Positions 1 to 32,569 are shown, numbered from the stretch's first letter. The stretch: DNA of 32,569 nucleotides from Lachnospiraceae bacterium (GCA_022768745.1 JALELK010000105.1:1-32569); one strand, 5' to 3'. Program-made: numbers and translations. The notes: generated by a model not told the origin, from the letters alone.

Positions 1-252
1 AATTCCCTGCATCAACAACATCAGCAACAGGTAAACAACCAGCAGCCGGACAAATGCATTTCCAAAAGACGCATTGTCGATGATAACCTTTGAAATCTGA
101 ACCATTACAAGTGACGCAACCGTACTTGCAATTCCGAGAAACATGACAAGTATAATTTTCCCTATGTACGGTTTGGAATACTGCATCAGCCACTTCATAT
201 ACCGTGCCTGATTCTCCCTGTCATCCCACATAGTTTTTAATCGTTTTATCAC
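1..252 (-). CDS. ABC transporter, N-terminal part (likely lasso peptide exporter D), runs off the window
   Basis: This is the first 84 codons of a membrane protein reading off the left edge. I chose the GTG at 252 because AGAGGG lies about 7 bases upstream and the nearer ATG codons run straight into stops. The protein begins MIKRLKTMWDDRENQARYMK and continues into long hydrophobic stretches (about residues 31-51 and 68-84), as in the transmembrane domain of a fused permease/ATPase exporter. The ATPase half is not visible, so the ABC assignment rests on the N-terminal pattern. It lies 18 bases downstream of the B1 gene, in the same unit. In lasso clusters an ABC transporter (D) exports the mature peptide and gives immunity, so that role is inferred from position. 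Confidence 0.72.
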   Translation of the reverse strand, partial: MIKRLKTMWDDRENQARYMKWLMQYSKPYIGKIILVMFLGIASTVASLVMVQISKVIIDNASFGNAFVRLLVVYLLLMLLMQGI

Positions 253-270
253 ATTATTACCCTCTCATGC

Positions 271-543
271 TTAGGCAATAAAGCCTAATTCCTGCATTTT
301 TCCCAGAAAATCCATCACAGACGCTTCGCATTCCTCCGGGCTGACTTCGTACTCTGCCAGCAGTTTATCAATAATCTGTCCCGGTGTAATATTCTTGTTT
401 TCCTGTAACATATCCCAGATATCATTACCGGTACCTTTGATCATAAAATACTTTCCCTGCTCAAAATCCACCATAACCTTTTCTCCTGCAAGGTCCGTTA
501 CATTAAGCTTTTTCTTTAATTCGATTGCCTGATCGCGTTTCAT
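271..543 (-). CDS. PqqD-like protein, lasso leader-recognition protein B1
   Basis: This 90-residue protein begins MKRDQAIELKKKLNVTDLAG and has the PqqD/RRE pattern: a short N-terminal strand region (GEKVMVDFEQGKYFMIKGTG), then helices with an acidic middle (DIWDMLQENK, IIDKLLAEYEV) and a C-terminal helix ending LGFIA. In lasso pathways this domain (B1) binds the precursor leader and presents it to the B2 peptidase. The start at 543 is preferred over an in-frame ATG at 585, because AGGAGGAG sits 8 to 9 bases upstream of 543 and nothing comparable precedes 585. It is followed closely by the ABC exporter and has its own promoter in the gap after the kinase gene. Its partner B2 lies almost 5 kb away, on the far side of the cyclase gene. 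Confidence 0.88.
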   Translation of the reverse strand: MKRDQAIELKKKLNVTDLAGEKVMVDFEQGKYFMIKGTGNDIWDMLQENKNITPGQIIDKLLAEYEVSPEECEASVMDFLGKMQELGFIA

Positions 544-607
544 ACTAAATTCTCCTCCTGTTTTCCTGATCTGAAATATCATCAATCTACTTAACTGAAT
601 AGTTATA

Positions 608-636
608 ATTATACTATACCCGATTTTCTAATTCAA
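608..636 (-). promoter_or_regulatory. Likely sigma-A promoter for the B1-exporter unit
   Basis: On the minus strand a TTGAAT -35 box (631-636) and a perfect TATAAT -10 box (608-613) are separated by exactly 17 bases. Transcription would start near 601, giving an untranslated leader of about 58 bases before the B1 start at 543. This suggests that B1 and the exporter can be expressed apart from the kinase gene upstream. Confidence 0.7.
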
Positions 637-638
637 AT

Positions 639-1562
639 TTATTTTTCCGCTGTCCATTCATTTAAAAATTCCGTTGCAGAATCCATAATCGCTTCGATGG
701 AATCCCCTTTCTGCGGTCTTCCTATAAAACCGCAAGGCACAGCCGCTGCCATTTTCAGACAAAGCTGCCCGATCTTTGGCTCATACTTCTTTGCTCCAAG
801 CAAATGCCGCAAAAACAGGTTGTTTGCGACAAGATAAAATTGATCCATGCCTTTTATCCGGCTTGATACAACTTCCGTCCCCGTAACAATGCCAAGCATG
901 CACATGCCCCGTACCGGAACCGATGTAAGACTGAAATTTCCGGTATACGGCACCAGAAATTTGTCCTTTTCTTCATCTATGTATATCATATCTTCCATAC
1001 GATAACCTTTTGCAAGTGCTGCATCTCTGCAAAGCTTCTGATACGGAAATGACGGACTTGCCATCGCAATTCCATCCCCCTTCACCTCAACAAACGCCAT
1101 ATCATCAGCCATAAGTCGATAACCTTTTTCCAAAAAAGCGGTCGTCACTGTCGATTTACCGGCTCCGCTCTCCCCGCAGATCAGAATCGCACCTGCTTCA
1201 TCTGCCACTGCACTGCAATGGATCGCAAGTATTCCTCTCTGCAAAGCAAGCATGGACATTCCCCATCCTAATAGGTACGATCGCAGATAATCCACCCTGC
1301 CGCCTTCCTTCAACTCGTAAGTAATCCTTTTTCCGTGTTCTACTATGATCCATGCCGTACCGTTTACCAGCCAGCTGAAATCATCCCCAAACTCGTATTT
1401 TACGTCGGTACGTTCCCGGATATCCTGCGGAATCTTTCCCTTTACAATCTCAATCTGGCAGCCATCCGGATGTTGCAGCCGATATTCTTCTGTCTCTTTG
1501 ACAAGTTGTGGAAACGCAAGATTGGAAACTATAGACATTCCATATAAACAATACTTATTCAT
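639..1562 (-). CDS. HPr-kinase-like protein, putative lasso-peptide kinase (copy 2)
   Basis: This 307-residue protein resembles the HPr kinase/phosphorylase C-terminal fold. It has a Walker A loop GESGAGKST (residues 130-138), an AIHCSAV segment just before it (113-119), RLMADD (149-154), and the FPYQKLCRDA and YIDEEKDKF blocks. True HPr kinases bind HPr of the sugar phosphotransferase system, but stand-alone relatives in lasso clusters, such as the paeninodin kinase, phosphorylate the precursor's C-terminal serine. The position beside B1, the exporter and A1 supports the lasso role. It is a paralogue of the kinase at 2016-2939 with the same block order, but it is richer in G+C and lies on the opposite strand, divergent from A1. 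It could serve another peptide, or be left from an older cluster. Confidence 0.82.
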   Translation of the reverse strand: MNKYCLYGMSIVSNLAFPQLVKETEEYRLQHPDGCQIEIVKGKIPQDIRERTDVKYEFGDDFSWLVNGTAWIIVEHGKRITYELKEGGRVDYLRSYLLGWGMSMLALQRGILAIHCSAVADEAGAILICGESGAGKSTVTTAFLEKGYRLMADDMAFVEVKGDGIAMASPSFPYQKLCRDAALAKGYRMEDMIYIDEEKDKFLVPYTGNFSLTSVPVRGMCMLGIVTGTEVVSSRIKGMDQFYLVANNLFLRHLLGAKKYEPKIGQLCLKMAAAVPCGFIGRPQKGDSIEAIMDSATEFLNEWTAEK

Positions 1563-1624
1563 TCACTGGTTTCCTTTTTTATCATTTAATATATTGTAAT
1601 ATATTTTTACGTCCATTTCATCTG

Positions 1625-1633
1625 ATTCTAGCA
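1625..1633 (-). promoter_or_regulatory. Possible extended -10 promoter for kinase copy 2
   Basis: On the minus strand TGCTAGAAT (TG-N plus a TAGAAT -10 box) lies about 63 bases upstream of the kinase start at 1562. No good -35 box is seen at 17 to 18 bases, so this would be an extended -10 promoter. It is divergent from the A1 promoter in the same 157-base gap. Confidence 0.4.
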
Positions 1634-1657
1634 TTTCTAACAATTTTGATATTTTTA

Positions 1658-1686
1658 TTTACATCACTAGAAAAATGGACTAGTAT
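1658..1686 (+). promoter_or_regulatory. Likely promoter for lasso precursor A1
   Basis: A TTTACA -35 box (1658-1663) and a TAGTAT -10 box (1681-1686) are 17 bases apart. An overlapping TATAAT lies at 1684-1689, but it would give a 20-base spacing. A small inverted repeat, ACTAG (1666-1670) and CTAGT (1680-1684), spans the spacer and the -10 box and could be an operator. A strong ribosome site, AGAAGGAG (1703-1710), lies 9 bases before the A1 ATG. Confidence 0.6.
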
Positions 1687-1719
1687 AATATAAGCAAACT
1701 TTAGAAGGAGCTAATAATT

Positions 1720-1932
1720 ATGAAAAAATGGGAAAAGCCTTCTTTAACTGAATTAAATATTTCTGACACGGCTTATGGTGGATTTTATTGGGATAACAAT
1801 CTTTTGGGCAATCATCCTGGTAATGGGAATTCTCATCATCCATGGAAGCCTCAACCACCATATAATGGAGGTTGTCCGGATAGTGGTAATGGAAATACTG
1901 GAACGGAATATCCTGAAGACCGTTTAAGCTGA
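1720..1932 (+). CDS. Lasso peptide precursor A1
   Basis: This 70-residue peptide has a leader, MKKWEKPSLTELNISDTA, of the paeninodin-like type: W-x-x-P then a hydrophobic ELNI stretch, with a conserved Thr near the cleavage site. The segment after it begins YGGFYWDNN and is rich in Gly, Asn, His and Pro, ending EDRLS. If Thr is at -2, as in known lasso leaders, the core begins at Tyr19 and Asp25 closes a 7-residue ring. If the core begins at Ala18, Asp25 closes an 8-residue ring. The core of about 52 residues is far longer than usual (about 15 to 26). The C-terminal Ser is the residue phosphorylated in paeninodin-type peptides. It has a good promoter and ribosome site, a terminator follows, and the kinase and cyclase genes are next. 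The ring prediction is inference. Confidence 0.8.
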   Translation: MKKWEKPSLTELNISDTAYGGFYWDNNLLGNHPGNGNSHHPWKPQPPYNGGCPDSGNGNTGTEYPEDRLS

Positions 1933-1944
1933 TATCTAATTTGG

Positions 1945-1975
1945 AAAGAGGCAACAGTTACTGTTGTCTCTTTTT
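1945..1975 (+). terminator. Rho-independent terminator or attenuator after A1
   Basis: The arms AGAGGCAACAG (1947-1957) and CTGTTGTCTCT (1961-1971) pair with one G-U, extend by two A-T pairs, enclose a 3-base loop and lead into a T run. It lies 12 bases after the A1 stop and about 40 before the kinase gene. The likely effect is more transcript for the precursor than for the enzymes downstream. Confidence 0.75.
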
Positions 1976-2015
1976 CGTCTACAATATAATCAAAAACTAA
2001 AAAGGATAATATAAT

Positions 2016-2939
2016 ATGCACAATAAATTATATTGGTACAAAATTTACGGAAATATTCTATGTTCTGAGATTGAATATCCACATCTAATTCGTACCGGAG
2101 AACAACTCCCTGATATTTTTATCAAAGTAACTTCACTTGTTCCTCCTTTGAAAGAAGGACAAACTTATTATGTATCTCCTATTACAAAAGAACATATTCT
2201 GTTCCATAATCAGGTTGGAAGTTTCCAGATTACACATGGCAGAACGATTGAAATGTGGCCAAATAAAGGTGTTACTCTAACACAACTTACGCCCTTTGTA
2301 TTTGGCTACTGCATTGCTATGCTATTCTGGCAACGTAATCAGATTGCAATTCACTGCAGTGCTGTCGAACGAAATGGAAAAGCGCTAATCATTGCTGGTG
2401 ACAGCGGTTCAGGCAAATCAACCCTTACTAGTAAGCTTCTGGAAAATAATTTTCACCTTATGGCAGATGATGTTGCAATTCTTGACATCTCTGCAAAGGG
2501 AGATATCATGGTATATCCTGCCTTTCCTCAGCAAAAACTCTGCAGAGATGCTGTGCATCGTAATCACTATAATACAGAAGATCTTTTATATATCGACGAA
2601 GACCGCGACAAATTTGCTATACCTTGTCGTGACCGTTTCTGTGAGTCCCCTACAAAATTATGTGCAATGCTATGCCTTTCTGCGCATCAGGGAAGCACAG
2701 ACGTTACACTATCTGAATTAAACGGCCATCAAAAGCTTCTTTCTTTTTTGGAAAATAATTTTCTTTTCCCAATGTTTCGCAATTCAGGTGGATTTGTTGT
2801 ACAAGATATGCAAAACTGTCTCCAGATAATTCAAACACTTGCAATTTATGCAATGATTCGTCCTGTCGGAATAGACAGCACAGATATGCAACTTGATAAA
2901 ATCAAAAAAACAATTTTTCAATCCAAGGAGGAAAAATAA
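2016..2939 (+). CDS. HPr-kinase-like protein, putative lasso-peptide kinase (copy 1)
   Basis: This 307-residue protein has the Walker A loop GDSGSGKST (128-136), preceded by AIHCSAV (111-117), then LMADD (148-152), FPQQKLCRDA and YIDEDRDKF. These are the blocks seen in its paralogue at 639-1562 and in HPr-kinase-type enzymes of lasso clusters. It lacks the N-terminal domain of full HPr kinase. It sits between A1 and the cyclase and overlaps the cyclase start by one base (TAATG), so coupled translation is likely. A1 ends in Ser, so phosphorylation of that residue is the most likely reaction, by analogy with paeninodin. Its base composition is AT-rich, like A1 and the cyclase and unlike copy 2. 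Confidence 0.85.
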   Translation: MHNKLYWYKIYGNILCSEIEYPHLIRTGEQLPDIFIKVTSLVPPLKEGQTYYVSPITKEHILFHNQVGSFQITHGRTIEMWPNKGVTLTQLTPFVFGYCIAMLFWQRNQIAIHCSAVERNGKALIIAGDSGSGKSTLTSKLLENNFHLMADDVAILDISAKGDIMVYPAFPQQKLCRDAVHRNHYNTEDLLYIDEDRDKFAIPCRDRFCESPTKLCAMLCLSAHQGSTDVTLSELNGHQKLLSFLENNFLFPMFRNSGGFVVQDMQNCLQIIQTLAIYAMIRPVGIDSTDMQLDKIKKTIFQSKEEK

Positions 2940-4873
2940 TGTCTGCCATATGGGGATTACTTTCACAAAATAAAGACACTATACAACCTGAATTAACCCT
3001 TTCCATGAAGCAACGTATGAGCAAATTTAAAATAGACCGTATCGATGATCTCATAGAAGATAAGCTTTATTTTGCATGTGGACATCAATATCTTACACCA
3101 GAATCTTTACATGAAATATTGCCCTATCATGACACAAAACACAATATTTATTTTACAGCAGATTGTATCATAGATAATCGTTCGGAACTATTAGACAAAC
3201 TTCAAGTCACAGATTCAAACATTTCTGATGGCATGCTCAGTTATCAAGCCTATCTAACATGGGGTGAACGTTTTGTTGATCATTTACTTGGTGCCTTTTC
3301 TTTTGCTATTTTCGATAAGGAAAAAGACACTTTTCTTCTATATGCAGATCATGTTGGAAACAGAACAATTAATTACTCATTGCAAGAACATACGCTATAT
3401 TTCTGTACAACCTACGATTTATTCAAAGAAAGCTTTTCGCCTCAACAATTACAACTATCTAAAAAATGGATTACTGCATGTGAAGCGGAACCTTCTGCCT
3501 GTATGATTCTCTTTCCAGGCCTTACACCGTTTGAGAATGTTTTCCAGGTCAAAGCAGCACATTACATAAAATACACCAATGGGACATTGTCAGAAATTCA
3601 ATATTGGAATCCCAAAAAAAGTAAAACAATTCTTTTTAAACAAGAAAATCAATACAAAGAACTTGTTACTCGTACATTTAAAAAATGTGTAGAAGACCTG
3701 TTACGTCCAGGCGTACATGTTGCAGCAAATTTGAGCAGTGGTCTTGATTCCACTTCAGTTGTCAGTATTGCTGCACCATTTTTAGAAAAGCGAGGCGAAA
3801 CTTTACATACCTATACGTCGATACCAGATGGACAGTATGACTACAAATTTGATGATTACTATGTTCCTGACGAATCCGCTGCTGTCCGGAAAACAGTTGC
3901 TTGTTTTCCGAATATCAAAAGTCATTTTATTGATTGTAAAGGTGAAAATGCATTAACCCATATGAAACAATATGTTGAAGAATACGATATTCCTTTGAAA
4001 TCTTCTGTTAATTTAAATTGGATATATAAAATCAACCAAGACGCTCGTGCAAAAGGCTGCACTATACAATTAACAGGTCAAACTGGAAATGCAACAATTT
4101 CTTTCGGAGATATTCTAACACTTACTTATGAACAAATCAGAACATTACATTTTGGTCAAGCAAAAAAAAGTGCATATGATTTTATTAAAAAAAATCATAT
4201 ACCCAAAAAATATTTTCTACATATATTTAGCACCACCTGGTTGGATAAAATGAAGGAATATATTGCAATTTCTGGTAAACATGATCAGTCAATGGTCAAT
4301 TCAGTTTTATTAAAAAAATATCATATTAAGGAAAATAGTCACAAGATGCTTCTTACTTATGGAAATGGTTCTATGCTTACAAATCGGCAAAGACGGAATG
4401 TTATTTGCTCGCAAATCACTTTTCAGCAAATCGGAATCTACAATACCATGTCCAGTTTGATAAATGGTATCATTGAACGCGATCCTACCAAAGATAAACG
4501 AATGATTGAATTGTGCATTGCTCTTCCAATGAGATGTTTTGTATCACACGGAACTGAACGTTATCTGGTACGTGGTTACTTATCAGATATTGTTCCTAAG
4601 CACATTATTTCAGATATCAATCACCGTGGATTACAGAGTGGAGACTATTTACAACGGTTAGAACGAAATTGGGATAATGACCGACTTATTGTCATAGAGG
4701 CATTAAATAATCCTCTTTTATCTCAATATATTAAACAAGAAAAAATTGATGAGATGATAAACTTTTGCAAAACAAATAAACTTGTTTGCGACAAAACGAA
4801 TGACAATTTAATCATCTACATTCTTTATACAATATCTCTCAGCTACTTTTTATCAGCAAATATCTATACCTAA
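2939..4873 (+). CDS. Asparagine-synthetase-like lasso cyclase C
   Basis: This 644-residue protein has the two-domain AsnB layout. The N-terminal glutaminase-like domain spans about residues 1-210, with GAFSFAIFDKE at 119-129 and Y-A-D-H-V-G-N-R at 135-142. The synthetase domain carries the ATP-pyrophosphatase loop NLSSGLDST (264-272). The residue after Met1 is Ser, not the catalytic Cys of true glutamine-dependent AsnB, so ammonia release from glutamine is not expected. This is the usual state in lasso cyclases, which adenylate an Asp or Glu side chain and join it to the core's first amino group. A GGAGG site ends about 7 bases before the ATG. It is the only cyclase in the window, so it would have to close the rings of both A1 and A2. 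A bidirectional terminator follows. Confidence 0.9.
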   Translation: MSAIWGLLSQNKDTIQPELTLSMKQRMSKFKIDRIDDLIEDKLYFACGHQYLTPESLHEILPYHDTKHNIYFTADCIIDNRSELLDKLQVTDSNISDGMLSYQAYLTWGERFVDHLLGAFSFAIFDKEKDTFLLYADHVGNRTINYSLQEHTLYFCTTYDLFKESFSPQQLQLSKKWITACEAEPSACMILFPGLTPFENVFQVKAAHYIKYTNGTLSEIQYWNPKKSKTILFKQENQYKELVTRTFKKCVEDLLRPGVHVAANLSSGLDSTSVVSIAAPFLEKRGETLHTYTSIPDGQYDYKFDDYYVPDESAAVRKTVACFPNIKSHFIDCKGENALTHMKQYVEEYDIPLKSSVNLNWIYKINQDARAKGCTIQLTGQTGNATISFGDILTLTYEQIRTLHFGQAKKSAYDFIKKNHIPKKYFLHIFSTTWLDKMKEYIAISGKHDQSMVNSVLLKKYHIKENSHKMLLTYGNGSMLTNRQRRNVICSQITFQQIGIYNTMSSLINGIIERDPTKDKRMIELCIALPMRCFVSHGTERYLVRGYLSDIVPKHIISDINHRGLQSGDYLQRLERNWDNDRLIVIEALNNPLLSQYIKQEKIDEMINFCKTNKLVCDKTNDNLIIYILYTISLSYFLSANIYT

Positions 4874-4882
4874 CTAAAATCA

Positions 4883-4940
4883 TCCAAATAAAAACCACTT
4901 CAATTTCAAAAGCCTGAAAATAAAGTGGTTTTTATTTGGA
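4883..4940. terminator. Bidirectional terminator between cyclase and A2
   Basis: Perfect 18-base inverted arms (4883-4900 and 4923-4940) enclose a 22-base loop. Both arms carry A or T runs, so the hairpin can stop the rightward cyclase transcript and the leftward A2 transcript. It lies 9 bases after the cyclase stop and 3 bases past the A2 stop. Confidence 0.85.
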
Positions 4941-4943
4941 CGA

Positions 4944-5120
4944 TTATTTAATTACTTCGATTTCTTCTCCACCTGCATTTCCGCCACTTGCGAAACTTGC
5001 CCATGCATCACCAGTTCTTTTATCAGTGTAAATTCCATCCATTTCATTAATATTTCTTCCACCGTAAGATGTCTCATTAATATTTAATTCGACAATTTCT
5101 GCATTTTTCCAATTCTTCAT
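4944..5120 (-). CDS. Lasso peptide precursor A2 (small gene)
   Basis: This short gene encodes 58 residues. The leader is MKNWKNAEIVELNINETS and the next segment begins YGGRNINEMDG and ends EEIEVIK. It matches A1 through W at position 4, ELNI, an acidic residue followed by Thr, then [AS]-Y-G-G, so the two are clearly related. If Thr is at -2 the core begins at Tyr19 and Glu26 closes an 8-residue ring. If Ser18 is first, Glu26 closes a 9-residue ring. AGGAG lies about 8 bases before the ATG. It lacks the leader Pro of A1 and the C-terminal Ser, so it is not an obvious kinase substrate. It lies after B2 at the end of a long leftward run and ends at the bidirectional terminator. I rate the relation to A1 high and the exact core uncertain. 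Confidence 0.78.
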   Translation of the reverse strand: MKNWKNAEIVELNINETSYGGRNINEMDGIYTDKRTGDAWASFASGGNAGGEEIEVIK

Positions 5121-5175
5121 AATTTCCTGCTCCTTTTCTCAAAAATTTCATTGACAATAGAAGCTTAACATACAT

Positions 5176-5204
5176 AGAATATGGAGTAAACTTTTCTAAC
5201 ACAA
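5176..5204 (-). promoter_or_regulatory. Candidate promoter for A2
   Basis: In the 122-base gap between B2 and A2, the minus strand carries TTGTGT (5199-5204) and TATTCT (5176-5181), 17 bases apart. Transcription would start near 5169, about 50 bases before the A2 ATG. Both boxes are imperfect, so this is tentative. It would let A2 be made apart from the polysaccharide operon. Confidence 0.35.
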
Positions 5205-5242
5205 TTGATAGAAACCTATCGAAATCACAGCTATCTTTTTTA

Positions 5243-5701
5243 TTAAACACTGAATTTATCAACGATAGAATATTCTGTTCCATCGCCTCCCGTTACATAA
5301 ATTTTACCACAACGTAACCATGCATGTGCAACCAACTTGCCCTCTTTTTCCCCGCATCCTAAATATAAGGTAGAATGAATTCCTTTTTTTTTAAGTATTT
5401 TCTGAGCTGTTAACGCTCGAACCAGACATTTGCTTTCCCATGCCGTCTTAGAACAAATTCGATCAACAACATTTGAAACATTAATGGCATAACGATATTT
5501 CCATGGTGCTTCCTCTTCTGGCGATTCCTGCCCTTCTGTTCCCCAACATTTCTGCAAATATTTAGGTTTAATAAAAAAAATTGCTAGACGAAAAATTGCT
5601 GAGTATATATACGCATATACTGTTAATCTTTTTTGTGGGTTGTATTTCAAAAATTTAATTATGTTCAACCATTTTACCTCATGATTCTTCTTTTCATACA
5701 A
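5243..5701 (-). CDS. Transglutaminase-like lasso leader peptidase B2
   Basis: This 152-residue protein has the stand-alone B2 layout: a helical N-terminal part, then the cysteine-protease core. The catalytic Cys is in ESKCLVRALTAQ (Cys92), the His is in LVAHAWLRCG (His126), and a likely Asp follows in GGDGTEY (Asp140). B2 cuts the leader from the precursor when B1 has delivered it. The gene overlaps the end of the glycosyltransferase gene by 28 bases, so it belongs to that transcript, and A2 follows it. B1 is encoded far away on the left, so B1 and B2 are expressed from separate units. The length is normal for the family (about 140 to 150). Confidence 0.9.
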   Translation of the reverse strand: MYEKKNHEVKWLNIIKFLKYNPQKRLTVYAYIYSAIFRLAIFFIKPKYLQKCWGTEGQESPEEEAPWKYRYAINVSNVVDRICSKTAWESKCLVRALTAQKILKKKGIHSTLYLGCGEKEGKLVAHAWLRCGKIYVTGGDGTEYSIVDKFSV

Positions 5702-6669
5702 TAAAGACCATATAAAAAATTAGGCATTTTGCAAAAGAAAAAACTTTTCACTCGATTTGGAAACAAACAAATATTTCCAAATCGTTCTACTACAGGTTTC
5801 ACCTTCTTATAGTATCCTTTTTCTTCTTCCTTACTTGTACATTTATAATATTTTATTTGAAACCAGCAATTAATTCCTGATTGAACGCTATCACGTCCCA
5901 TTCGGTTGATCAATTCCTTGCTGGCCCTTTTCATATCAAGAAATTTAATTCTATCAACTTGAGCTTCAAAATCATCAAATCTTTTAACTGAATATTTTCC
6001 TCGCATTATACTGCCTGGTGCCTGACGATAATAATATAAATATTGATTTATATAAGCAACTTTATGTGTTTTATAAACCAGTTTATGTATAATCCAATTA
6101 TCTTCATTTACCTTTCCTGCCGGAAAACGTATATCATCGAATAATGATTTAAGATATAATTTATTCCATGGGCAAATAAAACTTGTATGTATTCTTACAT
6201 TATCTTGCATTGTCCATAAATATTCTTCCTCAGAGTATATTTTTTCTTTCGGGTCTCCATATTTTTCGTTTATTGGTTTTCCATCATCATCGACTGCCAT
6301 ATATCCGCATACAACCATATTACAATTACTCTTTTTTAGTAAATGATACAATTCCATATACATATTATCAGCAATATAATCATCCGAATCAACAAATGCA
6401 ATATATTCACCATGAGCTTTTTCAATACCCAGATTTCTTGCAACAGACACTCCACTATTTTGTTGTTCTAAAAATACAATTCTTTTATCTTTCTCTGTCC
6501 ACTGCAATACAATTTGTCTGCTATTATCTGTAGATCCATCATTTACCACAATAATCTCTAAATTAGAATATGTCTGACAACAAATTGATTCCAAACACTT
6601 TCCAATATATTTTTCAACATTATATACGGGAACAATAACGCTAATTAATGGCAATGTTTCTTTTTTCAT
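5674..6669 (-). CDS. Family 2 glycosyltransferase beside the lasso peptidase
   Basis: This 331-residue GT-A enzyme has ISVIVPVYNVEKYIGKCLES near the N-terminus, NDGSTD (43-48) and the nucleotide-sugar binding DSDD (94-97), then VCPWNK-type acceptor-side sequence (ICPWNKLYLK). No transmembrane anchor is obvious. It sits 16 bases after the nucleotidyltransferase gene and overlaps B2. It may decorate the polysaccharide like the other GT2 enzymes of this locus, or it may modify the lasso peptide. Position between two lasso-type genes favours considering the second, but sequence alone cannot decide. Confidence 0.88.
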   Translation of the reverse strand: MKKETLPLISVIVPVYNVEKYIGKCLESICCQTYSNLEIIVVNDGSTDNSRQIVLQWTEKDKRIVFLEQQNSGVSVARNLGIEKAHGEYIAFVDSDDYIADNMYMELYHLLKKSNCNMVVCGYMAVDDDGKPINEKYGDPKEKIYSEEEYLWTMQDNVRIHTSFICPWNKLYLKSLFDDIRFPAGKVNEDNWIIHKLVYKTHKVAYINQYLYYYRQAPGSIMRGKYSVKRFDDFEAQVDRIKFLDMKRASKELINRMGRDSVQSGINCWFQIKYYKCTSKEEEKGYYKKVKPVVERFGNICLFPNRVKSFFFCKMPNFLYGLYCMKRRIMR

Positions 6670-6685
6670 ATATTTTCACCACTTT

Positions 6686-7852
6686 CTATTTAAAATGTAA
6701 CTGCATTTTTTGATAAATATTTTTATATACCAAAATTTTATCTTCTTCAATTTTGTGAAGCATTTTTCTCTTTTTTGATCCCTTATTCATAAAGATTCCT
6801 CTACATGCACGAATCATCCAGGCGATTGGCAAAAGAATTGTTTTGCCCTCCAGCCAGGGATAATACTCTGTCATATAAGTCATTGGTGGAAAGAAATACC
6901 ACAATTTAAGCTGTTTTGTAGATGTTGATTTTTCTTTCATTTTTTCTTCTGAAAACTTATGCCATATTCCATTTTCATCTTTTCCATAAATTCCACTATC
7001 TAACATATAATCAAATAATTGTTGTTGGAATGAAGAAAATGGAAGTCTTTCTAACCAAGTAATTGCAAGTTCTTCCATATATTTTGCAAATATGTCTATG
7101 CCTAATTTTTTTAATTCTGTATCAATATATTGACGATCCATATTTTTTTCATACTTGTTCAAATATACATATATATCTACAAGATTCCGAATTCCACATC
7201 CCATCACATAAAAATGTTTCGCCATATGTGCAATCATATATATATAAAAATCATCAACGCCAAAATCATAAGTATATGCATGTCCTTCTTTTAATTTTGC
7301 TTTTGAAAAATCCGAAAAATACTTGTATTGGTTATTGTCCACAGTCTTGTCATACATAGCTTTATGAGCTTCTATTACCATAAATGGTTTTTTCACATAA
7401 ATATCATGATGTTTAATTGCCTGTTGCAAGGAATATCCCATACCTTTTAACACTTCGCCCGCTTTTTCCATATAACCGCATTTAATTAAAACATCTATAT
7501 CCGACATTTCCCTCATTTCCGGTGATGGATAAATAAATTTCATCCATGCACCTTTCATTGGCTGATTCACAATTTCATTTTTTTCAAACCGTCGGACCAT
7601 TTCCTTATATTCCATAACTTGTTCAGTTGTTCTAACAATACTCCGCATCACATAGTTACGCAATATTTCCTTCCATTCTTTACTAATTCCGGTTGTCTTT
7701 AATAATGCTCCTAAAAGCAGATAATCCATATGATTTATATGCGATAAATGTACTAACTCTTCTATTTTCACACCATCTGGAATCGAATTAGCTTTGCATC
7801 CATCCAATTGTGAACGTACAAGTTCTGCTAAATAATCAGATAATACTGACAT
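6686..7852 (-). CDS. Nucleotidyltransferase family protein (NTP_transf_5 type)
   Basis: This 388-residue protein has the fold's hallmarks: a K-G-A-W-M segment (100-104) followed by YPSPEMREMSDIDVLI (108-123), where Asp118 and Asp120 form the metal-binding D-x-D. This is the pattern of the uncharacterised nucleotidyltransferase family PF14907. Members recur in lasso clusters that also carry an HPr-like kinase, and in pseudomycoidin the protein was reported, as I recall, to act on the phosphorylated peptide and add hexose. The gene lies 18 bases after a small membrane-protein gene and leads into the glycosyltransferase, B2 and A2. A role in peptide tailoring is inferred. A role in the polysaccharide is the alternative. 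Confidence 0.8.
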   Translation of the reverse strand: MSVLSDYLAELVRSQLDGCKANSIPDGVKIEELVHLSHINHMDYLLLGALLKTTGISKEWKEILRNYVMRSIVRTTEQVMEYKEMVRRFEKNEIVNQPMKGAWMKFIYPSPEMREMSDIDVLIKCGYMEKAGEVLKGMGYSLQQAIKHHDIYVKKPFMVIEAHKAMYDKTVDNNQYKYFSDFSKAKLKEGHAYTYDFGVDDFYIYMIAHMAKHFYVMGCGIRNLVDIYVYLNKYEKNMDRQYIDTELKKLGIDIFAKYMEELAITWLERLPFSSFQQQLFDYMLDSGIYGKDENGIWHKFSEEKMKEKSTSTKQLKLWYFFPPMTYMTEYYPWLEGKTILLPIAWMIRACRGIFMNKGSKKRKMLHKIEEDKILVYKNIYQKMQLHFK

Positions 7853-7870
7853 ACATTTCTCCCTTATTTT

Positions 7871-8173
7871 CTAATTACTTTTCAAACCATCATTTCCAAA
7901 CCACTGTTCATAAATTGCGTAAAAAGCCATTGCCAAAGCTGCTCCTTGCAAAGCAATACACAATTTGAAATGAGTAATGCCAAGCCAAACCAGCACAAAA
8001 CAATAACTAACTATTGCAACAATAATTGTCACTATAATCACTATAAAATTCATACGTTTTCGCTTGACATAATTATCCGTCAAATCATTTGTAAGTTTTT
8101 TTATTGGGATTTTTATAAGAAACATCAAAGCAAATGTTATGGCTCCAATAAAAAATATGATTATACAATTCAT
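7871..8173 (-). CDS. Small membrane protein, paralogue 1
   Basis: This 100-residue protein has three hydrophobic stretches (about 3-22, 42-62 and 70-90). A motif, ITFALMFLIKIPIKK, follows the first helix, and YAIYEQW is near the end. The neighbour upstream carries ITFFLMFGLKIPIKN and YAIYDQL in the same places, so the two are diverged tandem copies. I do not recognise a function. Size and topology recall holin-like or accessory membrane proteins, but nothing here proves it. It sits one base after its paralogue, within the polysaccharide run and next to the lasso block. Confidence 0.7.
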   Translation of the reverse strand: MNCIIIFFIGAITFALMFLIKIPIKKLTNDLTDNYVKRKRMNFIVIIVTIIVAIVSYCFVLVWLGITHFKLCIALQGAALAMAFYAIYEQWFGNDGLKSN

Positions 8174-8174
8174 T

Positions 8175-8534
8175 TTATTTCCTTCCTATTTGAAGCTGAT
8201 CATATATTGCATATTCAGCCAAAGCAAACACACCACTCATCCCCATCATATGCCATGAAAAATGAATTAATGGTGAGATATACGAAATAATTCCAAATAT
8301 TGCTCCTGCCAATATAATTACCAATAAAATAATTAAAATATTAGCTTTTTTCTTATATTGTTGATATTTATGTTCCCATGCTATATTAACCTCTATTTTT
8401 TTCTTTATCCATGCCTCAATCCTATTTTTAATTGGAATCTTCAAACCAAACATTAAGAAAAATGTAATTGTTGCAGCTAACAAAGCATGCAGATCATATA
8501 TATGTGATTTACAGTAACTTAGTATCAAATGCAT
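8175..8534 (-). CDS. Small membrane protein, paralogue 2
   Basis: This protein of about 119 residues starts MHLILSYCKSHIYDLHALLA and has three hydrophobic segments, with TFFLMFGLKIPIKN after the first and AEYAIYDQLQIG near the end. I set the start at 8534 because the longer frame to 8600 would overlap the GT32 gene by 50 bases; a weak AAGGA lies about 12 bases upstream. It aligns with the neighbour downstream through the KIPIK and YAIY[ED]Q motifs and has an inserted charged stretch (about residues 45-70). Function is unknown. The pair may act together in the membrane. Confidence 0.65.
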   Translation of the reverse strand: MHLILSYCKSHIYDLHALLAATITFFLMFGLKIPIKNRIEAWIKKKIEVNIAWEHKYQQYKKKANILIILLVIILAGAIFGIISYISPLIHFSWHMMGMSGVFALAEYAIYDQLQIGRK

Positions 8535-8550
8535 CTTTAATATCTGTCCT

Positions 8551-9408
8551 TTATAATTCTGGTAAATTTTCTCCTTTTTTTTGTGCAAGAGAGTATGCAT
8601 AAAATGGTATCTTCTTATTCAATTTCAAATATCGTCTTTTTCTGATCAAAATTTGTGTTTTTTCATAAATCCATGGATTTTTCATCAGAATTCTTTTAAT
8701 ACTATTTTTTAAAGTTTTTCTGCTATCATTCTTTACTCTCCATACTCCTGCACAATAATGAATCGTATATTGTCTATTCAATAAAGAACCTATTTCAAAA
8801 TATTCTTTAGGATAAATCACAAAATCACCTAAATTCTGAAATTTGTTATTTAATTTAAAATGTGGATAATGCTTTAATATATAATATGTAAAATAATAGT
8901 TGTTTGTAACGAATTCATTTACATAAAGATTTCCATCTCTTTGATCAAATATTTTTCCGTTTGTATTATCATTCTTTTGCACAAAAACAGTATCCTCGTA
9001 CATTTGGAGTAAATTTTTAATAAATTGACTTTTCGGTTCGGCCCCTATAACTGCTGATCCAACAGCACAATCAAATATAAAATTCAAAAAAACAGGATAA
9101 TTTAAAAGTGGATCAAAGTCACGAAAAACCTTAACATCAGTATCTAAATATATACCACCATATTCATATATACCTTTTAAGCGATAAAAATCACTGATAA
9201 AGGCAAATTTTCTCTCTTTATAAGCTCTTCTTACAAACTCATTCTCATCAAAACTACAATTTGATTCATTCCATTCAATGATTTGATATCCATCAAGCTT
9301 TTTCCACGAATCCACACATTCTTTTAATTGTGGTGGCAATGGGTTCCCTCCAAACCAGCAATAATGAATAATTTTTGGAATTCTTGTTTCACTTCTCTGT
9401 ATATTCAT
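8551..9408 (-). CDS. GT32-type glycosyltransferase
   Basis: This 285-residue protein begins with IPKIIHYCWFGGNPLP (10-25), the classic opening of Gly_transf_sug (GT32) enzymes in capsule loci. It continues with YEYGGIYLDTDV (81-92), whose D-T-D (89-91) binds the metal and sugar nucleotide, and AGVWRVK near the C-terminus. It would add one sugar to the lipid-linked repeat unit on the cytoplasmic side. It sits between the flippase and the two small membrane proteins in the same run. Confidence 0.9.
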   Translation of the reverse strand: MNIQRSETRIPKIIHYCWFGGNPLPPQLKECVDSWKKLDGYQIIEWNESNCSFDENEFVRRAYKERKFAFISDFYRLKGIYEYGGIYLDTDVKVFRDFDPLLNYPVFLNFIFDCAVGSAVIGAEPKSQFIKNLLQMYEDTVFVQKNDNTNGKIFDQRDGNLYVNEFVTNNYYFTYYILKHYPHFKLNNKFQNLGDFVIYPKEYFEIGSLLNRQYTIHYCAGVWRVKNDSRKTLKNSIKRILMKNPWIYEKTQILIRKRRYLKLNKKIPFYAYSLAQKKGENLPEL

Positions 9409-9434
9409 AATTATAAATATGATAATTCCCTTTT

Positions 9435-10979
9435 CTAATTATCATAAGCTCCTTCCTTTTTGTGATATTTTTTGATAATTTTTTTCAAAAGATCTATAAC
9501 ATAGTTGAACTCATCTGTATTTCTAAACAAAATAATCATCAATAAATTTGGTATTATAAGACAGATTATTACCTGTATTACAAATCCTATGATTCCTTTA
9601 TTTATAAAATAGTCACATAAAAAATAAGTCACTCCACCTTGTATGATAGTGTAAATTGCATATTTAGTCTGTCGAAATAAGTAAGTACTTACCGGTTTTT
9701 TTAATAAATACTTATACAATACCCATCCTTCAACCCAAAACGCTACACCAAGCATACTGATTAATGTTCCAATTTTAACACCCGCAACACCTAATATGTA
9801 AGTTAACGGAATTGAGGCAATTAAATTAACTGCAGCCTCAATCAAAGCTTTATATCTGTCTGCCCAAAATAATCCTGCCGCATCTCTAAATTCCAATACA
9901 GTCTTTCGCATTCCACTGAAATAGAACACAGTAACAATAATAACCACTGTAAATATTGACAACTGATAATCTTGTCCAATCCATAATCGTATAAATGGCT
10001 GTATTAAACAAAGCAAACATATTGTGCAAAAATTAATGATCCAATAGTTTAAAAACAGCATTCGATTAAAAGTATCTTCTATTTCTTCTTTTGATTTTTC
10101 TGCGATAAGATTACCAATACTTGCTGTCACAGATGAAAAAATTTTATACATTAATCCATCTATCGTCTGGGTCAACAAAACATAGTTTGAATATATTCCC
10201 AAAACAGACAAGCCCAAAACCTTAGAAATAATTAAATTATCCGTAGCATTAACAACAACTCCGCCTATCTTATGAGCCATCATTGCTAATACATTATTTC
10301 TTATTGCATGTTTCTCTTCTCTGCTTAATTTTTGATATTCATGATCTTTTATATAAGGATATTGTTTGTCAGCAATCTTTGAAATAACTACATTTTCAAG
10401 TCTGGTAAAACAAATTTGAACTAAGAGATATAAAAAGTAGTTGTGGGTTAATAGCAAAATAAATAACTGTACTATGCGGGTTCCGACAGATGCCATCATC
10501 GTTGTGGTTGTCGAAATATAATTATCCTGATTGCAAATAATTAAAGATCTTTTATATGAATAAAAATACGACATTCCCGAATCAAGAACAAACATAAAAT
10601 AATATAATTGAATATATGGAATGTCCGGCATATCTTTAATCAACAAATGTAGAAACGGAATAAGTGCTGCTCCAATCAAAAGTACAAATATTCCAATAAA
10701 TGTATATAATTTTTTGTATAAAGCCATTAAGCTTTTTATTTTTTCAGTATCATTTTCTGCTATCGGTTTGTAAAGTGCAAAAACAATAGCAGCTCCCACT
10801 CCCATCTCAGAAAGTGAAAGCATTGACAAAATATTAGAAAACAATCCATTCAAGCCCAAGTACTCACTAGACAAAAACATAATGAATACTTTTCTATTCA
10901 CCAATTGTAATAATGTCGTAACTGCAAAACCTACAACTGTAAAAATGACATTACGAATGCTGTTTCGGGTTCTACTCAT
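9435..10979 (-). CDS. Wzx-type polysaccharide flippase
   Basis: This protein of about 514 residues has a dozen or more hydrophobic helices and the usual N-terminal sequence of the polysaccharide transport family (NVIFTVVGFAVTTLLQLVNR, then FLSSEYLGLNGLF). It would flip the undecaprenyl-linked repeat unit across the membrane for Wzy polymerisation. I use the ATG at 10979; a GTG three bases earlier is also in frame. The start overlaps the stop of the acyltransferase gene by 8 bases, which suggests translational coupling. Confidence 0.9.
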   Translation of the reverse strand: MSRTRNSIRNVIFTVVGFAVTTLLQLVNRKVFIMFLSSEYLGLNGLFSNILSMLSLSEMGVGAAIVFALYKPIAENDTEKIKSLMALYKKLYTFIGIFVLLIGAALIPFLHLLIKDMPDIPYIQLYYFMFVLDSGMSYFYSYKRSLIICNQDNYISTTTTMMASVGTRIVQLFILLLTHNYFLYLLVQICFTRLENVVISKIADKQYPYIKDHEYQKLSREEKHAIRNNVLAMMAHKIGGVVVNATDNLIISKVLGLSVLGIYSNYVLLTQTIDGLMYKIFSSVTASIGNLIAEKSKEEIEDTFNRMLFLNYWIINFCTICLLCLIQPFIRLWIGQDYQLSIFTVVIIVTVFYFSGMRKTVLEFRDAAGLFWADRYKALIEAAVNLIASIPLTYILGVAGVKIGTLISMLGVAFWVEGWVLYKYLLKKPVSTYLFRQTKYAIYTIIQGGVTYFLCDYFINKGIIGFVIQVIICLIIPNLLMIILFRNTDEFNYVIDLLKKIIKKYHKKEGAYDN

Positions 10980-12105
10980 CACTCACTTCTCCTTTGTGTC
11001 TAACTGGTAAAGCGAAATATTTTTCTTTTAATGCAAATTTGTGTCTATATACACTAAATAATGTAGGGAGCGCGACACCTACAATTGTATACAAAATCCA
11101 CCAACCACCTTCAATTTCTACCAAAACTGGATATTCAGCCAAGCGATTTATAGATAATCCATAATATAAAATCATTGCAAATGACACAATTTTAAACATC
11201 ATAAAATGAAGAGCCATAATGTCCATGGTGTTTTTACCAATTGCATTTAGCATTTTATTGTTCTGCACGCAGGAAATTTGTGCAACTAATATAAGTGCAA
11301 TAATTCCCAAAATAGAATTAACATAATTTAATCCAATCATAATCACAAAATTATTGCAACCAAAGGGATTATACAATTTATTATATGTAATCAGTAAATT
11401 AGATATAATACCAATCACTATATATATTTTCTTTTTATTTTCGAATAAATTATTCATTTTTAATTCTCGATAAGTTATTCCAAAAAAGAAATATAAACTG
11501 TTTATACAAGATTCTGCTAATTTCATAGTTTGTGGCACGTAACCAGAATTACCTGCAATTATAATTAAAAATGTAACAATTGCGAATATAGTCAACTTAT
11601 ATTGACCATGAAATATTTTCAAAATAATATAATCAGTAATAATATAAATAATATTTAGTATTAATATGCTTCCCAAAAACCACAACGCACCCGAAAAGAA
11701 TTCCCTATGCCCTGTAATAGCAAGTAAAAAATGTTTCAAATACGTTTCCAAATCATAGTACGAATTTCCATATTGCGCATCCACCATATGCAAAAATGCA
11801 AATAAATTATGTAATAATAAATACACTAAATTATATATAAGAAATGGACCATAATAAGCTTTAATTTTTCTCCATATTTCCACTGCTGGTTTATCTATAT
11901 GCTTATTTTTATACAAAAAACCATTAATAAAGAAAAATGATGGCATAGCAAACGCACTTAGGAACTGAATCAAATAAGCTTTTTTAGCCAAATAAGGATC
12001 TTGATTTGTGCATGCATGAAACATCACTACCGAAATCATTGCAATTGCTTTTGCTGCATCAATATACAAAATTCTAGATGCACTTTTATTCTTATTCTGC
12101 TGCAT
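10972..12105 (-). CDS. Membrane acyltransferase (acyltransferase 3 family)
   Basis: This 377-residue protein starts MQQNKNKSASRILYIDAAKA and has the family's opening I-D-x-A-K-A-I-A followed by MISVVMFHACTN, where His30 is the likely catalytic residue. About ten transmembrane helices follow. It would transfer an acyl group, often acetyl, from the cytoplasm to a sugar of the polysaccharide. I chose 12105 because GAGG lies about 8 bases before it. The longer frame reaching 12219 runs deep into the polymerase gene. The start still overlaps the polymerase end by 14 bases. Confidence 0.87.
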   Translation of the reverse strand: MQQNKNKSASRILYIDAAKAIAMISVVMFHACTNQDPYLAKKAYLIQFLSAFAMPSFFFINGFLYKNKHIDKPAVEIWRKIKAYYGPFLIYNLVYLLLHNLFAFLHMVDAQYGNSYYDLETYLKHFLLAITGHREFFSGALWFLGSILILNIIYIITDYIILKIFHGQYKLTIFAIVTFLIIIAGNSGYVPQTMKLAESCINSLYFFFGITYRELKMNNLFENKKKIYIVIGIISNLLITYNKLYNPFGCNNFVIMIGLNYVNSILGIIALILVAQISCVQNNKMLNAIGKNTMDIMALHFMMFKIVSFAMILYYGLSINRLAEYPVLVEIEGGWWILYTIVGVALPTLFSVYRHKFALKEKYFALPVRHKGEVSDE

Positions 12106-13429
12106 TAATATTTTCCTCTTTCTCACTTTGCCTTGTAAGTACATATGCCCAAAATATTGCAATAATGATATATGCAAATTTAAGTGTCTGTAAAGCATCC
12201 AACCACCATAAATTAACAAAGTAACATATAATCCCTATCAAACACATTTTAATTATAGCTGATTTATATTTAATGGCTGAAATAATCATCTGAACAATAA
12301 TCGTTATAATAAACGCTATATATGCTATCATTCCCGGATAAGCATACTTAATGTATTGGCAAACATAAAAATTGTCTACTGACTTAATATATATACCATC
12401 AATCAGAGCACCAAATGATCCAGAAACACCTCGGCCCAACCAAGGATTCAACCAATCTAATTGAAAAATTTTAGGTAAACATTTTCTATATTCTTCACTA
12501 TTATCCAATGTAGTTGTATCCGCACCGAAAAGTCCTGAATAACTTGTCCCCAAAACCTGATCAAGCACACTCGCTATCTGCATTAATATGTATCGACCAA
12601 CCCCTGTTCTTCCAAAAATTATCAAAAACAAACCCAAAGCCAGCAGAAAAAATATAAGAATAATACATGTTTTTTTTATATTATTTCTGCCACTAAATAC
12701 AATAATTAAAAATATCTCTAAAAAAACAATTCCAAGCGTAGAACGTGAGCCTGTCAAAAAAACATTTGCCATTAATAGGATCAACAAAACCGGTCTCTTG
12801 AAAAGAAATAATTCTTCTTTTTCAATATCCACACACGCTAATGCTGTAAACAATAAAAGCAACAAACCATATGCCAATGCATGACCACAAGGTCCCATGA
12901 CTCGATAAAATCCTGAACGATAACAATTTACTACATTTGTTGGTACAGTAGAAAGGAATTTCAAAAAAAGCGATTGTCCACATAAGAACTCGATTATTCC
13001 ATATATGCTTAAAAAATATGCACATCCAATACTAAGTTTAATTGCCCTCTTCCAACCAATAACAAAACGAATTCCATATATCAAAATATAAAATGTAAGG
13101 ATTTCTAAAAAAACAAGAAAAAACGAATTAATATCTGTTCTGAAAACCATAGTATATATTGAAACAATCATATAGATCATAAGTGGTATGATCATAACAT
13201 TTCCCATTATTATCTTCCAAAAGTGTGTCAATATTTTAGAATTCAAAAACATATAAACGACAATAACTAAATCCGCAACTCTCGTGCTTGTTAAATCATA
13301 TCCTATATGAATTCCAAAATACTGTGGCATAACAAAATCAACAATAATTAAAAATACCATAAGAAAATATAGTACTTTTAAATTTTTTAGTTCTGGTTCT
13401 TCCGCTAAATAACCTGTCTTTTCGTTCAA
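12092..13429 (-). CDS. Wzy-like polysaccharide polymerase
   Basis: This 445-residue protein has about ten to twelve transmembrane helices and a large loop around residues 285-350 (GTSYSGLFGADTTTLDNSEE, then LGRGVSGSFGALIDG), the layout of O-antigen/capsule polymerases and ligases. It also carries TGSRSTLGI, common in that family. It would join repeat units outside the membrane. The start is a TTG at 13429, supported by GAGGGG 9 bases upstream; no ATG lies near. It follows the GT2 gene by 4 bases. Wzy proteins are very diverse, so the call rests on topology and on the Wzx and CpsC neighbours. Confidence 0.82.
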   Translation of the reverse strand: MNEKTGYLAEEPELKNLKVLYFLMVFLIIVDFVMPQYFGIHIGYDLTSTRVADLVIVVYMFLNSKILTHFWKIIMGNVMIIPLMIYMIVSIYTMVFRTDINSFFLVFLEILTFYILIYGIRFVIGWKRAIKLSIGCAYFLSIYGIIEFLCGQSLFLKFLSTVPTNVVNCYRSGFYRVMGPCGHALAYGLLLLLFTALACVDIEKEELFLFKRPVLLILLMANVFLTGSRSTLGIVFLEIFLIIVFSGRNNIKKTCIILIFFLLALGLFLIIFGRTGVGRYILMQIASVLDQVLGTSYSGLFGADTTTLDNSEEYRKCLPKIFQLDWLNPWLGRGVSGSFGALIDGIYIKSVDNFYVCQYIKYAYPGMIAYIAFIITIIVQMIISAIKYKSAIIKMCLIGIICYFVNLWWLDALQTLKFAYIIIAIFWAYVLTRQSEKEENINAAE

Positions 13430-13433
13430 TTAA

Positions 13434-14321
13434 TTATTCCCCTCTTTCTTTCAAAAATTCTCTCACATCGCCCTTAAACCTTGTGATTTTCAAGAATTTA
13501 TGATAAGACCTCATGCGATTCTTTACGATGATTTTTTTTCTTTCAATTTCGTTTTGTATAGATCTTTTAAATGATGTCGAATGATTATGAAGCACCTGAA
13601 CCTGATTACAATAAACATATCTGTATCCAGCTTTATTCAATATATAGCACAAAATCTCTTCTTCACAATACAGAAATGTACCTCCATACAATCCATCAAA
13701 CTTCTGTACATAGTCTGGTGAAAACAACAGACAACTACCATGAAGCACCCCATGAAAATCTATGTCTGTTTCCATCCAATTTGTTTTATATTGCCCTTTT
13801 TGTGGTTTTACATTATTATTAATCTTTTTCTGCAATTTCAGCTTTAATGCCCAATATACGATCACATCATGAATCCAGCTTTTCCAGACCATTGTTGAAT
13901 TAGCCACATTCTTACGAAACGGATTCTGATGCTGTCCCTGAGGAGTTACAATATCTGGTCCTAACACATAATAAGGTGTCTCCTTATACAAATTTGTAAC
14001 CTTATCTATCCAATTTTTATCACTAAAAATCACATCATTATTAGCAAGACATATCCATTCCGCTTTTAAATTATTTTTAGCATATCGAAACCCTACATTA
14101 TTTCCAGCAGCATATCCCAAATTCTTTTCATTGTGAAGGAGATAAATATTATTATACTTTTTGTATGTTTGCTGCAGCTTCTCATAGCTTCCATTTTCAG
14201 AAGCATTATCTACTATAACAATTTGTATGTTTGCCATATCAAAACACTGAATAAGTGACTCAATACATTGTTTTGTTACATCTTCATTTTTATAGTGTAG
14301 TATTAAAAATGCTATTTTCAT
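13434..14321 (-). CDS. Family 2 glycosyltransferase, rhamnosyltransferase-like
   Basis: This 295-residue protein starts MKIAFLILHYKNEDVTKQCI, with VIVDNASENGS and NLGYAAGNNVGFRYA, followed by LANNDVIF in place of the D-x-D. This is the pattern of the WbbL/RfbF-like subgroup often linked to rhamnose, and the window has rfbA and rfbC for dTDP-rhamnose supply. Specificity is inferred only. AAAGGAG lies about 9 bases upstream of the ATG. A GGTFLYCEEEILCY stretch near the C-terminal third fits the catalytic-base region of the group. Confidence 0.87.
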   Translation of the reverse strand: MKIAFLILHYKNEDVTKQCIESLIQCFDMANIQIVIVDNASENGSYEKLQQTYKKYNNIYLLHNEKNLGYAAGNNVGFRYAKNNLKAEWICLANNDVIFSDKNWIDKVTNLYKETPYYVLGPDIVTPQGQHQNPFRKNVANSTMVWKSWIHDVIVYWALKLKLQKKINNNVKPQKGQYKTNWMETDIDFHGVLHGSCLLFSPDYVQKFDGLYGGTFLYCEEEILCYILNKAGYRYVYCNQVQVLHNHSTSFKRSIQNEIERKKIIVKNRMRSYHKFLKITRFKGDVREFLKERGE

Positions 14322-14350
14322 AACTGCAACTCCTTTCCGCTAAGTTTCAT

Positions 14351-15337
14351 CTACCTCTTTTTACAAATCCGGGCAGTGCTTACCACTATCGGTATAGTAA
14401 CTTTATTCATCCACCGCATATATAGTCCTATTTTTTCCTTTTGCATGTATTTATTTTTCCTGTAATTTGGAAAATGTATTTTTATAAATTCCTGTGTTTT
14501 TTTAATCAAATCATTTCGTATTGTTCGATCATTTACTTGTGCAATTCTTTTCAAAGAACTACATAATAAAATTTTTACACAAAAATATTCTAACTCCATT
14601 TTATAGTTACCAAAAAAGTTGTTTTCTTTATAATAACTGATTATATCTTCAAGAACAGGAAAAATATTACCAATTCGAGTATATTTTTTATTATTCATAG
14701 TCGACCCCGGCCACAGATAATGATATACATATGCCTTGTCCACAAAACTGCGTGTATGCAAATATGGAATTACCTTTGTGTAAAAAGCGGTATCTTCATA
14801 TATTACGCCTTCTGTAAAAAAGCAACCATGTTCTTTCAAAATAGCCGATTTATATATTTTGTTCCATGGCGAAACTAAGGGATCTATAAACATCTCTTTT
14901 TGGTTGTTATATGGTCGCACATTACCATATGGTCTGATTGATTGTTCTAATCCTTTTTCGTCAATCTTCAGATATTGATATCTGCATTCTACATAATCGC
15001 TATGTTCATTACATGCTTTTTTATACATTTCTTCATACATACATGTATCTACATAATCATCTGCATCCACAAAACCAATATACTTGCCATTACTTTTTTG
15101 AATCCCATAATTTCTGGCTGATGCCTGTCCTCCATTTTCTTTAGAATAAACAATAACTTTTTGAGGAAAATTTCTTTCATATTTTTTTAAAATCTGTAAT
15201 GACAGATCTGTAGATCCGTCATTAATGAAAATCAGCTCAATTTCTTCTAAAGTCTGTTTTACCAATGACTCTATACATTTTACCAAAAATTTCTCAGCAT
15301 TATAAACTGGAATAATAACACTGACCTTTTTCATCAT
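14351..15337 (-). CDS. Family 2 glycosyltransferase
   Basis: This protein of about 328 residues starts MMKKVSVIIPVYNAEKFLVK, with FINDGSTDLS, GQASARNYGI and the sugar-nucleotide motif VDADDYVD, then VSPWNKIYK. It is the CpsI/EpsJ-like type. An in-frame ATG at 15349 adds four residues. I favour 15337 because a weak GGGG site lies upstream of it and the family begins at the K-V-S-V-I-I-P strand. It is a member of the polysaccharide run, immediately after the hydrolase gene. Confidence 0.88.
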   Translation of the reverse strand: MMKKVSVIIPVYNAEKFLVKCIESLVKQTLEEIELIFINDGSTDLSLQILKKYERNFPQKVIVYSKENGGQASARNYGIQKSNGKYIGFVDADDYVDTCMYEEMYKKACNEHSDYVECRYQYLKIDEKGLEQSIRPYGNVRPYNNQKEMFIDPLVSPWNKIYKSAILKEHGCFFTEGVIYEDTAFYTKVIPYLHTRSFVDKAYVYHYLWPGSTMNNKKYTRIGNIFPVLEDIISYYKENNFFGNYKMELEYFCVKILLCSSLKRIAQVNDRTIRNDLIKKTQEFIKIHFPNYRKNKYMQKEKIGLYMRWMNKVTIPIVVSTARICKKR

Positions 15338-15350
15338 ATTCTGCCCCATA

Positions 15351-16145
15351 CTATTTATTATGTAATATTTCTGTAATTGTTCGTTTCAAGAAATCTGGAA
15401 AATAATAGCTAAGATCTCCATGATTTTGATAATTTGCAATATCTTCCCTGATATGATAATTATACTTTTTCATATCATCTAACATATATATGACATGTTC
15501 CTGATATGTATGTTCCTGATTTGAATAATGAATATAGATATTTTGAGATAATCTTTTATCATTTGTACATATTTTATTATGAAGACGATATTCTAATTCA
15601 TCCTCTTTTTGAGTATTTTCCTTCCCCAATATATATTCTAACGTTGCAAAATTCTCAGATTTTTTCAAATATGAAGTCAAATAGTATTGTGGCGCTCCAA
15701 CAATGATATGAGCACCATAATATGCCAATCCAAAATTCAATGCTGCATATCCTCCTTTACTTGAACCACAAAAAATAAGTGTTTTTGGTTTCAAAGCATC
15801 AATGACCTGTGCAATCAGCACATTAGTAGCTTCTTCTTCATTAAACTTAAAATTCTTTCCCATATAATAAGATCCCCTACGATCTTTTGCATAGTCATCT
15901 AATATATACAGTCTATTTGAGGATATTCCATCCAAGGTTTTTACATAATTATACCTGGCCCTTAAACCTTTACGTGTACATGCACTAAATATGATAATCA
16001 AGGAATCTGCTCCTTTTTCTTCTTTAAGCATGTACTTTACTTTTACATTTTTATAACTAAAGATTTTCTGCTCTTTTAATATTTTAAACTTCGTAACAAA
16101 AAACTCATAATATTTCCAAATGATGCGTTTTCCCTTATCTATCAT
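15351..16145 (-). CDS. Alpha/beta serine hydrolase, capsule-locus (Asp2-like) type
   Basis: This 264-residue protein has no signal peptide. The core is LIIIFSACTRKG, then KTLIFCGSSKGGYAALNFG, where G-S-S-K-G puts the nucleophile at Ser129. His242 in NHGDLSYYF is a likely triad member. The pattern resembles hydrolase domains of Asp2-like and XcbB-like proteins that sit in capsule and glycoprotein-secretion loci. It may be an acyltransferase or esterase acting on the polysaccharide or its precursor. The exact reaction is unknown. It lies between the Alg13-like gene and two GT2 genes. Confidence 0.7.
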   Translation of the reverse strand: MIDKGKRIIWKYYEFFVTKFKILKEQKIFSYKNVKVKYMLKEEKGADSLIIIFSACTRKGLRARYNYVKTLDGISSNRLYILDDYAKDRRGSYYMGKNFKFNEEEATNVLIAQVIDALKPKTLIFCGSSKGGYAALNFGLAYYGAHIIVGAPQYYLTSYLKKSENFATLEYILGKENTQKEDELEYRLHNKICTNDKRLSQNIYIHYSNQEHTYQEHVIYMLDDMKKYNYHIREDIANYQNHGDLSYYFPDFLKRTITEILHNK

Positions 16146-16179
16146 ACCTTTTTCTCTTCATACTCTCTTTTCTTTATAT

Positions 16180-16665
16180 TTATTCTAAACTCTTTAAATA
16201 CTCATCAATTGATGCAATTACTACATCCGTGTTTGAAACATATGGACGAAACTGCATTGTTTTCAAATTCTTATAACACTCTCCAAGGTCATTCATTTCA
16301 TAACACGCGCAAATCAATTGTAAATCATCAAACTGATGAAGCAATTGTAGCTGGTGATCATCTACATGCTCTCCATACTTTGCAAGCCTGGGCACAGCAA
16401 TTACCCTCTTTCCCTTTTTCACTGCACCAATTATCACACCTGTTCCACCATGAGTAATTACTGTATCACAGCTATTCATAATTTCAGCAAACCGATTACG
16501 ATCTAAAAAATACTCATATTTATAATTTCGTGGAATATATTCGCTTGCCCCAATCTGTGCAAAAACTTCATCCTCTATCACGCCATCGTCAATCAGTTTA
16601 TCAATTTCTTTTAATAATCTGTTAAATTGAAATTTTTGGGAACCTAATGTAATAAAGATCATCAA
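16180..16665 (-). CDS. Alg13/Cps14G-like glycosyltransferase subunit (catalytic half)
   Basis: This 161-residue protein is a GT28 C-terminal domain by itself: MMIFITLGSQKFQFNRLLKE at the start, then ITHGGTGVIIGAVKKGKRVIAVPR, the UDP-sugar binding G-G-T-G region, and HVDDHQLQL. In capsule loci such proteins (PssE, Cps14G) work with an Alg14-like membrane partner to add the second sugar to the lipid-linked primer. That partner is encoded just upstream and overlaps by 4 bases (ATGA), so the two should be translated together. Confidence 0.92.
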   Translation of the reverse strand: MMIFITLGSQKFQFNRLLKEIDKLIDDGVIEDEVFAQIGASEYIPRNYKYEYFLDRNRFAEIMNSCDTVITHGGTGVIIGAVKKGKRVIAVPRLAKYGEHVDDHQLQLLHQFDDLQLICACYEMNDLGECYKNLKTMQFRPYVSNTDVVIASIDEYLKSLE

Positions 16666-17117
16666 TATATTCCCCCTTTATAAATTGCATCTGGGTATAA
16701 ATTCAACATTTCTTTCCACTGCACATAAAACCGATCCGCAAAATGGTATAACAGATTTCCTGTCAAATTTTTAGAACACACCTTAGCAAACGATTCAATA
16801 TAAATCAATTTTCCACCAAATATTTTCAGCATTAATGCAAGTGGAATTACTGCTAAAACTCCTGTTGTAATCATAACTTTTGGTCTTTCTTTTACTATAA
16901 GGACCAAAGATCTCCAGGAATTAGCAATCAGTTTTGGGATAAACAGCAATTCTTTACGATTAATCTGATGCATATAATAAGTCTTTATGCCCATATTGCC
17001 TGCGCTATAATCTGTTTGTTCAGTAACCAAAACACTATCATACTTTTCCATTAAAGGCTTTAGCATAAGAAGCTGTTCTAAATGACCTCCTGAAGAAGCT
17101 GCAAATACAATCTTCAT
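16662..17117 (-). CDS. Alg14/Cps14F-like glycosyltransferase subunit (membrane half)
   Basis: This 151-residue protein begins MKIVFAASSGGHLEQLLMLK. The S-G-G-H motif (9-12) is typical of Alg14 and PssD/Cps14F. A hydrophobic segment, VMITTGVLAVIPLALMLKIF, likely anchors it to the inner face of the membrane, and FADRFYVQW near the end is also a family feature. It recruits the catalytic half encoded next (ATGA overlap). An AGAGGA site lies upstream of the ATG, and only 3 bases separate it from the chain-length gene. Confidence 0.92.
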   Translation of the reverse strand: MKIVFAASSGGHLEQLLMLKPLMEKYDSVLVTEQTDYSAGNMGIKTYYMHQINRKELLFIPKLIANSWRSLVLIVKERPKVMITTGVLAVIPLALMLKIFGGKLIYIESFAKVCSKNLTGNLLYHFADRFYVQWKEMLNLYPDAIYKGGIY

Positions 17118-17120
17118 ACA

Positions 17121-17858
17121 CTACATCCTCTCTTCTTCATTATAAGGAATCATTCCTAAAACAAATCTTTCATCCTGTTCACACTGAGCTACACTGTACA
17201 CTTTTGAAGAAAAGAATTCTTTCACGAATATAACAGCTGATGTACCAACAAAAGCTGCAATTCCAAACAAAATAAAATACAGTGCCAGATTAATTGATCG
17301 ATGCGACACATAAGAAATCGCCTCGTCCATAACCTGTAATGTGCTTACTCCAAGTAAATCATTTATTTCATCCGAAAAAGCCTTTGCCATTGCATTTGCA
17401 ATCTCTACCGCGCAATCAGACCTGTCAACATCCACAATCAATGTAAGATTGGTGCCATAAGTCTTTGCATCCATGCTAGCGCTTGCACCACTGAGACTTA
17501 TCTTACCACTGGATACCATACTTCTAAGTTCATTCGAAGTTATCCCATAATCCTTCAAACTGCTCGCCGCACGATCACACACTCTCGTCGAGCCTAGCAT
17601 GCTTGCGTATTGGTTCATAACAGTTATACCTCCAATGGAATCTTCATAAGATCCATATACAGCGCTATATATAGAGGCAGTCGTATAATAAGTTGTTTTA
17701 ATGCCAACTAAACCAACATAGACTCCGAAGAACAAAAAACCAATAATTGTCATAAGAATAACAATTATTTTCATTTTCCATAGTCTATATAAGGCCACCT
17801 TAATATTTTCCAAAATATCATAATCCGCAGTTTCCAATTCATTAATATTCATTTTCAT
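17121..17858 (-). CDS. Chain-length determinant protein, CpsC/YveK-like
   Basis: This 245-residue protein has the Wzz layout: an N-terminal cytoplasmic stretch, TM1 (about 34-54, IIVILMTIIGFLFFGVYVG), an extracellular domain (YTTASIYSAVYGSY to about 200) and TM2 (about 203-226), then a short cytoplasmic tail. The tail would contact the CpsD-like ATPase encoded upstream, and the pair would control polysaccharide chain length and export. TAGGAGG precedes the ATG well. An unusual surface-protein gene separates it from the CpsD-like gene. Confidence 0.88.
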   Translation of the reverse strand: MKMNINELETADYDILENIKVALYRLWKMKIIVILMTIIGFLFFGVYVGLVGIKTTYYTTASIYSAVYGSYEDSIGGITVMNQYASMLGSTRVCDRAASSLKDYGITSNELRSMVSSGKISLSGASASMDAKTYGTNLTLIVDVDRSDCAVEIANAMAKAFSDEINDLLGVSTLQVMDEAISYVSHRSINLALYFILFGIAAFVGTSAVIFVKEFFSSKVYSVAQCEQDERFVLGMIPYNEEERM

Positions 17859-17867
17859 GTCTGCCTC

Positions 17868-18788
17868 CTATCTTTTCTTATGTAAAAAAATAGCAATAAT
17901 TGTGCAAATCAATAATATTGCGACACCACAGCCGCCTAATACAGCAATTCTTTCCTTGCTGACAGTTTCAGTACCTGTCGCCTTCTGATTACTGCCGGAA
18001 AAATCTTCACTTGTAACTCCTTCCTGAGTAACATTAACAGTCCATTTTCCCAAACTAACTTCCTGTATCTGTCCTAATTGATTATTATATTGTAAAAGCA
18101 TTTCAATCTCATGCTTACCAACTTTATCAATATAGAACGGAATCTTTTTTGTCTTAGTAGATCCAGCTGTCACATTCCCGATACTACTATTGACAATATT
18201 AGTAGTTCCTTCTCTTAAAATGATAGTTATGTCACTCACATTATTATCTGCTAATGCCTCAAACGAAATAACTGCACTTCCTGCTTCTCCAAGTTTCACC
18301 TCAGTAGGAACCGAAGAAGATGTAACATTCAGCGGCGAATCTGCACCTACTGGTATTCTTAAAACCACTTGATTCGTAGGCTGATCTGATACAATTGTCA
18401 ATGTAAAATCAAGACATTCAGCCTGTATACTGGCCCATGATTTATATTGTATTTCTACTTCTTTCGTTTTGCCCGCACCTATGGTTCCCACATATACCTG
18501 TGATGTTGTTCCATACACTGGTGCAACTCCATCTGGATTCTCCAAATTGAGCATTACATCTTGTGCACTTCTGTCATCATTATGGTTTTTTAAATATAAT
18601 TTGAGAGTAAAATCTTGTCCAGGAACAATTTTTTCACTATCAACTGTATATTTTTCCACCATAATTATCGGTGAGTTATTTTGAATGGTTGAAGCCATAA
18701 TTTCTGATTGATTTGTGAAAAACATAATCATCATTATACAAAAAAATGCCACTACTCTCTTAAAATATGTATGATGGATTTTTTTCAT
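17868..18788 (-). CDS. Secreted, membrane-anchored beta-rich protein of the polysaccharide locus
   Basis: This 306-residue protein has a signal peptide (about residues 1-33, positive start then VVAFFCIMMIMFFTN, ending near IMAST). Two beta-sandwich-like segments follow (about 40-145 and 150-255), with phrases such as VPGQDFTLKLYLKNHNDDRS that are typical of CARDB/COG1361 domains. Then come a Ser/Thr-rich linker and a C-terminal membrane helix (AVLGGCGVAILLICTIIAIF) with KKR after it. It should stand on the outer face of the membrane. Its position between the CpsD-like and CpsC-like genes suggests it helps assembly or attachment of the polymer. Function is not established. Confidence 0.75.
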   Translation of the reverse strand: MKKIHHTYFKRVVAFFCIMMIMFFTNQSEIMASTIQNNSPIIMVEKYTVDSEKIVPGQDFTLKLYLKNHNDDRSAQDVMLNLENPDGVAPVYGTTSQVYVGTIGAGKTKEVEIQYKSWASIQAECLDFTLTIVSDQPTNQVVLRIPVGADSPLNVTSSSVPTEVKLGEAGSAVISFEALADNNVSDITIILREGTTNIVNSSIGNVTAGSTKTKKIPFYIDKVGKHEIEMLLQYNNQLGQIQEVSLGKWTVNVTQEGVTSEDFSGSNQKATGTETVSKERIAVLGGCGVAILLICTIIAIFLHKKR

Positions 18789-18789
18789 T

Positions 18790-19566
18790 TTATTTTGTCC
18801 CCCTTTCAGATCTTTGCATATATTTTTTATGTGCAGGACTTCTATTTAATTTCTGCTCCCCATTCTGATTAACAAAATAATAATCATAATCTCTCACATT
18901 TGTTCTATACATATCTGTTGGTATTTTGTTAACAATCATACCATAGTATTTACTCTTGTATGACTTAATCCGAAATTTTGCTTCTTTCACTTGCTTTTTA
19001 CTAGTTTCTCCTAATGAAGACAGTAATATTATTCCATCAACTTCTTGGAATAAAGTCTGTGCATCAGGCACTATTGTCAATGAAGGAACATCAAAAATAA
19101 CACAATCATAATTCTGCTTCACAAATTCAATAAGTTCATGCATCTTTGTAGAACACAACAATCTGGTCGGATTATCAATATTAGCTCCACAAGGAATATA
19201 GGATAGATTATTTATATTTGTTTCATATATAATATCATCCAATCGAAAATCTTCTTGAAAATGATCCTGTGAAAGAAAATCAGCTAATCCTATTGTTGCC
19301 TGCTCGCTTAATTTCTTATATTTTTTTGTTTTTCTCATGTCACAATCAATCAACAATGTTTTTCTTTGAGTATTTGCAACTGCAATACTTAATCCAATAC
19401 AGGTAGAAGTAGTACCTGCTAACGCAGAACATCCTGTTAACAAAATTAATTGTGCATCTTTTCCATCTTGATTTTTATTAAAAATCTCCACAACAATTTT
19501 GTCAATTGCTGCCACGATTAATTGATTTTCATTTTCATATAATGAAACACTTTTGTTATTCTCCAT
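18790..19566 (-). CDS. CpsD/CapB-like ATPase (BY-kinase family) with altered Walker A
   Basis: This 258-residue protein starts MENNKSVSLYENENQLIVAA. The start at 19566 has AAAGGG just upstream; the longer frame would use a TTG at 19581. It has the Walker A' motif LLIDCDMRK (71-79) and a Walker B-like CVIFDVPSL. Where a P-loop G-E-G-K-[ST]-T is expected, it reads A-L-A-G-T-T-S-T (48-55), so the lysine is missing. The C-terminus has Y-D-Y-Y, a short tyrosine cluster. BY-kinases act with CpsC to regulate capsule polymerisation. With the lysine absent, activity is doubtful, and this may be a regulatory member. It is the first gene of the second polysaccharide run. Confidence 0.84.
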   Translation of the reverse strand: MENNKSVSLYENENQLIVAAIDKIVVEIFNKNQDGKDAQLILLTGCSALAGTTSTCIGLSIAVANTQRKTLLIDCDMRKTKKYKKLSEQATIGLADFLSQDHFQEDFRLDDIIYETNINNLSYIPCGANIDNPTRLLCSTKMHELIEFVKQNYDCVIFDVPSLTIVPDAQTLFQEVDGIILLSSLGETSKKQVKEAKFRIKSYKSKYYGMIVNKIPTDMYRTNVRDYDYYFVNQNGEQKLNRSPAHKKYMQRSERGTK

Positions 19567-19630
19567 TTTTTCCCTTTCCAATTTAAAATTATAATTTTAG
19601 TGTTTTGAATAACTCCATTAACATAATTGT

Positions 19631-19659
19631 ATTGTACTAATATCTGTTATTTATTTAAA
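19631..19659 (-). promoter_or_regulatory. Candidate promoter for the cpsD-to-lasso run
   Basis: On the minus strand TTTAAA (19654-19659) and TACAAT (19631-19636) are 17 bases apart, about 65 bases before the start at 19566. The region is very AT-rich, so chance matches are easy. Position after a terminator and before the next gene supports a promoter in this gap. Confidence 0.35.
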
Positions 19660-19743
19660 ATTTCAAAATAAGTTTACAACAATCCAATGTTTAATGCAAT
19701 GAGACTTATGTCCTAATTTGCTCAATTATTTACGTTCATATAA

Positions 19744-19783
19744 AAAAATGAGATACTAAATCCTGATTAGTACCTCATTTTAA
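19744..19783 (-). terminator. Terminator after the beta-helix/LRR gene
   Basis: Arms at 19745-19758 and 19768-19781 pair with a single G-U or mismatch around a loop of about 9 bases. Read leftward, the hairpin ends in a T7 run, starting just past the stop at 19790. This divides the polysaccharide genes into two transcription runs. Confidence 0.75.
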
Positions 19784-19789
19784 TAATTT

Positions 19790-22024
19790 TTATTTCTCAC
19801 AATTAACATTTTGAACAAGTTTTGTATTATAATCACCAATTATAATTTTATCCCATTGTTCTTTGTTTCCCAAATATTTAACTTTATCTAACGCAGTTCC
19901 GTCAAAAGCACGTTCCTGAATGTTTTCAACATTAACAGGGATTTCAATTTCTTGTAAGCTATGGCAAAAAATAAATGAGTTTTTCCCAATTACAATCAGG
20001 CTTTCCGGCAGCTGCACTTGTGATAAATTTTCACATTCCCTAAATAATTGTTCTCCAACCTTTGTAATGCCATCACTAATTTCAACTTTTACTATTTGTT
20101 TTCTGTAATCAAACCAAGGGGCCGGCTTTTGGGAATGATAGTTATATGTTTCTCCATTACCTGTAATCTTTAAAACTCCATCATTTGATAACGAATAACA
20201 AACATCCTTTCCGCATTCACCCTGTATTTCTTTCGTACTATTTGCTGTAGAATTTATTTGTTCAGACAAATGTAGCTTTTTATATAATAATTCATTTGTT
20301 TCTTTGGTATTTATTTTGTTCCAATCATCACCCGCATAATAAATATTGGTAATAGTAAAATATGGTAATGAAGAATCGCCAAGTTCTTTTAAAGTTGACG
20401 GCAAGGTTATTGTCGATATTCCAATACAATTATAAAAAGTTCTTGATCCAATTGTACGTAATCCTTCTGGCAACTCAACCTCTTTTATAGAAGAACAATT
20501 AAGGAACAATTGATGGCCTAATCCATCTATCCCTTCTTTTACTATAACCTTCTTGATTTCCCCACTATAGTCCATCCATGGCGCTTTATTTTTTGAATTA
20601 TAGGAATATGTCTGTCCAGTTCCTTGCAGTGTAAGAATACCAGCCTTATTCAATTCATAGGTTATATTTTTTCCGCATTGTCCAGAATCCAGTATTTCAT
20701 TTGCATTTGATAATAAACTATTTTTTTCATCTTCTGAAATAAATACTTTCTTTCCACTCCAATTCATAAACCTGATTTGCGTCGCAACACCCTCAAACGT
20801 TTCATCATAGCAAACAGCATATTTCACATTCTTATCTATAGTTATATCAATGTCAAATGGCATTTCCGAATACTTATCATTGCATGTCATATCATTTCCT
20901 TTTTTACATGCTGGAATGATATATTTATATTCGCCCAAATCTGTAATTATCTTTAATACTCTGTCTCGATTTGTATCATTGCTTACACTAAAATGTGTTT
21001 TGCCATTTGTTTTCCATACAGAGGCCACATATAAATTTTCTGTTTCTTCGATCGATCCAATTGATATTCCCATTGTTCCGCGATGATATATTGCCTCATA
21101 TTTTTTTGCACAACCAAACCTTACATTACATATTTTCAAATCATCTAATGCAATATTATCATTTGCACATGCATATATACTATAACCACCACCATTTAAA
21201 ATACAATCTGTTACATAGATTGATTTTCCACTACTTTTTCCCGGACTTATTGTAATACATGCATTGATACTTGCTTTGCTTCCTTCTGGCACTACCGGTG
21301 GAATTTCAAATCTGCAATTAGAAAAAGAAATATCTTTCATATCGATACCTGTAGCGCCAAAAATCTGTACACCATCGGAATGAACATCACCTTCTAAATT
21401 TTTCATACTGCCAAAATCTGTAAAAAAACAATTTTTCACTTCGACTTGTTGAAATGGATTCATTCCATCATTATAAGTTTCACCTATTTTACACCTGTCA
21501 AAACTTGCATTACTGCCATAAAAGCTTTCAATTGAGCAATCATTAAATTTATACGAAATATTACCACAGTTTTTATCTAAAATTATTTTAGAAAATTTGC
21601 AATTATTAAACACAAGACAAATTTTCCGTTTTGTTTTATCAAGACTATATTGTGTAATCGGATAAGCAGAAAAATCATAATTTTCTATTGTTACAGTTCC
21701 GACAATATTTTTATTACGATAATAAAAATCAAATACATTTTTTGTTGCATTACTACCACCCACAAGTTGAATTTCTCCAATTTTAGCTCCTAATGCAACT
21801 TTTTCAAGTTTTCCTTTTGCTCCAGTATTATATTTATCTGGAATCACATTCAAATCATCTGCAGTTTGTTCTACAAGTACAGTTCCAGTTTCTTCCGTCC
21901 CACTAAGGGCAATTGGATCATCTTCAATTTTTACATAAGAATTATTTCCTAAAGCGACCCCTGTTAACAATACAACGAGTCCCAACATCACTATAGACGC
22001 ACGTATTACTCTCTTTTTTCCCAT
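19790..22024 (-). CDS. Secreted beta-helix/LRR surface protein, larger paralogue
   Basis: This 744-residue protein has an N-terminal signal sequence (about 1-27). A conserved VIPDKYNTG block (60-68) leads into a right-handed beta-helix-like region (about 95-330) with repeated N-C-x-F and D-C-x-I turns, and a HSDGVQIFG motif at 215-223 like those at the active face of beta-helix lyases and epimerases. A linker domain follows, then two copies of a C-G-K...APW module, each followed by BspA-type LRR repeats (about 448-580 and 600-744). No LPXTG anchor is seen. AGGAGA precedes the ATG, and a short 6-base-arm inverted repeat (22069-22086) lies upstream. A role in cell-surface polysaccharide binding or modification is inferred from location. 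Confidence 0.8.
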   Translation of the reverse strand: MGKKRVIRASIVMLGLVVLLTGVALGNNSYVKIEDDPIALSGTEETGTVLVEQTADDLNVIPDKYNTGAKGKLEKVALGAKIGEIQLVGGSNATKNVFDFYYRNKNIVGTVTIENYDFSAYPITQYSLDKTKRKICLVFNNCKFSKIILDKNCGNISYKFNDCSIESFYGSNASFDRCKIGETYNDGMNPFQQVEVKNCFFTDFGSMKNLEGDVHSDGVQIFGATGIDMKDISFSNCRFEIPPVVPEGSKASINACITISPGKSSGKSIYVTDCILNGGGYSIYACANDNIALDDLKICNVRFGCAKKYEAIYHRGTMGISIGSIEETENLYVASVWKTNGKTHFSVSNDTNRDRVLKIITDLGEYKYIIPACKKGNDMTCNDKYSEMPFDIDITIDKNVKYAVCYDETFEGVATQIRFMNWSGKKVFISEDEKNSLLSNANEILDSGQCGKNITYELNKAGILTLQGTGQTYSYNSKNKAPWMDYSGEIKKVIVKEGIDGLGHQLFLNCSSIKEVELPEGLRTIGSRTFYNCIGISTITLPSTLKELGDSSLPYFTITNIYYAGDDWNKINTKETNELLYKKLHLSEQINSTANSTKEIQGECGKDVCYSLSNDGVLKITGNGETYNYHSQKPAPWFDYRKQIVKVEISDGITKVGEQLFRECENLSQVQLPESLIVIGKNSFIFCHSLQEIEIPVNVENIQERAFDGTALDKVKYLGNKEQWDKIIIGDYNTKLVQNVNCEK

Positions 22025-22130
22025 AACTTACACTTCTCCTATCACATTTTTATTTTTCGTGACTAAAGTACCATATAATCATGGTATCATATGTGCAATA
22101 CGTTTTCAACCAGACACCAACAATATTATA

Positions 22131-23816
22131 TTATTTATACTGAATTTTTGTCCAATTGGAGAATGCCAAGTCTCCTATACTCTTTATTTGATTTGGCAAT
22201 TGTATTTTCTGGAGATAGAAACATCCATAAAACGTTCTACTTCCAATTGTTTTGATTGTGGAAGGTAATGTTACCTTTTGCACCGCAATACAATCAGAAA
22301 AAAGCTGATTCCCAAGTGTGGTAATTCCTTTATTTATCTTTATAGTTTTAATAATATCTGCCTGTTTTATCCATGGTGCAGGCTCACCTGAATTATAAGA
22401 ATATGTCTCCCCTTTTCCTGACAGGGTAAGTACTCCATTTTTCGTAATTGTATACTTTACATTTTCGCCACATTTTCCAGATGCAATAATATCTTTTTTT
22501 CTAGAAAATAGTTTTTTCCCCTCTTTCTTAGTCAAATATACTGTTTTTTTACTCCAGTTCACAAACCGAATCTGTTTTGCTGCTCCAGAAAAAGTGTTAT
22601 CATAACATATAATATATTTGCATTGTTTTGGAATGATAATTTTCTGATCAAAGGGCATATCTTCATACTTGTCTTTCGAAGTCATTTGGTTTCCTTTTTT
22701 GCACGCCGGAATGCTATATTTAAACGCTCCTTTATCCGTAATCACTAGTAATTTACGTTGTCGACACGTATCATTTGTAACACTAAGAAATGTCTTGTTC
22801 TTCTCTTTCCAAACAGAGCTAATATACAATTTATCAGTCTCACTCATGCTATAAAATGACACTTCTGGTGACATTTTTGGATAGACATTTCCATATTTTT
22901 TAGCACAACCTACTCGAATATTTTTAAACGATGCATTCTTTAAATTATATACATCAAACTTACTTTCGGCATATATGCTATAACCTCCCCCATTTACAAT
23001 ACAATCCTCAAAGTGAATGTTTGTTCCATTACTATATTCAAGCTGTAGCATAATACATGCATTTACTCCCGCTTTGCTACCTTCTGGGGCAATTGGCGGA
23101 ATTTCAAATCTACAGTTTTTATATATTATATTTTTTGCATCGATATCTTTCCAGCCGTATATCTGTGTTCCATCAGAATGAATAGTTGTATCTATAGATT
23201 TTTTACTACCCAAATCATAAAAAAAGCAATTCTTCACTGTAACATTTTGAAACGGATTTAAGCCATCATTATAACTTTGCCCAAATTTGCATCTGTCAAA
23301 CATTGCATTACTTCCAGAAAAATTATGAAATGAACATCTTTCAAACTCCAATTTTATTTTTGTTGTGGATCTACTTCCTGCAAACTGAGAAAATTTACAA
23401 TTTTTAAATACAAGCTTGATGTTTCTGTCTATCTGATCTGCATGATATATAGAAAGCGGACATACAGAAAAATCATAATTTTCAAATATAATCGTTCCTT
23501 TTTTCTTTATATTCATATAATAGAAATCCAATACATTTCTTGTATTGTCACTTCCGCTCATAAATTGTATATTTTCTATCGTATCAGCCAACTGTACTTT
23601 CTTTAGTTTTCCGGATGTTCCAGTATTGTATTTGTCCGGTATTATTAACTTATCATCCACTGTCTGACGAAGGCATGTCACTCCTTGCTCTTTATTTGTC
23701 GTAGCCGCATATGTTTGCCTGTTCATATCTGCTTTTTCCAATAGTCCAGAACAAACCATTACAAGACAACATAACAGAAGTGCCTGTTTTCTCCATACTC
23801 TTATCTTCGTTCTCAT
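22131..23816 (-). CDS. Secreted beta-helix/LRR surface protein, shorter paralogue
   Basis: This 561-residue protein is clearly homologous to the next gene downstream over its length. It has a signal peptide (about 1-38), IIPDKYNTG (58-66), a beta-helix-like part with the HSDGTQIYG motif (213-221), IPPIAPEGSKAGVNACIM, IPACKKGNQM, and one C-G-E...APW module with LRR repeats (about 450-561). It ends at IQYK, about where the paralogue enters its post-LRR segment, so it carries one module and not two. I see no frame in the following gap that would continue it. It follows the acetyltransferase gene by 46 bases. A tandem duplication with later loss or gain of the second module is likely. Confidence 0.8.
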   Translation of the reverse strand: MRTKIRVWRKQALLLCCLVMVCSGLLEKADMNRQTYAATTNKEQGVTCLRQTVDDKLIIPDKYNTGTSGKLKKVQLADTIENIQFMSGSDNTRNVLDFYYMNIKKKGTIIFENYDFSVCPLSIYHADQIDRNIKLVFKNCKFSQFAGSRSTTKIKLEFERCSFHNFSGSNAMFDRCKFGQSYNDGLNPFQNVTVKNCFFYDLGSKKSIDTTIHSDGTQIYGWKDIDAKNIIYKNCRFEIPPIAPEGSKAGVNACIMLQLEYSNGTNIHFEDCIVNGGGYSIYAESKFDVYNLKNASFKNIRVGCAKKYGNVYPKMSPEVSFYSMSETDKLYISSVWKEKNKTFLSVTNDTCRQRKLLVITDKGAFKYSIPACKKGNQMTSKDKYEDMPFDQKIIIPKQCKYIICYDNTFSGAAKQIRFVNWSKKTVYLTKKEGKKLFSRKKDIIASGKCGENVKYTITKNGVLTLSGKGETYSYNSGEPAPWIKQADIIKTIKINKGITTLGNQLFSDCIAVQKVTLPSTIKTIGSRTFYGCFYLQKIQLPNQIKSIGDLAFSNWTKIQYK

Positions 23817-23862
23817 AGTCTATATTTTCAATCCCCTTTTTATATTTTTTGTACCCTTTTTA

Positions 23863-24522
23863 CTACTTATCAAAAAGCCCCTTTTCCATCTCTCTCTTTA
23901 TAATTTTCGCAGGATTTCCAATAGCCACCATCTTACATGACATATCTTTAAATAAAGTTGCACCTATTGAAATTACACAATCATCTTCAATGAACAACCT
24001 GTCTCTCATTACAGACACTGGCCCCATAAATACCCGGTCTCCTATAGTACAATGACCGGCAATAAAACATTTTGCGGAAATAATTGTATTTTTCCCGATG
24101 GATACATCATGACCTATGACTGCATCCTGATAGATAATTGTATTATCTCCGATATAAGTGTCACTTCCAATAAATGCATCACATATTACAACACCTTCTC
24201 CACATTGCACGCTTTCCGAGATCTGTGCCTGCGGATCAATCATAGTCGCCAGACATATTCCTGCTTCTTTCATTTTATGAAATATTTTTTCTCTTGCCTC
24301 TGGATTTCCCAAAGAAATTACAACTTCAAGATTATTTTTCAAATTAGAATCGGTCAGAATCTCTTTTGACCGGTAAACTGGTGTATGATATACTTCTCTC
24401 CTTTTAACAACATCATCAATAAAAATAATATCGCTCCATCTATCATGATGTGGATCTACTCTATGTGCAAAATCCACAGCCAGCTTTCCGCTTCCTCCTG
24501 CGCCAAATATTCCTAATACCAT
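23863..24522 (-). CDS. PglD/NeuD/VioB-like sugar O- or N-acetyltransferase
   Basis: This 219-residue protein has an N-terminal nucleotide-sugar binding part with the loop FGAGGSGK (6-13) and a C-terminal left-handed beta-helix (about 95-200) built from hexapeptide repeats such as VVICDAFIGSDTYIGDNTII. It ends with GNPAKIIKR, the usual close of the family. Such enzymes acetylate the amino group of UDP- or dTDP-4-amino-sugars, or sialic acid. The VioA/PglE-like aminotransferase of the same run would make the amino-sugar, so N-acetylation is favoured. GAGGAAAAGAAT precedes the ATG. Confidence 0.88.
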   Translation of the reverse strand: MVLGIFGAGGSGKLAVDFAHRVDPHHDRWSDIIFIDDVVKRREVYHTPVYRSKEILTDSNLKNNLEVVISLGNPEAREKIFHKMKEAGICLATMIDPQAQISESVQCGEGVVICDAFIGSDTYIGDNTIIYQDAVIGHDVSIGKNTIISAKCFIAGHCTIGDRVFMGPVSVMRDRLFIEDDCVISIGATLFKDMSCKMVAIGNPAKIIKREMEKGLFDK

Positions 24523-24553
24523 ATTCTTTTCCTCTTTTTATTCTCTAATCTCT

Positions 24554-26308
24554 CTAAAACTCTCTCATTAATTGTTCGATTTCTTTCATCTGCAACTGTC
24601 TCATTTTCTTATCAGATATCTGATAGACCCGGTCACACATAGATAATACACTAGGTCTATGTGTAGTAAGAATGCAGGTCTTCCGACCAGTTTTTTCCAT
24701 AAGATTACGTAGTAGCATCCGCTCTGTTGCAACATCAAGTGCTGAAGTTGCTTCATCCAACAATAGCACCGGGGCATCGCATAACAATGCCCTGGCGATA
24801 GCCAGACGTTGATTTTGACCCTCTGAAAATCCTATGCCTGCTTCTCCAATTTCATAATCCAATTGATTGGGCAATTTTTGTACAAACTCATATGCACAAG
24901 CCTTTTTTAATGCCTCTATAATTTCTTCATCCGAAGCTTCTGGTTTCATCATAGCAATATTTTCCCGTATTGTTCCATGCATCATCGTATTTCCCTGGGG
25001 TACATATGCAATTAATTTTCTCGTCGAAACTGATAATTTTCTTTTTTTATTTTTTAGTGTAAAATAAGTACCTCCCTGTTGCCCGGCAACAATGCAAAGT
25101 AACAAACGAAGCATCGTCGTTTTTCCTTCGCCTGACGCTCCAACCAAAGCAACCGTTTGCCCCTGTGGTACTTCGAAATTTGCATGATCAAACACTTTCT
25201 TACCGTTATGATATGAAAAGCTCAGATTTTCTACTTTCATTCCCAAACCATACTGTAAAGCATCTTTTTTTAATTTTTCTATATCATCATTGATATCTTT
25301 TTCTTCTTCAAGTGCCAGCATTGCCTGTACACGCTCTGCTGCCGTAATCGTCCCCATCGCAGTAGGAATCATTTGGATCAACGACTTAAAATTTGATGAT
25401 ATCAATCCTGCCATAACTAAAATAAGAGCCATCGTTCCAAGCGTAATCACACCTGTATATATATGATATACTGCCCACCCAAGACATATCAGAGCAACAA
25501 ACTGACCACATACATACATAACACTCCATGACAATAGCGAATATTTATTTACATCCAGATCCTTGTCCGCCTTTTGCCTCTGCACCACTGCTTCTTTTTC
25601 ACAAAATGTCTCTTGCAAACCAAACGCCTTTATAGACTGTAAATTTGTAAAAGTCTCCTTATACAAAGACGTCAGATTACTTGCAGCTGTACGCTGTTCA
25701 CGATTGCTGAAATATGTTTTTCCCAGAAAAATACGTGAACTTGCCAGCAGAATGGGGGCAACAAGAATAATAACCACAAGCATACTTGCATCATAATAAA
25801 GAATGACTCCCAATGCCAACAGAACCTGAACCGTATTGATTATAACTGAAGGCACCCAACCCACAGTGCTTCCCGCAACAGTAGAAACATCTTCCTGAAT
25901 ACGCGTCAACATATCACCGGAATCAAATTCCGCAAGTTGCTCCCATTTTGCATGTACAAGTTTACTGTAAGTTTTTGCACATAAATCGCTTCTCACTTTT
26001 ATATTGATTGTTGCAGATAACCGTTGTCCCCCAACCGATAGCACAACATTAACAAGGCCTACGATAATATAAATCAAAAGCAATGTCATTATTTTCATCC
26101 AATTTTCTGCAAGAAGGTAATCGATTACTCCCTTTATCTGTACACTGAAAAATGTCGTAATCAGCATACTGACCATACTGATAGCAGAATATGCAAGTAA
26201 TCCTTTTTTATGCTTGTTTACAAGCGCATAAATCCATATAATCTGTCGAAAAGCCTCCTTTACAAAACCTTCTTTTATTTTTTTGATTACTTTTTTTATT
26301 TTATTCAT
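24554..26308 (-). CDS. ABC exporter, fused permease and ATPase
   Basis: This 584-residue half-transporter has six membrane helices (about 35-310) and an ATPase domain (about 357-584). The ATPase domain has Walker A GASGEGKTT (390-398), a signature FSEGQ (494-498) in place of LSGGQ, Walker B PVLLLDEATSALD (513-525) and the switch His in TTHRPS (about 550). It is complete. The substrate is unknown. It lies between a sugar aminotransferase and an acetyltransferase, while Wzx is present elsewhere, so it may export something other than the main polysaccharide, for example a peptide or a second glycolipid. Confidence 0.88.
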   Translation of the reverse strand: MNKIKKVIKKIKEGFVKEAFRQIIWIYALVNKHKKGLLAYSAISMVSMLITTFFSVQIKGVIDYLLAENWMKIMTLLLIYIIVGLVNVVLSVGGQRLSATINIKVRSDLCAKTYSKLVHAKWEQLAEFDSGDMLTRIQEDVSTVAGSTVGWVPSVIINTVQVLLALGVILYYDASMLVVIILVAPILLASSRIFLGKTYFSNREQRTAASNLTSLYKETFTNLQSIKAFGLQETFCEKEAVVQRQKADKDLDVNKYSLLSWSVMYVCGQFVALICLGWAVYHIYTGVITLGTMALILVMAGLISSNFKSLIQMIPTAMGTITAAERVQAMLALEEEKDINDDIEKLKKDALQYGLGMKVENLSFSYHNGKKVFDHANFEVPQGQTVALVGASGEGKTTMLRLLLCIVAGQQGGTYFTLKNKKRKLSVSTRKLIAYVPQGNTMMHGTIRENIAMMKPEASDEEIIEALKKACAYEFVQKLPNQLDYEIGEAGIGFSEGQNQRLAIARALLCDAPVLLLDEATSALDVATERMLLRNLMEKTGRKTCILTTHRPSVLSMCDRVYQISDKKMRQLQMKEIEQLMREF

Positions 26309-26315
26309 ATCACAC

Positions 26316-27422
26316 TTATTTCCTGCTAATAATATTACATATACGATCTACATCCTGAAAAGACAAATCTGCATATAATGGCAATGCCAAAACCGATGCC
26401 GAAATATAATCAGCCACAGGTGTTCCGTCCCTAGAGAAATCATTTCCATAACATGCCAGTTTTTTTGTTAACGGATAGAAATATTTTCTTGCAAAAATGC
26501 CTTCATCCTGCAATCTCTGACATAATTCATCCCTGCATTCTCCGTATTTTTCCCTTTCGATTATGATTGGAAAATACGCATAGTTTTGTTGAATCTGCAT
26601 ATCTGCCTTATGGGTCCTTATTCCTTTTACCTTGTCTAAATGACTATAATATCTTTCCACCACAAGTTTTCTTTTCTCAGTAATTTCATTGATATGTTTT
26701 AAATTGCAAAGTCCCATTGCTGCATGAAATTCACTCATCTTTCCATTCGTTCCAATTTCCATACACTCCCCATTATCCTGGCAAATGCCAAAATTCCGCA
26801 TATGCCGTATTGTATCACCAAGTATATGATCTTTTGTGACTACTGCTCCACCTTCAACCGTATGAAATGCCTTCGTCGCATGAAAACTGAAAACTGACGC
26901 ATCACCGTAACATCCAATAGGGCGACCTCTATACGCAACACCAAAAGCATGTGCTGCATCATAGATTAATTTCAAATGATATTTATCTGCAATATGCTGC
27001 AAACGTTCTACATTGCAGACATTTCCATATACATGCACAGGTAAAATTGCGCAGGTTCTGTCCGTAATCAGTTTTTCAACCGACTCAGGGTCTATTGTAT
27101 AATCTTCTTCGTTGATATCTGCAAAAACCGGAATCAGACCATTTCTAACAATCGCATGCGTCGTAGATGCAAAAGTAAATGGCGTCGTAATTACTTCTCC
27201 TTTCAGTTTCATGGCCTGAAGAAGCATCTCAAGCGCCATATGACCATTCACAGATAATACGCACTCCTCTGTCCCCAAATATTCCCGCAATTTTAGCTCA
27301 AGTTCATTATGTATATTTCCTGCATTCGTCAGCATATGATTCTCCCACATGCTACTGATTTGCTCCATATATTCTTCCTTGGAAGGCAAAAACGGTTTTG
27401 TCACATATATTTTTTCACGCAT
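26316..27422 (-). CDS. DegT/DnrJ/EryC1-type sugar aminotransferase, VioA/PglE-like
   Basis: This 368-residue PLP enzyme begins MREKIYVTKPFLPSKEEYME, very like VioA-type starts. It has TTPFTFASTTHA (79-90), IYDAAHAFG (153-161) with Asp155 for the PLP ring nitrogen, and SFHATKAFHTVEGG (179-192) with Lys184 as the PLP Schiff-base residue. These are the family's core motifs. It would place an amino group at C4 of a keto-deoxy-sugar nucleotide; VioA works on dTDP-4-keto-6-deoxyglucose. Neighbours are an acetyltransferase in the same run and rfbA and rfbC just beyond the operon. It overlaps the next upstream gene by 8 bases. Confidence 0.9.
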   Translation of the reverse strand: MREKIYVTKPFLPSKEEYMEQISSMWENHMLTNAGNIHNELELKLREYLGTEECVLSVNGHMALEMLLQAMKLKGEVITTPFTFASTTHAIVRNGLIPVFADINEEDYTIDPESVEKLITDRTCAILPVHVYGNVCNVERLQHIADKYHLKLIYDAAHAFGVAYRGRPIGCYGDASVFSFHATKAFHTVEGGAVVTKDHILGDTIRHMRNFGICQDNGECMEIGTNGKMSEFHAAMGLCNLKHINEITEKRKLVVERYYSHLDKVKGIRTHKADMQIQQNYAYFPIIIEREKYGECRDELCQRLQDEGIFARKYFYPLTKKLACYGNDFSRDGTPVADYISASVLALPLYADLSFQDVDRICNIISRK

Positions 27423-28338
27423 GAAAAAGCTCCTTAAGTAAACGTATTTTTTGGGGTTCCAACAAAAAAAGAAGTACTCCCTGTATCCATATCCATTTGT
27501 TATGTGTCTCTCTGTAATATTTTCTTGATTTTTTCAATACATATTTTCTTGTTTCATAAAAATCAAGTGTAATATTTTTTTTCTTTGCCATATGCTCAAG
27601 ACCAATCATCTGAATACTGATCGATATAAAATTATGTCTTGCCTCCACATCATGCTTTGAGGACCAGTTTTGTCCATCTTTTTCAATCACATATCGATAT
27701 GCACTCATGTTTTCCGGCAAAATGTGTATTTCTCCATATAATAATAAAACAAATGTAATACTTCTGTCTGGCACAATCCAGAAATACTTTTTCAAAAGAG
27801 GCATGCACTCTTTCCTTATTTTGTCAATTTCATTTCGTACCATCCATGTAGAAGCCTGCCCCGGCAACTCATAAGAAACAAATTGTTCAAAGTCATATAC
27901 ATGTCTTTCAGGACTCATATGAGCTTTTGATACAATCCGTTCCTCCCGGTCAACAATCATCCATCCATGTGACGTCAGTATACATGCATTATGCTTTTCC
28001 ATATAATCCACCTGTGTCTGTAACTTATGCGGATCCGTCCAATAGTCATCCCCTTCCAGGAAGGCTATATATTCTCCCTTACAATAGTCAAGACATTCCA
28101 GTACATTTCGCATCATTCCCACATTTTTCTGTCTTGCAAGCAAATGCATTTTTTTGCCAAATCGTTTTTTATATTTCATTATCACATCCATCGTGTGATC
28201 TGTGGAGCAATCTTCTCCTATAATCACCTCATATGCATAGGTTGTCTCCTGCATCAAAATGCTCTCTAGGGCTTTAGCAATATAATTTTCATGATTATAA
28301 GTTATGACCATGATACTGATCTTTGTATTATCTTTCAA
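27415..28338 (-). CDS. Family 2 glycosyltransferase (TTG start)
   Basis: This 307-residue protein reads MKDNTKISIMVITYNHENYI, with VIIGEDCSTDHTMD, NVGMMRNVLECL and AFLEGDDYWTDP (D-D-Y-W-T-D) as the nucleotide-sugar site, a subgroup common in Firmicute capsule loci. The start is a TTG at 28338 with GAGG about 9 bases upstream; the next ATG would cut off the first beta strand. It overlaps the previous gene by 11 bases and the aminotransferase by 8, so it is tightly coupled to both. Confidence 0.88.
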   Translation of the reverse strand: MKDNTKISIMVITYNHENYIAKALESILMQETTYAYEVIIGEDCSTDHTMDVIMKYKKRFGKKMHLLARQKNVGMMRNVLECLDYCKGEYIAFLEGDDYWTDPHKLQTQVDYMEKHNACILTSHGWMIVDREERIVSKAHMSPERHVYDFEQFVSYELPGQASTWMVRNEIDKIRKECMPLLKKYFWIVPDRSITFVLLLYGEIHILPENMSAYRYVIEKDGQNWSSKHDVEARHNFISISIQMIGLEHMAKKKNITLDFYETRKYVLKKSRKYYRETHNKWIWIQGVLLFLLEPQKIRLLKELFHA

Positions 28339-29308
28339 AAAGATACCTCACATTTTTTTCCATAATCTTGGTTGCATGTCTAATTCCATAATAATGTATA
28401 AACAGTATAAAATGAGACAAAATATAGATTGTATATTTGCGATGAAGTCCTTTGTAGCACATATTTCTGATACTGTTTATAACTGTCTGATGGGAATATT
28501 TATAATACTGATTGTTCATTCCTTCATAAATCAAGATAGAAAAATGACGCCTAATGTATCGAGGTGCATTTCTTTTGTAATATTCAGACACATCTTTCAA
28601 AAAGAGCACCGAATCATCCAGACAGGGGATTGTTTTTTCTCTATGATTCATAATAGAATCTTCATGAACATTATAAAAATATAATTTCTGACTGATCACA
28701 CTGATTTTGCTGCAATAGAGAAAATATTTCATATTAAAGCACAAATCCTCCCCAACTGTAACATCTTCAGGGAATGTCAAATCATTATTTTGAATCACAT
28801 CAGCACGATACACTTTATTCCATACACTGAAAGCATATTCAAAATATAGCAAATTCATAAGCAACTGAAATTTTTTTTCTGGTGTATCAAATGTATAAAT
28901 TTCTTCTTTCATATCCGGACAAAAAACAGACATCTCTTTATCAAAGCTCACATGATAGTTAAAAATATATACCTGAGCATCTGCCATTTTTATTTTTTTA
29001 TATACAGTTTCCAATAAATTGTTCTGAATCACATCATCGCTATCTACAAAACAAACATACTCTCCTGTCACATATTGTAATCCATGATTACGTGCAGAAC
29101 CGCTCCCCCCATTTTCTTTTCTGTATAAATGGAAGCGGCTGTCACCGTCTGCATAGACTTTGCAAATATCTTCAGAACAATCCATACATCCATCAACGAC
29201 CATGATTACCTCATAATATTTATAAGTTTGATGTAATATAGAATCAAGACAATTTTTCAGATACTTTTCTGCATTATAAACAGGTACTACAATAGAAAAT
29301 TTTATCAT
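28328..29308 (-). CDS. Family 2 glycosyltransferase
   Basis: This protein of about 326 residues starts MIKFSIVVPVYNAEKYLKNC, with MVVDGCMDCSED, GGSGSARNHGL and CFVDSDDVIQ, then AFSVWNKVYR. It is a GT-A enzyme of the EpsJ-like type. I use the ATG at 29308; the GTG just before it (29311) is also in frame, with GGGGAT upstream. It would add one sugar of the repeat unit. The stop overlaps the next gene. Confidence 0.88.
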   Translation of the reverse strand: MIKFSIVVPVYNAEKYLKNCLDSILHQTYKYYEVIMVVDGCMDCSEDICKVYADGDSRFHLYRKENGGSGSARNHGLQYVTGEYVCFVDSDDVIQNNLLETVYKKIKMADAQVYIFNYHVSFDKEMSVFCPDMKEEIYTFDTPEKKFQLLMNLLYFEYAFSVWNKVYRADVIQNNDLTFPEDVTVGEDLCFNMKYFLYCSKISVISQKLYFYNVHEDSIMNHREKTIPCLDDSVLFLKDVSEYYKRNAPRYIRRHFSILIYEGMNNQYYKYSHQTVINSIRNMCYKGLHRKYTIYILSHFILFIHYYGIRHATKIMEKNVRYLFER

Positions 29309-29311
29309 CAC

Positions 29312-30274
29312 TTATCCCCAGTACTTTTTTCTCCAACTTTTCGGACTGATTAGGAAAAAAATAGTTTTTAAACAATATTTAACCGATTGCGTTTTCCAAA
29401 GTGCTCCTTGCATTTTAATAATACGTCCAACGATTTCGCATCGCATCATTTTGTGTTCCTTTAAAGAGCATCTAAGAAGATACTGAACCTGCATATTATC
29501 AATATATGCCCGGACACTTTTTGCATAAAGGGAAGGCATATATTTTTTGCAAAACTCCACCCTTTCATTTCCAAATTCAAACGAATCAAGAAATTGCTGT
29601 AAATGGAATTTTTTCTCTGTCATTATACTTCCGCTTCTCACTCTGTAAAAATAGGTTGTCGCATCTAAAAAAATAATACATGATGAAGCATAATATAAAG
29701 CATGCGCAATATATTCATCTTCATGAATTTTTCCTACGGGAAATCGAATATTCTGAAACAATCTGTGATGGTACAATTTATTACAGGATATAACTACATT
29801 TTCATCGCACCACGGGCCAACACGCATCAATCGTTCAATGATTTGTTCTTTTTCAACAACACTTATAGAAAGATCATTTTTTTCATTCTGAATTGAAACA
29901 CTCTGACCATCTTCAAACTTCTTATGCCTGGCATAAACAATATCTGCCTGATATTGTTTTGCACATTGTTGCATACATTCCAGACAATCTTCCGAAATAT
30001 AATCATCCGAATCCAAAAAAAACAAATAATCTCCAGTAGCACAATCAATTCCTGCATTTCTTGCAGCAGATAGTCCTTTGTTTTCCTGATGAATAACTGT
30101 TATACGTACATCTTTTTCTTTATATTCATCACATATTTCACCCGAACCATCCGTCGAGCCATCATCAATCAGTATAATTTCCGTATTTGTATAACTTTGA
30201 TTCATAGCCGATAGAATAGCTTCTTTAATATATTTTCTCACATTATATACTGGAATAATAATACTAATCTTCAT
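29312..30274 (-). CDS. Family 2 glycosyltransferase
   Basis: This protein of about 320 residues starts MKISIIIPVYNVRKYIKEAI, with LIDDGSTDGS, KGLSAARNAGI and FFLDSDDYIS. I set the start at 30274, since a longer frame to 30358 would run 80 bases into the previous gene and would put 28 residues before the first strand. AAGGTG lies upstream. It is similar in length and motif order to the neighbours at 28328 and 30279, which suggests that the GT2 set arose partly by duplication. Confidence 0.88.
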   Translation of the reverse strand: MKISIIIPVYNVRKYIKEAILSAMNQSYTNTEIILIDDGSTDGSGEICDEYKEKDVRITVIHQENKGLSAARNAGIDCATGDYLFFLDSDDYISEDCLECMQQCAKQYQADIVYARHKKFEDGQSVSIQNEKNDLSISVVEKEQIIERLMRVGPWCDENVVISCNKLYHHRLFQNIRFPVGKIHEDEYIAHALYYASSCIIFLDATTYFYRVRSGSIMTEKKFHLQQFLDSFEFGNERVEFCKKYMPSLYAKSVRAYIDNMQVQYLLRCSLKEHKMMRCEIVGRIIKMQGALWKTQSVKYCLKTIFFLISPKSWRKKYWG

Positions 30275-30278
30275 AATA

Positions 30279-31373
30279 CTACAACACCTTTGGTCTTCTT
30301 CCTCCAAGCTTTTTCCATACCCACTTAAGTACATTCGTATTTTTTGACATCCAAGCATATATGCATAAGTACAGTGTCATCAAAGTATATCTTTCCTTTT
30401 CAATCACCTGATATGTAAAATGATAAAACGGTTCCTTTTTTAGATAATTTTTTTTTAGTTTTATATACTCATGCATACCTGCTTTTGTAAGTAATTCTTT
30501 CGTCTTATCTTTCTTACCTTTGAAATTAATTTTCTGATTTTTTGCAATCGCCATAAGCTCCAGAAATAAAAAAGAATACTTCCACTCTATCTCAAAAACA
30601 TCCGACAGCCCTGCTCTATCAAAGAATTTTTTTGCCTCTTTTTCTCTATATAAATTGATTTTCTCTATAACATGACTTTTTTCGTCCGGCATACTCTGAA
30701 TGCTTTTTGTTGCACTCCCTTCATGTTGTATATAATCATAAACTATTTTATCCAATGGAAGCGTATAGAAACATTCACAACAATTAAAATACTGCAAATT
30801 AAATATAAAATCTTCACACCATATCAAATTTTCATCAAAAAGCAAATTATGCTTTGAAATAAAGCTTCGTTTATAAAGCTTATTCCATACAACACCATAA
30901 TAAAAGCTTTTTACATTATGCAAAAAATCAACTGAGATTTCTTCTAATGTATGTTTTCCCGGTTTTAGATACTCTCCATAATAATAATTCATCTCCGGAA
31001 TTGAACGAAATGTACCAATCACAATATCTATGGTCGGATTGTCTTTTACAATATCCATCATATATTTGAGTGAATCTTCATTTATTCTGTCATCAGCATC
31101 AATAAAACGGATATATTCCCCCTTAGCTATTGAAATACCTAAATTACGAGCTTTTGAAACCCCTGCATTCATCACTTCAAGAACACGTATTCTATCATCT
31201 TTCTTTTCGTATTCTTCAAGAATTTTCTGGCTTCCATCCTGCGAACCATCATTGATCACAATCACCTCGAAATTCTCATAAGTTTGTTTTATCAGGTCAT
31301 CTAATATATCAGCGATATACTTTTCCGAATTATATACTGGTATTATAACACTTACATCAATTTTGCATTTCAT
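30279..31373 (-). CDS. Family 2 glycosyltransferase, first gene of the polysaccharide operon
   Basis: This 364-residue protein starts MKCKIDVSVIIPVYNSEKYI, with VINDGSQDGSQ, AGVSKARNLGI and RFIDADDRIN, and VVWNKLYKR after the catalytic region. AAAGGAATT lies about 10 bases upstream of the ATG at 31373. It is the promoter-proximal gene of a run of seven genes with gaps or overlaps of a few bases up to about 30 bases. Which sugar it adds cannot be told from sequence. Confidence 0.88.
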   Translation of the reverse strand: MKCKIDVSVIIPVYNSEKYIADILDDLIKQTYENFEVIVINDGSQDGSQKILEEYEKKDDRIRVLEVMNAGVSKARNLGISIAKGEYIRFIDADDRINEDSLKYMMDIVKDNPTIDIVIGTFRSIPEMNYYYGEYLKPGKHTLEEISVDFLHNVKSFYYGVVWNKLYKRSFISKHNLLFDENLIWCEDFIFNLQYFNCCECFYTLPLDKIVYDYIQHEGSATKSIQSMPDEKSHVIEKINLYREKEAKKFFDRAGLSDVFEIEWKYSFLFLELMAIAKNQKINFKGKKDKTKELLTKAGMHEYIKLKKNYLKKEPFYHFTYQVIEKERYTLMTLYLCIYAWMSKNTNVLKWVWKKLGGRRPKVL

Positions 31374-31421
31374 AACTTGATAATTCCTTTTCTAGCACAC
31401 CTTTCCTCTTGGGATGATTTT

Positions 31422-31430
31422 ATTCTAGCA
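31422..31430 (-). promoter_or_regulatory. Possible extended -10 promoter of the polysaccharide operon
   Basis: On the minus strand TGCTAGAAT (TG-N then the TAGAAT -10 box) lies about 50 bases before the first glycosyltransferase. The -35 match is poor, so it would depend on the extended -10. The same nine bases occur upstream of kinase copy 2 at 1625-1633. Confidence 0.45.
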
Positions 31431-31460
31431 TATTATTAATCATATAGGAAATCATATTTC

Positions 31461-31502
31461 AAAAAACCTTCGGACACCACCACTTCTGCTGATATCCGAA
31501 GG
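31461..31502 (-). terminator. Terminator after rfbC
   Basis: The arms CCTTCGGA (31467-31474) and TCCGAAGG (31495-31502) are perfect 8-base inverted repeats around a 20-base loop. Read leftward, a T6 run follows at once. This ends the rfbA-rfbC transcript and separates it from the polysaccharide operon promoter. Confidence 0.8.
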
Positions 31503-31508
31503 CTATCT

Positions 31509-31532
31509 ATTCGTATATTCGTATATTCGTAT
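31509..31532. repeat. Three tandem copies of an 8-base repeat
   Basis: ATTCGTAT is present three times in direct tandem between the rfbC stop and its terminator. It is probably a slippage-prone spacer with no clear function. Confidence 0.8.
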
Positions 31533-31546
31533 ATTTCTATTTTCGA

Positions 31547-32149
31547 TTACTGTAGTTTCTCCAGTCCCGGCCACTTCTGGTCCTTCTCAGACAATGTAAG
31601 TGCCGTACCATCTTCCATCATGTATCCAGTCGCAGAAGGTGTGCCATCGTATGTGCCTTTTACCTGCGGCCATTCAATTCCGATTGCCGGGTCATTCCAT
31701 GCCAGACCACCCTCATCATTCGGATGCCAGAAGTCATTTACCTTATAGCAGAACTCTGCCTCATCGGATAATACCAGAAAACCATGCGCAAATCCTTCCG
31801 GAATCAAAAACTGCTTCTTGTTCTCCTCGGTAAGTTCCACTCCATACCATTTACCATATGTCGCAGAGCCCTCTCTTAAATCTACCGCTACGTCGAATAC
31901 GCTTCCGCGAACGGCACGCACCAGCTTGCACTGTGGATAATGAATCTGAAAATGCAGTCCGCGCAATACTCCTTTTACAGACATCGACTGGTTATCCTGT
32001 ACGAATTTTATATCAAAACCAGCCTCCTGCATCTCTCTCTCATTGTATGTTTCCATAAAATATCCACGCTCATCGCCATGTACTGCCGGCGTGATCACAC
32101 ATAATCCTTCAATGCCACCAACATTCTTTTCTACTGAAATCTGACCCAC
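31547..32149 (-). CDS. rfbC: dTDP-4-dehydrorhamnose 3,5-epimerase
   Basis: This 200-residue cupin epimerase has HGDERGYFMETYNE (24-37), DNQSMSVKGVLRGLHFQ (52-68) with the catalytic His66, KLVRAVRGSVFDVAVDLR (75-92), IPEGFAHGFLVLSD (116-129) and FCYKVNDFW (133-141) with the conserved Tyr135. It is the RmlC step from dTDP-4-keto-6-deoxyglucose to dTDP-4-keto-rhamnose. The start is a GTG at 32149, with AAGGGAG about 9 bases upstream. It follows rfbA by 18 bases. It is more GC-rich than the polysaccharide genes, which suggests an older resident locus. Confidence 0.93.
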   Translation of the reverse strand: MGQISVEKNVGGIEGLCVITPAVHGDERGYFMETYNEREMQEAGFDIKFVQDNQSMSVKGVLRGLHFQIHYPQCKLVRAVRGSVFDVAVDLREGSATYGKWYGVELTEENKKQFLIPEGFAHGFLVLSDEAEFCYKVNDFWHPNDEGGLAWNDPAIGIEWPQVKGTYDGTPSATGYMMEDGTALTLSEKDQKWPGLEKLQ

Positions 32150-32167
32150 TTTTTACGCTCCCTTCTG

Positions 32168-32569
32168 TTAATACCGAACTTTTCCATCTGCAACCGCATG
32201 CAAATGTGCTCCATACGGACTCTTTCCATAACGTGTAGCGGACTCGAGTAATTTTTCCCTGTCAATCCATTTGTTAATATAGGCAATCTCTTCCGGTGCA
32301 GAGATTGTAACACCCTGACGATGCTCGATCATCTGTACAAATTCTGCAGCCTGAATCAGACTGTCCATCGTTCCGGTATCCAGCCATGCGAATCCTCTTC
32401 CCAAAAGCTGCACATTCAATATCTGTTTCTGAAGATACATGTCATTTAAAGTTGTAATCTCCAACTCTCCACGTGCAGATGGTTTCACCTGATTTGCCAT
32501 CCTGCTGACTCCTGCCGGATAGAAATACAATCCGGTAACCGCATAGTTACTCTTTGGATTCTCTGGTTT
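32168..32569 (-). CDS. rfbA: Glucose-1-phosphate thymidylyltransferase, C-terminal part, runs off the window
   Basis: The visible 133 residues are in frame from the right edge and match the C-terminal half of RmlA: KPENPKSNYAVTGLYFY, then GELEITTLNDMYL (nucleotide-sugar site), GRGFAWLDTGTMDSLIQAA and the C-terminal helix region GVTISAPEEIAYINKWID. The enzyme makes dTDP-glucose, the first step of the dTDP-rhamnose and dTDP-amino-sugar routes. The N-terminal part with the signature nucleotide-binding loop is outside the window. Confidence 0.93.
   Translation of the reverse strand, partial: KPENPKSNYAVTGLYFYPAGVSRMANQVKPSARGELEITTLNDMYLQKQILNVQLLGRGFAWLDTGTMDSLIQAAEFVQMIEHRQGVTISAPEEIAYINKWIDREKLLESATRYGKSPYGAHLHAVADGKVRY

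Follow-up and report, generated by a model that had tools for sequence, protein, structure and literature searches.

The question raised by the locus described here is what a lasso-type gene set makes when it holds two dissimilar precursors and two peptide kinases, together with one cyclase, one recognition element and one leader peptidase. The window, i.e. the whole stretch of 32,569 nucleotides that was analysed, is the complete contig C23 of a Lachnospiraceae genome assembly (2.0 Mb in 116 contigs, 87.7% complete) of a gut- or rumen-type bacterium, and the gene set occupies positions 1-7852, with genes on both strands (Table 1). The family is deduced from a genome classed in the same family, whose cyclase is identical to the Falcatimonas one (L003 and L014). 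Since the window is a whole contig, the cluster is truncated by the assembly at position 1 and lacks the rest of the exporter as well as whatever lies further out; a search of the other contigs of this genome gave no convincing continuation of the exporter. A preliminary description had presented the region as an unfamiliar lasso cluster with kinases and a nucleotidyltransferase, expected to give a pair of phosphorylated and perhaps glycosylated lasso peptides, and all genes that it named were found by profile searches.

Table 1 Features of the gene set at the start of the window
Feature	Position	Strand	Basis
ABC exporter start (D), cut at contig end	1..252	-	49% identity over 83 aa to exporter of orthologous G137 cluster; phmmer 72 bits
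B1, PqqD-like RiPP recognition element	271..585	-	PF05402 69.6 bits; NF033536 (lasso PqqD) 70.7 bits, below its cut-off of 80
K1, HPr-kinase-like peptide kinase, distinct Lachnospiraceae clade	639..1562	-	HprK-like P-loop
A1, second precursor, lasso-type leader MKKWEKPSLTELNISDT, C-terminal Ser	1720..1932	+	leader pattern; no ring acceptor at conserved positions
Terminator-like hairpin, then T run, between A1 and K2	1940..1975	+	MFE -18.3 kcal/mol, z -4.6
K2, HPr-kinase-like peptide kinase, other lineage than K1	2016..2939	+	HprK-like P-loop
C, lasso-type macrolactam cyclase without Cys2	2939..4873	+	asparagine synthase domain; best NCBIfam model NF033535, 215.7 bits
A2, canonical lasso precursor, Gly1...Asp9	4944..5120	-	T-S-Y-/-GGRNINEMD; tail motif WASFASGG
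B2, transglutaminase-like leader peptidase	5243..5701	-	NF033537 (lasso B2) 77.4 bits, above its cut-off of 33; PF13471
GT2 glycosyltransferase	5674..6669	-	PF00535 135 bits
NT, PF14907 nucleotidyltransferase, PsmN-like	6686..7852	-	PF14907 144 bits

For comparison, genome contigs were scanned with four aligned cyclases, which gave 80 loci; the Butyrivibrio plasmid pNP243 and 13 stretches around relatives of K1 were added, and annotation was by phmmer and a leader pattern. The type of cluster named in the preliminary description stands, and its supposed rarity does not. The combination of kinase, nucleotidyltransferase and GT2 enzyme with lasso genes, with several precursors per genome, has been reported in Lachnospiraceae (PMC7533575), as have capsule loci that contain a lasso cluster together with another phosphopeptide system (PMC13381572), and among the loci compared further two-kinase, multi-precursor examples are L029, L085, L111 and L113. 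All these components, and the capsule context, are already known to accompany lasso genes. In the explanation that we prefer, the set is a Lachnospiraceae phosphorylated lasso peptide cluster adjoining an exopolysaccharide locus.

The enzymes of ring formation and leader removal are those of a lasso system. The preliminary description had named an ordinary asparagine synthetase with Cys2 as the identity of C that would speak against such a system; C is related to asparagine synthetase, but it starts with MSAIWG, and the presence of Ser2 in place of the glutaminase residue Cys2 rules out an ordinary glutamine-hydrolysing AsnB. The score of C lies below the strict NF033535 cut-off of 525, as do those of the cyclases of relatives with a clear lasso context. 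B1 exceeds the Pfam PqqD cut-off, with a lasso PqqD chaperone as its nearest solved structure (9x90_B, E 3.5e-12), and with B2 both the recognition element and the leader peptidase of a lasso cluster are present.

A2 (WKNA...NETSY/GGRNINEMD) has a Trp-type leader in which Ala replaces the Pro of the [Y/W]xxP motif, as in INlla14 and the L111 relatives, a Thr near the cleavage site and, within core positions 7-9, D9; the pattern T-x-x-Gly1...Asp9 has been described in silico for Lachnospiraceae precursors (PMC7533575). Its Ser is internal, in WASFASGG, instead of C-terminal. The counterpart of A2 in G137 (L111:17197-17373, MKAWENAELVELEISATAQGGKNLDQIDNYWTDKNTGDLYASYASGGNKTGEEFEVIK) aligns with it over the whole length. 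The A2 gene is convergent with K2-C, and in Butyrivibrio-type loci the precursor gene likewise faces K-C, following directly after its 3' end on the other strand. Moreover, C groups in a clade with the cyclases of L111, L119, L120 and L123, whose precursors resemble A2 in having D9 and a WASFASGG-like tail. This position and the shared precursor pattern together indicate, with good confidence, that A2 would be the substrate of C.

The acceptor positions in both precursors depend on where the leader is cut. In experimentally studied lasso precursors the conserved leader Thr is at -2 (PMC10368454), whereas a Thr(-3) register has been proposed in silico (PMC7533575). In the majority of Lachnospiraceae precursors, among them those that go with the C clade, an Asp is conserved at T+11, and only with Thr at -3 would it fit a nine-residue ring; this register is therefore preferred, and it leaves A1 without an acceptor in the accepted range of positions 7-9 (PMC9266682). 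In A1 the core (GGFYWDNNLLGNHPG...) lacks an acid at T+9 to T+11, and the only acid in GGFYWDNNL is D6, or D7 if cleavage occurs one residue earlier. The proposed pair of phosphorylated lasso peptides can thus be kept for A2, with its canonical Gly1...Asp9, and not for A1, which has no Asp or Glu at the conserved acceptor positions 7-9 in the family register.

An acid at T+9 to T+11 is the rule, being present in 124 of the 132 leader-pattern matches near cyclases or kinases. The eight exceptions comprise five evident false matches and three genuine precursors, namely A1, L085:13198-13344 and L076:16303-16440, all with a C-terminal Ser and a Pro/Gly-rich core; the acceptor-less form is therefore not unique to the window. 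Across the family, A1 finds its best matches in the K1-associated precursors from G137 and G420. Matches to its core region in other Lachnospiraceae (e.g. L150, L152) were rejected as unrelated frames, and the search gave no credible plasmid relatives of A1. A consensus terminator scanner listed no terminator after A1, although folding gives the strong hairpin of Table 1; a hairpin with a T run at this place would fit a larger output of A1 than of K2-C.

The two kinases have separate histories. In the kinase tree K1 falls in a clade of ten Lachnospiraceae kinases (support 100/99) and K2 in another with L119 and L120 (support 99/98), so that a recent duplication was rejected. Among 397 sampled Lachnospiraceae genomes, K1 orthologs with 41-57% identity (57, 56, 47, 44 and 41%) are found in five, and these (G049, G137, G156, G326 and G399) are exactly the five genomes with C', an asparagine-synthetase-like protein in its own clade apart from C that stays below the cut-off of the NCBIfam lasso cyclase model and is for that reason not called by it. 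In L111, L112 and L113 the genes for the precursor A1', for C' and for K1 stand side by side; L115 has A1' next to C', and K1 on the same contig. The four A1' cores begin GLFPAMYE, GLFDSNYE, GFFDSDVE and GLIDIGWE, with Glu8 in every case, and the aligned part of A1, GGFYWDNN, has Asn8 where A1' has Glu8. Judged by its clade, C' with its Glu8 precursors is a separate cyclase lineage, of which we found no description in the open-licence papers searched. In L116 and L118 a kinase of the K1 clade stands next to an ordinary C-type cyclase, which means that K1 is not exclusive to C'; as to plasmids, K1 has only weak relatives there. Gene identities, clades, the missing acceptor of A1 and the co-occurrence of K1 with C' are thus read directly from the sequence.

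The tailoring genes are of the paeninodin/pseudomycoidin type, with HprK-like kinases (K1, K2), a PF14907 nucleotidyltransferase and, in A1, a precursor ending in Ser. In pseudomycoidin biosynthesis PsmK places a phosphate on the C-terminal Ser, and the phosphoserine receives a hexose through PsmN (PMC9266682). NT scores 499 bits against the nucleotidyltransferase beside B2 in L111, and in the same locus an HprK-like kinase and a PF14907 domain are naturally fused (6421-8493), which supports the idea that kinase and NT act in sequence. The best relative of GT2 among the fetched loci is the GT2 enzyme beside B1 in L113 (243 bits). Since GT2 enzymes from capsule loci score similarly, GT2 stays an unproven candidate for the peptide pathway that could belong to the adjoining capsule genes, and glycosylation of the peptide product is only possible.

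The reading that we prefer, which may equally well prove right or wrong, is that the set encodes one lasso peptide (A2) and one acceptor-less, probably linear, phosphopeptide (A1). A bolder reading, at a probability of about 0.4, is that one recognition and cleavage machinery yields a matched pair, a phosphorylated lasso peptide from A2 and a linear phosphopeptide from A1, the latter having evolved by loss of the acceptor and of C' while leader, kinase and C-terminal Ser were kept. Paeninodin-type recognition elements favour Trp leaders (PMC13381572) and the leaders of A1 and A2 both contain Trp, so that a single B1 can serve both. Each chemical step, the pairing of kinases with peptides and the linearity of the A1 product are what we infer from the genes. 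B1 would bind both precursors via their common Trp-type leaders and B2 would cleave both; C would close A2 to a Gly1-Asp9 lasso, K2 would phosphorylate the Ser in its WASFxSG tail, and NT may decorate the phosphate. A1 would stay linear after leader removal and be phosphorylated by K1 at its C-terminal Ser; its most likely ancestor is a Gly1...Glu8 lasso precursor as in the A1'-C'-K1 loci, with acceptor and C' lost since. We found no description in the open-licence papers searched of a lasso and an acceptor-less precursor served by one B1/B2 set. Counted against the preferred reading are the Thr(-2) register of the studied precursors, the contig end and incomplete assembly that may hide C', the position of A1 upstream of K2-C, and the K1-clade kinases in L116 and L118.

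Several of these points bear on other explanations. It is conceivable, though unlikely, that A1 is a lasso precursor like A2, both being cut in the Thr(-2) register, and that C closes A1 between Tyr1 and Asp7 to a seven-residue ring, giving two phosphorylated lasso peptides. A1 immediately precedes K2 and C, the place expected for a lasso precursor, and in this register it starts with YGGFYWD, with D7 inside the accepted range, and A2 gets Glu8; this keeps the proposal alive. Against it, a Thr(-2) register would strip most Lachnospiraceae precursors, with the Asp at T+11 and including the C clade, of an acceptor at 7-9, and with the same B2 and C, A1 would need a register or ring size unlike that of A2. 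Still more doubtful is the view that the cluster is merely truncated and that A1 is the substrate of an off-contig C', cyclised in an unusual way. C' does lie directly beside A1' in L111, L112, L113 and L115, and at position 1 the contig breaks off within the exporter gene, in an assembly that is itself incomplete. In the rest of this 87.7% complete assembly no C' was detected, however; the Glu8 shared by all four C' precursors is Asn in A1, and what follows A1 is K2-C, not C'. Two matches considered as C' were rejected, that on C10 as an asparagine synthase at the TIGR01536 level and that on C107, which starts with MCSIMG, as a true AsnB.

The absence of both acceptor and C' would also fit if A1 and K1 were decaying remnants of an earlier A1'-C'-K1 module, an explanation that we consider improbable, with the reading frame of A1 intact and preceded by a strong ribosome-binding site (AGAAGGAG) and promoter-like -35/-10 elements, and followed by the strong terminator hairpin, with K1 full length and its P-loop intact, and with acceptor-less precursors kept in two other genomes. 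A very remote alternative is that A1 itself belongs to the linear polyphosphorylated peptides (LPP). When 11,832 small ORFs were scored without preselection, the six best non-self matches of the A1 core were all LPP precursors, and the score of the best pair (L045) was reached in none of 5000 shuffles and in 2 of 2000 dipeptide-preserving shuffles; the score of the weakest of the six was often reached in shuffles, and composition-adjusted BLASTP gave an E value of only 0.012. The similarity of the A1 core to LPP cores is suggestive, with convergence of Gly/Asn/Pro-rich tails as an alternative. Membership was rejected on the other features: the leader of A1 (WEKPSLTELNISDT) does not follow YxxPxVLxHQxIxFETxxS, Ser3 is absent, K1 lies outside the LppK clade, LppK being far from both K1 and K2, and no SpI-type leader peptidase is encoded in the window, with one sub-cut-off match elsewhere in the genome. 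If the matched-pair reading is true, linear phosphopeptides like the LPP would have arisen a second time, independently and by another route. Should the A1 product be linear, the functional feature common to these capsule-linked peptides may be their phosphorylation and not the knot; lasso and LPP-like systems could then pass into one another through the loss of one residue and of a cyclase.

Compared with known systems, the set shares A, B1, B2, C, an exporter and a kinase for the C-terminal Ser with paeninodin (PadeK) and pseudomycoidin (PsmK, PsmN; PMC9266682), and with the latter also a nucleotidyltransferase, which in pseudomycoidin puts a hexose on the phosphate; in the window, however, the gene order is different, the cores are longer, the two kinases are of separate lineages and the two precursors are dissimilar. 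LPP systems (PMC13381572) likewise have a kinase, a recognition element, a nucleotidyltransferase and an exporter, without ring closure, adjoin lasso clusters in capsule loci, and have a Gly/Asn/Pro-rich core similar to that of A1, but they possess their own Tyr-type leader, the SpI peptidase LppS and the kinase LppK, none of which is present in the window. The L085 locus of Fredinandcohnia quinoae also combines one cyclase, a normal and an acceptor-less precursor, two kinases and one B2; it differs in having Bacilli-type kinases and in that the acceptor-less peptide adjoins its own kinase, recognition element and exporter. The Butyrivibrio and Lachnospiraceae lasso clusters (PMC7533575; L005, L007-L012, L111) also have K-C with a convergent precursor, B1, B2, NT, GT2 and exopolysaccharide genes, as well as Trp-type leaders, Thr three before Gly1, Asp8/9 and sometimes several precursors, and compared with these the window has an extra K1 and the acceptor-less A1, without the C' that accompanies the closest relatives of K1.

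Apart from the window cyclase C, a second cyclase lineage, C', was found in four of the comparison loci, where its members form a clade of their own and were missed by the NCBIfam lasso cyclase model at its cut-off.

Cyclase-like asparagine synthetase homologues of lineage C', each lacking Cys2 (the glutaminase residue of ordinary asparagine synthetase) and adjoined by a Glu8 precursor
Locus	Position
L111	8915-10849
L112	1450-3360
L113	12203-14146
L115	13242-15260

In L111, which carries a lasso cluster orthologous to that of the window, a third precursor (8556-8792) adjoins C' and has a Gly/Asn-rich core of 60 residues (WWGGGPGYDGRGGGRPGND...), and an HPr-kinase-like domain and a PF14907 nucleotidyltransferase are naturally fused in one protein of 690 aa (6421-8493). 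A further precursor family has Asp8 and the core AH.W.G.Y.DGGYIGDG.ISGH (L118:9422-9625, L122:8777-8980, L169:1435-1635).

Outside the window, the same genome encodes an asparagine synthase-like protein (L002:793-2652, contig C10; TIGR01536, 358 bits), the N-terminus of which, MSSIAGY, lacks Cys2. Within the window, 7871-8173 and 8175-8600 each encode a small membrane protein that matches no Pfam family; look-alikes of the two are adjacent to each other in L111:2374-3049. The polysaccharide locus contains a paralogous pair of secreted proteins with BspA-type leucine-rich repeats (19790-22024, 22131-23816) and a second, full-length ABC exporter (24554-26308), the genome's top match (32%) to the L111 lasso exporter.
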